From an uncultured Armatimonadota bacterium (lineage in GTDB: Bacteria; Armatimonadota; Fimbriimonadia; Fimbriimonadales; Fimbriimonadaceae): a DNA stretch of 64,000 bases. Position 1 is the stretch's first letter. Every line of letters begins with the position of its first letter. A model generated the notes under the pieces. It made no database searches. It saw only the letters and a program-made list of their open reading frames with translations, and was not told where the DNA came from. Shown here piece after piece: positions 1 to 64,000 of the stretch. The position numbers were made by a program, and so were the translations under genes. The stretch spans positions 1 through 64,000 of the forward strand of contig CAIYLG010000046.1 in the NCBI GenBank assembly GCA_903927025.1. Reading direction: 5' to 3'.

Positions 1-348
1 CGAGAAAGGCTTTGCAGATTCCGAGGCTTCCGGAGCGTGCGCTGAAGCATCACGCGGCGAAGCTTCAGCTCGCGAGAAAGGCTTTGCAGATTCCGAGGCT
101 TGCGGAGCGTGCGCTGAAGCATCACGCAGCGAAGCTTCAGCTCGCGAGAAAGGCTTTGCGGTTTCCGAGGCTTCCAGAGCGTGCGCTGAAGCATCACGAA
201 GCGCAGCTTCAGCTCGCGAGAAAGGCTTTGCAGATTCCGAGGCTTCCAGAGCGTGCACTGAAGCATCACGAAGCGAAGCTTCAGCTCGCGAGAAAGGCTT
301 TGCAGATTGCGAGGCTTCCGGAGCGTGCGCTGAAGCATCACGCGGCGC
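1..348. repeat. 72-bp tandem repeat array, about 4.8 units, cut by the left edge
   Basis: The string CGAGAAAGGCTTTGC recurs at 1, 73, 145, 217 and 289, an exact 72-bp period, and the last unit breaks off near 348. Units differ by a few substitutions only. Each unit contains a CTCGCGAG palindrome and an 8-bp inverted repeat (GCTGAAGC, 13 nt, GCTTCAGC), so either strand could form a hairpin per unit. Because 72 is divisible by three, the array stays open in some frames and can be read on the plus strand as a 24-residue repeat, but there is no convincing start and the composition is Lys/Arg/Leu/His-rich and unlike a normal protein. I read it as a non-coding minisatellite. It ends directly downstream of dapE. 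The number of units beyond the left edge is unknown. Confidence 0.93.
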
Positions 349-369
349 GCCGGGTGAACCCAGCGTTCC
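315..369 (-). repeat. Terminal segment of the array, copy 1 of a dispersed element
   Basis: Read on the minus strand, the sequence from 369 inward runs through GGGTTCACCCG and then GCTTCAGCGCACGCT. The same order and spacing recur on the plus strand near 54465-54504, with 35 of 40 bases identical and no gap. The similarity starts in unique sequence outside the array and runs into the first repeat unit, so the array appears to have grown from, or inside, a dispersed element. Confidence 0.7.
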
Positions 370-1497
370 CTAGGCTTTGGTCAACAGACGCAGGACTCGC
401 TCGTACACCCTCGTCAGCGGCTCAAGGCACGCGATGTCTACGTGCTCGTCGATGGCGTGGATGGAGGCGTTGAGGGGACCGAACTCGGCGACGGGGATGC
501 CGTGGGCGGCGAAGAAGCGGGCGTCGGACGTGCCGCCACTGGTGGAACAGCGTGGCTGAACGCCGGTTTCAGACAGGACTGCCGACTGAAGCGAATTAAC
601 AAGCGGCCCCGCCTCAGTAACAAACGGGTAAGCGGAGACGCTCCAGGCGATCGGATCGACGATGCCATGGGACGTGAACACTTCCTCTACCTTGGACTGA
701 ATCCACTCGGGAGTCTGGGAAGCGCCAAAGCGGATGTTGAACTGGACCATGCACTCGCCGGGAATCACATTATTGGCGCCGGTTCCTGCAGTGAAGTTGC
801 TTACTTGGAGTGTGGTTGGAGGAAAATTGGCATCTCCTAGCCCCCAGCTGATCGCACAAAGTTCAGCGAGCGCGGGAGCTGCTTTATGCACTGCGTTGTC
901 GGCCAGTTGGGGGTAGGCGGTATGTCCTTGAATACCGGAGATTCGAATCTGGCCGGTCATCGACCCACGACGGCCGTTCTTGAGAACATCGCCGAAGACA
1001 TGCTCAGAAGTGGGCTCACCGACGATCGCGGCATTAATGACAACTCCGCGCGAGACAAGGGCGTCAAGTACGGCCCTTGTGCCATGAATGCCAGAACCTT
1101 CCTCATCGCTGGTGAGCAGAAGAGCAATCGTCCCCGCGTGACCCTCTCGGGCAACACGCTCAAGGGCAATCGCCATCGCGGCATCGGATGCCTTCATATC
1201 GCTGGCCCCGCGAGCATACAGAATTCCATCGCGCTCAGTTGGCTCAAATGGGGGCGAGGTCCAGAGATCTTCTCTGCCTGTGGGGACGACATCGGTGTGG
1301 CCGGCGAGACATATCAGCGGTGCTCCGCTGCCATGGACTGCCCACAGGTTGTCCACGTCCGCAAAGCGCAGCGATTCAACTTGGAATCCCGTAGCCGAAA
1401 GCCTAGCCGCAATTGCGGCCTGACATCCAGCATCGTCTGGGGTGACGCTTGGGCGCTTCAGCAAATCCCGCAGCAGCTCAAGCGTCTCGTTGGTCAT
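370..1497 (-). CDS. dapE: Succinyl-diaminopimelate desuccinylase (DapE, M20 family)
   Basis: This enzyme hydrolyses N-succinyl-LL-2,6-diaminopimelate to LL-diaminopimelate and succinate in the cytoplasm, the last step of the succinylase branch before the epimerase. The 375-aa length is normal for the family. The di-zinc site is visible: H67 and D69 in GHTDVV, bridging D100 in ASDMK, catalytic E132 and metal ligand E133 in TSDEEGSG, and a C-terminal His in NASIHAIDE. The dimerisation-lid segment with GRRGS and NVIPGE is present. It is the third gene of a tight dapC-dapD-dapE operon, starting 1 nt after the dapD stop. Downstream it runs directly into the 72-bp repeat array. Confidence 0.97.
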   Translation of the reverse strand: MTNETLELLRDLLKRPSVTPDDAGCQAAIAARLSATGFQVESLRFADVDNLWAVHGSGAPLICLAGHTDVVPTGREDLWTSPPFEPTERDGILYARGASDMKASDAAMAIALERVAREGHAGTIALLLTSDEEGSGIHGTRAVLDALVSRGVVINAAIVGEPTSEHVFGDVLKNGRRGSMTGQIRISGIQGHTAYPQLADNAVHKAAPALAELCAISWGLGDANFPPTTLQVSNFTAGTGANNVIPGECMVQFNIRFGASQTPEWIQSKVEEVFTSHGIVDPIAWSVSAYPFVTEAGPLVNSLQSAVLSETGVQPRCSTSGGTSDARFFAAHGIPVAEFGPLNASIHAIDEHVDIACLEPLTRVYERVLRLLTKA

Positions 1498-1498
1498 T

Positions 1499-2293
1499 TT
1501 AGTCTCGCAGCAGCTCGTTCAGCGAAGTCTTGGATCGCGTCTGCGCATCCACCGTCTTCACAATCACAGCACAGTAGAGGCTGTGGCTACCATCTGCACT
1601 CGGCAGAGAACCCGACACGACCACCGAATTCTCTGGCACACGGCCGTAGAGAATCTCACCCGTGGCTCGGTTGAGAATCTTTGTGCTTTGGCCGATGAAG
1701 ACTCCCATCGAAATCACGCAGTTGTCCTCAACGATCACGCCCTCGACCACTTCGCTTCGTGCTCCGATAAAGCAGTTGTCTCCGATAATGGTCGGGTTGG
1801 CCTGGAGAGGCTCTAGCACGCCGCCGATACCTACGCCGCCGCTCAGGTGAACGCCCTTGCCAATCTGTGCGCAGCTTCCGACAGTAGCCCATGTGTCGAC
1901 CATTGTTCCCTCATCGACATACGCGCCAATATTCACGTAGCTGGGCATAAGAACCACACCCTTGCCGATGAAAGCGCCACGGCGAACAGTTGCGGGAGGC
2001 ACCGCGCGGTAGGAGCCGTCTGGCGTCTTCAGGGGAACCTTGTCCCAAAACTTGATGTCGCCCGCCGCCATTGCACCGTTGTCTTCCAGGCGAAAGGAAA
2101 GGAGAACCGCTTTTTTAATCCATTGGTGAGTGGTCCACTCGCCATTGATGCGTTGGGCCACGCGGATCGCTCCTGAGTCAAGCTGACCGAGGACCTCCTG
2201 CACCGCATTCTTCACATCGGCAGGGGCGTGGCTGGGGGAGAGTTCGGCTCGGCCCTCCCAGGCTGCCTCAATTAAATTCTGCAAATCGCTCAT
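1499..2293 (-). CDS. dapD: Tetrahydrodipicolinate N-succinyltransferase (DapD)
   Basis: This enzyme transfers succinyl from succinyl-CoA to tetrahydrodipicolinate, committing the pathway to succinylated intermediates for lysine and peptidoglycan diaminopimelate. The 264-aa protein has an alpha-helical N-terminal domain (residues 1-100) and then left-handed beta-helix hexapeptide repeats (roughly 100-240), seen as short-period stretches such as [17 protein letters not shown] and [19 protein letters not shown]-terminal segment with the conserved tail of the family follows. Length and order match proteobacterial DapD (about 274 aa). It starts 6 nt after the dapC stop, so the two are almost certainly cotranscribed. 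Confidence 0.97.
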
Positions 2294-2299
2294 TCGAAG

Positions 2300-3463
2300 C
2301 TAGAAGGATATCTCTTTGATTCGATTCAGTGCCTCGGTACAAACATCCAACTCCGCGACCAGCGCCAGACGCACGTAGCCAAGCCCCGGATTTCCGCCAC
2401 CCACCTCGCGGGCTAAGTAGCGTCCGGGCAACACGGTGAGGTTTGCCTTGGCAAGGGCATCCCGCGAAAACTGCTCGTCGTCTCCGACCTTCAGCCAGAT
2501 GAAGAATCCGCCCTCGGGGATCGTTGCCTCGGGCAGGATCTGCGCGCCTGCCGCGAACTTAGCTCGATACTTTTCGCGATTCACAACAACGTGCGCTTCG
2601 TCAAGCCACGCGGGCACGCTGGCTGCCTGAGTGAGCGAACTGGGAGCGGCACCGTGATAGGTTCGATAGAGAAGGAACTTGGCGATAATCTCAGGGTCTC
2701 CTGCGACAAAACCGGACCGGAGACCCGGCGCGCTGGACCGCTTGGAGAGCGAATTAAAGCTGACGACCCGGTCGCATCCGCGCCCCAACTTTTCGCAAGC
2801 CTCAAGAGCACCGATCGGCGGGTTGCCATTGTAAATCTCGGAGTAGCACTCGTCTGCCGCGATGACAAAACCGTACCGGTCCGCGAGTTCAAAAAGTGTG
2901 CGCCAATCCTCCAAACCCATTACTGCCCCCGCCGGGTTGCCTGGGGAACAGACGTAGGCCAACTTCACATTCGGCCACTCTGCTTCGGGAACAGCGTTCC
3001 AATCTGGCATGAAGCCAAAGCTGGCAGGCGTTGGCACGTAAAACGGCTTTGCCCCCGCCACGATCGCCGCACCCTCGTAGATCTGATAGAACGGATTCGG
3101 CAACAGGACCGTCCCGGGAGTAGAAGGATCCAGCACTGATTGGGCGAATCCGAAAAGCGCCTCCCGGGTACCTGCGACAGGGATGACGGCCTTGGCAGGG
3201 TCTGGCGCGGTGATGCCATATCGCTTGCCGATCCAAGTTGAAATAGCCCCCCTAAGTTCTGGCGTCCCACCCGTCGGAGGGTATTTGCCCAGCAGATGCA
3301 TGTTGGACCTCAAAGCATCAGTGATCAGAGCCGGGGTTGGGTGCTGGGGTTCGCCAATTCCAAGGTTAATCGCGCTGATTCCGGTCGGCACGGCTATCCC
3401 ATGATGAAGCAGGCGCAGCTTCTCAAAGGGATAAGGATGCAGGAGTTCGAGTCGCGAGTTCAC
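2300..3463 (-). CDS. dapC: N-succinyldiaminopimelate aminotransferase (DapC-type, class I PLP)
   Basis: This is a fold-type I PLP aminotransferase of 387 aa, placed first in the operon. Its expected job is glutamate-dependent transamination of N-succinyl-2-amino-6-ketopimelate. Visible landmarks are N176 in CSPGNPAG, D204 in AADECYSEIY, the Schiff-base lysine K241 in SLSKRS, and the substrate-carboxylate arginine near GLGYVRLAL. The start is a GTG (3461-3463). A TATAAC box ends 8 nt before it and there is no Shine-Dalgarno sequence, so the message may be leaderless. DapC and other class I enzymes such as ArgD or LL-DAP aminotransferase look alike; the operon context decides for DapC. Confidence 0.92.
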   Translation of the reverse strand: MNSRLELLHPYPFEKLRLLHHGIAVPTGISAINLGIGEPQHPTPALITDALRSNMHLLGKYPPTGGTPELRGAISTWIGKRYGITAPDPAKAVIPVAGTREALFGFAQSVLDPSTPGTVLLPNPFYQIYEGAAIVAGAKPFYVPTPASFGFMPDWNAVPEAEWPNVKLAYVCSPGNPAGAVMGLEDWRTLFELADRYGFVIAADECYSEIYNGNPPIGALEACEKLGRGCDRVVSFNSLSKRSSAPGLRSGFVAGDPEIIAKFLLYRTYHGAAPSSLTQAASVPAWLDEAHVVVNREKYRAKFAAGAQILPEATIPEGGFFIWLKVGDDEQFSRDALAKANLTVLPGRYLAREVGGGNPGLGYVRLALVAELDVCTEALNRIKEISF

Positions 3464-3514
3464 AGGTTGAAGTTATAGCTGATGTCTCCGAAAAGTTGGT
3501 TCATAATGCTATTC
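3464..3514. promoter_or_regulatory. Divergent promoter region between dapC and the Fe-S carrier gene
   Basis: On the minus strand TATAAC (3472-3477) lies 8 nt before the dapC GTG. On the plus strand CATAAT (3502-3507) lies 7 nt before the ATG at 3515. Both spacings put the expected transcription start at or next to the start codon. No clear -35 box or Shine-Dalgarno sequence is visible for either gene. This is inference from base pattern only. Confidence 0.5.
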
Positions 3515-3895
3515 ATGATCACGCTGAGTGAACGAGCAGTTGTAGAACTCAAGACCCTCATTGAGCAGGAAGCCAAAGATGCGGCGCTTCGCGTTTGGGT
3601 TGCTGGCGGCGGATGCTCCGGCCTTTCTTACGGCATGGCGCTGGACGACAACGCTCCCGAAGAAGGAGACAGCGTTTTTGAGCAGGACGGCATCAAGCTG
3701 TTTGTTGACCCGCTGAGCCTCGGCTACATGGAAGGCGCGACCGTCGACTATGTGGAAGAAGCCCTTGGTGGCGGATTCAAGATCGAAAATCCCAACGCCA
3801 GCTCAAGTTGCGGTTGCGGCTCAAGCTTCTCGGCTGAGGGCGGCGGCGGTGGATGCGGCTGTGGTGGCGGTGGTTGCGGCTGCGGCGGACACTAG
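3515..3895 (+). CDS. A-type iron-sulfur cluster carrier (HesB/IscA/ErpA family) with Cys/Gly-rich tail
   Basis: A-type carriers bind an Fe-S cluster and pass it to client apoproteins. The three conserved cysteines are present: one in GGGCSGLSYGM and the C-x-C pair in SSCGCGSSF. The canonical domain ends about there, but this protein continues for about 20 residues of glycine with two extra C-x-C motifs (GGCGCGGGGCGCGGH), giving four more cysteines and a terminal His. I chose ATG 3515 because the family normally begins with a short ITLSERAV-like strand; in-frame ATGs at 3482 and 3506 would add 11 or 3 residues. There is no Shine-Dalgarno sequence, but CATAAT sits 7 nt upstream. IscA, SufA and ErpA cannot be told apart here, and no isc or suf gene is nearby. 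Confidence 0.92.
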   Translation: MITLSERAVVELKTLIEQEAKDAALRVWVAGGGCSGLSYGMALDDNAPEEGDSVFEQDGIKLFVDPLSLGYMEGATVDYVEEALGGGFKIENPNASSSCGCGSSFSAEGGGGGCGCGGGGCGCGGH

Positions 3896-3909
3896 ATTTT
3901 TCGGTCTAG

Positions 3910-4602
3910 CTACCGAGAGTAAAGCCGATACCCAACCCCGGGCTCGGTGAGCAAAATTCGGGGCCGACTAGGATCGGCCTCCAGTTTCCCCCGAAGCTGG
4001 CGCATGTAGACCCTCAGATAATGGGTCTGGTCCGTGTCGCTGGGGCCCCAGACTTCATTAAGCAACTTTTGATGTGGCAACATCTTGCCGGCGTTTTGCA
4101 TCAGCACGCCTAACAACTTGAACTCGATCGGGCTCAAGTGAACTTCCCTTCCATTCTTCCAGACCTGGTGGGTTACAAAGTCCATTCTCAGCCCCTCGTG
4201 TTCGATGGCAGACTTTGAAGCAGGAATGTCTAGCCCATGTCGGAGTGCAACTCGAACCCTTGCCAGAAGCTCTGACATGCCAAATGGCTTGGTGATGTAA
4301 TCATCCGCTCCCGCATCAAGGGCGGCAACCTTTTCGGACTCACTGTCCCGAGCTGAGACGACCAAGATCGGCGAAGTAGACCGGCGTCTCACCTTTCTGA
4401 CAAGCTCAGTTCCTTCATTATCCGGCAGTCCTAAATCCAGAAGGATTAGCTGGGGCCGCTCCGAAGCGATCTTAGCGAGACCCTCTTTGCCTGTGCCGGC
4501 TTCTGCGGTGAAATATCTTGCCTCCACCAGACTCGATCGGATCAGCTCACGGAGTGGGAAGTTATCTTCGATGATGAGGATCGTGATCGTGTTTTTGGGC
4601 AT
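3910..4602 (-). CDS. KdpE-like response regulator (OmpR/PhoB family)
   Basis: The 230-aa protein has a receiver domain (residues 7-118) and a winged-helix OmpR-type DNA-binding domain (about 130-228). The phospho-acceptor Asp lies in LLDLGLPD, with an acidic pair in IIEDN and the Lys in ITKPFG. The stretch SARDSESEKVAALDAGADDYITKPFG closely resembles E. coli KdpE, the regulator of the Kdp potassium pump. However, no kdpD sensor or kdpFABC gene lies in this window. The next gene in the same direction is a porin (58-bp gap) and two more porins follow, so this regulator may control outer-membrane transport or respond to ionic or osmotic stress. The gene converges with the Fe-S carrier gene. Confidence 0.88.
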   Translation of the reverse strand: MPKNTITILIIEDNFPLRELIRSSLVEARYFTAEAGTGKEGLAKIASERPQLILLDLGLPDNEGTELVRKVRRRSTSPILVVSARDSESEKVAALDAGADDYITKPFGMSELLARVRVALRHGLDIPASKSAIEHEGLRMDFVTHQVWKNGREVHLSPIEFKLLGVLMQNAGKMLPHQKLLNEVWGPSDTDQTHYLRVYMRQLRGKLEADPSRPRILLTEPGVGYRLYSR

Positions 4603-4660
4603 GAGAGATCAGAAAGGTCCGCACGAATCGGATTCGGGCGGACCCAGCGTAATGTTCGGA

Positions 4661-6142
4661 CTAGAAGCGGAAGATCATGTCCGCTGCGACAGTCCACTGG
4701 TCGCGACGTGTTCCAACGTCGTATGGAGTCACGTTGCTGCCGTAGGCATGCTCGTAACGAATCTCAGGACGAAATGTCACCATCGGAGTGAGCTGCACTG
4801 AATAGCCCAGCGTGTGACTGGAGTAGGCGGTGGCAAATCCAGTACGGTAGCCGCGAGGGTCGTTTAAGTAGTCGTTTCGAATCGAAATGTAGTCTCGGTT
4901 CGAGAGCTTGATCTGAAAGTAGTTGACGATGCCGGTCGCGTCCGACTTACCGGGCAGGAACGCCCCGGCTCCGCCTCCGGTACCGATCATTGCCGGTCCA
5001 TCGATGGCGGTCCCACCGACATTGCCGTCGTACTCCCACATGTAGTAGGCCTCCGTCATCATATGGAGCTTGTCGTTGAACTTGTGTCCCCAGGTGCCCA
5101 CAATCTGCTGGAGGTCGTCATGCTGATCTCGGACTCTGCCTCTTCCGATTGAATTGACACCACCCCATAAGCCATCTTTGCCATCCAGCGATGCCCAACG
5201 TGCCATCAATCCTACGTTTGGCGAGGATGAATCTGACCAAGGAGCCATGTCGTTCCCCGTTGTGACCTGGGCCATGATCGACCACTGCTTACTGAGGCGA
5301 ATCATGGGGTTGATTCCCATAAACGTGTATGGGTCAACTGTGAACATCAGCGAGTGGCTGAACATGTAATTGTCCGGTGTGAGCTGTGCCTCAATGTCTG
5401 GAGGGGAGATGTACCTTCCAAACCGAACGACCATTCCTTCGGCAACCTTTGGGTAGTACAGCATGCCGTACATCTCCACAGGATCGAACCCGTAAAGGCT
5501 ATTCCTCTTGAGGAGCTGATCGCTGATAATCCCCTTCATGATGGTGTAGCGGTAGTCGGTCCCATAGAGCCCGACAAATCGAAAACCCCAATCCTGGTGA
5601 TCTGTCTGAACCGTATTCGGCTGCTTCTCCACCACGATTACCGCTTGGTCCAGTTCGAGCTTATTGGGCACGAGGGAGTACGCAAGCGGCACATTCGACG
5701 TCTTCGAAGTGCTGGCGTTGAAGCTGGGATTGAGCCAACCGTAGATATGAATATCCTGCTTGGCCAATTTGTCGCCAAACAGCGCCTTTTCAAGTGGATA
5801 GGATGGCGATCCGCTCCAAGGGGCACCAATCAGTGGAAATCCAAGCCAATCGGAATCCGGGAAGGGTGGCGAGTCGAGAGGAGAAGGCAGGGCACGTCCG
5901 TTTGATGCAGCCTGAGGAGCGGCGGGAGAAGCGGCAGTCGCAGACTGCGGCGACGACTTGGGCCAATTGCTGCTGATGGGAGTCGACTTCTTAGCCGGGA
6001 TAGCCGAAGAAGCCGCAGAGGGGGATGCCTTCAGATAGATTGCTAGGTTTGAGAAGTCCCACGTTGAAGCACTTGCGGAGATAGGTAGGAGGCAAGTGGA
6101 CAGTAACACAGACGATGTTCGTCTTCCGGATTTTGTAAACAA
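4661..6142 (-). CDS. Outer-membrane beta-barrel porin (BBP2/OmpL-like)
   Basis: The 493-aa protein has an N-terminal signal peptide ending near ISASAS, a Ser/Pro/Ala-rich linker (about 35-95), and then alternating beta-strand sequence to a C-terminal aromatic (ending MIFRF), the usual BAM recognition signature. Motifs such as IYGWLNPSFNAST near the barrel start and SNRDYISIRNDYLNDPRGYRTGFAT near the end match the putative beta-barrel porin-2 family. The start is a TTG (6140-6142), preceded by a strong AGGAAGGAA Shine-Dalgarno 6 nt away. It lies upstream of the KdpE-like gene on the same strand and could form a bicistron with it. Substrate is unknown. Confidence 0.88.
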   Translation of the reverse strand: MFTKSGRRTSSVLLSTCLLPISASASTWDFSNLAIYLKASPSAASSAIPAKKSTPISSNWPKSSPQSATAASPAAPQAASNGRALPSPLDSPPFPDSDWLGFPLIGAPWSGSPSYPLEKALFGDKLAKQDIHIYGWLNPSFNASTSKTSNVPLAYSLVPNKLELDQAVIVVEKQPNTVQTDHQDWGFRFVGLYGTDYRYTIMKGIISDQLLKRNSLYGFDPVEMYGMLYYPKVAEGMVVRFGRYISPPDIEAQLTPDNYMFSHSLMFTVDPYTFMGINPMIRLSKQWSIMAQVTTGNDMAPWSDSSSPNVGLMARWASLDGKDGLWGGVNSIGRGRVRDQHDDLQQIVGTWGHKFNDKLHMMTEAYYMWEYDGNVGGTAIDGPAMIGTGGGAGAFLPGKSDATGIVNYFQIKLSNRDYISIRNDYLNDPRGYRTGFATAYSSHTLGYSVQLTPMVTFRPEIRYEHAYGSNVTPYDVGTRRDQWTVAADMIFRF

Positions 6143-6863
6143 AGTAGATTCCTTCCTCGATGAGCAGCAACTGGGCAGGCAGTCTCAGTGACGGTCGATA
6201 TAAATCGCAGTTCACTTCAGATTGTCGATCCACCTAGTTCTGTACTAGAACGCATTTGCTCACACTAATCTCATGGAGGTACAGGGCCGCCTGAATAGAT
6301 TCTAAGCGATAAGACACTGCATTCCAGTTCGATTATCCCGCTCCCCAATACGCCACTTTCACAATTGACGCATTCCTTAGAAACCCCTTTTCGATCTTTA
6401 CGGGATTTTGACCAAAGAGACTCCGGCAACGTCTATCGAACCTTTCCACCGAGTCATGTTTCGCTTCTCCGAAAGGATCAATTCGGCCGTTTATAATCGA
6501 ATGCATCCAAGGCTGGGTCCATTGTTCCCACTACTTGTCACCACACGCAGAAATAAGCGAAGACACCTCTCTAGCTCCGAAAGCAACAGAGATCGCCTTT
6601 CCCCGACGATCTCCATCATGTGTCAGATGTAACTTTCGTCAAGGGATCTCCAACGCACCCTGCCTAGCCTCCAAATTGGTATTGGCGTTGTTTAGAAGCA
6701 GAGGGTAAAGAATTGGTGTGCTTGCATTAGCAACCAGGCTAATCAGATGTAATGACCTTCACCAGGTCGGGTTGGTTACTCTTGCCAACAGGATGCCGCG
6801 GCCGGCAGCGGAAGTTTTTACGCGATCTTTATCAACAGATCTCGCAGACTCTCGAAAAGGACT
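6143..6863. other. 721-bp divergent intergenic region between two porin genes
   Basis: No convincing gene is present. A TATAAT occurs on the plus strand near 6491 without a good -35 partner. On the minus strand a TCGACA-like -35 and a TTTATA/TATATC stretch lie 60-90 bp before the porin TTG start. The length suggests regulatory sequence for both porins, but I recognise no riboswitch or RNA gene here. Confidence 0.5.
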
Positions 6864-8051
6864 ATGCGAAATTTTTACGGCACGTTTACGGGACGCGGCC
6901 TTCGAGCCGCCCTGGCATCCGCCTTCATGACAGTTGCGACAGTAGGTCTGGCGCAGACTGCATCAACTGCACCAGCAACGACACCGCCGGCATCACCACA
7001 AACTCCTCCGCCACCCAAGCCGTTCGATGTAAGCGGATATGCCGACTTGTATTACCAGTTCGATTCTGGCAAGCCGCACTCCGGTCAAACAGTGAACGGG
7101 CGGTGGTACGACGTAAACCATGACAGCTACCGGATCGCGTCCATTCAAGTAGACCTTTCGAGGACGCCCACAACCCTCCATCCCCTGGGATTCTATGTGA
7201 GTCTCCTCGCCGGACCGAGCGCCAGCACTCTGGCAAGCACGGAGCCAGGCGGTATCGATACCTACAAGGACTTCGCCCAAGCCTATGCATCCTTTCTGGT
7301 GCCGGCAAAGGTGCCCATCACGATCGACTTCGGCAAGTGGTACGCCTTTGTCGGCTACGAGGGCCTGGACAGTCGAACCCAAGACAACTATTCGAGGTCG
7401 TTTACATTCACGTCCCTAGAGCCCGACTATATGACTGGAGTTCGCGGAACCGCGGTCATGAGCCCAAAGCTGACTCTGAACGGCTACCTTTATCAAGGAT
7501 ACAACGAGGTAAAGAACTCAAACTCGACGACCATGACTGGAGCCGGCGCCACTTACATGGTGACGGACAAACTCTCGGCGACTTTGCAGGGTTATGAGGG
7601 TAAGGAGAGCAGCGGCCACCTCAATGAGTCAGGGTCATACGGAGGAATAGGCTTCCCCACGCCGGGCACATCTTGGGTTAATCAGGCGAACGCCATTGTG
7701 GTGTTCAAGCCCAATTCCTTGGATAAGTTTGCCTTCGACGGAACGTACGCCAGCGCAACAGGAAAGGGAAATTGGAACGGCGAGGCTGTGTACTACCGCC
7801 GTCAGATAAACACAAAAAGCGATTTCTGTGTGCGAGTTGACCGAGCCGACGACAGTGCCGGCCTTCGGTTTCTAGCCGGTGGTATTCAGCTGACCTCATT
7901 TACGGCGACTTATGACTATTCGCCGATCAACAGCCTCATGCTACGGTTCGAAGTCAGGCACGACATTGCAAGCCAGTCGTTCTTTGATTCAAGTTCAGGC
8001 GCGACGAAGGAGCGTACGACATTTACCTTCGCTCAAATCATTCAGTTTTGA
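6864..8051 (+). CDS. Outer-membrane beta-barrel porin (BBP2 family)
   Basis: The 395-aa protein has a signal peptide (cleavage near VGLAQT), a short Ala/Thr/Pro-rich spacer (TPPASPQTPPPPKP), and then FDVSGYADLYYQFDS, the typical first strand of BBP2 barrels. The C-terminus ends in alternating hydrophobic strands and a final phenylalanine (FAQIIQF). AAAAGGA lies 2-3 nt before the ATG, close but usable. It is a paralogue in type of the divergent porin at 4661-6142, though shorter. Nothing in the sequence tells the substrate. Confidence 0.88.
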   Translation: MRNFYGTFTGRGLRAALASAFMTVATVGLAQTASTAPATTPPASPQTPPPPKPFDVSGYADLYYQFDSGKPHSGQTVNGRWYDVNHDSYRIASIQVDLSRTPTTLHPLGFYVSLLAGPSASTLASTEPGGIDTYKDFAQAYASFLVPAKVPITIDFGKWYAFVGYEGLDSRTQDNYSRSFTFTSLEPDYMTGVRGTAVMSPKLTLNGYLYQGYNEVKNSNSTTMTGAGATYMVTDKLSATLQGYEGKESSGHLNESGSYGGIGFPTPGTSWVNQANAIVVFKPNSLDKFAFDGTYASATGKGNWNGEAVYYRRQINTKSDFCVRVDRADDSAGLRFLAGGIQLTSFTATYDYSPINSLMLRFEVRHDIASQSFFDSSSGATKERTTFTFAQIIQF

Positions 8052-8225
8052 GGCTTGATCGCGATGCAGATCCAACTTCCTTTCAAGCGCTCTAGCGTAA
8101 AAATGAGATTAAGAACGACTTAGGATGCTTAAACTAGCTTTTTCTAGCGGTATGTTGACTCCTGGTAGCATTTTTTGCCAATTCACATACATGAATGGCA
8201 TCTGATGCAGATCGTCCCTTCGAGA

Positions 8226-8279
8226 ATGAAACTAATCACTTTCCTGAATAGCGCCAAACGTTGCCGTACGGCCGACTGA
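8226..8279 (+). CDS. Possible 17-residue leader peptide
   Basis: ATG 8226 opens a reading frame of 17 codons (MKLITFLNSAKRCRTAD) ending in TGA at 8277-8279, 25 nt before a strong intrinsic terminator that precedes the OprB porin. Only a weak GAG lies upstream as a Shine-Dalgarno. The segment GCGCCAA inside it can pair (one G-U) with TTGGTGC in the terminator's left arm, so translation could influence terminator folding. The peptide has no striking run of one amino acid, so any control signal is unclear. It may be a chance ORF. Confidence 0.25.
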   Translation: MKLITFLNSAKRCRTAD

Positions 8280-8304
8280 CCGATCTGCGTCTTTGAGCTC
8301 ACCG

Positions 8305-8341
8305 GAGCGCTTGGTGCGATCAGCACCAAGCGCTCTTTTTG
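8305..8341 (+). terminator. Strong intrinsic terminator upstream of the OprB porin gene
   Basis: A perfect 13-bp stem (GAGCGCTTGGTGC at 8305-8317 with its complement at 8323-8335) closes a 5-nt loop and is followed by TTTTTG. It either ends the transcript of the porin gene at 6864-8051 or works as an attenuator for the porin gene starting at 8387. Confidence 0.93.
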
Positions 8342-8386
8342 TTGCTGGGAGCACCCTCCCCTCGACCAACCCATAAGCAAACACCC

Positions 8387-9841
8387 ATGACCCATCAGCC
8401 CATTCAGTCGTCGAACGACCTGGTCAGCGGACGCGCTCTGACCCATGTCACCTATCCATGCGCGTCTGTCTCGAAACTCAAGCTCATCATCGCCTTCACT
8501 TCAATCGCGTCCGCCTGCTTAGCACAAACGGCTGCGCCCACTCACGATATCAAGTCAGACAAACCTGAAAAGAACTATTTGATCGGGGGCCAAATCACCG
8601 CGATTGCCCAGTCTGTGCTCCCGTTCCGAAGCCCCTACTCAGGCCAAAACAGCTTTGTAGCTCCCTCCCGCTTCTCGACAGAATGGACCGACACCTACAC
8701 CCTTTACTTGGGATACCGACCGACTCCCGGCGTGGAACTCTACGTTGATCCGGAGATGGCACGTGGGGCTGGCGTGGGCGGAGCCGTGGGCCTTGCCGGG
8801 TTTCCCAACGGCGACGTCCTTCGCGTCCCTGGTTTTGGCATTGGCGCTCTCCCCGAAACTCCATACTTGGGCCGCTATTTCGTGCGTGCGATGCTGAGCA
8901 CGGGCCATGGCACTACCAAGATCTCTGCGGGCGAAAATCAAATTGCTGGAACTGCCCCAACTGAGCGATTAGTGCTGACCGCGGGAAAGGTGGCGGTGCC
9001 AGATATTTTTGATGCCAACTCCTATGCCAGCAGCACCCGAACTCAGTTTATGAACTGGGCACTGATCAACAACGCTGCCTACGACTACGCCGCCGACACC
9101 CGTGGATACTCAGATGGTGTTGCTCTCGAGTGGGTCCACCCAACTTGGACGCTTAGAGCGGGTTTATTCGAGATGCCGATTGTGCCGAACGGCCCGACTC
9201 TGGCCACCCATTGGTCGCAGGATCGGGGAGACCAGGTTGAAGCCGAGGTCCACCCCCAAGCCCTGAAAGGGAAAGATCCGGCTGTTGTTCGACTGCTCGC
9301 CTATCGCAACACCGCCCACATGGGCAACTATGCCCAAGCGATTCAACAGGGGCTACAGGCTGGAACGCCTCCGAACATTACCGCCACAGAGAAGGATGGA
9401 GCCATCAAGTACGGCTTCGGCCTCAACATGGAACAGGCAGTTGCCGATGATGGCGACACTGGAGTCTTCGCCCGCTTTGGATGGGATGACGGCGCAACCG
9501 AAAGCTTTGCCTACACCGAATGCGATGACCACATCGCCCTGGGAGCGCAGATCTCCGGCAAACGATGGAAGCTGAGCCAAGATCGGATTGGCGTCGCCCT
9601 CGTCTCCGACGGGCTCTCCGGTCCTCACCGTCAGTATCTCGCTGACGGAGGCACGGGTTTCCTGCTCGGAGACGGAAAGCTGAACTACGGCCGAGAGACG
9701 GTGGTAGAGGCCTACTACCAGCGTCAGTTGAGTAAATTCCTCGCCGCGACGTTAGATTTCCAACTCATCGCCAACCCTGGCTACAACCAAGATCGGGGCC
9801 CAATCTCCCTAATCACCGCCCGCCTTCACTACGAGTTCTGA
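8387..9841 (+). CDS. OprB-family carbohydrate-selective porin
   Basis: OprB porins form outer-membrane channels for sugars. The protein shows the family's order: YTLYLGYRPTPGVELYVDPE near residue 100, then RYFVRAMLSTGHG, AGKVAVPDIFDANSYA with RTQFMNWALINNAAYDYAADTRGY, a GLNMEQAV strand, and the C-terminal YYQRQLSKFLAATLDFQ with a final EF. The start is uncertain. ATG 8387 leaves about 25 residues before the hydrophobic signal segment KLKLIIAFTSIASACLAQ, and a farther start at 8339 is in frame but overlaps the terminator. There is no good Shine-Dalgarno sequence. The unusually long N-region could mean a wrong start or a small indel near 8460, where an out-of-frame ATG lies just before the signal segment. 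Confidence 0.9.
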   Translation: MTHQPIQSSNDLVSGRALTHVTYPCASVSKLKLIIAFTSIASACLAQTAAPTHDIKSDKPEKNYLIGGQITAIAQSVLPFRSPYSGQNSFVAPSRFSTEWTDTYTLYLGYRPTPGVELYVDPEMARGAGVGGAVGLAGFPNGDVLRVPGFGIGALPETPYLGRYFVRAMLSTGHGTTKISAGENQIAGTAPTERLVLTAGKVAVPDIFDANSYASSTRTQFMNWALINNAAYDYAADTRGYSDGVALEWVHPTWTLRAGLFEMPIVPNGPTLATHWSQDRGDQVEAEVHPQALKGKDPAVVRLLAYRNTAHMGNYAQAIQQGLQAGTPPNITATEKDGAIKYGFGLNMEQAVADDGDTGVFARFGWDDGATESFAYTECDDHIALGAQISGKRWKLSQDRIGVALVSDGLSGPHRQYLADGGTGFLLGDGKLNYGRETVVEAYYQRQLSKFLAATLDFQLIANPGYNQDRGPISLITARLHYEF

Positions 9842-9860
9842 CCCCACGAAACCCAACCTG

Positions 9861-10571
9861 CTACCCAACCCGAAACGTCATCACCTGAAACGTTGGCACG
9901 CGAAACTCGTTCGCATACCACTCTGATGACTCGGGTGGGAGCGGCTCGTGGAAGCCATCCATCACCAACCCCGATTCAAAGAGCGCCGATAGGATTGCGC
10001 TCAGCGGTCGGTGGTAGTTGAGAATCTTCAGCCCACTCCACTCAAGCTCCATCGCAAAGTCCTCCATGTAGCGGTCCACCGGCTTGTGAAGTCGGCTTCC
10101 TGCCTCGTCCTTGATCCATCCATCGGAGGTGGAAGAGACGTTGGAGATGGTTGCAATCACCAACCGCCCACGAGGCTTCATGACTCGTGCCATCTCTCTG
10201 AGACCCGCTCGGAAATCGGGAATGTCCACCAGAGACAGGTAGCTCAGCACAACGTCGAATGAGTCGTCCTCGAACGGTAGGGACTCCCCAAACGCTTCAA
10301 CGTACGTGCCTGAGGGATGAAGAGTCCGAGCACGCTCCACAAACGCTGGGACGGGATCAACACCCGTCACAGCAGCGCCACGGCCAGCCATGACCCGGCA
10401 ATATCGACCCTCGCCACACCCGACATCTAGCACAGAAAGGCCGGTCAAATCCCCGAGGACAACGCGGAGACAGGGGTCCAAGATAATTTGCCGAGACGTA
10501 TCGCCAGATTCACCTTGCCCCTCGATCCAAGCCTGTGCAGAGTCGACCCAACCTCCGATCCCTTCGTCCAT
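9861..10571 (-). CDS. Class I SAM-dependent methyltransferase
   Basis: The 236-aa protein has a Rossmann-type methyltransferase core. Motif I VLDVGCGEGRY binds SAM, an acidic residue follows in VTGVDP, then PFEDDSFDVVLSYLSL and a post-motif segment MARVMKPRGRLVIA typical of Methyltransf_11/25. Family members methylate varied small molecules or quinones; the substrate cannot be read from sequence or neighbours. TACACT lies 8 nt before the ATG with no Shine-Dalgarno, so the mRNA may be leaderless. It converges with the OprB gene and sits 21 bp downstream of the DUF2961 gene on the same strand... that is, it would be reached last on the minus strand. Confidence 0.9.
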   Translation of the reverse strand: MDEGIGGWVDSAQAWIEGQGESGDTSRQIILDPCLRVVLGDLTGLSVLDVGCGEGRYCRVMAGRGAAVTGVDPVPAFVERARTLHPSGTYVEAFGESLPFEDDSFDVVLSYLSLVDIPDFRAGLREMARVMKPRGRLVIATISNVSSTSDGWIKDEAGSRLHKPVDRYMEDFAMELEWSGLKILNYHRPLSAILSALFESGLVMDGFHEPLPPESSEWYANEFRVPTFQVMTFRVG

Positions 10572-10592
10572 GGGATCGGAGTGTACCGAGGC

Positions 10593-12596
10593 TTATCCGT
10601 GCTTCTTCAGGAGCAGATAGTCCAGCCCAAACATCGATTGAGGATCGCCGGCGGGATTCATGCCTGTGCATTCAATTTCAAACTTGACGGTCCCTTTGGG
10701 AAGGTCAAACGTTCCAAGGCTGGTCTTCTTCCATTCCAAATCTGCGGAATAGAAATCGATTGGTGAGATAGCGATGCCGTTGAGAGTGAACTTGAACATG
10801 CCGTAGTCCCGGGCATGCCCCATATTCGCAATCACCTCAAACTGACCCGCTTCGGCGATCGGAACTTCAAGGACCAGCTTGTCGCCCTTCTTAGGCTGCC
10901 GCCACCAAAGTTGCTTGCCGCCTGAAAGTTGCCAGAACCCGTCCTGCACATCCGCGCTTCCCCCAGTTTTGCTCAGAATCTTGAGGTTCTCGCCCTCAAT
11001 CGCCCCAGCTACGGGCTTGGGAGGGTCAATTCGCGGCGGCAGCAACAGTGCTTCGTCGATGGCCGCTGGAGGTGTTCCGCCAGGCAGGGCGTACCAGTAG
11101 GTGGTGTGGACAAACGTGACGATGCAGTCCGCCCAGTGCCACATCTCCAGCGTGAAGTTCAGCGAGGTGTTATAGGAAATCGGGTCAAATAGCTGCCACC
11201 GGTTGAGGCTGGTGTGGCCCATGCTTCCTGGCCCATCTACCCGGCTTTGAGCATGGTAAGGCTTGTCGAAAAGCTGACTGCTGCCCCAAGCGTAACCGTA
11301 GTAGTCCTCAGAGCCGGTACCGAAGGTGCTCGGGAAACTCTCTCCGTCAACTTTGGCCTTCTCGTCTCCTTCTCCCCACCAATCTGGCACTGGGCTGGCG
11401 ACGTGGAGGTTGGTCCCTACGAAGAACCCTTCCCCTTTCACATCCAGGAAGTTCATCTCATGAAACGGGCGGGTGCTGCCGTGCTCCCCGAGCCACTGTG
11501 CATGGAAGTGGTACGAGGTGGGTCCCCAGGGGAACGGCCGAACGTCGGTGCGCAGGTCGACGTCGATGGGTCGACCGAGGTTTCGAATGGAGATCGTCGC
11601 CGACTTCTCGAAGGGCATGACGAAGCGGCAGGTCATCGTGCCGTCTGCCGCAACCGTCATCGGATAGTTGGAGTACGGGTTGATCCCAGGAGCGGCGCCA
11701 AAGAAATCTCCCAAGGGAGACTCAATACACTTCTCTCCATCAAATTGAGCGGTGAGAATGAGTTGGCGGAGGGCATTGTGGGTCTGGCGAGGATCCTCCC
11801 ACGGCAGCGCTTTGGCTTCAACCGCAGGAAGCACCGGAATCTTCACCTGAATCTGCCGAAAAGCAGAGCTGATCACAGGCTGAAAAGCGCTCGTCATGGT
11901 GGCGCCGGTCTCAAGAAGTTCGTGATGCGTCTCCTTGATTGGCCGATCTGCTTCTGGGTGTGCGAGTTTCTGGGCGACTGACGCCATCAATGCGCTGTTC
12001 GCTTTAGTCTCGTCCCATGTGAACGTCTTCACCTTGGTAGTGGGCGGATAGGTGCGAAAGCCGACGTGGTAGTACAAAGACTTTGGGTTGCCACCATCCG
12101 CGCCGTCAGCCGTGATCTTCAGGCTCTTGGCGTACGGGAACGGGAAATACAAATTGCAGCCGGACGAAGCGTTGTAGCCGAAAGGCGGACCAAGCGGTGG
12201 AACGTTGCCATTCAACAGTTCTGCAAGCTTGAATTTGAGACGTGGCTGAGCTTCGCCATCAAAGTAAAACCGAATCATGCCGCTAGGGTTGGCCGACCAG
12301 AGGCGAACCACCGCTCCCGGCCCTTTCAAGTCAGCCATCACATACTCTTTACCGTTCGGCGTGTCTTCGATTCGAATAAAGTTGCCGGCATCGCCATTTG
12401 CGAACTCGTCGCTGGTGGGACCAGGATCGGACCGACGATCATAGCTGCTTGCCTGAGCCATCTTGAACGCCGGGCTAGGGCGGTGAGTCAAAAACGTGAG
12501 ATCGGTCATTTGAGGAAGCAGCGACTTCACGCTGACTTCCTGTGCGGCGGCGCTGGCCACGGTGACTCCCAGCAGTGCGAGTAGGGCAATCTTCAT
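10593..12596 (-). CDS. Secreted DUF2961 protein
   Basis: The 667-aa protein starts at ATG 12596 with a clean signal peptide (MKIALLALLGVTVASAAAQ) and a GGAG 9 nt upstream. The body carries the DUF2961 pattern: SYDRR, an RIED...AVVRLWSANPSG strand region, and later MNFLDVKGEGFFVGTNLHV with FPSTFGTGSEDYYGYAWG. A C-terminal beta-sandwich (about 545-667; QLWWRQPKKGDKLVLEV...) looks like a carbohydrate-binding module. DUF2961 proteins occur with carbohydrate-processing genes, and some members act on glycans. Here the gene is divergent from a sugar ABC transporter, which supports a carbohydrate role. The exact reaction is unknown. Confidence 0.9.
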   Translation of the reverse strand: MKIALLALLGVTVASAAAQEVSVKSLLPQMTDLTFLTHRPSPAFKMAQASSYDRRSDPGPTSDEFANGDAGNFIRIEDTPNGKEYVMADLKGPGAVVRLWSANPSGMIRFYFDGEAQPRLKFKLAELLNGNVPPLGPPFGYNASSGCNLYFPFPYAKSLKITADGADGGNPKSLYYHVGFRTYPPTTKVKTFTWDETKANSALMASVAQKLAHPEADRPIKETHHELLETGATMTSAFQPVISSAFRQIQVKIPVLPAVEAKALPWEDPRQTHNALRQLILTAQFDGEKCIESPLGDFFGAAPGINPYSNYPMTVAADGTMTCRFVMPFEKSATISIRNLGRPIDVDLRTDVRPFPWGPTSYHFHAQWLGEHGSTRPFHEMNFLDVKGEGFFVGTNLHVASPVPDWWGEGDEKAKVDGESFPSTFGTGSEDYYGYAWGSSQLFDKPYHAQSRVDGPGSMGHTSLNRWQLFDPISYNTSLNFTLEMWHWADCIVTFVHTTYWYALPGGTPPAAIDEALLLPPRIDPPKPVAGAIEGENLKILSKTGGSADVQDGFWQLSGGKQLWWRQPKKGDKLVLEVPIAEAGQFEVIANMGHARDYGMFKFTLNGIAISPIDFYSADLEWKKTSLGTFDLPKGTVKFEIECTGMNPAGDPQSMFGLDYLLLKKHG

Positions 12597-12722
12597 AGAT
12601 GGAAACTCCGAATCCGTTTGCAGGAACTTACCCCTCTCAGCACGAACAATGAGCCTGACAATGACGTTTTCAATCCGCATTCCTCGGTACCCACGGCGCC
12701 TCAGAGGGCTACAGACGGCCGA

Positions 12723-13703
12723 ATGAACCGCACTGCTCTCCTCAAGACGTACCTGCCGACGCTCCAGAAATATCAGGGATTGGTGGGTCTGCTGCTGCTG
12801 ATGGCAGTAGCACTGGTGAAGTCACCCCATACCGATCTGCCCGGGGCGTTATTCCATTCCACTTTCTACTCGACAGGCAACCTGCGGAATGTGCTTAGCC
12901 AGTTAGCGGTACCAGGGTGCCTGGCGATTGGGGCGACCTTCGTGATCCTAGTTGGCGGTATCGACCTTAGCGCTGGCTCTAGCCTCGGTCTCCTCAACTG
13001 CATCTGCGCCACTTGGCTGGTTCATGGGGCATCGACTCCCATCACCATCGCCTACGTGCTGCTGGTCGGTACCGTGATTGGTGCGATCTTGGGAGCCACG
13101 ATCGGGTTCACCCGCCTTCAGCCGTTTGTGGTGACCCTTGCCGGAATGGTCAGCTTAAGGGGAATCGCGTTTGTCTACACGAACAACGCAAATATCTCCG
13201 GTCTCAAGGATCAGATAGCGTTCTTGGAATCTCCATGGCTCGGGATCCCGATTGACGGATGGGTGCTCCTTGTTGCGACGGCCGTTGCCGCCATCCTTCT
13301 CAGCAAAACGGTGTTTGGTCGACGCGTCTACGCGGTCGGTGGAAATATTGAAGCGGCCAGGTACTCGGGCGTGCCCGTCAACCGAGTTCGGATTGGTGCC
13401 TTTGCGATCAACGGATTCTGCATCGGTCTTGCTGCGATTTTGTTTACTGCGCGAAATTCCAACGGTCAGCCAAGCGCGGGAATGGGCTATGAACTGGATG
13501 CCATTACCGCCGCCGTCGTAGGCGGTACCGCTCTGGTGGGCGGCTACGGTAATGTGATCGGGACGTTTGTGGGCGCGCTGTTTATCGTGTGCCTCAATGT
13601 GCTGCTGATCCTTGATGGGGTCAGCTACTATGTGGGACAGGGCTGGAAGGGGATCATTATCCTTCTCGCCGTGTACCTGCAGAATTTGGGACGGAGGGTT
13701 TAG
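12723..13703 (+). CDS. Sugar ABC transporter permease (RbsC-like)
   Basis: This is the inner-membrane permease of a carbohydrate uptake ABC transporter of the BPD_transp_2 family, of 326 aa when started at ATG 12723 (RbsC is about 321). Eight to ten hydrophobic segments are visible, with the family hallmark FVILVGGIDLSAGSSLGL and the C-terminal AVVGGTALVGGYGNVIGTFVGAL. An in-frame upstream start at 12618 would add 35 polar residues and approach the divergent DUF2961 gene, so I prefer 12723; an AGAGGG lies 14 nt upstream. The binding-protein gene follows after 4 nt. No RbsA-type ATPase is present on either side. Confidence 0.94.
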   Translation: MNRTALLKTYLPTLQKYQGLVGLLLLMAVALVKSPHTDLPGALFHSTFYSTGNLRNVLSQLAVPGCLAIGATFVILVGGIDLSAGSSLGLLNCICATWLVHGASTPITIAYVLLVGTVIGAILGATIGFTRLQPFVVTLAGMVSLRGIAFVYTNNANISGLKDQIAFLESPWLGIPIDGWVLLVATAVAAILLSKTVFGRRVYAVGGNIEAARYSGVPVNRVRIGAFAINGFCIGLAAILFTARNSNGQPSAGMGYELDAITAAVVGGTALVGGYGNVIGTFVGALFIVCLNVLLILDGVSYYVGQGWKGIIILLAVYLQNLGRRV

Positions 13704-13707
13704 AACG

Positions 13708-14703
13708 ATGAGGTTGGGACTCTGGGCATGCGCCGCCTTTGCGGCAGTGGCTCTATTGGGATGTGGAAGCGGTGACTCGGGCGCGGCTTCTGGGACGGCA
13801 GATAAAGGGGGCTCAAAGCCTTCCGGCGATTTGCCTTTGGTCGTTTTTTCACAGGCAAACAGTGCTGACCCCTGGCGACAGCAATTTGATGCTGAGACCA
13901 AGGCGGCGGCGGATAAGGACAAGGCCACTTTTCGCTTTGAAGAGCAGGCAGCCGAGGACGACCCGAACAAGCAGATCAGCCAGATCGACACGCTGATGCT
14001 GGAGTCGCCAAAGGTTCTGCTTGTGAGCCCAGCGGAAGTATCGGTGGAGACCGCCATTGCCAAGGCTTACGATAAGGGCGTTGGCGTCGTGCTTCTGGAC
14101 AGAGGCATCACCAGCGACAAGTACTCCGTTCACATTGGTGGAGACAACGTTGACATTGGCAAGCAGGCCGCCGAGTACATCGTGAAACGGCTGAACGGCA
14201 AGGGCACTGTCCTGATGATTCAGGGCAAAGGGGGTGCGGATGCCACCAACGATCGCCGCAACGGCGCGATGGATGTGTTCAAGAAGAACCCAGGCATCAC
14301 TGTGATTCAGGGCGATGACTGCAAGTATCAGCGCCAAGCCGCCCAAAGCTATATGGAAACGTTCCTGCAGAGCGGCAAGCCGTTTGATGCCGTCTACGCA
14401 CACAACGACGAAATGGCGATCGGCGCCTACCAGGCGTACGACCATGCTGCCACAAAGCCCAAGAACAAGCCGCTGTTCGTCGGCGTGGATGGTTGCCAGC
14501 AAGAAGTCATTCAGATGATCAAAGACGGCAAACTGGACGCCACGTTCCGCTACCCCGACCCGGGCCCCAAAGGTATCGAAGTCGCCGAGCAGATCTTGAA
14601 GGGCGAAAAGCCAAAAGACAAAAAGATCATTCTGCCGACCGAACTCGTGACCAAGGAAACCGCCGACAAATACTTAGCCGACCACCCAGGACTGGCGAAG
14701 TAG
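13708..14703 (+). CDS. Sugar-binding lipoprotein of ABC transporter (RbsB-like, periplasmic-binding family 4)
   Basis: The 331-aa protein begins with a lipoprotein signal peptide whose lipobox is LLGC (Cys near residue 18), followed by a Ser/Gly/Ala linker. The type I binding fold follows: LPLVVFSQANSADPWRQQFDAE, then LLVSPAEVSVETAIAKAYDKGVGVVLLDRGI, DNVDIGKQAAEYIVK, AVYAHNDEMAIGAYQA and FVGVDGCQQEVIQMIKDGKLDATF. This matches ribose/galactose/inositol-type binding proteins. GGAGGG lies 9 nt before ATG 13708. It starts 4 nt after the permease stop, so both are cotranscribed. The ATPase must be encoded elsewhere or shared. Confidence 0.95.
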   Translation: MRLGLWACAAFAAVALLGCGSGDSGAASGTADKGGSKPSGDLPLVVFSQANSADPWRQQFDAETKAAADKDKATFRFEEQAAEDDPNKQISQIDTLMLESPKVLLVSPAEVSVETAIAKAYDKGVGVVLLDRGITSDKYSVHIGGDNVDIGKQAAEYIVKRLNGKGTVLMIQGKGGADATNDRRNGAMDVFKKNPGITVIQGDDCKYQRQAAQSYMETFLQSGKPFDAVYAHNDEMAIGAYQAYDHAATKPKNKPLFVGVDGCQQEVIQMIKDGKLDATFRYPDPGPKGIEVAEQILKGEKPKDKKIILPTELVTKETADKYLADHPGLAK

Positions 14704-14720
14704 GCGCGGCAACCGCCCCC

Positions 14721-14778
14721 GTGTTGAAGCCCGCACTCCCCGGATAGAAGTTGACTATTTGAGTGCGGGCTGCAACAC
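14721..14778. repeat. Long inverted repeat across the end of the MOSC gene
   Basis: Arms of 18 nt (14721-14738 and 14761-14778) are complementary except for one position, around a 22-nt loop. The right arm is the 3' coding end of the MOSC gene (encoding the last residues QPAL); the left arm is its inverted copy in the gap between the convergent binding-protein and MOSC genes. There is no T-run on either side, so this is not a standard intrinsic terminator, though the position suggests a 3'-end hairpin. Confidence 0.7.
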
Positions 14779-15561
14779 AACCGCGTCACCGACCGCAATT
14801 TCTCCGGTCGCTTCCGGGACGTAGTAGGCGCCGAACATCACGTTTTTGCCGTCTCGTCTGTACTCGGCTAGGGTTCTAAGCGGTTCAACCCCGACTTCCC
14901 CAGTGTCCTGATTGGTTGCTGTCACCGAACAGCGACCGCACTTTTTTGCGGCGCGGAAGGGGATTCCGGCGATTTCTACTTTGGGCCAAGTGTCTTCTTC
15001 AAACGGCGTCGTGCCAGAAAGGATGACGTTGCCGCGAAACCGATTGATGGGGAGCGGAGCTTCAAGCCGAGAATTGAGATCCCCAAGTGACGCTTCACCA
15101 ATGACGAGGACCTGAAAGGCATCGGCAAAACCGACAGCGTCTCCAGGCTGGGTGAAGTCCAAGTGGGATTGCCGATGGGTGGAATCCGGCATGTAAACCA
15201 GCGAGCAGTTCGCTCCCAGCACGTCGCTCAGCCAGGCGTCGGCCGCGTCGCTGCACTGAAGCGCATCTACTGAATCCCGCCAAACCGTCACCGTACGCGG
15301 GCTTCCCAGTGGATCAAAAGGCACGAAGACAGACCCAAAGCCTTCTCTCGAAATGAGGATCCCTTGTGATTCCAGCTTTGTTTGGAACAGAGCAAGCCGC
15401 GTATCGGACCGCTGAGTCATGAACTGTCCGCCGGCATCGACCAGCATCCATCTGCGATCGAACTGGAGCCCTCTTGCACCGACCAACGACTTAGAAAGTG
15501 AGATGCCTCGAAATGACTTGACGGGGTAAACGTACAACTCGCTGATGCTTGGCCCAGACAT
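14755..15561 (-). CDS. MOSC domain protein (YcbX-like)
   Basis: MOSC proteins bind molybdenum cofactor derivatives; YcbX works in reduction of N-hydroxylated compounds with an electron donor. The 268-aa protein has the MOSC N-terminal beta-barrel (ISELYVYPVKSFRGI at residue 5) and the MOSC domain with the family Cys motif in KKCGRCSVTATNQDTGE followed by PLRTLAEYRR. The C-terminal 2Fe-2S ferredoxin domain of E. coli YcbX is absent, so this is a short form that would need a separate electron donor. TAATCT lies 6 nt before the ATG and no Shine-Dalgarno is seen, a possible leaderless start. Confidence 0.92.
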   Translation of the reverse strand: MSGPSISELYVYPVKSFRGISLSKSLVGARGLQFDRRWMLVDAGGQFMTQRSDTRLALFQTKLESQGILISREGFGSVFVPFDPLGSPRTVTVWRDSVDALQCSDAADAWLSDVLGANCSLVYMPDSTHRQSHLDFTQPGDAVGFADAFQVLVIGEASLGDLNSRLEAPLPINRFRGNVILSGTTPFEEDTWPKVEIAGIPFRAAKKCGRCSVTATNQDTGEVGVEPLRTLAEYRRDGKNVMFGAYYVPEATGEIAVGDAVVLQPALK

Positions 15562-15776
15562 AAACAGAGATTATGTTCTCAGATGCTGGGCCCACGAATG
15601 GATTTACAAATCCAAAGGTGTCAAAGTGAAACCCGGACGCGCAACAGTTATTGCTACAACAGGCGCAAGAATACAACGCCCGAAGTTCAGAATCTTGCGT
15701 CAAAGAAGTAGGTCTGCAGTGGGGTCCTCATCACACAACCCTCCCCCGCTGGCTAGCCTTTGAAATCATATAAATA

Positions 15777-15808
15777 GCCCCGGGGATTCCCGGGGCACTT
15801 TTGTTTTT
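15777..15808. terminator. Intrinsic terminator, probably bidirectional
   Basis: A perfect 8-bp GC stem (GCCCCGGG at 15777-15784 with CCCGGGGC at 15789-15796) is followed on the plus strand by ACTTTTGTTTTT and on the minus strand by CTATTTATATG. It probably ends the minus-strand oxidoreductase transcript that stops at 15818. The plus-strand T-run is stronger, but no confident plus-strand gene precedes it. Confidence 0.8.
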
Positions 15809-15817
15809 GGAGTTCGC

Positions 15818-16756
15818 TTAGCGACGAACGTCGACAACGAGTTTGCCAACTACATGGCCTTCCTGGCTCTCTTTTTCGGCCTCGACTGCTTCGTGGAACG
15901 GCACCACCGCATCCACAACGGGTCGCACCTTAACGTCCTGAACCAAGTGAGCAATCTTCGTGAGATTGGCAGTCGTAGGCTTCATGAACAGATACTGGGC
16001 TCGCTTCCCTTCCGCAGCAGCAGCCTCTGCCGGTTCTGGCGAAGTGATGGACACAAGGATTCCACCCGGCTTGAGGATGGAGAGTGATTTCTTCATGTTC
16101 TCCTCGCCCCCTACGGCTTCCAAAACCACATCGACATCCTTGACCACTTCGGCGTAATTGGTCGTTCGATAGTCGATGAGTTCGTCTGCACCTAACTCCT
16201 GTAAGAGATGATGGTTCTTTGCAGAAGCGGTTCCAACGACGTAGGCACCTTTCCACTTGGCGAACTGGATGGCAAATGTGCCCACTCCGCCAGCTGCTGC
16301 CTGGATGAACACTCGCTGGCCAGGCTGAAGGTCAGCAACGTCAAACAGTGCCTGCCACGCGGTGAGAGCGGCAAGGGGAATCGAAGCTGCATCGGGAAGG
16401 TCCATGCTAAACGGCTTCAGGGCTGACTCTGATGCTGCGGCAACGGTGTACTCGGCCATGCATCCAGCATGGGAGATGCCATAAACCTCGTCACCAACGT
16501 TGAATTCGGTAACGCCGGCGCCAAGTTTGGAGACGGTGCCGGAGTACTCCCACCCTGCGATGGCAGGAAGCGGAGTTGGGAAAAATGCCTCAAGGTAACC
16601 CTCACGGAGTTTCCAGTCCACGGGATTGATTCCCGCGCCCGAAACCTGAACCTGGATCTGCCCCTCGGCTGGCTCCGGAATCGTAACATCGTTGTCTACT
16701 TGATAGACCTCTGGGCCGCCGAATTGATGAAATCGAAGTGCTTTCATTGTGCTCAT
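15818..16756 (-). CDS. NADP-dependent zinc-free alcohol dehydrogenase/quinone oxidoreductase (MDR family)
   Basis: The 312-aa protein is a medium-chain dehydrogenase/reductase of the quinone-oxidoreductase type. The N-terminal GroES-like part contains VSGAGINPVDWKLREG and GWEYSGTVSKLGAGV. The nucleotide-binding part contains VFIQAAAGGVGTFAIQFAKWKGA, with the AAxGGVG motif, followed by the Rossmann strand VVGTASA. The catalytic zinc ligands of true alcohol dehydrogenases are missing. It likely reduces quinones or reactive enones with NADPH. It starts 20 bp downstream of the M23 peptidase stop on the same strand and might be the last gene of the ftsEX transcript, but its role is unrelated to division. 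Confidence 0.93.
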   Translation of the reverse strand: MSTMKALRFHQFGGPEVYQVDNDVTIPEPAEGQIQVQVSGAGINPVDWKLREGYLEAFFPTPLPAIAGWEYSGTVSKLGAGVTEFNVGDEVYGISHAGCMAEYTVAAASESALKPFSMDLPDAASIPLAALTAWQALFDVADLQPGQRVFIQAAAGGVGTFAIQFAKWKGAYVVGTASAKNHHLLQELGADELIDYRTTNYAEVVKDVDVVLEAVGGEENMKKSLSILKPGGILVSITSPEPAEAAAAEGKRAQYLFMKPTTANLTKIAHLVQDVKVRPVVDAVVPFHEAVEAEKESQEGHVVGKLVVDVRR

Positions 16757-16776
16757 TCACTCTACGCAGTTAGGAC

Positions 16777-17961
16777 CTAGAACCACCCCATCGGGTTCAC
16801 CGGATGATCGTGAACCCACACTTCCCAATGAAGATGTGGACCCGCTGCCAGGCCGGTCGCCCCAGATGCCGCTATCTGCTGGCCTCTATGTACCCGTTCT
16901 CCCGTGCCAACCATCAACCGCGAGCAGTGCGCATACAGCGTTGAGATCCCACCGCCATGGTCAATCACCACCATGTTGCCAAAGCTGTTGGAGTATTTGG
17001 CGACAATCACGACCCCTTCCGCCCCAGCATGGATGGGCGTGCCACGCGGGACACCAAAGTCAATGCCCTTGTGCATCCGAGTAAAGTGAAGCACCGGGTG
17101 GTAGCGCATACCGAATCCGCTGGTAACTGGGCCGCTGACAGGACGCTGGAAATGGCCGTGAAAGGCGGGCAGCGGCTTTTCGCCCGGCCGCAATCTCCGG
17201 CGGGCAAATGCGGCGATCTCCGCGGTTATGTCGCGCTCATCTGCCTCGAACTGGGACAGCATTTGCTTGATGTGCCCTTCTTTGCTCCGGAGCGACTGCA
17301 GGACCTCGCCCTTCTCATCTCGCTTATCCTGAAGCTGAGACTGCTGATCCGCCTGTTGGCGGACAAGGCTCGCCACCGTAATCACGAGTTGGTCTTGGCG
17401 CTTCTTCCGCTTGGCAACTTGGTCACGAAGGTTTAGATAGTCGGTAAAAAGCTGTCGGTCTCGCTTCGCGATCATTTGGAGGAGAGACCGACGGGAGGCG
17501 ATGTCACCCACAGACTTGGTTCCTACCAGTGCGGAAATGCTGGAAGTGTCGCCCCGTACATACATGTGCCGCAACCGCTTCCGCACCTGCTCCCGAGTCT
17601 CATCCAGCTTCTTCGTGGCCTCACCCAAGTCTCGCTTCAGCCGAGTCTGCTCGGCTCGGCTGTCACGCAAATTGTTTGTGGTGCGGTCTAGTTCATCCTG
17701 AACTTTTCCGAGTTCCGCATCGACGACATAGATGTCCTTTAGCGTTGCGTCCTTTTGCCGCTTGGTGGTTTTGAGCTGTTGGCGAAGCTGAAGCTTTTGG
17801 TTCTTGAGCGCCTGAAGGTCTTTGCGCAGCTGTGTCGGTGTTTTGCCGGAGTGGGAAGTCTTCTTAGGCCGGTGTCTCCGCTGGAGACCAGCCGGTGCGG
17901 CCGATGGCGCCGCCAGCACCAGGGCCAACATCGTCAAAAGGATTAGCCCGTGTAACTTCAT
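16777..17961 (-). CDS. Murein hydrolase activator/endopeptidase, EnvC-like (coiled coil + M23)
   Basis: The 394-aa exported protein has a signal peptide (residues 1-24), a long coiled coil (about 40-245, Lys/Glu/Arg/Gln heptads from TQLRKDLQALKN to QFEADERDI) and a C-terminal M23 domain (about 285-394). In E. coli, EnvC lies under FtsEX control and activates amidases, and its LytM domain has lost zinc ligands. Here the M23 motifs look complete: HKGIDFG (H-x3-D), YAHCSRL and HLHWEVW (H-x-H), so this protein may itself cut peptidoglycan. It overlaps ftsX by 4 nt, which strongly supports a functional FtsEX partner. Confidence 0.93.
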   Translation of the reverse strand: MKLHGLILLTMLALVLAAPSAAPAGLQRRHRPKKTSHSGKTPTQLRKDLQALKNQKLQLRQQLKTTKRQKDATLKDIYVVDAELGKVQDELDRTTNNLRDSRAEQTRLKRDLGEATKKLDETREQVRKRLRHMYVRGDTSSISALVGTKSVGDIASRRSLLQMIAKRDRQLFTDYLNLRDQVAKRKKRQDQLVITVASLVRQQADQQSQLQDKRDEKGEVLQSLRSKEGHIKQMLSQFEADERDITAEIAAFARRRLRPGEKPLPAFHGHFQRPVSGPVTSGFGMRYHPVLHFTRMHKGIDFGVPRGTPIHAGAEGVVIVAKYSNSFGNMVVIDHGGGISTLYAHCSRLMVGTGERVHRGQQIAASGATGLAAGPHLHWEVWVHDHPVNPMGWF

Positions 17962-18833
17962 TGGGCGCCGCTCGTGGAGGATATGGCCAACCAGGAGCAG
18001 AGCAAACCGTACAGGCCGCCCACGCTGCCGAGAATCAAAAGCGCCTGAAGGCCCGGAAACGGGGCAAGGTGGGACTTACTGGACAGCGACAGCAGGAAAT
18101 TCTGAAAGACGTTTTGTGCACCGTGGAGCATTAACGCCGCCACCGCACCCCCTGCAATTCCTTGAACCACTCCTTCAATGAGGAACGGGCACCGAATGGT
18201 AAATCGCGATGCGCCCACAAGCTGCATGATCCTGATCTCGCGTCGCCTCTGGGTGATGGTCAGCTTGATCGCGTTGAAGATGAGAATTCCGGCAGTGAGG
18301 AACAGCAGTCCTGCAATCACCAGCCCCAGCCATCTCATGACCTGGAGTCCGTCATCAATGAGGTGCTGTTCTTCCTTGAGGTAAATCACACCAGGGTCTG
18401 GATCGATCTCCTTCATCTGGCGAACCTGAGAGGCAACTTCATCTCCAACTTTTAGGTTCTTGATGGTGATCTTGAATCCGTCTGGATATGGGTTGTCTAG
18501 ACCGTTGGTCAGGGCTGGGTCCTCTGCTTTCTGCTTTTCCCACGCCTTTTCTCGTGGAATCCAAGCTACTGAAGCGACGCCGGGAAGCTTCCGAATGCGC
18601 CCTGCCGTTTCGCTGATCATTGCCTGATTGGTGCCGGGCACCAAGTAGACGCGCATGTCGAACTTGCCGGGAATGCTTTTCGCATAGTCCACCGCTCGCA
18701 TGTACGAATATCCCAGCGCCCCGAGAAGGAATAGCGAAACCGCGACCGTGCTGATTGCGGCAAATGTCATGAATCCGTTTTTGCGGAGGGCAACCAGTCC
18801 CTCACCAAACACGAAGCTGATTCGATCAAACAT
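17958..18833 (-). CDS. ftsX: Cell division protein FtsX
   Basis: FtsX is the membrane subunit of the FtsEX complex, which couples ATP hydrolysis in the cytoplasm to control of periplasmic murein hydrolases. The 291-aa protein has a cytoplasmic N-terminus, TM1 at about residues 20-45, a large periplasmic loop (about 50-170, including VYLVPGTNQAMI and RKLPGVASVAWIPREKAW), and three C-terminal TM segments with the FtsX-domain RRREIRIMQLVGAS motif between them. Length is normal. It overlaps ftsE by 8 nt and the EnvC-like gene by 4 nt. Confidence 0.96.
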   Translation of the reverse strand: MFDRISFVFGEGLVALRKNGFMTFAAISTVAVSLFLLGALGYSYMRAVDYAKSIPGKFDMRVYLVPGTNQAMISETAGRIRKLPGVASVAWIPREKAWEKQKAEDPALTNGLDNPYPDGFKITIKNLKVGDEVASQVRQMKEIDPDPGVIYLKEEQHLIDDGLQVMRWLGLVIAGLLFLTAGILIFNAIKLTITQRRREIRIMQLVGASRFTIRCPFLIEGVVQGIAGGAVAALMLHGAQNVFQNFLLSLSSKSHLAPFPGLQALLILGSVGGLYGLLCSWLAISSTSGAQ

Positions 18834-19839
18834 CGTGCTTTACCTCGTCTGGTTCGCCTTCTAGCGATCCTGAGGGCTCGGCAATAGGTTCCGTTCCTGA
18901 CTCTGCAACGGAATCCGCGGGCGGCTCCGTCAACGCATCGACCTCATCCGCCTCTGGAAGAATCTCATCGATTGAGATGGGTATTGCGGGCTCTGCAATT
19001 GTATCGAGGGGGACTTCCTCTGCCGCATCAGCCACAGCATCCACCGTCACTTCTGCCTCGGCAGAGACGACCTCCACAGATGGCAGCGGATCGAGGACCT
19101 GATCTGGAACGGATGGGACGGAATAGACAACCGGAGAAACAGTCTCCTTCTTTGCGAGCGTATCGGAGCTGATCCTCCCTTCTTCGAGAGAAACAATCCG
19201 CTTGTCCATGCGATGGATCACCATCACGTCGTGGCTCGCCACAAGGATCGTGGTCCCTTTGAGGTTAAGCGACTTCAGGAGCTCCATGATCTCCCAGGAT
19301 CGGTCTGGGTCCAGGTTGCCAGTCGGCTCATCAGCCACCAGAAGGGGCGGGTTGTTGATCAGCGCACGAGCAATTGCCACGCGCTGCTGCTCTCCGCCAG
19401 ATAGCTGGTGAGGGTAGGCATCGGCCCGGTGACCAATATTTACCTGCTCCAAGATGTCCGGCACCTTTCGACGAACTTCCTGGCGCGTGTGGCCAACAGC
19501 TCGCATTGCATACGCCACGTTTTCCCAAACGCGCTTACGGGGGAGCAAGCCAAAATCCTGCGGGACGATGCCCATCTCTCTGCGAAGGGCAGGTACTTCA
19601 CCCTCTCGCATCTTGCCAATGTCTCGTCCCTGAAGCAACACGCTGCCTTGAGTTGGACGGACTTCTCGGGTGATCAGCTTGATCAGGGTGCTTTTGCCGG
19701 CGCCGGTGGGACCGACAAAAAACACAAAATCGCCCTTGCCGATGCGCAGGGATATGTCGTGTAAGCCGGTAACCCATCCTGGGTATTCGACCTTCACCTC
19801 TTTGAACTCAATGTAGGGGGAAGTGTCGCTCAAGGTCAT
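18826..19839 (-). CDS. ftsE: Cell division ATP-binding protein FtsE with a long acidic C-terminal extension
   Basis: FtsE is the ATPase of the FtsEX complex. Residues 1-220 form a complete ABC domain: Walker A GPTGAGKST, signature LSGGEQQRVAIARAL, Walker B LLVADEPTG and the H-loop in LVASHDVMVI. Typical FtsE proteins end at about 220-230 residues. This one continues to 337 with about 110 residues rich in Glu, Asp, Ala, Pro, Val and Ser and almost no Lys or Arg, predicted disordered. The extension is in frame, has no internal stop, and the ftsX start overlaps its end, so it is not an annotation artefact. It may bind a cytoplasmic division protein, but that is speculation. Confidence 0.95.
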   Translation of the reverse strand: MTLSDTSPYIEFKEVKVEYPGWVTGLHDISLRIGKGDFVFFVGPTGAGKSTLIKLITREVRPTQGSVLLQGRDIGKMREGEVPALRREMGIVPQDFGLLPRKRVWENVAYAMRAVGHTRQEVRRKVPDILEQVNIGHRADAYPHQLSGGEQQRVAIARALINNPPLLVADEPTGNLDPDRSWEIMELLKSLNLKGTTILVASHDVMVIHRMDKRIVSLEEGRISSDTLAKKETVSPVVYSVPSVPDQVLDPLPSVEVVSAEAEVTVDAVADAAEEVPLDTIAEPAIPISIDEILPEADEVDALTEPPADSVAESGTEPIAEPSGSLEGEPDEVKHDV

Positions 19840-19963
19840 CGTGACTCTCAGCTAGGTCAGCCTACCCCTTTCGCAAAGTTTTGGGAACCCTGGGTTTTGA
19901 ACGGCCAATTCATCGACTTGAGCAGATTGAGGATAATAGAGGGGCTACTCCCTCCTATCTGCC

Positions 19964-20389
19964 ATGGTTCCCGAGTCCAAACCTATCACCCTAAATCGCT
20001 TTCAACGGACTCGCGAAGACCACAGCCGCGAGATGGCGGAGGATTACGTCGAGTTGATCGATTCTCTGATCAAGGAAGTAGGGGAAGCTCGGGCAGTGGA
20101 CCTTGCCGACAACTTAGGCATCAGCCACGTGACGGTTTCAAAAACCATCCAACGCCTCCAGCGAGACGGGTACGTGAAATCCCAGCCCTACCGAAGCATC
20201 TTCCTCACGGATAAGGGCATGGAACTCGCCCAAGCCGCCCGAGAGAGGCATGTGCTTGTCCACGATTTTCTCATCGCCCTTGGTGTCGATGAAGAGCACG
20301 CAGAAGCAGATGCCGAAGGAATCGAGCATCACGTGAGTTCCCAGACTCTTGCCGCCATGCAGCGATATCTCGCCGCAAAGCGATCCTAG
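19964..20389 (+). CDS. mntR: Manganese transport regulator MntR (DtxR family)
   Basis: MntR is a Mn(II)-responsive repressor. The 141-aa protein has an N-terminal winged helix (about residues 24-85; AVDLADNLGISHVTVSKTIQRLQRDGYV is the HTH region) and the dimerisation domain to the end. Metal ligands of the family are in place: D and E in MAEDYVELID, H in ERHVLVHDFL, and E, E, H in AEADAEGIEHH. It resembles Gram-negative MntR, with a short N-terminal extension, more than Bacillus MntR. A GATAAT at 19932-19937 precedes the start by 26 nt, with an imperfect palindrome just after it; there is no Shine-Dalgarno before ATG 19964. No Mn transporter gene is in the window. Confidence 0.95.
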   Translation: MVPESKPITLNRFQRTREDHSREMAEDYVELIDSLIKEVGEARAVDLADNLGISHVTVSKTIQRLQRDGYVKSQPYRSIFLTDKGMELAQAARERHVLVHDFLIALGVDEEHAEADAEGIEHHVSSQTLAAMQRYLAAKRS

Positions 20390-20394
20390 AAACG

Positions 20395-20434
20395 AAAGAA
20401 GGGTTGCCCCGATAAATCAGGGCAACCCTTCTTT
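20395..20434. terminator. Bidirectional intrinsic terminator between mntR and rnj
   Basis: A perfect 15-bp stem (AAAGAAGGGTTGCCC at 20395-20409, complement at 20420-20434) with a 10-nt loop lies between the convergent mntR and rnj genes. The stem base is A/T-rich on both sides, giving a T-tract in either direction. Confidence 0.95.
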
Positions 20435-20438
20435 CTGC

Positions 20439-22094
20439 TTAGACTTCGACGACGATCGGCAGAACGAGCGGTCTTAGCCCGGTTCGCTTTTGGATGAACC
20501 GCTTGACCACGTCTCCTGCGTCGTGCTTGACTCGCGCTGTGTCCTTAAGTTCGTCCTTGCTCAGGGCTGAGAGGGCGTCGAACAGGACATCGTAGGCTGC
20601 ATCCAGAATTCCATCGGGACCGGCAAACGCTCTTGCCTGCATCACTGGGTCGCCTGCCATCTCGCCAGCGGTGGTGTCCACCGGAACGGTGATGACCACG
20701 ATGCCGTCGTTGGCCACGTTGAATCGGTCTCGGAGGACTTCATCTGGGACGCCCGCCATGCTGCCGCTGTTGTCCACAAGGACACGACCGCAAGGAACTG
20801 CTTCTCCAGCGAAGCAGCTCGTCTCGTCGAGACAAAGCGGAATTCCGTCCTTCATCGTAAAGGTGCGGTGCTCCGGATAGCCCATCTCCACTGCGATCTT
20901 GTTGTAAAGATACTGGTGCCGAGGCTCTCCGTGAACGGGCGCGATGTAAAACGGCCGCGTCAGGTTGATCATCATCTTCAGTTCTTCCTGATAGGCGTGA
21001 CCACTTACGTGAATCGGTGTTGGGCTTTCGTAGACCACTTTGCATCCCTGGTTGAAAAGGCGATTGATGGTGCGCCAAATCGCGCCTTCGTTGCCCGGAA
21101 TGGGTCGCGCTGAATAAATCAGCGTGTCTCCCTGCTTGATCTGAAGTCTGCCGTACTCACCTTTGGACATCTGTACCAGGGCGGACATCGGCTCTCCCTG
21201 ACTTCCCGTGGTCAGAATCGCAATCTGATTGTCCGGGTACATCTTCATTTCATCCAGTCGGATGCGTACACCCTTTGGAATCTTGACGTAGCCCATTCGC
21301 TCGCAGGTGTCGAGGTTCTGCTCCATGCGTCGCCCAACGACTGCGACCTTTCGGCCCAACTCCGCGGCAACTTCGTAAACCTGCTGCATTCGGTGAATGT
21401 TGCTGGCAAACGTTGTTAGAAGCACTCGGCCCTGGGCCTCGTTGAAAACTTTCTTAAGACCCTGAGTGACGACGCGCTCACTTGGTCCCCAGCCTGGACG
21501 CTCGACGTTCGTCGAGTCGCTGAGCAGCATTAGAACGCCCTCTTGGCCCATTTCGCCAAGGCGCGTGATGTTGGCCAGCTTGCCGTCCACAGGCGTAAAG
21601 TCGAACTTGAAGTCACCGGTGAAGAAGATAATTCCGTGCGAGGTGCGAACCGCCATTGAGCAGTTCTCAGGAATCGAGTGGGTTACTCGAACCGGTTCGA
21701 CTTCCATCGAACCCGCTTTAATCTTATCGCCCGGCTTAAAGATGCGAATGTCCAGCTTCTTCTGAGGCAGCTTTTCTTCAAGCTTGCTCTTGATGAGCGC
21801 TTGAGTGAATTCGGTGCAGTAGATCGGAACATCGATCTGATTCAGAAGATAAGGAAGGCCACCGACGTGGTCCTCGTGTGCATGTGTAAGAAAAACGCCG
21901 CGAATCTTTGCCTTGTTCTGAACGAGGTATGTGAAGTCCGGCACGACGATGTCGATACCGAGCATTTCTTCGTTTGGAAAGCTGAGACCGCAGTCGATTA
22001 CGACAATATCGTCATTCTCCAGAACGACGCTACAGTTTTTGCCGATTTCACCGACGCCGCCTAGAGCTATGACTTGTACCAATCCCATTAGCAC
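20439..22094 (-). CDS. rnj: Ribonuclease J
   Basis: RNase J is a metallo-beta-lactamase/beta-CASP nuclease with 5'-to-3' exonuclease and endonuclease activity in mRNA decay and rRNA processing. The 551-aa protein starts with VQVIALGGVGEIGKN and shows the zinc motif LTHAHEDHVGG (residues about 73-83), then the beta-CASP region with LLTTFASNIHRMQQ, a second His in SGHAYQEELKMM, and PVHGEPRHQYLYN. Start alternatives are GTG 22094 and ATG 22088. AGG lies 7 nt before the GTG, and TACCCT lies 7 nt before the ATG, so either SD-led or leaderless initiation is possible. It is divergent from the HAD hydrolase. Confidence 0.97.
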   Translation of the reverse strand: MLMGLVQVIALGGVGEIGKNCSVVLENDDIVVIDCGLSFPNEEMLGIDIVVPDFTYLVQNKAKIRGVFLTHAHEDHVGGLPYLLNQIDVPIYCTEFTQALIKSKLEEKLPQKKLDIRIFKPGDKIKAGSMEVEPVRVTHSIPENCSMAVRTSHGIIFFTGDFKFDFTPVDGKLANITRLGEMGQEGVLMLLSDSTNVERPGWGPSERVVTQGLKKVFNEAQGRVLLTTFASNIHRMQQVYEVAAELGRKVAVVGRRMEQNLDTCERMGYVKIPKGVRIRLDEMKMYPDNQIAILTTGSQGEPMSALVQMSKGEYGRLQIKQGDTLIYSARPIPGNEGAIWRTINRLFNQGCKVVYESPTPIHVSGHAYQEELKMMINLTRPFYIAPVHGEPRHQYLYNKIAVEMGYPEHRTFTMKDGIPLCLDETSCFAGEAVPCGRVLVDNSGSMAGVPDEVLRDRFNVANDGIVVITVPVDTTAGEMAGDPVMQARAFAGPDGILDAAYDVLFDALSALSKDELKDTARVKHDAGDVVKRFIQKRTGLRPLVLPIVVEV

Positions 22095-22179
22095 AAGGGT
22101 ACCTGCTTAGCCAATACCTACCCCCGATAAAGTTCACAGGGATCACCCACGAGATGCTCCAACCTGATATTCTTGGGCA

Positions 22180-22851
22180 GTGCCGCTGGACGCATTGATC
22201 TTTGATTTTGACGGTCTCATCGTTGATACCGAAACTCCGGAAGTGCTCGTGTGGCGCGAGCTCTACCGTGAGCACGGTCAGGTTTTTACGGACGAGCAGT
22301 GGATCGAAGCGATCGGCCGCGGCGCTGAGGAGATCAAGGAAACCCCTCTTGAAATCCTAGATCGTCTTTGTGGAAACACTCTTGACCTTGAAGAAGTTGA
22401 CGCGAGACGAAAGCGGCGACTGATGAACATGATTTATGCAGAACCGCCCAGGCGAGGCGTTTTGTCACTGTTGAAAGAGGCTAAAGCACTTGGCCTTCGT
22501 CTCGGCGTTGCTTCAAGCTCCAAACATTGGTGGGTGGACGGGCATCTTCAGCGGCTTGGATTGTCTCAATACTTCCACCAAGTCGTGTGCGCAGACGACG
22601 TGCTTCGCGCCAAACCTCATCCGGACCTATACCTAAAGGCTTGCAGCCTGCTGAAGGTAGGAACCGATGAAGTGATTGCACTTGAGGACTCGCCGAACGG
22701 CATCGCCGCCGCCAAAGCCGCCGGAGTCTTCGTCATCGCCGTGCCGAATGCCCAAACCGCCTCCCTCGACCTCAGCGGGGCAAACGAGCGGTTTGAATCG
22801 CTTGACGGCATCGGCGTTGCTCGGCTTGCCGAGTATCTACAGTATTTCTAA
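22180..22851 (+). CDS. HAD-superfamily IA hydrolase (beta-phosphoglucomutase/phosphatase-like)
   Basis: The 223-aa protein has all four HAD motifs: nucleophile DFDGLIVD near residue 9, Ser/Thr in GVASSSKHW, Lys in RAKPHPDLY, and the acidic pair in ALEDSPNG. A helical C1 cap lies between motifs I and II (about 18-85). It likely dephosphorylates or isomerises a sugar phosphate; members of this subgroup are broad and the substrate is not readable. The start is GTG 22180, with TATTCT 6 nt upstream and no Shine-Dalgarno, a good leaderless candidate. Confidence 0.93.
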
Positions 22852-22877
22852 ACACACTCAAAACAGCGAGGTTTTCC

Positions 22878-23882
22878 TTGAGCATCCGCCCAGCATCTAT
22901 TCTTGCCGTCTTGTGCGCAGCCGCCTTTGGAGCTGCGCTTTCCCACGTGCATTCGCTACAGAAGGCTCCCAACCCTGATTCCCAGTACCGCATCGGGCCA
23001 GATTCGTTCACCCACGAAGGCGTTCCAAAGGGCGAAATTCGGGGCCCGTTTGTCATTAAGAGCGACGTTTACCCGGGGACACAGCACACCTATTGGGTGT
23101 ACGTGCCAGCTCAGTACGATCCCAAGGTTCCAGCCGCGCTCATGGTCTATCAGGATGGCCAGGCGTTTAAGGATGAGAACGGCGAGATGCGCGCACAGAA
23201 CGTGATGGACAACCTCATCTATCGTCGAGAAATCCCGGTGATGCTGGGTGTATTCATCAACCCGGGCCGGACGCCAGAGCAGACGGAACCCTCCCCGAAA
23301 GTGGGTTGGGGAGACGGCTTCACAAACCGTGGCGTGGAATACAACACTCCGAATGACAAGTACGCCAAGGTGATTACCGAAGAGCTGATGCCGGCGCTTG
23401 AGAAGGATTACAACATCTCCAAAGACCCCGAGATGCGCGGTATCGGCGGATCAAGCTCGGGCGCAATTGCCGCATTCATGGTCGCCTGGGAACGTTCGAA
23501 TGAGTTCAGAAAGGTCCTCAGCAACGTTGGGAGCTTCACTAACATCCATGGTGGGGATGTGTACACGGAGCGAGTTCTCAAGTCCAAGCGAAAGCCGATC
23601 CACGTCTTCCTCTGTGATGGGCGAAACGACAATCGTGGAGTCCGAAATGGTGTCTACGACGCACGCTGGGACTGGTTCCTGCAGAACGTCCGCCTTAAGG
23701 ACGCGCTCGTGAAGAAGGGATACGACGTCAATTGGACGTTTGGCATGAACAACCATGGCCAGAGATTCGGCGGCCAAGTCCTGCCGGACATGATGCGCTG
23801 GCTCTGGAAGGATGGACCTGTATCCACTGACCCGAACGACGCGGTTGAGCGAGGATTCAGACAACCCGGGGCGGGCAAATAA
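22878..23882 (+). CDS. Secreted alpha/beta-hydrolase esterase (esterase D/enterochelin esterase-like)
   Basis: The 334-aa protein has an N-terminal signal or anchor ([17 protein letters not shown]), then the esterase_D core: [20 protein letters not shown], nucleophile elbow [13 protein letters not shown] (G-x-S-x-G near residue 196), and a C-terminal His in [12 protein letters not shown]. Family members cleave siderophore, feruloyl or acetyl-carbohydrate esters. The start is TTG 22878, with GAGG 6 nt upstream. It follows the HAD gene by 26 bp in the same direction and may be cotranscribed with it. Confidence 0.92.
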
Positions 23883-23922
23883 GTCCAATTTGCATTATTT
23901 CTTCGAGGGTTAAATCAGTTGA

Positions 23923-24300
23923 CTACGAAACCGTTTTCAGCCAATTTAGCCCGGTCAGTCTCGAATCCACTGTCGCCAAAGGAACTCCGGCTCTATAGGC
24001 CGTGGCGGCAATGAATCGATCTGCCGGGTCATCATGTTCGAACGGCAGAGTGCGCGACAAAATCGCAATCTCTTGATCCACGGGAATCACCCTCATTGGA
24101 GCGGTTTTGAGCCAGGCACCAACAGTCTCCGCGGGCGAGGAGCCACTTGTGAGTCGCCCCCGTTCAATGAGCATATGAAGCTCCCAGACAGAGACCGCTG
24201 AGAGTAACGTCTCTCGTCCAATCTGCCGGGCCACGGTGTCGCTCAACCTGCTATCACCAGTGTGGAACCATGCCCACATGTGGGTGTCTAGGATGATCAC
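23923..24300 (-). CDS. VapC-type PIN-domain toxin
   Basis: PIN toxins are Mg-dependent RNases that cut tRNA or rRNA and are held in check by the adjacent antitoxin. The 125-aa protein has the acidic residues of the site: D in ILDTHMWAW, E in SVWELHML, and the pair in DPADRFIAATA, followed by a late acidic strand ATVDSRL. I chose the GTG start at 24300, whose GTGA overlaps the antitoxin stop by 4 nt and gives the usual IILDTH opening. An ATG at 24315 would add five residues and overlap more. Confidence 0.9.
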   Translation of the reverse strand: MIILDTHMWAWFHTGDSRLSDTVARQIGRETLLSAVSVWELHMLIERGRLTSGSSPAETVGAWLKTAPMRVIPVDQEIAILSRTLPFEHDDPADRFIAATAYRAGVPLATVDSRLTGLNWLKTVS

Positions 24301-24533
24301 TTCATCGCATCCCACTCAATGCCCAGATTGGAACCGTCTACGAGGATATCCCCGACAATCTTGACGCTGTCACGAAACATCCCCGGACGGTAAGTTGCAG
24401 TTGACGGAGCAGGAGTTACTGTCGCAAGCGGCTTTCCTCGCTTAATCACTTCTATAGGCTCACCCGTTCGTCTGGCCTCCTCAAGAAGCTGCAGACAGTG
24501 GCTCTTGAATTCAGTGACGTTCACTTGCTTCAT
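24297..24533 (-). CDS. Phd/YefM-type antitoxin partner of the PIN toxin
   Basis: The 78-aa protein begins MKQVNVTEFKSHCLQLLEEARRTGE and continues with PIEVIKRGKPLATV, the Phd/YefM N-terminal DNA-binding fold (residues 1-50). The C-terminal part (about 50-78) would wrap and neutralise the toxin. Translation is coupled to the toxin by a 4-nt overlap. A TAGAAT box ends 8 nt before the ATG inside a direct repeat, suggesting a leaderless, autoregulated operon. Confidence 0.9.
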   Translation of the reverse strand: MKQVNVTEFKSHCLQLLEEARRTGEPIEVIKRGKPLATVTPAPSTATYRPGMFRDSVKIVGDILVDGSNLGIEWDAMK

Positions 24534-24558
24534 ACATGACCATTCTACATGACCATTC
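24533..24558 (-). promoter_or_regulatory. 13-bp direct repeat, probable operator/promoter of the toxin-antitoxin pair
   Basis: TACATGACCATTC occurs twice in tandem without spacing (24533-24545 and 24546-24558), touching the antitoxin start codon. Each copy contributes a minus-strand TAGAAT, the nearer one ending 8 nt before the ATG. Type II antitoxins usually bind repeats at this place, so this is the likely operator. Confidence 0.65.
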
Positions 24559-24584
24559 TAAACAAAGAGAATGGATTGCCCCGT

Positions 24585-25559
24585 TCACCGCGTTGCGTAA
24601 ATAATCGTCGCTCGGTCCGTGAGCCGTTTCTTCCTTCGTACCGTGAATCCGCCCTTCAGCAAGGTCTGAACTGCCTGTTCTGGCTCAAAGCCGGGCTCGA
24701 TATGCGCTTCCAGGATTAGCACGGAGATGTGATGTAGCTTATCGGTTTCAAGGAGCCTCTGCAATGCCGCGTACTCCGCCCCTTCGCAGTCCATCTTGAC
24801 GAGCAGCGGCCGGCCGGCGGCGGAATTCACGACTTCGTCGATGACCTCGGAGGCATCTCGAACGACGACGTCAAGCTTTTGAACGGCACCCTTTTCCTCC
24901 CAGGAGCTGTTGCCAAACAGGCTGTTGCTTCCGCGACTTACCGGGCTGAAGTCGATGGAGAGATTCTCGTTTTTGCCACCGATTCCTTCCGCGACGAGTC
25001 GGATCTTGGATTCCATTCCGCTGAGCGCGATATTCCGTTGGGCAGACTCAGCAGTAGGCGGACAAAGTTCGTAAGCTGCCACATCCCAACCCTTTAGCGC
25101 GGCAAAGTAGACCGCGGCAAATCCAACATTCGCGCCTATATCCCAGACGAAAAAAGGAGTCTTGCTCTCGACGCCATAGCATTCGTCATAGAAAATTTCC
25201 ATCAGGAACGCCATCTCAATCGGCGTCTCTGGGGCGAGCCGTGCGGCACCAATCCGAATCTCGATATCGCCGGTCTGCATGAGATGGAGCGTCGCTCCAC
25301 AGTCGCGAACGAGAAGGGCCACCCATTGAATGGAGGCCAGCCAGTGGGCATGCCGCACTGGGTCAAACCGGATGCCGAAGCCGACGAGATGCTCCATAGG
25401 AGCATCTCCCTCATAGTGCCAGCCTAAACTTTGAACTGCAGCCTCAGGCGAGTGCGCCTGCACGAACTCCTTCCTGAGTTCACCCAAGAGGCGATCCTTA
25501 TTCAGGTCAAGTTCACTTCGAAGCAGCAGTCGGATTCGATTCGCGATGACATTGAGCAT
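24585..25559 (-). CDS. FkbM-family methyltransferase
   Basis: The 324-aa protein has the FkbM (Methyltransf_21) core from about residue 135 to the end: FFVWDIGANVGFAAVYFAAL binds SAM, then AYELCPPTAESAQRNI, and the acidic motif LLVKMDCEGAEYAALQRL, followed by SVLILEAH. The first 130 residues are helical and not recognised. FkbM enzymes O-methylate sugars or other small molecules, often in glycan pathways. GATACT lies 8 nt before the ATG, with no Shine-Dalgarno, so it may be leaderless. It lies 68 bp downstream of deoB on the same strand. Confidence 0.92.
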   Translation of the reverse strand: MLNVIANRIRLLLRSELDLNKDRLLGELRKEFVQAHSPEAAVQSLGWHYEGDAPMEHLVGFGIRFDPVRHAHWLASIQWVALLVRDCGATLHLMQTGDIEIRIGAARLAPETPIEMAFLMEIFYDECYGVESKTPFFVWDIGANVGFAAVYFAALKGWDVAAYELCPPTAESAQRNIALSGMESKIRLVAEGIGGKNENLSIDFSPVSRGSNSLFGNSSWEEKGAVQKLDVVVRDASEVIDEVVNSAAGRPLLVKMDCEGAEYAALQRLLETDKLHHISVLILEAHIEPGFEPEQAVQTLLKGGFTVRRKKRLTDRATIIYATR

Positions 25560-25627
25560 CCGATTTCAGTATCTGCTGATGAGCCCGGTTCTGGGATTTG
25601 GATTCTACAAGCTTTAACAAAACCTAG

Positions 25628-26770
25628 TCAGACAACGGATATGCCGGTATGCCAATCCACCCCGAGGTGGCTCGCTACCGTCGCACTCACGGCAGATATT
25701 CCGTCCACATCACCCAGTGAACCGGTCTCAATGCCAGCACCTGCTACGCAGATCGGCACATACTCTCGCGAGTGATCCGTGGAGACCGTCGTCGGGTCGT
25801 TACCGTGATCCGCGGTAAGGATGAGGAGGTCATCCGGCTGAAGCTTCTGATACAGTCGCCCCAGCGTTTCGTCGAACCGCTCAAGCGCGCAACCGAATCC
25901 CTTAGGGTCATTTCGATGCCCGAAAAGCATGTCGAAGTCTTCAAAGTTGGCGTAAATAAACCGCGCGTCAGATTCCATTGCCTGCCACAACGCCACCTCA
26001 TGCTCAGCATTATTCTGTGACCTGGGAAGGTGCCGAAAGCCGCGTCCACCGAAGAGTTCGGGGACGGGTCCGATCCCATAAACATCTCCAATCTGATCGA
26101 CTAGATTGGGTGGTGCGACGAGGGGAAAGTCCTTCCTCCGCTCAGTCCGCTTAAATCCGGTTGCCTCATCCCCGATAAAGGGTCGAGCAATGACTCGTTG
26201 GACATTGTTCGGCTCGGTGCACAGTTCCCTACCAATCTCGCAGATTTCGTAGAGTCGGTCGATAGGCACCACTCTTTCGTGACTGGCAACTTGAAAGACG
26301 CTGTCTGCGCTGGTGTAGAGAATCGGCTTGCCCGATCGGACGTGTTCTGCCCCAAGGTCGCTGATGATCACGGTTCCGCTCGCAGGGTAGTTGCCAATGA
26401 TTCCAACTCCGATCCTTCGCTCGAATTCAGCCACGAGGTCGGCAGGAAATCCGTTTGGGTAGGTAGGGAATGCCTTCTCGGTAACCACTCCCATCATTTC
26501 CCAATGGCCGGTGACGGAGTCCTTACCCATGGAAAGTTCACGGAGCCTTCCGTAGCGAGAGCCCCATCCAACTCTTGCGGTAGGCACTTCGGGATCAATT
26601 CCAGCAGCGGCCAGTAATCCCGCTGCTTTTAGATAGGGCAGATTCAGGGGGCCAGCCGCATCCCAAACGTGGCGGAGGGTGGACGGGTGATCCAAGTCAT
26701 TGAATAGGGCGGCATCGGGAGCCTCACCTGCACCACATCCATCCAGAACGATCACAATCGCTCGCTTCAT
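25628..26770 (-). CDS. deoB: Phosphopentomutase (DeoB)
   Basis: DeoB interconverts ribose-1-phosphate and ribose-5-phosphate (and the deoxy forms) in nucleoside salvage. The 380-aa protein belongs to the alkaline-phosphatase-like metalloenzymes. It begins RAIVIVLDGCGAGEAPDA with metal Asp, carries the phosphorylated Thr in KDSVTGHWEMMG, and the second metal cluster in DFDMLFGHRNDPKGF and TADHGNDPTTVSTDHSRE. Length is normal. TATAAC lies 6 nt before the ATG with no Shine-Dalgarno, the clearest leaderless arrangement in the window. It is divergent from the serine hydrolase gene, only 18 bp away. Confidence 0.96.
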   Translation of the reverse strand: MKRAIVIVLDGCGAGEAPDAALFNDLDHPSTLRHVWDAAGPLNLPYLKAAGLLAAAGIDPEVPTARVGWGSRYGRLRELSMGKDSVTGHWEMMGVVTEKAFPTYPNGFPADLVAEFERRIGVGIIGNYPASGTVIISDLGAEHVRSGKPILYTSADSVFQVASHERVVPIDRLYEICEIGRELCTEPNNVQRVIARPFIGDEATGFKRTERRKDFPLVAPPNLVDQIGDVYGIGPVPELFGGRGFRHLPRSQNNAEHEVALWQAMESDARFIYANFEDFDMLFGHRNDPKGFGCALERFDETLGRLYQKLQPDDLLILTADHGNDPTTVSTDHSREYVPICVAGAGIETGSLGDVDGISAVSATVASHLGVDWHTGISVV

Positions 26771-26788
26771 GGGTAGGTTATAGACGCT

Positions 26789-28177
26789 ATGCGCCGCTCC
26801 GTGCTCGGGCTTGGTCTGCTCTCAATCACGTGTTGCTGCGCCTCGCTGGCTCATGCTGACGAGGTTGACGAGGCGATCAAGACGCAGATGGAGCGCAACC
26901 ACATCCCTGCCCTCGTATATGCGGTGGTTAAGGATGGACACGTCATCCGCTCGCAGGCACTTGGGTCAGCGGACCTAGAACTCAAGAAGCCAGCCACTCA
27001 AGACAACCTATTTGAGATTGGATCGCTCACGAAGCAGGTTACGGCGATGGGGGTCATGATCCTCCTTGAAGCAGGCAAGCTTCAGCTGGAAGATCCCATT
27101 TCAAAGTATCTGCCAGACATCCCTCCAGCCTGGAAGGAAGTCAAGATCCGCAACCTCCTGTACCAAAACAGCGGCCTTCCTGATTACGTCTTTGTTCCCA
27201 AGCTCACCTTGATCGATCGCTTTGATCGAAACGTGTTTATGAGCGAGATGGCAAAGCTTCCGGTCGACTTTCCACCCGGCGAAGCCTGGGCTTACAGCAA
27301 CACCAACTACGCTCTCCTCGGATGGATTATCGAAGCCGTGGCTTCTGAGCCGTACACCCAGTTCATCGAGGAAAACGTGTTGAGACCTGTTGGCATGACG
27401 CATACGTCCTTCTCCGATGGCAAGGATTTGCTGGGACTCGCCAAGGGGTATCTGCGGCAAGGAATTACCGTGATTCCATCCCCGCGCGGCCCAGCCAGCA
27501 TCAAGTCAGACAGCGGCCTGATCTCCACTCTGGACGATTTACTGAAGTGGGACGAAGCTCTGTCTGGCCTTCGGCTCGTCGGGAGAAATTCCTACACTGC
27601 GATGTGGACACGCGGGAAATTGAACAGCGGAAGGGTGAAGCCTTACGGCACCGGCTGGAACCTGAGCATGCCCTTTTCGACGCCGTACATGGGGCACGGA
27701 GGGAACAGTGCGGGATACAGCGCTGGCATCAGCCGATTCCCGAAGACCCGGCTTAGCGTCATCGTTCTCACCAACATCTATCCGCTCAACGCCGAGTCCA
27801 TCGCCAAACAGATTGCTGAACTCGTTGAGCCAGCCGTGAAGCCGACTCCATTCAAAGAAATGGTTGACCCTGACCCGGAGCGGACCAAAAAGGTGAGGCG
27901 GGCCATCGAGGCGCTTTCCATAAACCGCCCCGATCCAGCCGTGATGGAGCCCGAAGCCTGCGCGCCGATGCGGACGGCAAGGGCTAAACAGGCGGGTGCG
28001 GGTCCATGGCGACAAGTCATCTTTGTCGACGAATTCACGCTCGGGGACGTCAAACACCAGGGACAGGATGTGTTGCTAACCTACCAAATCAAAAGCATGG
28101 GCAAGAGTTACCTTGCGGTGGTTCTGTGGAGTCCGAACAACAAACTCGCCCAAGCGCAGCTCTACGGCGGGGAATAG
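26789..28177 (+). CDS. Secreted serine hydrolase (class C beta-lactamase/DD-peptidase fold)
   Basis: The 462-aa protein has a signal peptide (cleavage after LAHA) and the serine beta-lactamase-like triad: S-x-x-K in EIGSLTKQV, Y-x-N in AYSNTNYALLG, and HGG in MGHGGNSAGY. The catalytic domain ends near residue 340. The C-terminal 120 residues form an extra lipocalin-like or beta domain seen in peptidase S12 relatives. Such proteins are esterases, DD-peptidases or D-aminopeptidases more often than antibiotic lactamases. It is divergent from deoB with very little space for a promoter. Confidence 0.93.
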   Translation: MRRSVLGLGLLSITCCCASLAHADEVDEAIKTQMERNHIPALVYAVVKDGHVIRSQALGSADLELKKPATQDNLFEIGSLTKQVTAMGVMILLEAGKLQLEDPISKYLPDIPPAWKEVKIRNLLYQNSGLPDYVFVPKLTLIDRFDRNVFMSEMAKLPVDFPPGEAWAYSNTNYALLGWIIEAVASEPYTQFIEENVLRPVGMTHTSFSDGKDLLGLAKGYLRQGITVIPSPRGPASIKSDSGLISTLDDLLKWDEALSGLRLVGRNSYTAMWTRGKLNSGRVKPYGTGWNLSMPFSTPYMGHGGNSAGYSAGISRFPKTRLSVIVLTNIYPLNAESIAKQIAELVEPAVKPTPFKEMVDPDPERTKKVRRAIEALSINRPDPAVMEPEACAPMRTARAKQAGAGPWRQVIFVDEFTLGDVKHQGQDVLLTYQIKSMGKSYLAVVLWSPNNKLAQAQLYGGE

Positions 28178-28194
28178 AGACAGAATTCCGTGGC

Positions 28195-28365
28195 TCCTTC
28201 CTTTCCCCCGGCGAGAGGAAGCCAGCGGATGGAGAGCCGGCGCGTTCAGGGACGGGCGCATGAGATTAATTTGTAGATGCTCAAACTACTCAGCCGAGGC
28301 ATGCCCCCCGACAGGTCGGGGCTCTCCATCCCTAGCCCTTCTCCTCGGCGAGCGAAAGCAAGGGG
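28195..28365. repeat. Pair of inverted, related hairpin elements between convergent genes
   Basis: The gap between the serine hydrolase and the BNR protein contains two diverged copies of one element in opposite orientation. GGATGGAGAGCC at 28227-28238 is matched by its exact complement at 28320-28331. Outside both lies a CTTCCTTTC- or CCTTGCTTTCGC-type hairpin arm. A CCCCGA/TCGGGG hairpin lies near 28305-28321. Similar arms occur at 51590 and 56790, so this looks like a dispersed intergenic hairpin family. Confidence 0.6.
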
Positions 28366-28378
28366 ATCGTGGTTGCAG

Positions 28379-31300
28379 CTAGAGGCTTGGATGGCATGCA
28401 GTCAGACCATTCTTGGTCAGCAAGGCATTCAGCTCGACAAGGTCCTTGCCTTGGAATGACTTCCAGGCTTTCAGCAGTCCCGTCAGCGCATCCAGTGACG
28501 CGGTAGCAGATTTGAGCTGGGGCTCTGTGGGAGCCATGTCGCCGGGATCAAGGGTGCTGAGTTCTCGGACCAACCCGCCACCTAGACTCGTCAGGGTAGG
28601 CGGACCAGCGGGACCGCCTCCGCGGAAGCCGCCGCCTCCACCCCTTCGACCACCCGTTGGCGCTGCACCGGCGATTGCCAAGAGCCTCGCGTCGGCGGCA
28701 GCGACCGCCTTGGTAACAGCCTCGACCTTTGAACCCTTAGCGGAGGCCGCAATCGCAGCTCTTAACGCAGCGACTTCCCTGCTCGCCTTTAGTGCGATGG
28801 AAGCTCCATCGTAAAGGCGAAGTTGGAGGTCATGCTGAGCCTTCAGATCGCCAAAGCTCGCTGGAGATCTTGGATCATTCTTTACGATGAACGTCTGCTT
28901 CGATGGTTTGCCATCTACCCAGAGGGTTGCGGTGTAAGTTCCTGGGAGCACAAGGGGTCCCTCAGGAGAGGCGTTGGTCTCTCCAGGGTTCGCGTTGATC
29001 TCGTATGAGTGTCCGCTGCCCGGCGGATTCTCATATCGAAGGTTCCAACTGACTCTAGACAGGCCAGGATTGGCCGGCATTGGCTTGAGCTTCTCAATCC
29101 AAAAGTCGGGCACGGGAGGAGGAGGATCGTTCGAAGGAGGAAGCGGAGCACTGCTATAGGTGCGAATCACTCGTCCCTTTGCATCCGAGATCTCCAACTT
29201 AATTGGCTGAGACGGAGTCGACTTCAGATAGTAATAAAGAATCGCGCCGGTGGGCGGGTTGATTGCGTGAGGAACCTCGGGCGGAAACGGCGTGTCACCG
29301 TTCACGTTGCGTCGAACTCGCACAGCTTCTCCAGGCTTGAACAGAACGGCATCCTCACCGACGGTAGAGACCTTGATCTGCCTCAGGGGCGAGATATCAT
29401 CCAGAACCCAGAAGCTGCGGCCATAGGTGCCCACCACGAGATCATTCCCTTTCACGACCATGTCTCTATAAGAGGTTGTCGGTGCGTTTAGCGCCAGAGA
29501 CTGCCAGTGGTCGCCTGAATCGAAAGAGGTGTACACAGAGCTTTCCGTGCCAAGGAACACTAAGCCACCTCTTACCGTGTCCGCGCGGACGACGCGGGCG
29601 AAACTCCCACCGACCGATTCGGTCGGGAGCCCCTCAACTATCTTGTGCCAAGTCTGGCCAAAGTCTGTTGTGCGATAGACGTAGGGCTTATAGTCGCCTG
29701 TGGTGTGATAGTCGATCGTAGCAAACGCCGTTCCAGGCACCTGATGGCTGGCATCAATGGAGGAGATGTCTGCCCGAGTTGGGTTCGGCAGGTGAGGAAT
29801 CGTCACATCCTCCCAATTCGTTCCGTGGTCCTTGGTCACCTTGATAAGACCATTGTTGGTGCCTACCCAAATGATATTGCCGTTCACGCTTGAGACAGAA
29901 AAAGACTCAATCGAACCGCCGACACCGGGCACAGGCTGCTGATCGATGATCGCATCAGGGTCCATATCTTCATCTTCGTCCTCCTCAGCGGTCTGGCTTG
30001 AACCTGCTGGAGGGCGGGCCGCAGGAGCCGCCGGACGCGGAGCACCTGGCGCAGGGGGTGTTACGCCCTTTGGATAGCCAAGATCTGGGCTTAGCTTCTT
30101 CCAGTGCACGCCACCATCGGTAGTCGCCATAAGATATTGGAAGCCAATGAGGAGCTCCTTGGGATTCGTCGGCGAGAACGCAAGGGGCTGATTGCCAACT
30201 TTGCGCAGGGCATCTTTGGAGTTGATGTTTGGGCTCACGTTGATCCACTGACCGCTTGGGTAGGTGACCTTGATGAGTCCCCCGCCAGGGCCTCCGGCAT
30301 AGCTGATGTTGGGATCCCGTGGGTCTGCGACGATGGAGCCGAATTCATATCCTGGATGGGGCAGCCAGTCCATCGGAGTGACCGCGCCAAGGTTGCCTCG
30401 GCTGGCAGTGGCGATGCTTCCGCTGTCCTGCTGGGTGGCATACACCCAATACGGCCAACGATTGTCCACCGAGATGTGATACACCTGGGCGGTTGGCTGG
30501 TTGTACCAGGAACTCCAGTTTCCGCCGCCATCCAGTGAGACCGTGGCCCCTTGGTCAGTGCCCAAGAACAGTCGATTTCCGTCAGTAGGGTCGATCCACA
30601 TCTGCTGAGGATCATCTCCACCAGGCGCGCCCTTGAATCCTGTGAAAGTATTGCCTCCGTTGCGGGAGATGTAGCTGGATGTGTTGATGACGTAGACGAT
30701 GTCTGGATTCTTCGAATTCACATAGACGCCGCAGTTGTAGCCGCCTTGTCCATTCATCACGCGGCGATCATCTGGGTCCATCTGCTCCCAAGTCGCGCCG
30801 CTATCATCGGACCGGTAGAGGCCAAAGTTGCCGACGAGGAACATTCGCTTGGAGTTAGTGTTGTTGGCAATCGCCACGCAGGTCTTTCCCGCAAGGTCTG
30901 GAAGACTCTCGTCTGTCAGCTTCTTCCAAGTCAACCCTTCGTCTATGGACTTGAATAGCGAAGTACCGCCTGGTTGGCCGCCAAAACCGCCGCGCCCCTG
31001 CGCTCCAGGGGCATTGTAGTGGCGCACGGTCGTGGCCAACATCACCTTGGGGTTGTCGTATGCCCACGTGATCTTCTGAACACCCGTCTGGTCGTCTACG
31101 TACAGCGTCTTCTTCCAAGTCTTGCCGCCATCGGTGCTGCGGAATAGGCCCCGTTGATCTGACTTCTCATGGATATCCCCTTGAGCTGCGACCAAGACTA
31201 CGTTTGGGTTGTGTGGGTCCACGAGAATGGAAGGGATCTGTTTCGTCTTCTCGAGTCCCAAGTGAACCCAGGTTTTCCCGGCGTCGGCCGATTTGTAGAC

Positions 31301-31678
31301 TCCGTTCCCTTCATTGATCGCTCCACCCGTTACCATGTCTCCCATCCCCACATAGATCACGTTGGGGTCGGATGGCGCCACTTCAATCGCGCCGACTGAA
31401 GAAGCCTCTTTGATCGAGTCAAATATCGGGAACCAGGTCATTCCCGCACTTGTCGTTTTCCAGACGCCGCCAGCGGGCAGTCCCATGTAGAAGACACCGG
31501 GCTGACCGACTGCACCGGATACCGCAGACACCCGCCCACCTCGGAAGGGCCCAATGTTGCGCCAGACAAGTCCCGAGTACAGATTGGGATCGACCGTTTG
31601 AGCAGACACAGAAGCGAGTGTCGCGGCCCAGATTCCGAGATGGAGGGCAACGTGAGGAATGCGAATACGGCAGTTCAT
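28379..31678 (-). CDS. Secreted sortilin/Vps10-like BNR beta-propeller protein
   Basis: This 1099-aa exported protein has a signal peptide ending near ASVSAQ, followed by YSGLVWRNIGPFRGGRVSAV, the standard opening of bacterial 'glycosyl hydrolase' propellers. At least ten Asp-box/BNR motifs are visible, for example SADAGKTW, STDGGKTW, SDDSGATW, SLDGGGNW, TTDGGVHW, TTDFGQTW and SFDSGDHW. The last 300 residues form a beta-sandwich region (PPTGAILYYYLKS...) and then a Gly-rich stretch (RRGGGGGFRGGG) and a helical tail. Despite the common name, no catalytic residues for glycoside hydrolysis are established; binding of peptide or glycan is possible. ATG 31678 fits the signal peptide; a TTG at 31702 is also in frame. 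Confidence 0.92.
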   Translation of the reverse strand: MNCRIRIPHVALHLGIWAATLASVSAQTVDPNLYSGLVWRNIGPFRGGRVSAVSGAVGQPGVFYMGLPAGGVWKTTSAGMTWFPIFDSIKEASSVGAIEVAPSDPNVIYVGMGDMVTGGAINEGNGVYKSADAGKTWVHLGLEKTKQIPSILVDPHNPNVVLVAAQGDIHEKSDQRGLFRSTDGGKTWKKTLYVDDQTGVQKITWAYDNPKVMLATTVRHYNAPGAQGRGGFGGQPGGTSLFKSIDEGLTWKKLTDESLPDLAGKTCVAIANNTNSKRMFLVGNFGLYRSDDSGATWEQMDPDDRRVMNGQGGYNCGVYVNSKNPDIVYVINTSSYISRNGGNTFTGFKGAPGGDDPQQMWIDPTDGNRLFLGTDQGATVSLDGGGNWSSWYNQPTAQVYHISVDNRWPYWVYATQQDSGSIATASRGNLGAVTPMDWLPHPGYEFGSIVADPRDPNISYAGGPGGGLIKVTYPSGQWINVSPNINSKDALRKVGNQPLAFSPTNPKELLIGFQYLMATTDGGVHWKKLSPDLGYPKGVTPPAPGAPRPAAPAARPPAGSSQTAEEDEDEDMDPDAIIDQQPVPGVGGSIESFSVSSVNGNIIWVGTNNGLIKVTKDHGTNWEDVTIPHLPNPTRADISSIDASHQVPGTAFATIDYHTTGDYKPYVYRTTDFGQTWHKIVEGLPTESVGGSFARVVRADTVRGGLVFLGTESSVYTSFDSGDHWQSLALNAPTTSYRDMVVKGNDLVVGTYGRSFWVLDDISPLRQIKVSTVGEDAVLFKPGEAVRVRRNVNGDTPFPPEVPHAINPPTGAILYYYLKSTPSQPIKLEISDAKGRVIRTYSSAPLPPSNDPPPPVPDFWIEKLKPMPANPGLSRVSWNLRYENPPGSGHSYEINANPGETNASPEGPLVLPGTYTATLWVDGKPSKQTFIVKNDPRSPASFGDLKAQHDLQLRLYDGASIALKASREVAALRAAIAASAKGSKVEAVTKAVAAADARLLAIAGAAPTGGRRGGGGGFRGGGPAGPPTLTSLGGGLVRELSTLDPGDMAPTEPQLKSATASLDALTGLLKAWKSFQGKDLVELNALLTKNGLTACHPSL

Positions 31679-31840
31679 GGTAAGAGGGGATCGGACCCAC
31701 AAACGGTCCGCCGCTACTATATCACGGCACCCTTGGCACGGTCCTCGAATGCGTTAAAGCGTAAGCAAGCTCTTACCAAGCAAAGGTGGGGACGCTGGTT
31801 TGAGTCCTCGATCTCGAGGCCCGGTCAAAGCCGAATACGG

Positions 31841-32292
31841 TCAAATTTGAGAGTTTGTGATTGCCTCAACGTCAGCAAGATCTTTTGGGCGTCCGAGGGA
31901 CAATTTGTTTTTGATGAAATCGTCTTTGGAGAGAAAGAAGACACTCGCTCCCCCAAATCACCAACTACTCGGTTGTTCCAGGACGTCTCAAAGTCGAGAG
32001 CGGTGAGCTTCGTGAGAAGGTCAATTCTTCGCGGTGGGTACCCAAGCTCGATGACCTGATCCTCTCCCAGGAAATCAGCCTCGGTTAACCCAAGTGATCC
32101 AAATCCAAACTCCTCTACAACAGCTATGACTTTGGCCGCATTCTCTGGAGACGTGCGAACCCAAAAGTCAATATCGCCCGTCATCCGCGGCTCCCCAAAT
32201 TGGGCTCTCGGCCAGGCTCCAACCACAATGAAATCAACGTCGGACGACGCGAGCAGATTCAGGACCTCTTTCCAATCGGTGTTCAGTGCCAT
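31841..32292 (-). pseudogene. Nucleotidyltransferase-fold protein, broken by a -1 frameshift
   Basis: From ATG 32292 the frame encodes MALNTDWKEVLNLLASSDVDFIVVG and a nucleotidyltransferase motif TGDIDFWV, then GYPPRRIDLLTKL. At a run of five G (plus-strand C run at 31950-31954) the expected frame is lost. Moving to the other frame with one extra G restores the family's ending ASVFFLSKDDFIKNK, then LSLGRPKDLADVEAI, with a stop TGA at 31841-31843. So the gene is a single-base deletion away from an intact protein of about 150 aa. Either it is a recent pseudogene, a phase-variable homopolymer, or a sequencing error. It belongs to the stand-alone NTase group that pairs with a small upstream protein. 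Confidence 0.82.
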
Positions 32293-32416
32293 AGTGGTCG
32301 TCGATCATCTGAATCAAGATATCAATGCGCTGTTTTGGAGTTAGAGATTGGTAGAACCGCTTGTTCTCTAAGTCGGCTTCAGCGGCCGTACGAAACTTTC
32401 TAACCAGTTTCTCCAC
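32234..32416 (-). CDS. Small acidic partner protein of the nucleotidyltransferase
   Basis: The 60-aa protein starts at GTG 32414-32416 and contains RKFRTAAEADLENKRFYQSLTPKQRIDILIQMI. This matches the pattern of short proteins (an EADxxxxxxYxSLTPxQRxDILxxLI core) that I know from gene pairs with stand-alone nucleotidyltransferases. It overlaps the nucleotidyltransferase by 59 nt in another frame. The pair resembles a toxin-antitoxin-like module, but the function of such pairs is not established. No Shine-Dalgarno is visible. Confidence 0.65.
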   Translation of the reverse strand: MEKLVRKFRTAAEADLENKRFYQSLTPKQRIDILIQMIDDHYGTEHRLERGPESARVVRR

Positions 32417-32471
32417 ATTTGGAGGTTTACCGTTCTACACGGAAGGCCTTCGTAAGCTAAAGCATCCCTGA

Positions 32472-33473
32472 TCACGGCTTGTAGGCGGGGCTCTTTAGCA
32501 GGAAGCTTTCTAGCGCGATGCCGGTTTTGTAGAGCGAATCCTTGGAGCAGTGGGCGGGGGTGTCGTCTACTGTGTGCCACTGGTCGTAGTTGAAGTCGAT
32601 GAGGTCGAGGGTGGGAACGCCGTGCTGGATCAGGGGCCAGTGGTCATCTTCGATATCATCGCCGACGCGTGACGGAAAGGTGGAATCGAGCCCGATCTCA
32701 TGGCAATTGGCATAGAACGCCTTGGTTAGGCCAGGGGCGTACTTGAGGCTTTCAAACTCCTCGGCAACCACCATGTTGGTTTTGCCGATCATGTCCAGCA
32801 GAATGCCGTAGTCCGGTTTGGGGTTGGGCAGGTGCTTGGCAAAGAAGTCGACGCCAAGGAGCATGTCCTGCATGTCTGGGCCAAGATCTTCGCCATCGTC
32901 CAAAAGATAAAGGATTCCAACACCAGGATGACGTCCCTTTAGCTCTCTGGCAAGCTCTAGAAGAACCGCAACTCCGCTGGCTCCATCATCGGCACCCGGA
33001 ATCGGCTTAATTGGATAGGGGCGGGTTCGATACGCCTCGGGCGAATTAGGGCCATCCGCAAAGGGCCGCGAATCCCAGTGAGCAAGGAGAACAACTCGAA
33101 CCTTTGCGTCCTTCCAGTCCTGAGTTCCAATCACGTTGTAAACCTCGACGTCCTTGTTTCCAGCCGGCCAAAAGTGACTAAGCGACTGAAGGTGGGCGTC
33201 GTCACAGCCCTTTTTGAGTTCAGCCAAAAGGTAGTCCCGGCATTTGGTCTGAGATTCTGTGCCCGGGACTCGGGGGCCAAAGGCAACTTGCTTTACCAGG
33301 TAGTCCCATGCGACGTCTCCGTCGAACTTCCATTTGGACGCCGCCGCCTTAGGGTCCTGAGCCTTCTTATGGGGCGCGCCGCTTCCGATTGCAAGACAGA
33401 GGCAGAGACTGGCTACGAGACCCACTCCAAACTTGACGGAGGACGCTGGCTTGAGAATCGGTGGGAATTTCAT
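32472..33473 (-). CDS. M28-family peptidase/glutaminyl-peptide cyclotransferase-like protein
   Basis: The 333-aa exported protein starts best at ATG 33473, which gives a signal segment FGVGLVASLCLCLAIGSG. An in-frame start at 33563 would add 30 residues before it. The M28 fold is clear: LLAHWDSRPFAD, PGADDGASGVAVLLELA, LLDDGEDLG, DMIGKTN, and the late FNYDQWHTVDDTP. The single-zinc set D, E/D, H and the FNYDQWHT segment resemble bacterial glutaminyl cyclases more than two-zinc aminopeptidases. Its likely activity is cyclisation of N-terminal Gln or peptide hydrolysis in the periplasm. Confidence 0.9.
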   Translation of the reverse strand: MKFPPILKPASSVKFGVGLVASLCLCLAIGSGAPHKKAQDPKAAASKWKFDGDVAWDYLVKQVAFGPRVPGTESQTKCRDYLLAELKKGCDDAHLQSLSHFWPAGNKDVEVYNVIGTQDWKDAKVRVVLLAHWDSRPFADGPNSPEAYRTRPYPIKPIPGADDGASGVAVLLELARELKGRHPGVGILYLLDDGEDLGPDMQDMLLGVDFFAKHLPNPKPDYGILLDMIGKTNMVVAEEFESLKYAPGLTKAFYANCHEIGLDSTFPSRVGDDIEDDHWPLIQHGVPTLDLIDFNYDQWHTVDDTPAHCSKDSLYKTGIALESFLLKSPAYKP

Positions 33474-33674
33474 GGGTGAAGGGTCCAGTTTACGACGGTA
33501 AAGCACCGCTTTGTTGTTCGACGCTTGAGGCCTGGTTTGCGCTGCGAAATTCGGGCGACACATTTGATCGGGAAATGATCGTTTCTTGATCTGGCGCTCG
33601 AAACGACCTGAAGATACGATCTTTCCATAGCCTCTTGATGCCGAAATCCAACGGCGAGGAGGGATGGAGAGATC

Positions 33675-34445
33675 ATGAACCTATTTGAAGAAATCAACGA
33701 ATCCACAGCACCGGTAGACCGACGGCAGTTCCTGAAGGGCTTTGGTTTGGCGGGCGCATCGGTCGTGGCCGGCGGACTCTTGGCAGGTTGCGGCGGAAGC
33801 GGAACTAGCGGAGTCAAGCCTGCCAGCAACATGGATCAGCAGATTCTCGGAGCAGCTAAGATTGCAGAAGCGCTCGCAGTGTCAATGTACACAGCCTTCA
33901 ACGCTTCTTCGATCTACACCGGACTCCCCGCCGCCGATCAAGCCTATTTCCAGGCCGCTCTCAACGAGGAGATGTTCCATTACAATCTGCTGAAGGGTGC
34001 GACCGGCAACACCGATGCACCGCTGAACTACTACTTCCCTACCGGAATGTTCACGAATGTGCAGACGACGATCAACGTCATGACAACGCTCGAGGAGGCA
34101 TTCATCGCCGCCTATCTGATCGGCGTGAAGACCCTCTCCAGCCCGGGACTACGAGTACTCGCGGCGCAGATCATGGGCATCGAGAGCGATCATCGCACCC
34201 TGATTCGAACCGCTGCCGGTGACCTGAGCCTGTCCACCACGACAGGGCTATCCGGCATTCCGGAGCCAGTGCAGCCATCCAACAACTCGGTCTTTGAGCG
34301 CACCTTTGGTCTCTCAAACATTGGTCAGGTCGTCACTGCACTTACGCCGTTCTTGAGTGCAAGTGCCTCCAACACGGTGCAGACAACGTTCAATCCTGCT
34401 TTCGTTCCAAGCGCCGCCAATCTGGTCGGCAACCCTCCAGCGTAG
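33675..34445 (+). CDS. Ferritin-like domain lipoprotein with Tat-like signal
   Basis: The 256-aa protein begins with a twin-arginine motif DRRQFLKGFG and a hydrophobic stretch ending in a lipobox LLAGC (Cys near 38). The rest is a four-helix ferritin-like domain (PF13668 type): IAEALAVSMYTAFNA, ALNEEMFHYNLLKGA, TLEEAFIAAYLIGV and IMGIESDHRTLIRT, with Glu and His at positions expected for a di-metal site. Function of this family is not established; stress or metal handling is a guess. GGAG lies 5 nt before ATG 33675. It converges with the response regulator at 34494-34865. Confidence 0.9.
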   Translation: MNLFEEINESTAPVDRRQFLKGFGLAGASVVAGGLLAGCGGSGTSGVKPASNMDQQILGAAKIAEALAVSMYTAFNASSIYTGLPAADQAYFQAALNEEMFHYNLLKGATGNTDAPLNYYFPTGMFTNVQTTINVMTTLEEAFIAAYLIGVKTLSSPGLRVLAAQIMGIESDHRTLIRTAAGDLSLSTTTGLSGIPEPVQPSNNSVFERTFGLSNIGQVVTALTPFLSASASNTVQTTFNPAFVPSAANLVGNPPA

Positions 34446-34493
34446 CCACATAACTACCCATACCCAGCCCTGCGGAGATCATTCGATGCGGGG

Positions 34494-34865
34494 CTATTGT
34501 TGCGTCAGGCACTTCTCAATTGCCACCAGCAATTCGTCCCTGGAGAACGGTTTGGCCAGTGTCTCACGCACGCCTAGAGTCTTTGCCCACGAGAGATAAT
34601 CGGCCGCACTTCCATACCCGCCGCCGCTCATGGCGATTACCTGCAGGTCTTGATGCCGTTGACGCATATCGATGAGAACTTCAAGACCATCCTTTTTCGG
34701 CATGATCAGGTCAAGAATGAGAACGTCAAATTTCTCAACTCGGATCTGCTCGACAGCCTGGGCACCATCCGTAGCGAGGACAACGTCATGCCCAACTTCC
34801 GCGAGCAGCGACCGGAGAAGTTCTCCGAAATTCAAATCGTCGTCAACGACGAGCACCTTTGCCAT
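34494..34865 (-). CDS. Single-domain response regulator (CheY-like)
   Basis: The 123-aa protein is a receiver domain only: acidic pocket VVDDD, phospho-acceptor Asp in VLILDLIMPKKDG, Ser in IAMSGGG, and Lys in TLAKPFSRDE. It has no output domain, so it must act by protein contact. It lies next to a hybrid histidine kinase (35208-37196) on the opposite strand, and the REC sequences look related, so it may exchange phosphate with that kinase. A TATACT box on its strand lies at 34905-34910, 39 nt before the start, beside a 7-bp inverted repeat. Confidence 0.93.
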   Translation of the reverse strand: MAKVLVVDDDLNFGELLRSLLAEVGHDVVLATDGAQAVEQIRVEKFDVLILDLIMPKKDGLEVLIDMRQRHQDLQVIAMSGGGYGSAADYLSWAKTLGVRETLAKPFSRDELLVAIEKCLTQQ

Positions 34866-35207
34866 GGGTTCACATTAATCCGCAATAATACTAGTTTAGT
34901 GCCTAGTATAGATTCTCCGTCAGCCGTTGATCAGGATTCGATAAAGAACTTTTTCAATTTAAAAAGAATCTGACACGAACGTCTACATTGAAATCAATAA
35001 CATTCCTGGCGTATCAAATTTTTAAGCATTACATCACGGCTTACTGTTGTATAGTTCGGCTCCAAGGTGGTTCTAGAGACGGAATACGCGATCCCGAGTC
35101 GAGTCTTCCCATCTGAATCTATATGCCGACGGCTAAGATGGAAATATCTGCAGAAGGTGGAATGACAATGATGCATTCACAATTTCTACTCAGTTCCAAG
35201 GACGATC
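34866..35207. other. 342-bp AT-rich divergent regulatory region
   Basis: This region separates the CheY-like gene and the hybrid kinase gene and is clearly richer in A+T than its neighbours. It contains ATACTAG/CTAGTAT arms at 34888-34894 and 34903-34909 (8-nt loop) overlapping a minus-strand TATACT. Several T and A runs occur near 34950-35030. No gene or RNA is recognised. Confidence 0.5.
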
Positions 35208-37196
35208 ATGGAGCTTAAAGCCGGACCCCAGCCAGGATCCGGGACCGACGCCGTATCACTCGCGGATCATTGGTATCGCACACTCTTCGAGGCAAGCCCC
35301 AGTCGCTACCTGATCCTCGATCGTGACCTAGTGATTGTCAGCGTCACCGACTCCTACTTGGAGGCGACGATGACTGAGCGCGATCAAATCCTGGGACGGC
35401 CACTCTTCGAAGTTTTTCCCGACAACCCAGATTTACCGGATGCGACTGGCGTAGCCAATCTTAAGCGATCGCTCGGTATCGTCCTCGCCACGGGCAAGCC
35501 CCACAAAATGGCTGTCCAGCGCTACGACATCCGAACTCCGGATGATCCGCACACATTCGAGGTGCGACATTGGAGCCCCGTCAATACTCCAGTTCTCGAT
35601 TCAACTGGCAGTGTCGCGCTGATTGTCCACCAAGTTGAAGATGTCACTGCATTTGTCCAGCTTCACGCCTCCCATGAGGAGAAGTTTGCAGCCCATCAAC
35701 TGCTGCAGGCAATTATCGAAGCGATGCCCGATGGCGTTGTAGTCGCCAATGAGAAGGGCGAAATCGTCCTGGTCAACGCCATGTCTGAGGAGATCTTTGG
35801 ATACTCCCGAGAAGAGATGCTCTTCAAAAAGGTGGACATGCTTATTCCACCCAGGTTCAGGAACCATCACTCGAAAAACGTAGAGAAGTTCTTCAGTAGC
35901 CCGACAGCAAGGCGAATGGGTTACGGTCAAGAACTGTTCGGACTCAAGAAAAGTGGAGAGGAATTCCCATTCTTTGTGAGCCTAAGCCCCCTCGAAACGC
36001 CGGAAGGGCTACTCACAAACGCGGTTATCCGAGATCTGACGGAGACACGAAAACTTGAAGCTCAGGTTCTCCGCGTGAAGAGGATTGAGAGCATCGGAGC
36101 ATTTGCGGGAAATATCGCTCACGATCTCAACAATGCCTTGGCACCCGTGGTGATGTCTCTGGAGATGCTCAAGAGACTCTATCCGGACTCGCATGAACTT
36201 GTATTCGCGGTCGAATCGGGCGCCAAGCGCGGCGCAGATATGTTGCGCCAACTTTTAGTTTTCTCTCAGGGCGCCTTTGTGGAACCCCAGAGGATCCTTC
36301 CGTTCGAAGTGGCAAAAGAATTGAAGAGAACGGTTTCCGCCATCCTGCCAGCGACGATATCGCTCACGGTAGCTTGCGATCCAGAGACAATGCCAATGCG
36401 TGGAGACGCCACTCAAATCCAGCAGGTTCTAATGAACCTCTGTACCAACGCAAAGGATGCACTTGCGGCGGGAGGAAAGATTACGGTGACTGCGGAGAAC
36501 ATTGAAATCTCCGAGAAAACAATCAACTATCTCCCTCACATGCGCCCCGGCAAGTATGTACTCTGGCAAGTTTCAGACACGGGACCAGGCATGGACCCGG
36601 ACTTGTTGGATCGCGTGTTTGAGCCATTCTTCACGACAAAGCCGATTGGCAAGGGTACGGGATTGGGACTGTCAATCGTTTCGGGAATTGTTCGCAGTCA
36701 CGGAGGCTTCGTCCATGCCTATTCAGCCCCTGGGCGGGGATCAGCGTTCAGCATTTATCTCCCTGTCGATACAGCAGAGACTAACTTGGCTGCTAGCGTC
36801 AGCGAAGGGCCCGCACCTGAAGTCAGGGGCGACGGCAAACGGCTCTTAGTGGTCGACGACTCGCCAGGTGTACGCACCGCCTCACGCATCATCCTCGAGC
36901 ATTTGGGATTTAAGGTGGATGTTGCAGCGGGCGTAGACGAAGCACTCCAAATCGTTAGTTTAGGCGGAGAACTGTTCGAAATCATCATCACAGATCTAGA
37001 CATGCCGCTTCTTTCCGGTGAGGATCTAGTCGTTGCCCTCAACGCGAAACAATTTCAGGGCAAAATCATCTTAATAAGCGGAAAGCTCGAAGATGAGCAT
37101 ATCCACACCTTCCGATCACTAGGAGTCACCGGCTTTTTGAAGAAGCCGTTTTCTCAAGAGCAGCTGGTTCGTGTCCTTCACGAGTTGATCTCGTAG
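35208..37196 (+). CDS. Hybrid sensor histidine kinase (PAS-PAS-HisKA-HATPase-REC)
   Basis: The 662-aa protein has no transmembrane segment and so senses a cytoplasmic signal. PAS domains lie at about 22-150 (YRTLFEASPSRYLILD) and 168-285 (LLQAIIEAMPDGVVVANEKGE). The phospho-acceptor is H305 in AHDLNNALAP. The ATPase domain shows N box LMNLCTNAKDAL, G1 DTGPGMDPD, F box EPFFTTK and G2 GTGLGLSIV. A receiver domain follows from about 545 (LLVVDDSPG, phospho-Asp in IIITDLDMP, Lys in FLKKPF). AAGGA lies 5 nt before the ATG. It is followed after 58 bp by the REC-EAL gene. Confidence 0.95.
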   Translation: MELKAGPQPGSGTDAVSLADHWYRTLFEASPSRYLILDRDLVIVSVTDSYLEATMTERDQILGRPLFEVFPDNPDLPDATGVANLKRSLGIVLATGKPHKMAVQRYDIRTPDDPHTFEVRHWSPVNTPVLDSTGSVALIVHQVEDVTAFVQLHASHEEKFAAHQLLQAIIEAMPDGVVVANEKGEIVLVNAMSEEIFGYSREEMLFKKVDMLIPPRFRNHHSKNVEKFFSSPTARRMGYGQELFGLKKSGEEFPFFVSLSPLETPEGLLTNAVIRDLTETRKLEAQVLRVKRIESIGAFAGNIAHDLNNALAPVVMSLEMLKRLYPDSHELVFAVESGAKRGADMLRQLLVFSQGAFVEPQRILPFEVAKELKRTVSAILPATISLTVACDPETMPMRGDATQIQQVLMNLCTNAKDALAAGGKITVTAENIEISEKTINYLPHMRPGKYVLWQVSDTGPGMDPDLLDRVFEPFFTTKPIGKGTGLGLSIVSGIVRSHGGFVHAYSAPGRGSAFSIYLPVDTAETNLAASVSEGPAPEVRGDGKRLLVVDDSPGVRTASRIILEHLGFKVDVAAGVDEALQIVSLGGELFEIIITDLDMPLLSGEDLVVALNAKQFQGKIILISGKLEDEHIHTFRSLGVTGFLKKPFSQEQLVRVLHELIS

Positions 37197-37254
37197 CAAT
37201 ATTAAAATTTTCGTACTCAGCAATTCTCTGAGTCCAATAGACTGAAGACCAACA

Positions 37255-38466
37255 ATGGACCACACCTCCAACCCAAATGGGCTTGTTCAAGGAAGAGTCC
37301 TCATCCTTGATGATGATCCCGACGTCGGGCGTATTTTCGCTATCGTTGCTAAGCAGATTGGAATGGAAGCAGAGGCAGTCACCAGTAGCGACGAATTCTT
37401 CACGAAGCTAGCTGCCTGGTGTCCAACCCACATTGTCTTGGATCTCATCATGCCGGATATGGATGGAGTCCAGGTTATTCAGCGGCTAGCTGAACTAGAT
37501 TCAGACGCGGCACTCTGCCTTACGAGCGGAGCGGGTCCGCGCGTCCTGAAGGCTGCCAGGCAGTCTGCCATTGAACATGGATTTTGTACGCCTCAAATTC
37601 TCCTCAAGCCGGTGTCGCTCGAGCAGATCGAAGCCTTTCTCCGAGACCCTATCGCCGGACCCAAAACAAGACCGAATCGAGTCGCAAATGGCAAGGTCCA
37701 AATCTTGGGTCACGACATTCAAAGGGGAATGCAAGAGAAGGAGTTCTTTCTCTTTTACCAACCTGTGATCACCTGCCCCAAACGAAAGCTAAAGGGCTTT
37801 GAGGCTCTTATCCGATGGCAGCATCCCGTACATGGCTTGGTCATGCCAGATAGCTTTATCGGTGTCGCTGAATCAACCGGGCTCATCCACGACCTAACGA
37901 ATCAGGTGGTGGCTATGAGTTTGAAGTGGCTGGGCAGTTCTCCGGTGCTTCACCGCAAGACGCTTTCGATCAACGTCTCTGCAAAGTCCCTTGATGACAA
38001 GGAGTTTCCAGATCGACTCGGAGCGGCTGCGCGATCTGCTGGAATTTCTCCGAGCGATGTCATTCTTGAAGTGACCGAAACTGCGGCGGCTTCCGACGAA
38101 TTGCTCGCTCTCGACCTGTTTACGCGACTGCGCGTGAAGGGCTTCAAGGTTTCAATCGACGATTTTGGAATCGGTACCTCCTCACTGTCTCTGCTCGCCA
38201 GGCTGCCGTTCTCGGAAATCAAGGTTGACCGAAGCTTTGCAATGGCATCACAGGAGTCCGAAGAGGCACGCGCAATCATCCGCTCCACCGTCGATCTCAG
38301 CCGAAATCTTAACCTCGATGTAGTGACGGAAGGGGTCGAAAACAAGGCTACTTTGGACTACCTAGATGTCGTTGGCTGCGACTTCGCCCAGGGCTACTAC
38401 ATTGCTCGCCCGATGACGGGCGAGCAAGCGATTGACTGGGCGACCACGTCGCCCTATGCCAACTAA
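37255..38466 (+). CDS. Response regulator with EAL c-di-GMP phosphodiesterase domain
   Basis: The 403-aa protein has a receiver domain (about 12-135; LILDDDPDVG, phospho-Asp in HIVLDLIMPD, LLKPVS) and an EAL domain (about 150-398). The catalytic set looks complete: E in FEALIRWQHP, N in SINVSAK, E in EVTET, D-D in SIDDFGIG, K in EIKVDRSF, E in TEGVEN and Q in DFAQGYY. It should hydrolyse c-di-GMP to pGpG when phosphorylated, most likely by the upstream kinase. It converges with the GH109-like gene and overlaps its stop by 4 nt. No GGDEF protein is in the window. Confidence 0.95.
   Translation: MDHTSNPNGLVQGRVLILDDDPDVGRIFAIVAKQIGMEAEAVTSSDEFFTKLAAWCPTHIVLDLIMPDMDGVQVIQRLAELDSDAALCLTSGAGPRVLKAARQSAIEHGFCTPQILLKPVSLEQIEAFLRDPIAGPKTRPNRVANGKVQILGHDIQRGMQEKEFFLFYQPVITCPKRKLKGFEALIRWQHPVHGLVMPDSFIGVAESTGLIHDLTNQVVAMSLKWLGSSPVLHRKTLSINVSAKSLDDKEFPDRLGAAARSAGISPSDVILEVTETAAASDELLALDLFTRLRVKGFKVSIDDFGIGTSSLSLLARLPFSEIKVDRSFAMASQESEEARAIIRSTVDLSRNLNLDVVTEGVENKATLDYLDVVGCDFAQGYYIARPMTGEQAIDWATTSPYAN
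38402..38427. repeat. Perfect 11-bp hairpin inside the 3' end of the EAL gene
   Basis: TTGCTCGCCCG (38402-38412), a 4-nt loop and the exact complement (38417-38427) lie within codons near the end of the REC-EAL gene, about 36 bp before the overlapping convergent stop codons. There is no T-run. It could stall convergent transcription or simply reflect codon choice. Confidence 0.6.
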
Positions 38467-39842
38467 ACTCCTGCGAATTTTCTGGCAGTGTGCCAGTTGC
38501 CCCGAGTGAAGTCTGGGAATTTGACGGGTGCGCTTCCCTTGGCGACAGAGATCTCGCTGAGGGGACCCGGTGCGCTCCATGCGGCCGCATCGTAGACATC
38601 GAAGTCAGGAGCGATTCCTTCTCTCATGCACTGAATCACACGCCAGCACATGATGTAGTCCATGCCGCCATGGCCACCGCTCTTTCGGGCAAGTTCCCCT
38701 TTAGACGACCAGAGCTCATGCTCGAAGTCGGCTTTGTATCCGTCCAGGCCTACGAATTGCTCCCCTTCCTTCTGCCCATCAATGTAGAGCCGAGCAGGGT
38801 AGTCGCGGAACATGCCCTTGGTGCCGGCAATCAAGTTGATTCGGTCGTAAGGGTGAGGCTCACTGACGTTGTGCTCCAGGGTGATGATACGTCCCTTCGC
38901 GGTTTTGATCAGGCTCGTGCTCTGATCTCCGCAGTGGTAGACCTCCTTCATCTTGGGATCATCGGGCTGAAGGTGCTGCTCACGCCAAGCCTGAAGTCCA
39001 ACCGATTGACTGCTCATCGAAACCATGTAGTCAAACCTGTCTCCACGGTTGCAGTCGAGGTAGTTGGCTACCGGACCCAGACCGTGGGTGGGATACAGGT
39101 TGCCGTTTCGGTCGAGATGCTCAAAGCGTCTCCACAAACCTTCTCCGCCGTTGCTGAACAGTTCGCCACGCAAGTCGTGGTTGTACGCTCCTGAGCCGTG
39201 GGTGAGTTCGCCGAGTAGACCTGCCTTCACCATGCGCAGGACCATCAGTTCCGTTTCGCCGTAGCAGCAGTTCTCAAACATCATCGCGTGGCGACGAGTT
39301 TTCTCTGAGTTGTTGACCATCGCCCAGCACTCATCCAATGTGCGTGCGGCTGGCACCTCGGTCGCAGTGTGATGGCCGTTCTTGAGAGAGCTGAGCACCA
39401 TCCGAACGTGCCAGATCCAGGGCGTTGCAATGTAAATCAGATCGAGGTCGTCTCGCTTGCACAGGTTCTCGTAGTCGTGATCTCCTGAGTGATACTCGGC
39501 AGGAGTTCCCTGCCCGGCACGCTCAACCATCTTTGCGGCTCTTGCCGTACGCTCTGGAACCACATCGCAGACGGCTTTGACTTCAACCCCTGGTACGGCG
39601 AGGAAGTTGCTGAGGACGCCAGTGCCCCGTCCACCCACGCCAATCACTCCAAGTCGTACTTTCTCGTGGCGCTCAAAGGGGACCCCAACCATCGTGGCAT
39701 CCGTAGTAGCGGGAATTGCGGTTTCCCATCGACCATCTTCGCCAAGTGCAACGGCAGAGGATAGACCACCCAAGCCAGCAGTGGCTCCAGCAATCGCGGC
39801 GGACTTGAGCAGTCCCCTTCGAGTCAACATTGCGTCATCCAT
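38463..39842 (-). CDS. Gfo/Idh/MocA-family protein, GH109-like (NAD-dependent glycosidase type)
   Basis: The 459-aa protein has a twin-arginine signal (LTRRGLLKSAAIAG) and a Rossmann NAD-binding domain from about residue 58 (RLGVIGVGGRGTGVL). The motif TEVPAARTLDECW and the stretch YPTHGLGPVANYLDCNRGDRFDYMVSMSS match GH109 alpha-N-acetylgalactosaminidases, which use tightly bound NAD in a redox-elimination mechanism. GH109 members and secreted Gfo/Idh/MocA oxidoreductases are close, so substrate is uncertain. Start options are 39842, 39830 and a farther 39896; none has a good Shine-Dalgarno. It is divergent from the six-hairpin glycosidase, supporting a shared glycan role. Confidence 0.88.
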   Translation of the reverse strand: MDDAMLTRRGLLKSAAIAGATAGLGGLSSAVALGEDGRWETAIPATTDATMVGVPFERHEKVRLGVIGVGGRGTGVLSNFLAVPGVEVKAVCDVVPERTARAAKMVERAGQGTPAEYHSGDHDYENLCKRDDLDLIYIATPWIWHVRMVLSSLKNGHHTATEVPAARTLDECWAMVNNSEKTRRHAMMFENCCYGETELMVLRMVKAGLLGELTHGSGAYNHDLRGELFSNGGEGLWRRFEHLDRNGNLYPTHGLGPVANYLDCNRGDRFDYMVSMSSQSVGLQAWREQHLQPDDPKMKEVYHCGDQSTSLIKTAKGRIITLEHNVSEPHPYDRINLIAGTKGMFRDYPARLYIDGQKEGEQFVGLDGYKADFEHELWSSKGELARKSGGHGGMDYIMCWRVIQCMREGIAPDFDVYDAAAWSAPGPLSEISVAKGSAPVKFPDFTRGNWHTARKFAGV

Positions 39843-39974
39843 GAGGGCTATTTTGGCCACGCTCGGGGGCAGGTTGATACATAAAAGGTGGCACACGGCC
39901 TGCTATTTATGGGTGGCTTTGGAAGTTTTGTGTATGCTCCATCCTGAGGCGTTCCGCCCAACCGGTTTCCCCCT

Positions 39975-42389
39975 ATGCTCAGCACCCTCGCCTGCATCCT
40001 TCCGCTCGTCCTTGCCGCCTCCGAAACGCCCCAGCAGGCGATCCGACGCGAGCTCTCAGAACCGTTCTGCTACTTCTCCGCTCCCACCGATCAGCTTGGG
40101 TTCAAAGAGTCGCCTAAGGCGACCATCCTTACGCCAGATGGCGCATTCCTCAGCGCGTTTGGTCAGCTCTCCTTCTATGCCGGTACGCCCGAGAACCTTC
40201 GACCCATCGACAAGCGAGTCAAGACACTGGTGGATGGCTACATCCCCATCATCCAATTCCACTTTGATCGCGACGGCCTGCAGTACCGCTTTGAAGCGTT
40301 CGCCACTTCGCTAGATCTCAAGCCAGCCAACAACCTAGTCACCTTTGTGCGATGCGAAGTCTCAAACCCATCAACCACAGCCGTCTCAGCGGCACTGGGC
40401 GCGAACTTTGGAGACATCAACTCCGCCATCAACACCAACAATGACTATCCCTGGTTCCAGGGCCAGCGAGAGGCGCTGAAGGGCGCGTTGGGTGCGCAGC
40501 GATCCACGAAGTGGCATTCCGACAAGTTCATGAACGCTAAGGCGTTTGAGGCGGGTCTGAAGAATTGGTCGCTCAAAGGGTCGAAGTTGCTCCAGGGCGG
40601 ACATCTGGTGCTCCTCGCTCCAGACGGCGCGTCCCAGGGCATGCCTGACTACTTCAACCGATTCAAGGAAGCATGCCTGGAATATAAGTTCACGCTTAAG
40701 CCGGGGGAGCATCGCACTTTCGAATTCAAAATGCCAGACGTTCCGGTGGAAGCCGATCGAGTTGAAGCTGTTCGAGCAGTCGAGAATGCCGGCTATTCCA
40801 GCTATCGAGCGAAGACAGCTCAGTTCTGGAAACAGGAAGTGGCCAAGGCTAATCGATTCCAAGTTGCCGACCCGAAGGTGATGGATACGTTTCGCACCAG
40901 TCTGGTAAACGACCTGATTGCCACTGAACTCGGACCGAACGACCATATCTACCAGCGTGTGAACAAGATTCACTACGACTACATGTGGATTCGGGACAGC
41001 TCGTTCTTTGTGCGCACGTACGACATGCTCGGTCTCCACGACCTCGCGAAGGCGACCTTGGACGACTTCCTTGTATGGCAAGGCGACAAAGCAGTGGGCT
41101 TCTTCAAACCGGGAGCGCCGCAACCTGCTGGTGCACGACTTTCAGTTCAAGACGACTATTGGGGTCAGGTGCTTTGGGCGTTCGGAGCTCACTGCCGAAC
41201 AACTGGGGACCGCGCTCTGTTGGCTCAGATCTATCCGCTGCTTGCTCCACACATAAAGGAGTTCCAAGCCAAGTGCGCCAAAGACCCACGCGGTCTCTGG
41301 CCAGTTGCAGGTCCCTACGACAATGAGCTTATCGATGGTCACTATACTGGCCACAGCTTCTGGGCGCTCCTCGGCTTGAAGTACGCGGTCATGATGGCCA
41401 ACGACATGAACAGGCCCGAGGATGCCGCCGCGTGGCAAAAAGTCCACGACGACTACGAAGCGAACTTTCTCACCCAGCTTCGAAAGCTGAGCAGCGCCAG
41501 CGAGGGCTACATCCCGCCAGGAATGGACAGCGTGACGGCGGGCAACGACTGGGACAACGCTTCAGGCGGCATCTATCCGTTTGAAGTGCTGATGAAGAAC
41601 GATCCTCTCGCCCAAAGCACTCTGCGCATGGTGCGAGACTACAACTACCAGGAAGGCATCATTACTTACGGTGGCAACGCTTGGGTCGCCAAGACGATGA
41701 AGCGCGAAGGCAAGACCGGAGACCGCGGCTATCTCCACCACTACGAAACCTTCTACATCACCGAGAGCAACACCGTCCTAGGCGAGCAGAAGAAGGTTGT
41801 GGAAGACCTTTACTCGATCCTTGCCCACACCGGCAGCACCAACAGCGGCTTCGAGTTCAGCATCCCCGCCTGGAGCACCCGAGATCCCCAGGACAACTTC
41901 ACGCCACACGGGTGGTTCGCGTCTCGCTATATGTCTCAGATTCGAGATGCACTGGTCCGTGAGGAAGGCGATAGCCTCCATCTTGCCAGCGTGCTTGCCC
42001 CTAAATGGGTTGAGCCGGGCAAGGAAGTTCGCGTCAGCGAGGCGCCCACTTTCTTCGGCAAAGTCAGCTACCTGCTCAAAGCGAAAGCCAATGGCGCTCA
42101 CATCACTGTAAAGAGCGACTGGACTCATGCACCCGCACACATCGTCCTTCACACTCCCTGGTTTGTCGCTGTTGCATCTGCCACGGCAGATGGCCAGTCC
42201 ATTTCCGTGGGCAACAACGAAGTTGTGGTTCCCGCAGGTACGAAGTCCATCGATCTGAAGTGGCGCTGGACCGAGAAGCCGGACCTCAGCTACGAAAGGG
42301 CGGTTCGGATCTTCCTTGAGAAGTACTATCTCAAAAAGCCAGGCACGAACTATGACTTCCTGTTCCCCACCACCGTGCCTGCCCCTTAG
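39975..42389 (+). CDS. Secreted (alpha/alpha)6 six-hairpin glycosidase-like protein
   Basis: The 804-aa protein has a short signal peptide (LACILPLVLAASE). An N-terminal beta-sandwich (about 20-270) precedes an (alpha/alpha)6 barrel (about 290-640), with YDYMWIRDSSFFVRTYDML, DDYWGQVLWAFGAHCR, GHSFWALLGLKYAVMMAND and GGIYPFEVLMKND. A C-terminal beta domain (about 655-804) ends the protein. The architecture matches the six-hairpin glycosidase superfamily (GH15/65/94-like), in which acid residues sit near WIRD and in the late loop. Exact family is not assignable by eye. An inverted repeat CCTGCC/GGCAGG spans the stop codon. Confidence 0.85.
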   Translation: MLSTLACILPLVLAASETPQQAIRRELSEPFCYFSAPTDQLGFKESPKATILTPDGAFLSAFGQLSFYAGTPENLRPIDKRVKTLVDGYIPIIQFHFDRDGLQYRFEAFATSLDLKPANNLVTFVRCEVSNPSTTAVSAALGANFGDINSAINTNNDYPWFQGQREALKGALGAQRSTKWHSDKFMNAKAFEAGLKNWSLKGSKLLQGGHLVLLAPDGASQGMPDYFNRFKEACLEYKFTLKPGEHRTFEFKMPDVPVEADRVEAVRAVENAGYSSYRAKTAQFWKQEVAKANRFQVADPKVMDTFRTSLVNDLIATELGPNDHIYQRVNKIHYDYMWIRDSSFFVRTYDMLGLHDLAKATLDDFLVWQGDKAVGFFKPGAPQPAGARLSVQDDYWGQVLWAFGAHCRTTGDRALLAQIYPLLAPHIKEFQAKCAKDPRGLWPVAGPYDNELIDGHYTGHSFWALLGLKYAVMMANDMNRPEDAAAWQKVHDDYEANFLTQLRKLSSASEGYIPPGMDSVTAGNDWDNASGGIYPFEVLMKNDPLAQSTLRMVRDYNYQEGIITYGGNAWVAKTMKREGKTGDRGYLHHYETFYITESNTVLGEQKKVVEDLYSILAHTGSTNSGFEFSIPAWSTRDPQDNFTPHGWFASRYMSQIRDALVREEGDSLHLASVLAPKWVEPGKEVRVSEAPTFFGKVSYLLKAKANGAHITVKSDWTHAPAHIVLHTPWFVAVASATADGQSISVGNNEVVVPAGTKSIDLKWRWTEKPDLSYERAVRIFLEKYYLKKPGTNYDFLFPTTVPAP

Positions 42390-42406
42390 GCAGGCGGAGA
42401 GCCTCC

Positions 42407-42655
42407 TTGAATCCTGAGTTCATGGAGGTATTTCGCATCAGCGGAATCGAAATCGGCCTCACTGAAACCGGCAAGGTTTGGGCGGATGACCGGGAAATAG
42501 GGAGCGTGGCCCGAGAGCGGCGCTTCGACCAATGGTTCTGGCGGGCTTACGACGTAGACCCAACCGTCGAGATCAAGCGATTCTTCACCTCTCGGCCCGA
42601 AGCGATTCAGCTTCTGCTGCTTCGGGCCGACTTAATTGAGGGGATTGGCTTTTAG
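42407..42655 (+). CDS. Small hypothetical protein
   Basis: The 82-aa protein starts at TTG 42407, with GGAG 7 nt upstream; ATG 42422 is an alternative. It is a soluble mix of short strands and helices (ISGIEIGLTETGKVWADDREIGSV then RERRFDQWFWRAYDVDP and SRPEAIQLLLLRADLIEGIGF). It follows the glycosidase after 17 bp in the same direction and converges with the ABC exporter with a 3-bp gap. I do not recognise a family. The Shine-Dalgarno and the amphipathic C-terminus make a real gene likely. Confidence 0.6.
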   Translation: MNPEFMEVFRISGIEIGLTETGKVWADDREIGSVARERRFDQWFWRAYDVDPTVEIKRFFTSRPEAIQLLLLRADLIEGIGF

Positions 42656-42658
42656 CCG

Positions 42659-44431
42659 CTACCGATGCCTGCCCGTTTCAAGGGCGATCCGGGCGAGAAT
42701 CGGACGAGCGACTGGGACGAGGACGAAGGCAAGCAACTCTGGAACTGGATGCCTTAGGCACATATAGAAGTTGTATTCCCCTTCTGAGTGCTCAACCACT
42801 CCCAACGCGATGGCTGCCACTGAGCCTGCCGCCAACCAGCCAGCGATCGCCATGCTTGCTCCGCTCGACTCACTAGGACGCAGCTTCTTGAGCTTCAGAA
42901 GCCCGAAAGCTGCCACCGCAGCTTTGGCCGCAATCCAGAGAGTCAGAACGCCACAGAGCAGCCAAAGCCCCTGGGGCACTTGATAGAGGCTCTGGGAACT
43001 CTGCCAAATTGTGATGATCGAAGCGGAGACGATCACTACAGCCAAGGGGTATGCCTTCGCTAATTTGGCCGAAGAGACGTAGTCCATGCAGGCACCCACT
43101 GCCTGATTTCTCCACGTCCAGAGGGTAAAGGTGACGAGGCAAACGGCCCACAGCATCAACGTCAGCCGCAACGTCCCTTGCGCATCCATTGAAGTGAGTT
43201 CTGTTGCTAGAAAGGATGAACGGCCATAGTGAGGAAGAGGGCCCCACTTTGTCATTGTGGCGCTGACCATCGACTCATTTATGGGTAGGATCCCCCATAC
43301 GAGCATAACAAGGACGGTTGCGCCGCAGGCCAAAAGTGTTCCTGCTCCGATCGACTTCATCTTCGCCCAATACATTTGGGATGGCGAAAGCGGCCGTGTG
43401 GCATGGTAGAGGTGAAAGGCTCCGTCTGCACCTCGAAGCGAGGCTGGGCGGGCACCCAGGCCAATGATGGTGGCCAACACCAGAGGCACCCAGGGGAGCA
43501 AGGGAAGATACGTCTTCAAGAAGAAGTTCTGGTTAAAGCTGCTTCCGATCGTGTGACCGCTTGAATTGACATAGGTGTAAACGGAAGACACTTGAATAAT
43601 GTCGTCTCGTTCAAAGAACAGCCCCACAGAGGCTAGGGCAAGCACCAGGATTGTGAGCAAAGGCAACAGTCGGCCCTGCATTCTCCACTCCAACCAAAAC
43701 TGAGCGGCTTCCGGCGAACGAAACGGCTTCTTGGAGTGTTGAATGACGGCTATGTCGCTGACGGCTTCAACCGACTCTCGCTTCAGCTTGCCGCGAGAGG
43801 GAGTCGTACGCGCATTGACAAGACCTGCATAGCCGAACCCAGCCGCGGCAAGGCAAATCCCGGCGTAGACTTCGCAGATCACCTCAGCGGTCCATTTGTT
43901 GGCGGTGGCAATTGTCCCGAATAGAGCAACTGCGGTGGGCAAGGTCATTGCTAGCACCATGCGCATGCTGCCAACTTTGACCGGTGGCCACAAAATCGCC
44001 TGGAAGATCAGGGCGAGAGCGGCGACGGCGAGGGCCGGCCACGCGATGGAGACGTCTGTAAACCGATATTTCAGGCACAAGAGGCTCAGGATAAGCCAGG
44101 AACCAATTCCCCAAGCCGTCGCAGCCAGCATCGGCCATATTGCCAAGGAGCGTGTCTTCAGGGGCAAGCGCAGAATCCAAGACGAATACGCCGTGTCTGA
44201 CGAGGCGATGTCCGCGTCTGCGTTGACAAAACCAAATACGGTCCAAAGCAGTCCCAGCCCAAACGGAACCAGGAGGAATCCCAGCAGCACATCTGGAGCC
44301 CATCTCTTGGGGAGATGGAACATCACAATGAGGAAGAGGAGATAAAGGGGAAAGGCAACGTACACCTTTCGATAGCGATGCACCATAAGGTGCAGCACCG
44401 TGAGGCCGGATTGAAGCTCTTCGCGCATCAT
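42659..44431 (-). CDS. ABC-2 type exporter permease subunit
   Basis: The 590-aa membrane protein has about twelve hydrophobic segments, with paired helices (for example YVAFPLYLLFLIVMF, LLGFLLVPFGLGLLW, AIWPMLAATAWGIGSWLILSLLCL) in an arrangement typical of large ABC-2 permeases of the YtrC/D kind. ATG 44431 overlaps the ATPase stop by 4 nt (ATGA), so I start there and not farther upstream. It is the third gene of a gntR-ATPase-permease operon. The substrate is unknown; the YtrA context suggests export or a cell-envelope stress role. Confidence 0.88.
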   Translation of the reverse strand: MMREELQSGLTVLHLMVHRYRKVYVAFPLYLLFLIVMFHLPKRWAPDVLLGFLLVPFGLGLLWTVFGFVNADADIASSDTAYSSWILRLPLKTRSLAIWPMLAATAWGIGSWLILSLLCLKYRFTDVSIAWPALAVAALALIFQAILWPPVKVGSMRMVLAMTLPTAVALFGTIATANKWTAEVICEVYAGICLAAAGFGYAGLVNARTTPSRGKLKRESVEAVSDIAVIQHSKKPFRSPEAAQFWLEWRMQGRLLPLLTILVLALASVGLFFERDDIIQVSSVYTYVNSSGHTIGSSFNQNFFLKTYLPLLPWVPLVLATIIGLGARPASLRGADGAFHLYHATRPLSPSQMYWAKMKSIGAGTLLACGATVLVMLVWGILPINESMVSATMTKWGPLPHYGRSSFLATELTSMDAQGTLRLTLMLWAVCLVTFTLWTWRNQAVGACMDYVSSAKLAKAYPLAVVIVSASIITIWQSSQSLYQVPQGLWLLCGVLTLWIAAKAAVAAFGLLKLKKLRPSESSGASMAIAGWLAAGSVAAIALGVVEHSEGEYNFYMCLRHPVPELLAFVLVPVARPILARIALETGRHR

Positions 44432-45315
44432 CCCAGCTTGCTCCCGGACCGGGCCATGAAGATGTCGTCGAGGCTTACGCCGACGGTTCGAATCAACCTT
44501 CCACCGGATTTGTCGACCGCCAACTGAATGTCTTCGATGTCGGCGCGACAAATGGCTGTCCATCGGTTGCCTTCGCACTGCCAGCCGAAGGCACCTTCGA
44601 TGATTGGGGCAGCAACTGCCTGCTCAAAGGCGATTTCAATGCGGTGGTGAGTCTCCTTGACGTCAGCCAGTTCTTCATCCAGCACAACCTTGCCCGCCTG
44701 AACCATCACCACGCGATCTGAAACCTGCTCGACTTCAGCCAAGAGGTGGGAGGAGAACAGAACCGTTCGTCCTTCATCGGCGATCGTGCGGATGATCGCC
44801 CCGAGAATGTCTCGTCTCACGATAGGGTCCAATCCACTTGAGGGTTCGTCGAGAAGCAGAAGCTCCGGGCGGAAGGCAAGCGCCACTAAGAGACCGGCAC
44901 GAGCGCGCTGCCCTTTGGAGAGTGACCCTAGCTTTGCGGATGACGAAAGGCCAAACTCCTTTTGCAGGGTGTCGCAGTACTGCTGATCCCAGCCGGGATA
45001 GAAGGCAGCCGAGTAGCGAACCAGTTCCTCTACTTTCATCCACATCGGAAGGTCGCCCTCTTCTGAGAGGTATCCAATTCGCGAGAGGACGCCGGGAGGA
45101 TCCGCAACGGGGTCCTTTCCAAAGACTCTTACAGTGCCTTCCTCAGCACGTAGAAGCCCGAGGAGATGCTTGATCAGCGTGGTTTTGCCAGCCCCGTTTT
45201 GGCCAACGAGACCAAGGACGGTTCCACGCTCCAGTGTGAGATTGACGCCATCTAGGGCACGATGATTGCCAAACGTGCGTCCAAGACCTTTTACTTCAAT
45301 TACCGTTTCAGCCAC
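44428..45315 (-). CDS. ABC transporter ATP-binding protein (YtrB-like)
   Basis: The 295-aa protein is a complete ABC ATPase: Walker A GQNGAGKTT, signature LSKGQRARAGLLVAL (variant LSKGQ), Walker B LLLLDEPSSGLDP, and H-loop LFSSHLLAEVEQ. The C-terminal 80 residues form the small domain typical of drug or lantibiotic-type ABC-2 exporters. The GTG start at 45315 has GGAGG 6 nt upstream and overlaps the gntR stop by 8 nt, better than an upstream ATG at 45357 that lies within gntR. Confidence 0.94.
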   Translation of the reverse strand: MAETVIEVKGLGRTFGNHRALDGVNLTLERGTVLGLVGQNGAGKTTLIKHLLGLLRAEEGTVRVFGKDPVADPPGVLSRIGYLSEEGDLPMWMKVEELVRYSAAFYPGWDQQYCDTLQKEFGLSSSAKLGSLSKGQRARAGLLVALAFRPELLLLDEPSSGLDPIVRRDILGAIIRTIADEGRTVLFSSHLLAEVEQVSDRVVMVQAGKVVLDEELADVKETHHRIEIAFEQAVAAPIIEGAFGWQCEGNRWTAICRADIEDIQLAVDKSGGRLIRTVGVSLDDIFMARSGSKLG

Positions 45316-45727
45316 GGTCCACCTCCGATCCTTTCTCTGCCTCTGCCCTTGGCCCATGAGCCAACTCCCGATCCTTCACCAAATCAATCACCTCTGAAAG
45401 AGGAACGCGAAGTTGCCGACTCTCCACGATGAGGGAGTCCACTGTGGGGGTAAGCACCTCTTTGCGCTCCGATTTCACGGATTTCACATTGGTGTCGGCC
45501 ACGTAGGTCCCCATCCCTCGGCTGGATGTCACCACCCCTGCCGTCTCTAAATCGCGATAAGCTCGCGCCACCGTGTTGGGGTTCACCACAAGTTGATCCG
45601 CCAACGCCCGAATGCTGGGAAGTTCCTCTCCCGGCACCAACTCACCCGTTGCCACGCCCCTACGGATCTGTTGAATGATCTGCATATAGATCGGAACCCC
45701 ATCCGTCGGCGAAATGTACAGCCGCAT
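45308..45727 (-). CDS. GntR-family transcriptional regulator (YtrA subfamily)
   Basis: The 139-aa protein has a GntR winged helix (about residues 8-77: GVPIYMQIIQQIRRGVATGELVPGEELPSIRALADQLVVNPNTVARAYRDLETAGVV) and a short C-terminal helical domain of about 50 residues, the YtrA type. It heads an operon with an ABC ATPase and permease, exactly as in ytr-type loci, and likely represses it. A near-perfect 32-bp palindrome lies 19-50 bp upstream of the ATG, the presumed operator. No effector can be read from the sequence. Confidence 0.94.
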   Translation of the reverse strand: MRLYISPTDGVPIYMQIIQQIRRGVATGELVPGEELPSIRALADQLVVNPNTVARAYRDLETAGVVTSSRGMGTYVADTNVKSVKSERKEVLTPTVDSLIVESRQLRVPLSEVIDLVKDRELAHGPRAEAEKGSEVDRG

Positions 45728-45745
45728 ATTTGGTTAGACGAACCC

Positions 45746-45777
45746 TATCAGTGTACTAGTTCACTAATACACTGATA
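45746..45777. promoter_or_regulatory. Palindromic operator upstream of the YtrA-like regulator
   Basis: Two 15-bp arms (TATCAGTGTACTAGT at 45746-45760 and ACTAATACACTGATA at 45763-45777) are complementary except at one position, with 2 nt between them. It contains possible -10 hexamers on the minus strand. Position and symmetry fit binding by a GntR/YtrA dimer for autoregulation. Confidence 0.8.
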
Positions 45778-45858
45778 TTTTAAGAAAATTCTGAAATCTC
45801 GTGATTGTATTTAGGATCGGAAATGGAGCGCTGCCTTCAGGGTGAGTAATCTGCGCCA

Positions 45859-46626
45859 ATGAACGCGGCGCTTGCGCTATCAACCTACCGAGAAGAGCAG
45901 CGCTCCGTTACGTGGGCGAATGAGAGGCTGGAACGGATGCCCGGAGTGACTCGGCGAGGCACATCGGATGGACAGATCAACTGGGTCTCAGCCTATCAGC
46001 TCACACCAGAAAACGCGGATGCCGCGATTGCAGCCGAAATCCTGCACTTCAACAAGCTGGGAGTCGAATTCGAATGGAAGCTGTTCTCATTCGATGAACC
46101 GACTGACCTTCAGGCGCACCTCTCGAAGGCAGGGTTTGAGATTGGTGATCGCGAAGCGCTTGTGATGTTCGACCTGCAGGATGGGCTAGAAGGCTTTGAG
46201 GCTGATCGAGATGTCGAGGTTCGCCACGCGAACACCCCGGCCGTCATTGCAGACTACCGACAGATTACAGAGTCAGTATTCGATAAGGATTTCGCCCTGA
46301 CCGAGTCTCACCTCCTCGCCGCCCTTGAGACCGGCAATCCCGGTCATGACGCGTTCGTTGCCTACGTGAACGATGAGCCGGTCTCCGGCGGTCGGCTTTA
46401 CACAGACCCCAACAGCGCCTTTGGCGGACTTTACGGTGGAGGCACCTTGCCAGCTTTCCGAGGAAAAGGAATCTATCGGTCGGTGGTGAGGGCAAGAGCT
46501 GAATTTGCTCTGAACCAGGGTTGCCGCTACGTTTTAGTCGATGCGATGCCGACCAGTCTGCCTATCCTCCTCCGTCAAGGCTTTGTTCACGTTGCCGACT
46601 CATGGGCCTGCACCCTCAATTGTTAA
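45859..46626 (+). CDS. GNAT-family N-acetyltransferase
   Basis: The 255-aa protein has its GNAT core in the C-terminal half: DVEVRHANTPAVIADYRQITESVF, then AFVAYVNDEPVSGGRLY (beta strands), and the acetyl-CoA binding motif LPAFRGKGIYRSVVRARAEFAL, ending YVLVDAMPTSLPILLRQGFVHV. The N-terminal 120 residues are a second, degenerate GNAT-like half with HFNKLGVEFEWKLF. Substrate unknown. TAATCT lies 6 nt before the ATG with no Shine-Dalgarno, a leaderless candidate. Confidence 0.92.
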   Translation: MNAALALSTYREEQRSVTWANERLERMPGVTRRGTSDGQINWVSAYQLTPENADAAIAAEILHFNKLGVEFEWKLFSFDEPTDLQAHLSKAGFEIGDREALVMFDLQDGLEGFEADRDVEVRHANTPAVIADYRQITESVFDKDFALTESHLLAALETGNPGHDAFVAYVNDEPVSGGRLYTDPNSAFGGLYGGGTLPAFRGKGIYRSVVRARAEFALNQGCRYVLVDAMPTSLPILLRQGFVHVADSWACTLNC

Positions 46627-46677
46627 CTTGCAGAAATGCTGACTTCGTTGGATACTGAGTTAACTCGGGATGCAACC

Positions 46678-49161
46678 ATGTCCAGAGCGCAATCGGAACG
46701 TACCATGCAACAACGGCGAAGCACTAACTTTTCAACTGCACTCAAAGTCTCCCGACTTCTCCTCGGAGTCGCATCTGTTGGAGTCCTGGCCGTCCAGTCT
46801 GCAGATGCTCAAACAGTGCTGACTCCGAAGGCAGTGTATGAGGGGCTAACTTCCCCATTCTCAGAGGCGATCTCTCCAGACGGCAGCATTATCGCGCTCC
46901 CGGCTCCCGGAGCGATCAAGCTCATCTCAGCAAAAACAGGCAGTACGCTCAAGTTTATTGCGGCCGACACATTCTCGATAACGAATGCGCTCGCCTTCAC
47001 GCCGGATGGTCGCCGCATCATCGCCGCCGGTGCTAAGTATCAGCTTGGAGCTCCCAACAACGGGATTCTGCAGGTGCTTGACGTTGCTACTGGCAAACTT
47101 CTCGCCAATCTGCCGACATCCGCGGGCTTTGTGCTGCGCTCGATATCGGTGTCTCCGGATGGAAGAACGCTGGTCTCTGGTGGAGCAGACCGCAACTCAA
47201 CAACGCAGATACCTTCCGGCATCCTTGAAATCTGGAACCTGTCAACCTACAAGCTCAGCACTACCCTTCCAACCGGCGCCGTATATTCGGTGAACTCCAC
47301 AGCGCTGTCTGCGGATGGCTCCAAACTAGCTGTTGGCGGAGAAAATGCCTCTACGACGGCGGGTGGAGTGGTTGAGCTGTGGGACCTGAAATCGAAAAAG
47401 CGCGTACAAACCTATCCGACTCAAGCGACGGAATACATTGTGTCTGTCGCCCTCTCTGCAGACGGCAAGTACCTCGCTGGTGGCGGATCAAGCTACCAGG
47501 CCTCCTCGGGAACAACGGCGGGAACGCTGGAAATATGGAATACAATCAGCGGCAAACTTCTCGCAGAATTGCCGACCCAACAAACCTTTGGCGTGGAAGG
47601 CATCCGGTTCAGCCCCAATTCTAAGATTCTGGCGGACTGTGGCAACACCCAAGGCGCGCCGATTGGAGTGGAGACTTGGGATACGTCGACGCTTAAGCCA
47701 CTGGGCAACCTGAATGTTTCGGGATTAGGCACCTCCTGCATTGCATTTTTCCCTCAAGGATCCTCGCTCTGTGTTGGCGTCCAGGGCACACTTTCAGGCG
47801 TTCATGTCGGGGGAGTCGAAATCTGGAGTACCAAAACGTGGGCACTTTCCGGCCAGTTCACGCAAGATTCCAGCCAGCGATTTGCGAGTTCGGTCCCAAT
47901 TCCAGGCTCCAACCAGATTCTATTCGCCGGCCAAACATCCGCCTCTGGCAAGTCGCTGGGGCAATTCGGCACTTGGGACATCACCCAGCAGACCCTTAGC
48001 CTCCTTCCGACCAGTTTGGCCGTGGCGGGTGGCGGCGCAAGCTGTGTCGCCGTCACCAGAGACGGCACGCTGGGAGCGGTATCCGGTCAAGTTGGAACGA
48101 ATGGGATTATTGAACTATGGGATCTGAAAGCGAGGAAGCTGGTTGCCACCCTTCCAACTTCGGCGACCGCCGAGACCGGCCTTTCGTTTTCAACCGATAG
48201 CTCAACCTTGGCATCCACCGGTCGAAATGGATCGGGTGGAGGCGTGCTCGAGATCTGGTCTGCGTCCTCGCACAAACTCATAGGCTCGCTAAGTCGACCG
48301 TCACCCCTCGTCTCCGTCGCTTTCGCACCGAACGGTCAGCAGGTCGCAGCAGGCGAAACAACGACCAACTCTCCTTTTGGTGGAACCGGTGATGTTTTGG
48401 TGGCAGACGTTTCGACTCTTAGCGTTCGCAACATCATTGGCGGCTCGGCAACCACGGTTGTCTCCCACCTTACGTACTCGCCGGATGGATTGACGCTCGG
48501 GGCTGGCGGCTACTACACCGATTCAACGACCGGAAATTCAGTAATAGCCGTGCAGCTATGGAACCCCTCAACCGGAGCATCCATCGGCAATTTGGCGTTG
48601 CCAAACAGCGGCGCAGCCCTGTCGCAAATCGCTTTCTCACCAGACGGTGGGACTTTATTTACAGCTAGCGGTGGATTCACCCTTTCTAACTACCTTCAAG
48701 CATTTGACTCATCGTCACTGAAACTGAAAGCGTCATACAGCCTTCCTCAGGTGATTTCCATGAACTCGATTGGCTTTGCCTCATCGGGCAAAGACCTGTT
48801 CCTGGGGTGCTCTGTGCCCCTTTTCGTCACGGAGAATGCGTTCTATACTCCGTTCGCCTTTGGCGGCTTCTCCGTGAATCCGCCAAAGGTTCCGGACGGT
48901 AGCATTGCAACGGCATCGGTGACCCTGGTTGAACCCGCACCGCCTGGCGGCATCACTGTCCTCCTCAAGTCAGACAAATCCGCAGCCCGTGTCCCAGCGC
49001 AGATTCATATTCCTGCCGGAAGTCGAGTGGGGACCTTCACCGTGCACACATCGCAGGTCCCCAACGTTGTGATCGCAACGCTAACGGCGACGATTGGGAA
49101 GATCTCCACAACGGCACAGCTGCAGATCAACCCAGTCCCTCCACCCTCAACCGGACACTAA
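46678..49161 (+). CDS. Secreted WD40-type beta-propeller protein
   Basis: The 827-aa protein has a signal peptide (KVSRLLLGVASVGVLAVQSADAQ) and about a dozen WD40-like repeats, each with an SPDG-type turn (SPDGSIIA, TPDGRRII, SPDGRTLV, SADGSKLA, SADGKYLA) and a late EIWN/ELWD strand, enough for two propellers. Many repeats carry a Ser/Thr/Gly-rich insert between strands. The last 90 residues form an Ig-like domain (DGSIATASVTLVEPAPPGGITVLLKS) seen in secreted proteins of this type. Start choice is uncertain: 46678 has GGGA 7 nt upstream, while 46636 has TAACTT 6 nt upstream and would add 14 residues. Function is likely binding. Confidence 0.85.
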   Translation: MSRAQSERTMQQRRSTNFSTALKVSRLLLGVASVGVLAVQSADAQTVLTPKAVYEGLTSPFSEAISPDGSIIALPAPGAIKLISAKTGSTLKFIAADTFSITNALAFTPDGRRIIAAGAKYQLGAPNNGILQVLDVATGKLLANLPTSAGFVLRSISVSPDGRTLVSGGADRNSTTQIPSGILEIWNLSTYKLSTTLPTGAVYSVNSTALSADGSKLAVGGENASTTAGGVVELWDLKSKKRVQTYPTQATEYIVSVALSADGKYLAGGGSSYQASSGTTAGTLEIWNTISGKLLAELPTQQTFGVEGIRFSPNSKILADCGNTQGAPIGVETWDTSTLKPLGNLNVSGLGTSCIAFFPQGSSLCVGVQGTLSGVHVGGVEIWSTKTWALSGQFTQDSSQRFASSVPIPGSNQILFAGQTSASGKSLGQFGTWDITQQTLSLLPTSLAVAGGGASCVAVTRDGTLGAVSGQVGTNGIIELWDLKARKLVATLPTSATAETGLSFSTDSSTLASTGRNGSGGGVLEIWSASSHKLIGSLSRPSPLVSVAFAPNGQQVAAGETTTNSPFGGTGDVLVADVSTLSVRNIIGGSATTVVSHLTYSPDGLTLGAGGYYTDSTTGNSVIAVQLWNPSTGASIGNLALPNSGAALSQIAFSPDGGTLFTASGGFTLSNYLQAFDSSSLKLKASYSLPQVISMNSIGFASSGKDLFLGCSVPLFVTENAFYTPFAFGGFSVNPPKVPDGSIATASVTLVEPAPPGGITVLLKSDKSAARVPAQIHIPAGSRVGTFTVHTSQVPNVVIATLTATIGKISTTAQLQINPVPPPSTGH

Positions 49162-49187
49162 CGGTGTCGTTGGGGGCGGAAGCGCCG

Positions 49188-51323
49188 CTAGTCGATTCTT
49201 CCGCTTGCCGGAAACTTGAACGGCCAATCCGGGATCGGCGACGTGAAGTCGTAAGACGTGAAGCTCATGTAGGTTGGCGAGCCATCGGCGGCATATAGAG
49301 TCACCTTGAACGGTGCCCAGACGCCATCAACTTCTCTGTAGTCGCTAAACGTGGCGTAGCTTCCTCCCCCTCCAGACGAGCTTTGCTTGAGCAACCTGAA
49401 AGTTTTGGTTGAGTACCAAGATTTGAGCACGCTGAAATTGACCTTATCCGTGCCTTCTAAGAGGTAGGCGCTTTCCCCATCGACTTTCTCCTCCGCCGTA
49501 ATCACCAGCTTGCTGAAGCGAAGCTTGGGATGGAGCAGGGCGAGGTCATCCATTTCCGAATTAACCGTGCCATTAGGAGTGATGCGTCTCGGATAGGCCC
49601 GAGTGTGTCCAATCAGCTGAGCAGCAAGACTCGGTGTATTGATCGACAGCATATTGGAGAAACGCCGCCCCAAGGCATATGCCTGAGCGAACTCTGCAGT
49701 CTCAACACCATCTCTTCGATATCGAAGACCCACCAGGTGGACTCCATCAGCTGGCATCACTGCCTCAAAGTGGACGGTGAAGTGGCCAACTTTTTTATAC
49801 GCTTCCACGCCGCCCGTGCCCTCAATGACCTTAGCGACGAGGTCGTCTACCGAAATCGGAGACTTATAGGGACCGGCTTTGACAAAACGAAGTTTTGCTG
49901 GCCCCTGCTCAAGCAAGAGTTCAGTCACTTTAGGGTTCTTCTCGCTGGGAACAAATGAAATGCGGAGCTTGGGTGCGGCCGGGTTCTCAAAAGCGTACGT
50001 CCCATCTGCGATCTTCTTGAGTGCCAACGTGACCGGGCCCTGAGTGAAGTTCCACTGCGGACCCTTCTTCGAAATCGTGAACGTGAGCGGTGGGGCCTTG
50101 GACTCGTAATCACCCGCCACAGATGGGTCAGCATCTTTGAATTCCTGCTTCGCGGCGGTCTTGGCTGCTGGCTTGCCTTCAGCCTTGGAAACCAATTCCG
50201 GGCCGACAAGTTCTTCGTAGATAGCAGATCTTGCCGCGCCGGGGGCTGGGGAACCGTCTGCATTCGTGAGGATGGCTACCCCGATGTGCTTCTCTGGCAA
50301 CATCGAGACCTCAGCGCTGAACCCGTCAATATTTCCGCCGTGGTCAACTTGGGTGGTGTCACCCCATTTGCCCAACATCCAGCCGAATCCGTAATCAATG
50401 CCCTCGACCACAGTCATCCTGGGCTTGCGCTGTTCCAAGACGGCTTCCGGAGCAAACAGCTGATGTCCTTCGAAGTTGCCATTATTGAGCTGTAGTCGAA
50501 GCCACTGGCTCAGATCATCGACGGACGAAACAAGCGATCCCGCCGGGCCGATGGCATCTACATTGTGCAGATCCAGCGGTCGGTCTGGTGCTGAGTATCC
50601 CGTTGCATGGTCTGCCTGCTGGGCAAGAAACATGGTGTGGGCCGAGGAGTGGCCCATGCCAAGGGGATCGAAGATCTTGTGCTGCACGAGGTCGGCATAG
50701 GGCTCGCCATAAACTTTGGCGTCGATGAGGCCGGTGAGCATCAGCATCATGTTCGAATACAGAAACTTCTCGCCGATCTTATTGGTCGGTTTGGCGCCGT
50801 CAAGGATTTGAACAAGCTCATCACTGTTGAAATCCCCTGCCCACCACGCGAAATCAGTTCGTGGAAAGCCGGATCGATGACTCATGATGTCGGTGATCGT
50901 GAGCTTCTCCCTTTGCTCGGGCGCGGCTGGCACAAACTTTGGGATGTATTTCGTCGGACTGTCCGTCAGCTTCAGCTTCCCTTCCGCCGCAGCCTCCGTC
51001 GCCAGTAGGCAGGTGAATGCTTTAGAGGTTGAACCAATGGCGTAAACCGTCCCTGGAGTCGCTGGAAGATTCTTGGCGGCATCACGCTGCCCAAAGCCTC
51101 GGCGGTAGATGACCTTATCGTCCTTGACGATGACCACCGACATACCCACAACTCCAGCGCGCTTTCGAATTTCTTCAAGCTTCTTGGTGATTCTCTCAAG
51201 TTGCTTCGCCTCGGCTGGGCTCTCCTTGGCAACGGAGAGAACTGGAGCAATGACCAGGCAGCTCCCAAGTAGGAATCGAGGCATCTGGTGGGCAAAATAT
51301 CGCGGCGGAATCATCGAAGGCAT
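49188..51323 (-). CDS. Secreted serine hydrolase with large C-terminal extension
   Basis: The 711-aa protein (698 if started at 51284) has a signal segment FLLGSCLVIAPVLSVA and a beta-lactamase/DD-peptidase fold: S-x-x-K in GSTSKAFT, Y-S-N in FLYSNMMLM, and HGG in VDHGGNIDGF. The catalytic domain ends near residue 385. A second part (about 400-500) resembles the DUF3471-like beta domain (VAGDYESKAPPLTFTIS), and a third part (about 505-711) is an outer-membrane-lipoprotein-sorting-like fold (VDDLVAKVIEGTGGVEAYKKV...). It is unrelated in length to the serine hydrolase at 26789-28177. No Shine-Dalgarno is visible. Confidence 0.9.
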   Translation of the reverse strand: MPSMIPPRYFAHQMPRFLLGSCLVIAPVLSVAKESPAEAKQLERITKKLEEIRKRAGVVGMSVVIVKDDKVIYRRGFGQRDAAKNLPATPGTVYAIGSTSKAFTCLLATEAAAEGKLKLTDSPTKYIPKFVPAAPEQREKLTITDIMSHRSGFPRTDFAWWAGDFNSDELVQILDGAKPTNKIGEKFLYSNMMLMLTGLIDAKVYGEPYADLVQHKIFDPLGMGHSSAHTMFLAQQADHATGYSAPDRPLDLHNVDAIGPAGSLVSSVDDLSQWLRLQLNNGNFEGHQLFAPEAVLEQRKPRMTVVEGIDYGFGWMLGKWGDTTQVDHGGNIDGFSAEVSMLPEKHIGVAILTNADGSPAPGAARSAIYEELVGPELVSKAEGKPAAKTAAKQEFKDADPSVAGDYESKAPPLTFTISKKGPQWNFTQGPVTLALKKIADGTYAFENPAAPKLRISFVPSEKNPKVTELLLEQGPAKLRFVKAGPYKSPISVDDLVAKVIEGTGGVEAYKKVGHFTVHFEAVMPADGVHLVGLRYRRDGVETAEFAQAYALGRRFSNMLSINTPSLAAQLIGHTRAYPRRITPNGTVNSEMDDLALLHPKLRFSKLVITAEEKVDGESAYLLEGTDKVNFSVLKSWYSTKTFRLLKQSSSGGGGSYATFSDYREVDGVWAPFKVTLYAADGSPTYMSFTSYDFTSPIPDWPFKFPASGRID

Positions 51324-51710
51324 GTTACACAGGATTACGACCCCGATTGCGCAGGGTTTCAGCTAACGCACCTAGGTGTTGGCAAACCAAGTAGGTTGAG
51401 AACCGTCGTTCTGCCAAAGATGCTTCAAAGCAAGTCTATCAGCTCACTCAAGGTGCCCCCAAACCTCAGCGAATCTCGTCATCTAGGCACAGGTTGGCCG
51501 CCCTAGCGGCTTACCCGTGGAATTGCAGAAGTTGCAAATCACTAAGAATATGGTCTGTAGATGATGCCAACCAGGAGGTGGTCCAGGTTCCCTCCACCGC
51601 CATTTCCGTGGCGGGAGAGGGGACCGATTTACTGCGCCTTGGTTGAGCTAAGAATAGATAGCGCTGCGTTTGCCAAATCCTCAATCCATGCCCAAAGGCG
51701 GTATGAACCG
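51324..51710. other. 387-bp intergenic region with GC-rich hairpins
   Basis: No gene is recognised between two minus-strand genes. The stretch holds a GC-rich hairpin near 51503-51516 (GCCGC/GCGGC), a larger hairpin at 51590-51621 (CCGCCA/TGGCGG, with an outer CCCTC/GAGGG) of the dispersed type, and a small GCGGT/ACCGC hairpin at 51698-51711 touching the DUF1501 stop codon, followed on the minus strand by CTTTGG, which may be a weak terminator. Confidence 0.5.
51590..51621. repeat. Dispersed-type intergenic hairpin
   Basis: CCGCCA (51597-51602), a 6-nt loop and TGGCGG (51609-51614) form a perfect stem, extended outward by CCCTC and GAGGG with a 2-nt internal mismatch. It resembles in style the hairpins at 28195-28365 and 56790-56825, all in gaps between genes. 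Confidence 0.55.
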
Positions 51711-52985
51711 CTAAATCAACTTAAGAGCGTCATACTTCCCGCCAAGAACCTTTTGAGAATCAGCACCGAGCCAGGAATCGAGGACGTTGGCGTAGACGCG
51801 ACGAAAGTCTGTGGTGAACTTCAAGTCGCCGTCTTTCAGATCCGTCAGACTCGGGTGCTCGCCGTGAACACCGCCCTTCACTGCCCCGCCGGCCACAAAC
51901 ATCATGCTGGCAGTGCCATGATCGGTACCGTTGGAGTCGTTCTCCTCTGCCCTGCGGCCGAACTCAGAGAAGGTCATGAGGGTGACGTCGTTCATACGAC
52001 CCTGCGATTCCATGTCATGGAAGAAGGCGACGAGCGTCTCAGCAATGGTTCCGAGCAACTGACCGTGCGCGTACGGCTGGTTGGCGTGGGTATCGAACCC
52101 ACCGACCGAGACGTAATAGACACGCGTCGAAAGCCCGCCGATGATGAGCTTGGCGACAGACTGCATCGAGTTGGCAAAGTCGTTGTACTGCGGGTAGCGC
52201 GACTCTTTGCTCGCCTTCTTGTCGTAGGTTGCAAGCGCTGTGCGGATTTCGGTGGTGTTTGTATAAGCGTGCTGACCAACTTTGCGGATGAAGTCCAGAT
52301 GGCTGTTCGCCACCGTGCCCTGGCTATATATCGCGCGGCGCGCAGCCAGCTTTGCCTGCGCTTCGGTGTCCCCTTTGTTGGAGCTGGTAAACGGATCTTC
52401 CTGACCTTGACTGTAAACCGACGCGGCCATTTCCTCGGCAGTGAATGCCAATGGCATGTTTCCGCTTAGGGTAAGCCCGGAGAGCGGGTTGGTTTTGAGA
52501 TGTCCATCCTCGTTGAAATAGCGCGCCACCCAGCCGACCCTCTCCTTCATTTGATGCGCAGGATCGGCGAGCTGCCAGATGTCCATCGACTCAAAGTGGC
52601 TGTAGTTGGGGTTGGGGTAGCCCACGCCGTTGACCACGGCAAGGTGACCCTTTTCGTACAGCTCCATCAGCGGCTTCATCCGGGGATGGAGGCCGAGGTT
52701 CTTGTCAATCGGAATGACTTCCTGCTTGCGAACACCAATCTTGGGACGAAGCTTTTGATACACGGGATCAAGGTAGGGGACAACCGTGTTCAGGCCGTCG
52801 TTGCCGCCACCGAATTCGACCAGGACAAGAATCTTGTCAGTGGAGGAAGGGGAGGATCCGAGGGAGGCCAGTTTGCCAAGCGTGTTCGCCTGCGCCGCTT
52901 CCATAAACAGCGCCGGCATCCCGATGCCCATCGCCACAAAGCTCATTCCGTTGTGCAGAAACTCTCTTCTTGTTTGTCCGCTCAT
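51711..52985 (-). CDS. DUF1501 family protein with Tat signal
   Basis: The 424-aa protein has a twin-arginine signal (TRREFLHNGMSFVAMGIG), followed by ILVLVEFGGGNDGLNTVVPYLDPVY, then DKNLGLHPRMKPLMELYEKGHLAVVNGVGYPNPNYSHFESMDIWQ, VYYVSVGGFDTHANQ and MTFSEFGRRAEENDSNGTDHGTASMMFVAGG. These match DUF1501 (sulfatase/alkaline-phosphatase-like fold). The paired DUF1800 gene lies 33 bp upstream. DUF1501-DUF1800 pairs are common in Armatimonadota, Planctomycetota and Proteobacteria; their function is not established. A small hairpin spans the stop. Confidence 0.96.
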   Translation of the reverse strand: MSGQTRREFLHNGMSFVAMGIGMPALFMEAAQANTLGKLASLGSSPSSTDKILVLVEFGGGNDGLNTVVPYLDPVYQKLRPKIGVRKQEVIPIDKNLGLHPRMKPLMELYEKGHLAVVNGVGYPNPNYSHFESMDIWQLADPAHQMKERVGWVARYFNEDGHLKTNPLSGLTLSGNMPLAFTAEEMAASVYSQGQEDPFTSSNKGDTEAQAKLAARRAIYSQGTVANSHLDFIRKVGQHAYTNTTEIRTALATYDKKASKESRYPQYNDFANSMQSVAKLIIGGLSTRVYYVSVGGFDTHANQPYAHGQLLGTIAETLVAFFHDMESQGRMNDVTLMTFSEFGRRAEENDSNGTDHGTASMMFVAGGAVKGGVHGEHPSLTDLKDGDLKFTTDFRRVYANVLDSWLGADSQKVLGGKYDALKLI

Positions 52986-53018
52986 CTGATTTCTCTTCTC
53001 TGTTCCAAGTGAATGGGG

Positions 53019-54374
53019 CTAGGCCAATTGGTATTCGGGGCAAGTGACAATGAGTTCGACCAAGCCAGAAGCTCGGTTCCAGTAGTGGTTGGCATCCGGC
53101 TTCTTGGGCGCGCCAAGGTGCATATAGTCCAGCAGGATATGCCGGGTATCCGCTCCCATGGGAACAGATGGGAGAATCCAATCCCAGGTGTCGCTGATTG
53201 CCGTATCTGCGGTTCTGTAGGAAGCGTCCGCGTTAACGTGGGACATCGCGAGACCGGCAGTAACCCTGTCTCGCACCAATCCGCGATAGCGAAGCTGATC
53301 CACCGCGTGCTTGGCAAAGTTGAGGCGTGCAGTCATGGTGTTGGTGTTGATCCAGTTTCTTCCCGTCTTCCAGCCCTTCACATTAGGCGGGTTGTACAGC
53401 TGCTGGCCCATGTTGTCGGTGTACTGCTGCATGTCCGAGATCCAGCTATAGGGCAAGTCCAGCGTCTTGATGAGCATCACTGCGTACTGCACCGGGGTCT
53501 TCACCCGAGAGTACAGGGCATCCTGCGAATAGAAGTGGGGGGACGTTAGAACGGCTCGGACCAGTTCTCGAATGCTATAGCCAGACTTGAAGTAGACGTC
53601 GGACAGCCTTGCTACCTCTTCTGGCGGCGCTTCATCGTTGACGAAGTACTCGTAAAGCTTTTGAGATAGGAATTTGGCGGTTGCGGGATGGGCGGCAACG
53701 ATATCAAGCGTTTCGCCCAGGTTGTAGTCACCCTTGTGGCCGAGATACTCCTTGGGACCAGTGTTGTAGGTTTTGGCGTTGAACACCGTGCGATATCGGT
53801 CGGAGTCGTAGGTCCAGCCCGTGAATGACTTAGCCCCTTCCTTCACATCGTGCTCGGTGTAGCCGCTGTTTACGCCCATCGTGAACAGTTCCAGCAGCTC
53901 CCGGCTGAAGTTCTCATTCGGCGCCTTCTTGGTGCTGTTGTTTCCGTCCAGCCAAATCAGCATTGCGGGGTCGGTTGAGATCTCCGCGAGCATCGTGCGG
54001 AAGTTGCCAAGAGCGTGTTTTCGAAAAAGTTTGTTTTGGCGATATTCGATGCTTGGGTTTTGGACTTTGTAGTCCGAGGTGGCAAAGTGGCCGTGCCAAA
54101 AGAGGGTCATCACCTCTTCCATGGGACGCGTAGTTTCGCAGAACCGAAACAGCCAATACCGCTTTAGGGCATCGGTATCCTGAGGCGCAACCAGGCCGCC
54201 CATTGAATCTGTCGGCAGATCGGGGATCTTGTCCGGAGTCTTGTCGTAGTCGATCAGCGCCTTGAGCGCCCCCTTTTCTCCCAGGGTCGACCAGTGCTTC
54301 CAATCCTGTGCCCGGCAGCCAAACGCCGCGCGTCGCAGGAGGTGGTTCATTCGGGCATCTTCGCCAGCGATCAT
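53019..54374 (-). CDS. DUF1800 family protein
   Basis: The 451-aa protein opens with MNHLLRRAAFGCRAQDW and continues with ALKRYWLFRFCETTRPMEEVMTLFWHGHFATSDYKV, then NPNENFSRELLELFTMGVNSGYTEHDVKEGAKSFTGW, the DUF1800 hallmarks, and ends with the PPNVKGWKTGRNWINT region. It is mostly helical and lacks a clear signal peptide. GGAG lies 6 nt before ATG 54374; ATG 54395 would add seven residues. It is cotranscribed with the DUF1501 gene. Function unknown. Confidence 0.95.
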   Translation of the reverse strand: MIAGEDARMNHLLRRAAFGCRAQDWKHWSTLGEKGALKALIDYDKTPDKIPDLPTDSMGGLVAPQDTDALKRYWLFRFCETTRPMEEVMTLFWHGHFATSDYKVQNPSIEYRQNKLFRKHALGNFRTMLAEISTDPAMLIWLDGNNSTKKAPNENFSRELLELFTMGVNSGYTEHDVKEGAKSFTGWTYDSDRYRTVFNAKTYNTGPKEYLGHKGDYNLGETLDIVAAHPATAKFLSQKLYEYFVNDEAPPEEVARLSDVYFKSGYSIRELVRAVLTSPHFYSQDALYSRVKTPVQYAVMLIKTLDLPYSWISDMQQYTDNMGQQLYNPPNVKGWKTGRNWINTNTMTARLNFAKHAVDQLRYRGLVRDRVTAGLAMSHVNADASYRTADTAISDTWDWILPSVPMGADTRHILLDYMHLGAPKKPDANHYWNRASGLVELIVTCPEYQLA

Positions 54375-54455
54375 CATGCTCTCCGACGCCATCATACAAC
54401 CATCTGGCGCTGGTGGCTAGGCACCTGAGCCGCTTCTAATCTTTCCGCCACTAAA

Positions 54456-54516
54456 GGAAGCGTAGGGTTCACCCGACCCGCGACGTGACGCTTCAGCGCA
54501 CGCTAATCCTTGGAAG
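54456..54516 (+). repeat. Solo copy 2 of the dispersed element seen at the left-edge array
   Basis: GGGTTCACCCG (from 54465) and GCTTCAGCGCACGCT (to 54504) repeat the flank-plus-first-unit sequence found on the minus strand at 315-369, with 35 of 40 bases identical and no gap. Only one unit is present here and no 72-bp array. It lies in a gene-free stretch (54396-54640) upstream of DUF1800 and of the small membrane protein gene. Confidence 0.7.
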
Positions 54517-54640
54517 TTACATGGCTCATGGCGCGGGCTAAAGCGCCGCTCTGGAGGTCGGTTGAACTTAGCGCTCCAGTTGGTGCCTTCCCGCAAGATT
54601 AAGGAAATCCTCCCAGCAATCTCACCCGTCTTCAGACGAA

Positions 54641-54979
54641 ATGCCAAAGAAACTCGACAAGTCATCGGTCTCGTTTGGAAGCTGGTTTCTCACGATCTTC
54701 ATGGCCGCGATCCCGTGTCTTGGCGTGCTGTACATCGCGTTTGGCGCACTGTTTTCGACGAACGAATCCCGCCGGAACTTTTACCGTGCCCACTTGGCAT
54801 GGTGGGGAATCATCATCGTCCTCTATGGAGCCTTCTTCATGGTCGGCTTTGCTCCGGATATCCGAAAGCTTTACGACCAGTACAAGCACGGACAACCGCT
54901 TAGCCTGAGCCGCTCCTCGGAACCAGACAGTCACCCTGCCGAGAAAAAGAAGACTAAGAAGCCTGAAGATTCGGAGTAA
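54641..54979 (+). CDS. Small two-helix membrane protein
   Basis: The 112-aa protein has two hydrophobic helices, FLTIFMAAIPCLGVLYIAFGALF (about 15-38) and LAWWGIIIVLYGAFFMVGF (about 52-70), with NESRRNFYRAH between them and a charged C-terminal tail (EKKKTKKPEDSE). It resembles short membrane proteins of the pattern FGSWLLTxxLxAIPLVNxxxLLxWAF followed by KRNFxRAxL seen widely without known function. The tail is polar and probably cytoplasmic. It starts 66 bp before the next gene on the same strand. Confidence 0.75.
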   Translation: MPKKLDKSSVSFGSWFLTIFMAAIPCLGVLYIAFGALFSTNESRRNFYRAHLAWWGIIIVLYGAFFMVGFAPDIRKLYDQYKHGQPLSLSRSSEPDSHPAEKKKTKKPEDSE

Positions 54980-55044
54980 ATGCCCTGGGACGTCAAGAAT
55001 CCGTCCCAACGGTAACCACCCACTCCCCTGCACGTCCTATCGTT

Positions 55045-56769
55045 ATGCGTCTGACCGTCTGGCTAACCGGAATCACCCTTTTGCTTCTCACCGGGATGGC
55101 ATGGGGTCAGCCTATTGGGGCGGGGTTCGATAGCCTTGACTGGATGGTTGCCGATTCCGAAGTTGTCGCCATCGGGCACATCACTTCCATCAAGAACGAC
55201 GATGCCTCGGACGGAATCTTTTCAAAGTGGGACACCATCACGCTGGAGGTGGAACAGATCTTAAAGGGCCCAAATTCGAAGGAATTGACGTTCCGCGCTC
55301 AGCCCGAATACTTCAGCACCCGGCACCAGGTGTACATTTCGAAAGACGAGGAGGTGATGGTCTTCCTCGCCGATAGTGCGCGCCACTACTCTCGATCTGC
55401 CTCGCAGTTCCGCTACGCCGTGCGGAGCCGATCCCCCAAAGAAAACTTCATCCATTTGGGCGATACCGCTCACCCGTTTGCGATCAACGCCAAGTTGGAG
55501 GCAGTCACTGACCGAAAATCTCTGCTTGAGCAAGTCCACACTGCCGTGGTCAAATACACGGAGGGTCGTTTCACTGCGGTGGATCTCAAGCCAAAATTTG
55601 CCCAGGTTCCCAAATTCTTCCAAAAGGGAGGCTTTGGCTGGGTCACGGTGATGGTTCCGAAACACGCGCCTCCGGCCGGTGCGTGGCTCCGGGAACAGGC
55701 CAACCGGTTCGGCTCGGACATGGACTATGATGGCGGGCGGTTTACCCGCGCTGATAAGGACGTGGTCAAAGTCTGGAACACAGAAAATGGCAACGTTATT
55801 CGCGCTTTCCCCGTGACCACGGGATGTCCCACATCAGTTGCATTGAGTCCAGACGGGACGAATATGCTGGTGGGAACCGACGGAAAGACCCCGGAAATCA
55901 TCCAGTTCAACATCGATACCGGAGCCATGGAAATGAGCCGGTCGATCGGCGGAAAAGTGGAACAGCTTGCGTACGCGCCCGTCGGAGACACCTATGCCAG
56001 CATGAGCATCGAGAACTTTGGCAGCACACCTCGACGGCTGCGCCTTCGGTCCACATTCGACGGCCAGGACATGATGATGTTCCCCGGCGCATCCCTGCGC
56101 TTCAGCAACGACAGCACGATGGTGCTGACCAACGGAGAGCAATGGGGCCTGTGGGTCGGCGTTTGGGACACGAAAACCTTTCTGCAGCAGTCTCTCATTC
56201 AGGGAGAAGAGGTGGAGGGCAAGGAGTTCTTCTCGGCTGAGTTCAGCCCCTATGGAAATCGGATTGTCACCACTTGCGTCAGCCATCCCGCAGGAGGATA
56301 CGAGAGTTCAGTCGAGGTTTGGGATGCTCTCACAGGGAAGCCCATTTGGAAGACGGTTGGCAAACGTCTACGAAAGGCGGTCTACTCCCACGACGGCTCC
56401 CGTGTGATCGCCGGATCAAAGGATTCCGCGATTGGCGTCTATGATGCCGAAAACGGGAGTCTCCTGAGAAACTTCCCATGCCCAGGCAACATCCTGGACA
56501 TTCTCGTGAGCCGCGACGGCACACGATGTTTGGCAAATTGGGGAGACGGCAACCGCGACTATCAGGTGAACGGCACATCTCTGTTTGATCTGGCCTCGGG
56601 CAAAGAGCTGTGCCGCGTAGAACGGTCCGAAGCCGCGATTGTGGGCTTCTCTCGCGATGCAAAGACCTTCCTGGGAATCCGCCGTCGATCTGACGGCAAA
56701 GATGCCGCCGTCACCTACAACAGCCTCACCGGTGGAATCATCCATTCGCTTCCACTAAACGGATCGTAA
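55045..56769 (+). CDS. Secreted protein with N-terminal domain and WD40-like propeller
   Basis: The 574-aa protein has a signal peptide (ITLLLLTGMAWGQ). Residues 25-190 form a domain with SLDWMVADSEVVAIGHITSI and VEQILKGPNSKELTF, resembling beta-rich modules in secreted proteins of unknown role. From about 235 to the end, repeats with NTENGNVIRAFPVTT, LSPDGTNMLVG, VWDALTGKPIWKT and SHDGSRVIAGSKDSAIGVYDAENGSL form a single WD40/quinoprotein-like propeller. The function is unknown. It converges with the next glycosidase-like gene, with a hairpin in the gap. Confidence 0.88.
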   Translation: MRLTVWLTGITLLLLTGMAWGQPIGAGFDSLDWMVADSEVVAIGHITSIKNDDASDGIFSKWDTITLEVEQILKGPNSKELTFRAQPEYFSTRHQVYISKDEEVMVFLADSARHYSRSASQFRYAVRSRSPKENFIHLGDTAHPFAINAKLEAVTDRKSLLEQVHTAVVKYTEGRFTAVDLKPKFAQVPKFFQKGGFGWVTVMVPKHAPPAGAWLREQANRFGSDMDYDGGRFTRADKDVVKVWNTENGNVIRAFPVTTGCPTSVALSPDGTNMLVGTDGKTPEIIQFNIDTGAMEMSRSIGGKVEQLAYAPVGDTYASMSIENFGSTPRRLRLRSTFDGQDMMMFPGASLRFSNDSTMVLTNGEQWGLWVGVWDTKTFLQQSLIQGEEVEGKEFFSAEFSPYGNRIVTTCVSHPAGGYESSVEVWDALTGKPIWKTVGKRLRKAVYSHDGSRVIAGSKDSAIGVYDAENGSLLRNFPCPGNILDILVSRDGTRCLANWGDGNRDYQVNGTSLFDLASGKELCRVERSEAAIVGFSRDAKTFLGIRRRSDGKDAAVTYNSLTGGIIHSLPLNGS

Positions 56770-56789
56770 AGCTCGGACAACTTCCAGTC

Positions 56790-56825
56790 CCCTTCCTTTC
56801 GCCTGCTGTCGAGCGAAAGGAAGGG
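56790..56825. repeat. 13-bp inverted repeat between convergent genes
   Basis: CCCTTCCTTTCGC (56790-56802), a 10-nt loop and its exact complement (56813-56825) lie in the gap between two convergent genes. There is no T-run, so it is not a clear intrinsic terminator. The CCTTCCTTTC arm recurs at about 28200, so it may be a member of a dispersed hairpin family that marks 3' ends. Confidence 0.7.
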
Positions 56826-56846
56826 AGTCCGAACAACTGGATGCGA

Positions 56847-58337
56847 CTAGCCCTCAATCTGTGTTGGCTCAAACTCCGCCCGCACCGACTTACCTGGCAT
56901 GACCTCGACATCGAGGTAGGTAAACACCCGATCAAGCGAGCGGGTTTCATACTGCGGAGTCTTTCGCTTGCCATCCACGTAAAATCTCGTGTGCTTTCCA
57001 ACGAACGCGGCTCGCCAATGCATCGGCTCGGTTCCTTGGTTGGTTAAGGTGGTGGAAACGGCTTCCTGCCGGAGGGAGATCTGAGTCCCGAGCACCGGAA
57101 GGTTGGAGAGTTCGGCCCAGTTGGTTTTCGGCCCAAGGCCGGAGACGGTGCGGATCCTGGGGTGCTTTGGATTGCCGGTTGGCTCAACCGTAACACCCAT
57201 CATCCCTCGGCAGATCGCCCCGATCATCGCAAACGAAACTTCTGGATACTCTCGGCGATGGCGGTCTTCCCTAGCAAGGTCAAGGATCTGCCGGTACGCC
57301 TTGTCGGTATAGCCAAAGCGATAGAGAATTTCGGGCTGATAGGACTTATCTTCAACCTGATTGGAATCCCGTTCAAGCGGGATATCCGCAAGGTCCTTGA
57401 CGGCAGATTTCAGCTTGGCCGGATCGCGAATCGCGTCCCAATACAGAAGCGACCAACGCACACCCATGGTGAATTCGTGCCCAGTCGTATAAAAGCCATA
57501 GAACGCCTTGGCGGAAGGATTCCACCATCGGGAGTCGATGAGGTGGTCCAGCTTTGCTGCTTCTCGGCGATAATGCTCTGCACCGGCAGCGTCCTTCTTT
57601 AGATCAAGAATTGCCGCATAAGCTCGGCAGGCGGCAGACTCGGATGCCAGGAGGTCGACGCCAACCGAGATGTCATCCACCGTTTCGACATAGCTGGGAA
57701 TGCCGCGTGCCCCCATTATGCGAATGTCCCGCTCCATGATGCGGTCCGCTGACAGATCCCACTTGGCAACATAGTCGCTCATCGTGTGCCGATAGAAGTT
57801 CAGCATCACCGGGTCGTCGATATACCGGCGGTCGTGAGTCCATCCATACATTCGATAGCAGGCGTCCAGCACATCAAAGCTCGCAGGAAGCGTCCACCAA
57901 AAGTCTTTGTCGCTCTTGTAGTCCACTGGAGCCGGCCGATCGAGCCGGTCAATCTCCCAGAAGGTGCACCAGTCCCTCGACTCCGAGATGTTCGCGGCGA
58001 ACTTTCGGAACATGTTGAACGTGTGCTCCGAAAGTCCGAGCGCCACTCCGCCCGCCGCTTGATGCGAGATGTCCCGCATACAAAACGCCTGCCGCCCGGG
58101 CAGCGCCGCCTCATACCAAGGCCCCACCGGGTCACCCTCTCGCACGTAAGAAAGCGCCTGCCCCTTCGCCCAATCAAACGCGTGGACAAGCGCGACGTCA
58201 GAGGAGCGCAACTGAAGTGGGGACTCTAGGTGCTGAGCAGCGGCCATAGTGCAGGCTCCCACAATGAAGATTATCGTGGAAAGTTTGAACTGTGCAAATC
58301 GGAGAAGCTCCCTATGCTTAAGTTTCAAAGCGGGCAT
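56847..58337 (-). CDS. Secreted six-hairpin glycosidase-like protein
   Basis: The 496-aa exported protein has a signal peptide (FKLSTIIFIVGACTMAAAQ). The body is an (alpha/alpha)6-barrel-like sequence: GPWYEAALPGRQAFCMRDISHQAAGG (about 72-97), FWWTLPASFDVLDACYRMYGWTHDRRYI, ECRAYAAILDLKKDAAGAEHYR, FYGFYTTGHEFTMGVRWSLLYWDAIRDPAKL and SYQPEILYRFGYTDKAYRQIL. A short beta domain ends it. The FCMRD and GPW motifs are typical of bacterial six-hairpin glycosidase-like proteins, for which the substrate is often unknown. Different from, and only distantly like, the 804-aa protein at 39975-42389. No Shine-Dalgarno is visible. Confidence 0.82.
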   Translation of the reverse strand: MPALKLKHRELLRFAQFKLSTIIFIVGACTMAAAQHLESPLQLRSSDVALVHAFDWAKGQALSYVREGDPVGPWYEAALPGRQAFCMRDISHQAAGGVALGLSEHTFNMFRKFAANISESRDWCTFWEIDRLDRPAPVDYKSDKDFWWTLPASFDVLDACYRMYGWTHDRRYIDDPVMLNFYRHTMSDYVAKWDLSADRIMERDIRIMGARGIPSYVETVDDISVGVDLLASESAACRAYAAILDLKKDAAGAEHYRREAAKLDHLIDSRWWNPSAKAFYGFYTTGHEFTMGVRWSLLYWDAIRDPAKLKSAVKDLADIPLERDSNQVEDKSYQPEILYRFGYTDKAYRQILDLAREDRHRREYPEVSFAMIGAICRGMMGVTVEPTGNPKHPRIRTVSGLGPKTNWAELSNLPVLGTQISLRQEAVSTTLTNQGTEPMHWRAAFVGKHTRFYVDGKRKTPQYETRSLDRVFTYLDVEVMPGKSVRAEFEPTQIEG

Positions 58338-58504
58338 TTTACGGAGTCTAGTCGAGTCCTTGTGGGTTTCGCTGAATCTCAGTTGTGATACAAATAGTCA
58401 GGGTCATATCCAAGACCAGTTCAATCACAAAAGAGGCTCGCGGCGGCATTGGCAAACCACTGATCAACACACTTAATTCAATGCAGGTCTTGAGTTGCAA
58501 ATCC

Positions 58505-59152
58505 ATGCCGAAGCGGCGGGCCAATATGCGGTTCTTAGCGGCGGGCATCCTGTTTCTGATTGCAGTTGCTCTGTTTGCATGGAGACCCGCACTCCACAGC
58601 ACGTTGGGGTACATCCTTCTACTATCAAGCTTCCCGATAGCGTCGTTAGCCGTGCGAGTGCTTGCGAGTGGCACGTCGTGGGCTCGTGGAAGCAACGGAG
58701 AATCTCAGGTGCTGACCGCCTTACGTAACCTTCCCGACAACTACACCGCAGTTAGCAACTGGAAGTTGCCCGACACCAAGAATGGAGACGTTGACCTATT
58801 GATCCTTGGACCACACGGTGTGCTGGTTATTGAAGTCAAGAATTTCGGGGCACAGTATGAATGTGATAACGACGTTTGGGTGAATATCAAGCCAAACGGA
58901 TACCGAGTCAGGATCAAGAGTCCTTCACTACAAATCAAACGCAACACGAAGGCGGTTAAGTCGCATTTGCGCCAATTCGGCTGGTCGGGTCCAGTGCAAG
59001 GCGTCCTTGTTATGCGACCTCGTTCCAACATCAGGATATTGGCAAGCTCAGTCGATATAATTGACTGGTCAAGCATTGAGGCTTATATCAACCGACTCCC
59101 AACTTCCAATAACATTCCGCTCACAAGCTGGTTCAAGCCGGATCGTGGCTAG
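58505..59152 (+). CDS. NERD-domain membrane protein
   Basis: The 215-aa protein (start at ATG 58505; upstream in-frame ATG 58481 and 58385 are possible) has two N-terminal hydrophobic helices (FLAAGILFLIAVALFAWRP and TLGYILLLSSFPIASLAVRVL, about 9-55), followed by a NERD domain (about 60-170): GSNGESQVLTALRNLPDNYTAVSNWKLPDTKNGDVDLLILGPHGVLVIEVKNFGA. The restriction-endonuclease-like D, E-x-K motif (DVDLLILG, IEVKN) is intact. NERD proteins are thought to act on nucleic acids or signalling, without proven function. The gene is richer in A+T than its neighbours, a hint of transfer. Confidence 0.88.
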   Translation: MPKRRANMRFLAAGILFLIAVALFAWRPALHSTLGYILLLSSFPIASLAVRVLASGTSWARGSNGESQVLTALRNLPDNYTAVSNWKLPDTKNGDVDLLILGPHGVLVIEVKNFGAQYECDNDVWVNIKPNGYRVRIKSPSLQIKRNTKAVKSHLRQFGWSGPVQGVLVMRPRSNIRILASSVDIIDWSSIEAYINRLPTSNNIPLTSWFKPDRG

Positions 59153-59269
59153 CGTCCTGCCAAGGTCTCACCGAAGATCTGTGCTATCGACCATCCAGTC
59201 GAGCTCGATGACAAAGTTCTTCAAGGTCTAGCGCTAGCATTGAAAGGCCTATCGTAAGCCTTCTAGGGT

Positions 59270-61963
59270 CTATTCGGGTTGGCTGGGAACTTTGGCCGAA
59301 CGTGGCGCTACAAGCACTCTGACTCCGTCGATGTAGGCGCCTTCGAGCGGGATTGTGATCTCGGAGGCGGTACCCGCGGAATGATAGGGGCTGGTCCCCG
59401 CAAGTCGAATCGTAAAGTGTCCGACGGGGACCTTCAGGAAAGTGAAGAATCCGTCGTATGCGGACACCTGCGTCCCAAAAACGAGTCCCTTGGAATCCAC
59501 GAGCTCAAGGGTAACCCCTCCTCTAGGTACGGATTCGACACCGAGCTTCTCAGACACGATTCCAGTTACCTGTCCCGTGCATTCAATCGGAAAGTCGAGG
59601 ACTGGTACCTTGCCTGGCCTCGGCACGATTCGCACACCGGTGCGCTTTGATAGCCAAAGTGGGCTGGTAAGGGTTGATTCCGCGATCTGTAGATCGATCG
59701 GCATAAACGGGATGAGTCCATCCACGAGAACCGTTCCGTTTTTGCTGGTGACTTTGCGGAAAGGAAGACTGTTGACTAGAACTCCAACGTCGCTCAACAG
59801 AAGTTCCCCAGGTTCATACTTTCCGTTCCCGTTGGAATCCAGAAACACACGAACCTCCACTGCGCCCAAGGTCGCTTCAGATTGCGCCGACTTCTCCCAT
59901 TTGCCTGGGCCAGGCTTCTTCACCGCTCCAAAGGAAAGCGTGAGCCCAAGAATGAGACCGCCCTTTGTCGAGACATCGGCATTGTATCCGTAGCTGTAAG
60001 TCCCCAAAGTGCGAGTCAGCGAGGCGGTGAGGCCAGTGTTGCGAGAAGTTCCCGTTTCATAGATGCCGTAGGTGAGAACTCGCTGATTTGAAAAGATCTT
60101 CCTAACGTTCATTGCAATCTGGTCTATGCCAAAGGCGTGAGACCATGAGTAGTTCACACTTCCAGTAAGTTGGGGTCCGTTACTCCATTGGTTTATCAGC
60201 AACTGACCCTGAGTGGTAGTCTGCTCGCCTGATTGGGCCCGCCAGTCAACCCAGTTCGTCACGCCAAGGCCCTGATACTGATAGGAGAGTCGATCACGAA
60301 CTTCCCAGCGTTCATCGCCTACACGGTTCCCCTCATGGGAGAATGTCACATCAGTTGGGAGGAGGCGGGACCACTTAGGCATCGCCAGATTTCCAAGCTG
60401 TACGGTGGTTTTGTATGCCGTTGAAATCAGATCTTGATTTAAGACAGGGCTGACCATGCTTTCCACGAGGCGCTGGGTGACTTCCACCGACGTCTGTTGC
60501 CAAAGCCACTGCACACCAAATTCCTGAGCCGCCCCCGATTGCGCATCAACCGTGAAATCGACAAAGCCCCTCACACCACTCGCATAGGCATGTAAGCCCG
60601 CGGAGCCATAGTGGTGCAGCCCGTCCGCAAGCGCCGTCGAGGCGAATCCAACCGAAGCAGATAGGTTGGGAGTCACGCCAAAATCCGCGTTGCCAGATAC
60701 CGGAGACGCGCTGCTTGGAGATGGATCACCTGCGAATCGATACCAACTCTGCCCCGCTGGGACAAGATCCTCACCCACGTTGGAGGTTTTTACTTCTTGT
60801 CTGCGTTCACCGCCCGGCCCATTGAATACCAATGAATATGCGTTTAGACCAAAGGCGAGGGGCACGTTCTTGAACTCGTATCTGCCTGTCGAGTTCGAGG
60901 ATTGGTAGTCAAAGAGGGCCTCACCACGGTAAAGCTGAACGTCCCATCCGGGCAGGAGAATTCCGGAGAATGTCGTGACACTGAACAGCGGTGATCGGTC
61001 CAACGGATAGCTGCTCACTTGAAAGCCCGACTGCAAATGGTTGTCTGATACCAGCGGTACAGCCGGAACGTAGAACTGGCCGATGTCATATTCCCTGGCA
61101 TGAAACCTTCCCAGTAAGTTGGCTTCCGGATCCATTTGTCCCACCGAGAGTGTTGTCAAAGCTGAGTTTCGCCCCGAATCCAGTTGCAGGAATCCCGTCA
61201 GCCCTTCATGTTCAACGTCCGCCGCCACCAGTGCCGTGTAGCGACCGGTGAGACCGGTACCACGCGGCCCCATGCTAAGGGCAAGAGTCTGATCGATGGC
61301 CGGACCGCTCAGAAGCTCGTAGGGATTGGGGACACGAGGAAAGCGTGGATCACGATAGGTCGAGAATGCGGAGCCCGCAACAGTTGATAGCCTTTCCCGC
61401 TGCAGCCTCTGCTGCATCGGGAGAGGCTCCAAGGGCTTCACCTGAATGTCCAGATCGTGGGCATCGACCTTCAGACCTAAGCCGAACCAGCCGCTCAATA
61501 GTTCTGCATCGATATAGATATCGCTTTGGTGAACTTCAATAGCAGCGGACTGGAAGGGTAGATCCTTATCTCCGAGTCGCGCTTGATTCGCCGCCACATC
61601 AAGGTGAAAGCGGAGATTCTGTCGGCGCACATACCCAGAAGCGGTGCCTTCTTGAGGAACCGTAGACACGGCGATTTCGAGAAGGCGACAGACTTCGCCA
61701 AGAGGAACCAAAACGCCACCTGGATACCGATAGGCATTCACCCCTTGGGAAAGAGAACTGCCGTCAAGGTGCATCGATAGCAGGAGCAGGTCATCCTCAG
61801 ATCGAACGGCGTAGGCACCGTTGAATTTTGGTGTGCCCAATTTTGATGGGGATTGTGCCGCCGCGACCGTCTGCAAAGCAAATACTAAGACGACACATAC
61901 AATCGACCGAATGATCGAACCCAAAAGAATGGGGAGCCGACCCCACGTTGTGCGACTCCCCAT
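59270..61963 (-). CDS. Fimbrial outer-membrane usher-like protein
   Basis: The 897-aa protein has a signal peptide (CVVLVFALQTVAAAQS) and then an N-terminal domain (about 45-190; GAYAVRSEDDLLLLSMHLDG, YIDAELLSGWFGLGLKVDAHDLDIQVKPLE). A long run of alternating beta strands (about 195-680) would form the barrel, with a plug-like beta domain near 365-415 (YRGEALFDYQSSNSTGRYEFKNVPLAFGLNAYSLVFNGPGGERRQEV), a usher hallmark. The C-terminus adds carboxypeptidase-regulatory-like domains with FLDSNGNGKYEPGELLLSDVGV. It lies next to a chaperone and two DUF4402 subunits. Length is a little above PapC/FimD (about 800-850). Identification rests on both pattern and context. Confidence 0.82.
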   Translation of the reverse strand: MGSRTTWGRLPILLGSIIRSIVCVVLVFALQTVAAAQSPSKLGTPKFNGAYAVRSEDDLLLLSMHLDGSSLSQGVNAYRYPGGVLVPLGEVCRLLEIAVSTVPQEGTASGYVRRQNLRFHLDVAANQARLGDKDLPFQSAAIEVHQSDIYIDAELLSGWFGLGLKVDAHDLDIQVKPLEPLPMQQRLQRERLSTVAGSAFSTYRDPRFPRVPNPYELLSGPAIDQTLALSMGPRGTGLTGRYTALVAADVEHEGLTGFLQLDSGRNSALTTLSVGQMDPEANLLGRFHAREYDIGQFYVPAVPLVSDNHLQSGFQVSSYPLDRSPLFSVTTFSGILLPGWDVQLYRGEALFDYQSSNSTGRYEFKNVPLAFGLNAYSLVFNGPGGERRQEVKTSNVGEDLVPAGQSWYRFAGDPSPSSASPVSGNADFGVTPNLSASVGFASTALADGLHHYGSAGLHAYASGVRGFVDFTVDAQSGAAQEFGVQWLWQQTSVEVTQRLVESMVSPVLNQDLISTAYKTTVQLGNLAMPKWSRLLPTDVTFSHEGNRVGDERWEVRDRLSYQYQGLGVTNWVDWRAQSGEQTTTQGQLLINQWSNGPQLTGSVNYSWSHAFGIDQIAMNVRKIFSNQRVLTYGIYETGTSRNTGLTASLTRTLGTYSYGYNADVSTKGGLILGLTLSFGAVKKPGPGKWEKSAQSEATLGAVEVRVFLDSNGNGKYEPGELLLSDVGVLVNSLPFRKVTSKNGTVLVDGLIPFMPIDLQIAESTLTSPLWLSKRTGVRIVPRPGKVPVLDFPIECTGQVTGIVSEKLGVESVPRGGVTLELVDSKGLVFGTQVSAYDGFFTFLKVPVGHFTIRLAGTSPYHSAGTASEITIPLEGAYIDGVRVLVAPRSAKVPSQPE

Positions 61964-61997
61964 TAAGTTCAGTGCTTGTCTGGCCTAGGATCTGTGC

Positions 61998-62879
61998 TTA
62001 GGAAACGCCGACGGTGCCTTCGGCAATGACCTTTCCACCATCAACCGCCGGGCGACGATACTGCACCTTGATGGCTCCGCCATCCAACTTGGTGCCAACC
62101 GGCATTGCCAGACGGATCACGAAGTTTCGATCGGAATTGGGGGAGTAGATAGCGACTCCGCTTAAGCTTCCAATTTGGCGCGGAGCTCCTGTTTTCGGTG
62201 AGTACATGAGCTGTACATCGCCATAGCTGGACTGATTTCCAAGGCGAGTCAGGTGACCCGTGAGCACCTGGATTCCATCGGCCGTTGTGGACAGCTGCAG
62301 GTCCTTCATCCCTACCGTCACATCGGTCTTGCCGTGTCGAACGATGAGCGGAATTGAGATTCCATAGATGGGCGCAAGCTGCATTGAGATTCCAGTTGCT
62401 GAGGCGTCTGTGCCGGCAGTCAATTCCGCTGTTGCTGGTTCGGGAATTGCCCGAAAGAGAATGTGAGATCGGTACTCACCAGCCTCTAGCCCGGCAGGCA
62501 GGCTCATCTGTATTCGGACGAGTTGGGAAACATTTGGCTCCAGTACAACCTGGCGAGGAGTGAAGCGGACCAGTTCGTCGGCAAAATGCTCACCTGGACC
62601 TGCCGTCTGAATTTCGGCGAGCTGACCGTCTGCATCCATCCGCTGATGGATGAGCGAGATTCGATAGGTCGCGGTCTTTGTTCCAATATTCAAAAGGCTG
62701 ACATCAACGGTACGGCTCGAATCAACCAAAAGCACTCGGCCGGGAGCAACCAGCAAGTCTCCGCCACCGACGCCTCTTCCCTGAAATGGCGCGGATTTGA
62801 TGACTGCACCAACTGCTAAGGGCAGAAGCAACAGCTTGAGAGAGGAGAATGCAAATACTGGGACTGAAGAAAAAATCAT
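61998..62879 (-). CDS. Periplasmic fimbrial chaperone-like protein (PapD fold)
   Basis: The 293-aa protein has a signal peptide (FAFSSLKLLLLPLAVGAV) and an immunoglobulin-like chaperone body: LLVAPGRVLLVDSSRTVDVSLLNIGTKTATYRISLIHQR (strands A-C), FTPRQVVLEPNVSQLVRIQMSLPAGLEAGEYRSHILFRAIP, and YGISIPLIVRHGKTDVTVGMKDLQL. PapD-like chaperones cap pilin subunits by donor-strand complementation. ATG 62879 has AGGA 7 nt upstream and gives the signal peptide; a farther in-frame start at 62993 would overlap the upstream DUF4402 gene by 60 nt. It is larger than typical PapD (about 220-240 aa). Confidence 0.85.
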   Translation of the reverse strand: MIFSSVPVFAFSSLKLLLLPLAVGAVIKSAPFQGRGVGGGDLLVAPGRVLLVDSSRTVDVSLLNIGTKTATYRISLIHQRMDADGQLAEIQTAGPGEHFADELVRFTPRQVVLEPNVSQLVRIQMSLPAGLEAGEYRSHILFRAIPEPATAELTAGTDASATGISMQLAPIYGISIPLIVRHGKTDVTVGMKDLQLSTTADGIQVLTGHLTRLGNQSSYGDVQLMYSPKTGAPRQIGSLSGVAIYSPNSDRNFVIRLAMPVGTKLDGGAIKVQYRRPAVDGGKVIAEGTVGVS

Positions 62880-62931
62880 ATTGAGATCCTTAGGCTTGGG
62901 GCCGCGAAGGGCCCTGAACTGAGCCTGGTTG

Positions 62932-63456
62932 CTATTGGTAGCTGACAGTGACAGCGAACGTGCCGGTATACGTCCCAGGGGTCTGATTTCCACTGAGTGT
63001 CAGCGTGCCACCAACGGTCAAGGTGGACGTGCCGCCTGCTGACAGCGTGCCTGTGGCAGATGGATTGCTCACGAATGTTGTGACATTCATATTCGAACCA
63101 CCCGCTCCCGCAAGCACAGTCGGTCCTGGCAGCGTGATCGTGTAGACATAGTTGGGCGCTCCCGTAAGGGTAAACGAAGCGGCCCCGACTGGGTAAAGCG
63201 TGTTGCTGAGGGGAATCGGGCCAGAGGACGTGCGTGCGCCGACTGTCGAGATGGTAACCGTGCCGCCGATTCCAGAGATGTAACCTCCAAATTGCAGGTC
63301 GGTCACTTTTGTGATCGTGATTGGCGCCGCGATGAAGGCGGTTGCGTTCGCTGTAGCGCTCACCTGACCGTAGGCGGACTGCGTTCCAGCTGCCATCATT
63401 GCAAAAAGGGCACAGACCGGAACCCAGAATCTCAATCGAATTAGTGTGTTTGTCAT
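62932..63456 (-). CDS. DUF4402 pilin-like subunit
   Basis: The 174-aa exported protein has a signal peptide (ALFAMMAAGTQSAYGQ) and a DUF4402 beta-sandwich: ITITKVTDLQFGGYISGIGGTVTIST, then PVGAASFTLTGAPNYVYTITLP and NQTPGTYTGTFAVTVSYQ at the end. GGAG lies 8 nt before the ATG. DUF4402 proteins occur beside chaperone-usher genes and are taken as pilus or surface subunits. It is a clear paralogue of the next gene and lies 52 bp upstream of the chaperone gene. Confidence 0.9.
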   Translation of the reverse strand: MTNTLIRLRFWVPVCALFAMMAAGTQSAYGQVSATANATAFIAAPITITKVTDLQFGGYISGIGGTVTISTVGARTSSGPIPLSNTLYPVGAASFTLTGAPNYVYTITLPGPTVLAGAGGSNMNVTTFVSNPSATGTLSAGGTSTLTVGGTLTLSGNQTPGTYTGTFAVTVSYQ

Positions 63457-63526
63457 TTAACCGCTCCACAAGGCGTGTAGAGGGACGGTTAGTTGAAGAC
63501 GTTGTTCCAAAATCCTCTAAGTGAAT

Positions 63527-64000
63527 TTACTGGTAAGTAACCGTAACAGGAAAAGTTCCTGAATACGTGCCACCCGTTTGGTTTGAACCGACGTTCAGCG
63601 TCGCACCGACGCTTAGAGTTGCGGTTCCCCTGGAAGAAAGTGTCCCAGTGTGAGATGGGTTGCTCACAAACTGATTCACCGTCATTTTGGATCCTGAAGG
63701 TCCCTGCAGACTCGCGGAGTCGGGAAGAATGATGTTGAAGACCAGGGAATCTTCACCTGTAATCAGGAAGGAGGCAGCACTCACCGGATAGTTGGCGCTG
63801 GAAAGAGCCAGCGGACCGTTCGCCGACCGAGAACCGCTCGGGGAGATCGTCACCGTCCCCGGTATTCCGGAAACAAACGACCCAAACTGCAGGTCCGAAA
63901 CCCTACTCATCTTGATCCCCTGAATGACGTTTGCGGAGGCATTGGCCATGGCACTGGCTTGAGTCGATGCGGTTGCTTCGCAGAAACTCAGCACCAAAAG
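63527..64000 (-). CDS. DUF4402 pilin-like subunit, 5' end cut by the window edge
   Basis: At least 156 residues are visible, ending NQTGGTYSGTFPVTVTYQ, with SDLQFGSFVSGIPGTVTISPSGSR near the start of the DUF4402 fold. The N-terminal signal peptide is incomplete: the reading frame stays open to the window edge, so the true start lies beyond 64000. It is clearly homologous to the gene at 62932-63456 (shared VSDLQFG/VTDLQFG, FVSNPS, and GTY-GTF-VTV motifs), so a tandem duplication of subunit genes is likely. Confidence 0.88.
   Translation of the reverse strand, partial: LLVLSFCEATASTQASAMANASANVIQGIKMSRVSDLQFGSFVSGIPGTVTISPSGSRSANGPLALSSANYPVSAASFLITGEDSLVFNIILPDSASLQGPSGSKMTVNQFVSNPSHTGTLSSRGTATLSVGATLNVGSNQTGGTYSGTFPVTVTYQ

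Follow-up and report, generated by a model that had tools for sequence, protein, structure and literature searches.

A 72-bp tandem array, probably the amplified core of a REPIN-like element at the edge of a spreading gene cassette, in an uncultured Armatimonadota bacterium

Results

The window, that is, the whole stretch of DNA analysed here, comprises 64,000 bp (G000:C46:1-64000) from the start of contig 46, which is 69,311 bp long and belongs to an assembly of 5.25 Mb in 66 contigs that is 98.4% complete. Base 1 of the window is also base 1 of the contig, and a tandem array with a period of 72 bp, 93% matches and 0% indels occupies positions 1-347 (TRF); the 4.8 copies counted there are what the contig start leaves of the array. 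The stop codon TAG (372-370) of a DapE-like peptidase M20 gene directly adjoins the array element, as read from the sequence, and this gene, the gene for DapD and an aminotransferase gene together look like a lysine-pathway operon (Table 1). The best named homologue of the M20 protein (71%) comes from an uncultured Armatimonadetes MAG. Far downstream, between a DUF1800 gene (53019-54395, minus strand) and an ORF starting at 54641 (plus strand), lies a complete single-unit copy of the same element, 121 bp long. No family was matched in an Rfam scan of the 64-kb window.

Table 1. Features of the array locus and of the single-unit element in the window.
Feature	Position	Strand	Basis
72-bp unit array (hairpin A - spacer - hairpin B)	1..342	-	TRF; units parsed A-to-B
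Full units of the array	342-271, 270-199, 198-127, 126-55	-	A-to-B parsing
Partial fifth unit, cut by contig end	54-1	-	A-to-B parsing
A-side outer REP-like end	343..369	-	Outer-hairpin census; heads at 12 arrays
Head GGAA	369-366	-	A-side end of the array
Outer hairpin CGCTGGGTTCACCCGGCG	365-348	-	A-side end of the array
Peptidase M20 gene (DapE-like)	370..1497	-	Pfam M20, M20_dimer
Tetrahydrodipicolinate N-succinyltransferase (DapD) gene	1499..2293	-	Pfam
Aminotransferase gene	2300-3463
Complete monomeric (single-unit) element	54457..54577	+	Covariance model R1

An earlier note on this DNA had described five starts in 72-bp steps, which is borne out, and an 8-bp inverted repeat in every unit. 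The latter (GCTGAAGC/GCTTCAGC) was found intact at three of the four junctions (41/62, 113/134 and 185/206) and with GCTGAAGC mutated at the fourth, while CTCGCGAG recurs at 69, 141, 213 and 285. The match that the note placed at 54456-54516 is real and extends further than was claimed, since it covers the complete monomer at 54457-54577 (83.3 bits, E 1.8e-16, positions 1-124 of model R1). The proposal that the array grows out of a dispersed element was correct in that the array is the multi-unit form of the hairpin element seen as a monomer there, and the possibility that the core is unique to these two places is contradicted by approximately 60 genomic matches, on more than 25 contigs, to the first 420 bases of the window.

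Twelve of the matching loci are arrays, located on contigs C2, C4, C10, C21, C24, C46 (the window), C50, C51, C54, C55, C58 and C65 and ranging in size from 3 to more than 4 units, and the remaining matches are single-unit elements or fragments. The copies are dispersed, and an intergenic position was looked at for a few loci only. Complete arrays are bounded at both ends by the same outer hairpin in inverted orientation, GG(A/G)(A/G)-CGCTGGG-TTCA-CCCGGCG, which has 61 genomic matches at no more than 2 mismatches, compared to 2 for a reversed-pattern control. The single-unit form of about 124 bp reads outer REP hairpin, hairpin A, spacer, hairpin B and inverted outer hairpin. Measured from outer hairpin to outer hairpin, element lengths follow the series end + n x 72 + end, with spans of about 116 bp for a single unit, 261 bp for three units (C2, C50 and C58) and 333 bp for four (C4 and C10), so that the five arrays with both ends have n = 3, 3, 3, 4 and 4. 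The covariance model gave 55 matches in the genome, mostly to single units of arrays. The fold is supported by pair counts from a small set of 8 related monomers of one genome, in which 87.8% of cells were paired and 10 pairs had changed on both sides; covariation in the monomers was 0.264, compared to 0.041-0.104 for slid controls.

Two inverted REP hairpins bound the complete copies on C2, C4, C10, C50, C58, C19 and C66 and the one at 54457-54577 of the window. The head was GGAA, GGAG or GGGA at all 12 arrays, and not the GTAG or GTGG of REPINs, and we therefore call the element REPIN-like rather than a canonical GTAG REPIN. The array is not CRISPR-like either, as the whole 72-bp unit repeats at 93% without unique spacers. 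The exact outer-end pattern had no match in a genome contig database from which the window's own genome or very near ones were possibly excluded. The same genome also holds, at C27:7855-8450, three head-to-tail whole copies with a period of about 201 bp of a related element with a longer and different interior, which is an ordinary whole-REPIN tandem cluster.

Forty-three full units from the 12 arrays were used for comparing divergence within and between loci. Divergence was 7.2% within arrays and 7.0% between them (permutation P 0.74), and all 8 pairs of units identical over 69 positions joined different arrays. Since units are no more alike within arrays than between them, the arrays have either spread as wholes or exchanged units, rather than having grown in place. 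All four combinations were present at 47 of 210 informative site pairs. Part of this picture could also be produced by chimeric joins at contig ends, but the C2 array is internal to a 276-kb contig. In the four frames that are open through the units, observed and expected synonymous changes were 10/11.3, 11/10.6, 10/10.2 and 12/10.6. There was no synonymous bias in any frame, which indicates that the 72-bp unit is not coding.

The surroundings of the arrays were compared on both sides. On the A side, the junction heads of the 12 loci were GGAA (5), GGAG (6) and GGGA (1), a correlation that would fit insertion of the IS200/IS605 type, 3′ of a short target. Eight of the 12 arrays adjoin another palindromic repeat family (GTCCCCTTCCTTTCGCC...GGCGAAAGGAAGGGGAC); the A-side neighbour is the CCCTTCCTTTCGCCNNGGCGAAAGGAAGGG family or a degenerate relative at C65, C51, C2, C4, C55, C58, C24 and C54. 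With up to 3 mismatches allowed, the CCCTTCCTTTCGCCNNGGCGAAAGGAAGGG palindromic family occurs at 10 places, and its position beside the arrays looks like that of a preferred target. On the B side, all five complete arrays run into one common sequence, namely about 200 bp and then the start of a gene whose secreted product has about 197 aa. This gene is degenerate beside the C2 array and represented by its leader only at C4, where the contig ends. All seven arrays that are cut, including that of the window, break on this B side, for which the chance would be 1/128 if both sides were equal. The contig of the window ends inside the array, and for this reason the cassette was not visible in the earlier note.

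Twelve near-identical 5′ ends of the cassette gene were counted, five of them from reading on into the gene or at least its leader (C58, C11, C50, C10 and C4) and seven inferred from truncated arrays. There are likewise 12 near-identical 3′ ends, which lie at contig ends and have a mean identity of 95.8%, and the degenerate copy on C2 is additional to these. The equal counts of 5′ and 3′ ends support about 12 dispersed copies of the cassette. Of the 132 contig ends in the assembly, 24 would be due to a gene present in about 12 copies. Among the 12 3′ ends, those on C7 and C59 run into a single-unit element, several stop at the GGAGCGTCCCGAT..ATCGGGACGCTCC palindrome or at a remnant reading GGAGCGC, and no clear REP-like end is present in at least two (C49 and C26). 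One cassette copy, at C11:14300-14884, has no array; there, GGAGCGCTGG is joined without a gap to the leader CTGGTATTTCTCC, which looks like a deletion of the element.

The cassette protein had no convincing match in Pfam or NCBIfam. Its single-sequence structure model was useless (pLDDT 29), and a model from aligned sequences was mostly beta and weak (pLDDT 60). The best PDB match was the EcpA pilin, with a TM of about 0.3, which is too weak to name a fold.

In 60 relatives, the array query found no match at E <= 0.001, and the monomer model matched in one other genome, G007. This single-contig genome of the same genus has five RAYT (REP-associated tyrosine transposase) relatives, which makes it a closed genome in which the family could be studied, and on G007:C1 elements of 98-102 bp match the monomer model, some of them on both strands. 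The cassette gene family is present in four genomes of the same genus, with several copies in each and often at contig ends, which shows that the gene can multiply without the array. In the sister species G004, a GTAG-headed REPIN of 82-83 bp stands immediately behind the terminator hairpin in five of eight gene copies, and beyond it the flanks are unrelated. This is a different element from that of the array, and it lies at the 3′ edge of the gene. All five complete GTAG elements stand at gene copies, one of them with a second partial element, in 330 kb made up of gene-carrying contigs only, a sample with a bias for contigs that bear cassettes. At E <= 1e-10, G004 yielded no RAYT similar to that on C66. 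The search for an empty site of the window element gave none; the nearest relative that has the M20 gene is only 71% identical, and with G017 and G007 as a synteny bridge beside the M20 gene no cassette 3′ contig end could be matched convincingly. One C10 gene matched at 28%, which is the level of a paralogue, and in the wrong orientation.

Four Y1_Tnp matches were obtained in the genome. One of these, C66:26638-27204, is a REP-associated tyrosine transposase (NCBIfam NF047646, REP_Tyr_transpos; 92.8 bits against a cut-off of 80) in which HVH and YIERNP are kept. Its gene has two complete copies of 123 bp on the upstream side and a shortened one downstream, with the order outer hairpin, hairpin A, spacer, hairpin B and outer hairpin, as in the array family. 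This shared architecture is a reason for regarding the window element as REPIN-like. In the outer hairpin, the flanking copies differ from the array by a compensatory swap of the loop-closing pair, from GTTCAC to CTTCAG. The RAYT is thus flanked by a sister subfamily and not by the identical one, and its link to the array subfamily, on which it would also act, is one of similarity. A second RAYT relative, at C58:4397-4945, is interrupted by an in-frame TAA, and the inverted repeat that flanks it, GGAGTGCGGGATTTATCACGCTTGC, is a different one.

Discussion

Taken together, these results suggest, with a probability that we put at roughly 0.72, that a REPIN-like, non-autonomous element had its core amplified in tandem to give the array, and that in this lineage it lies at the 5′ edge of a cassette of about 12 copies; the array thus probably marks one boundary of a gene cassette that is spreading. 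A counterpoint is the C11 cassette copy, which has no array. The RAYT, a HUH/Y1 single-strand transposase, would most likely recognise the outer hairpins as single-stranded DNA and insert the element 3′ of a GGRR tetranucleotide. The core of hairpin A, spacer and hairpin B was probably duplicated in one lineage, by slippage or unequal recombination, giving elements of the form end-(72)n-end. The multi-unit form would then have become fixed at the 5′ edge of the secreted-protein cassette and have been copied along with it into about 12 near-identical dispersed copies, among which homologous recombination would keep the units mixed. The element ends would in that case serve as cassette ends, and the movement of the cassette would be driven by the RAYT. 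At the window locus, where the element stands directly after the dapE-like stop codon, the unassembled left side most likely enters a cassette copy, which would place a cassette beside this array as well. The earlier note had also thought of a protein-binding site, which is plausible, with the RAYT as the obvious candidate binder.

It is also quite conceivable, although we do not favour it, that the array is a passenger: a REPIN relic would by chance have stood upstream of a gene in multiple copies, the gene family would spread by segmental duplication and gene conversion, and no RAYT would take part in moving the cassette. The gene is indeed multicopy in four relatives, mostly without such elements, C11 carries it without an array, and the units look shuffled among loci as they would be after homologous recombination. 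However, homology between copies begins at the element on the 5′ side, and on the 3′ side many copies part ways at a REP-like palindrome or REPIN or close to one, and five of the eight G004 copies stop exactly at the different GTAG REPIN; in addition, GGRR precedes every A-side junction.

By analogy with BOX elements, of which boxA and boxC stimulate expression and boxB can inhibit it (PMC3049150), the array may be kept as a regulatory or insulating structure for the secreted-protein gene, acting as a transcription stop, on RNA stability or by tuning expression through the number of units. Strong hairpins fit such a role, as does the fact that, counting truncated arrays, 11 of 12 gene copies have the array upstream; we nevertheless consider it unlikely, given that C11 has no array, that the number and content of units vary freely and that the gene occurs without the array in sister species. 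The note's suggestion of phase variation has the array's position upstream of the secreted-protein gene as its sole support.

A plain local minisatellite that grew by replication slippage in place, as the exact 72-bp period without indels and the palindromic unit might suggest, is very improbable. The earlier note's term minisatellite fits loosely, in that copy number varies between loci (3, 4 and more than 4); the units, however, form none of the locus-specific clusters that growth in place predicts, and arrays of the same type with conserved ends occur at 12 loci. Arrays at the ends of contigs, where 7 of the 12 lie, may be chimeras of the draft assembly, but an assembly artefact that joined repeats there deserves even less credence, with a 3-unit array inside the 276-kb contig C2, both ends present in five arrays and monomers inside contigs. 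Least credible of all is a coding repeat of 24 codons, despite the four of six frames open through the units and a 153-aa ORF at 12-473, in view of synonymous changes that match expectation in every frame, degenerate monomers and complete arrays that lie between outer hairpins, upstream of a separate gene.

The closest analogues are RAYT/REPIN systems and pneumococcal BOX elements. As in the REPIN/RAYT (TnpA-REP) systems (PMC3116915, PMC2817692, PMC8266576), an inverted pair of heads and hairpins is found in dispersed copies, and the genome has a Y1/HUH transposase gene flanked by the architecture of the element. Unlike REPINs, our element has a GGRR head instead of GTAG/GTGG and extra inner hairpins A and B, and its copies are fewer than the hundreds of Pseudomonas. 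Local tandem amplification is known for REPINs, in ordered clusters that repeat whole REPINs with their flanks, or REPs (PMC3116915, PMC8049555), whereas here the interior is repeated and a passenger gene in multiple copies adjoins the arrays. The BOX elements of Streptococcus pneumoniae (boxA-boxBn-boxC; PMC3049150) share fixed ends, variable tandem inner modules, dispersal and folding; this likeness is one of architecture, with no sequence relation known, and the element described here differs in that its two ends are inverted copies of each other, carrying hairpins of the RAYT type, and in that the genome has a candidate transposase whose flanks match. A further resemblance is to the TIR families of TIRYT genes (PMC3733652): the sections of that paper drawn on here describe RAYT-like genes with long, partly self-complementary inverted repeats without a GTAG head and some repeat families, and in those sections neither an inner 72-bp amplification nor a gene cassette is described. 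The foldback transposon Tetris of Drosophila virilis (PMC4079207) is likewise non-autonomous, with inverted repeats and internal tandem repeats that amplify to arrays, but it is eukaryotic and unrelated, its repeats lying inside the TIRs and its arrays reaching satellite size. As far as we have searched the open-access literature, a REPIN-like element whose interior is amplified and which borders a multicopy passenger gene is a new variant, and we found no paper there on REPIN/RAYT in Armatimonadota.

The multiplicity of the cassette gene accounts for the breaks found there in this assembly and in four related ones. The usual view of REPINs is that of tiny elements without any cargo. It is tempting, if somewhat doubtful, to suppose that they serve as the ends of a mobile cassette with an ordinary host gene, here that of the secreted protein, which is moved or copied by a RAYT, with unrelated REPINs in this role in at least two species, namely GGRR heads with the 72-bp array here and GTAG in G004. 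If this were true, RAYT activity would be linked to the spread of host genes.
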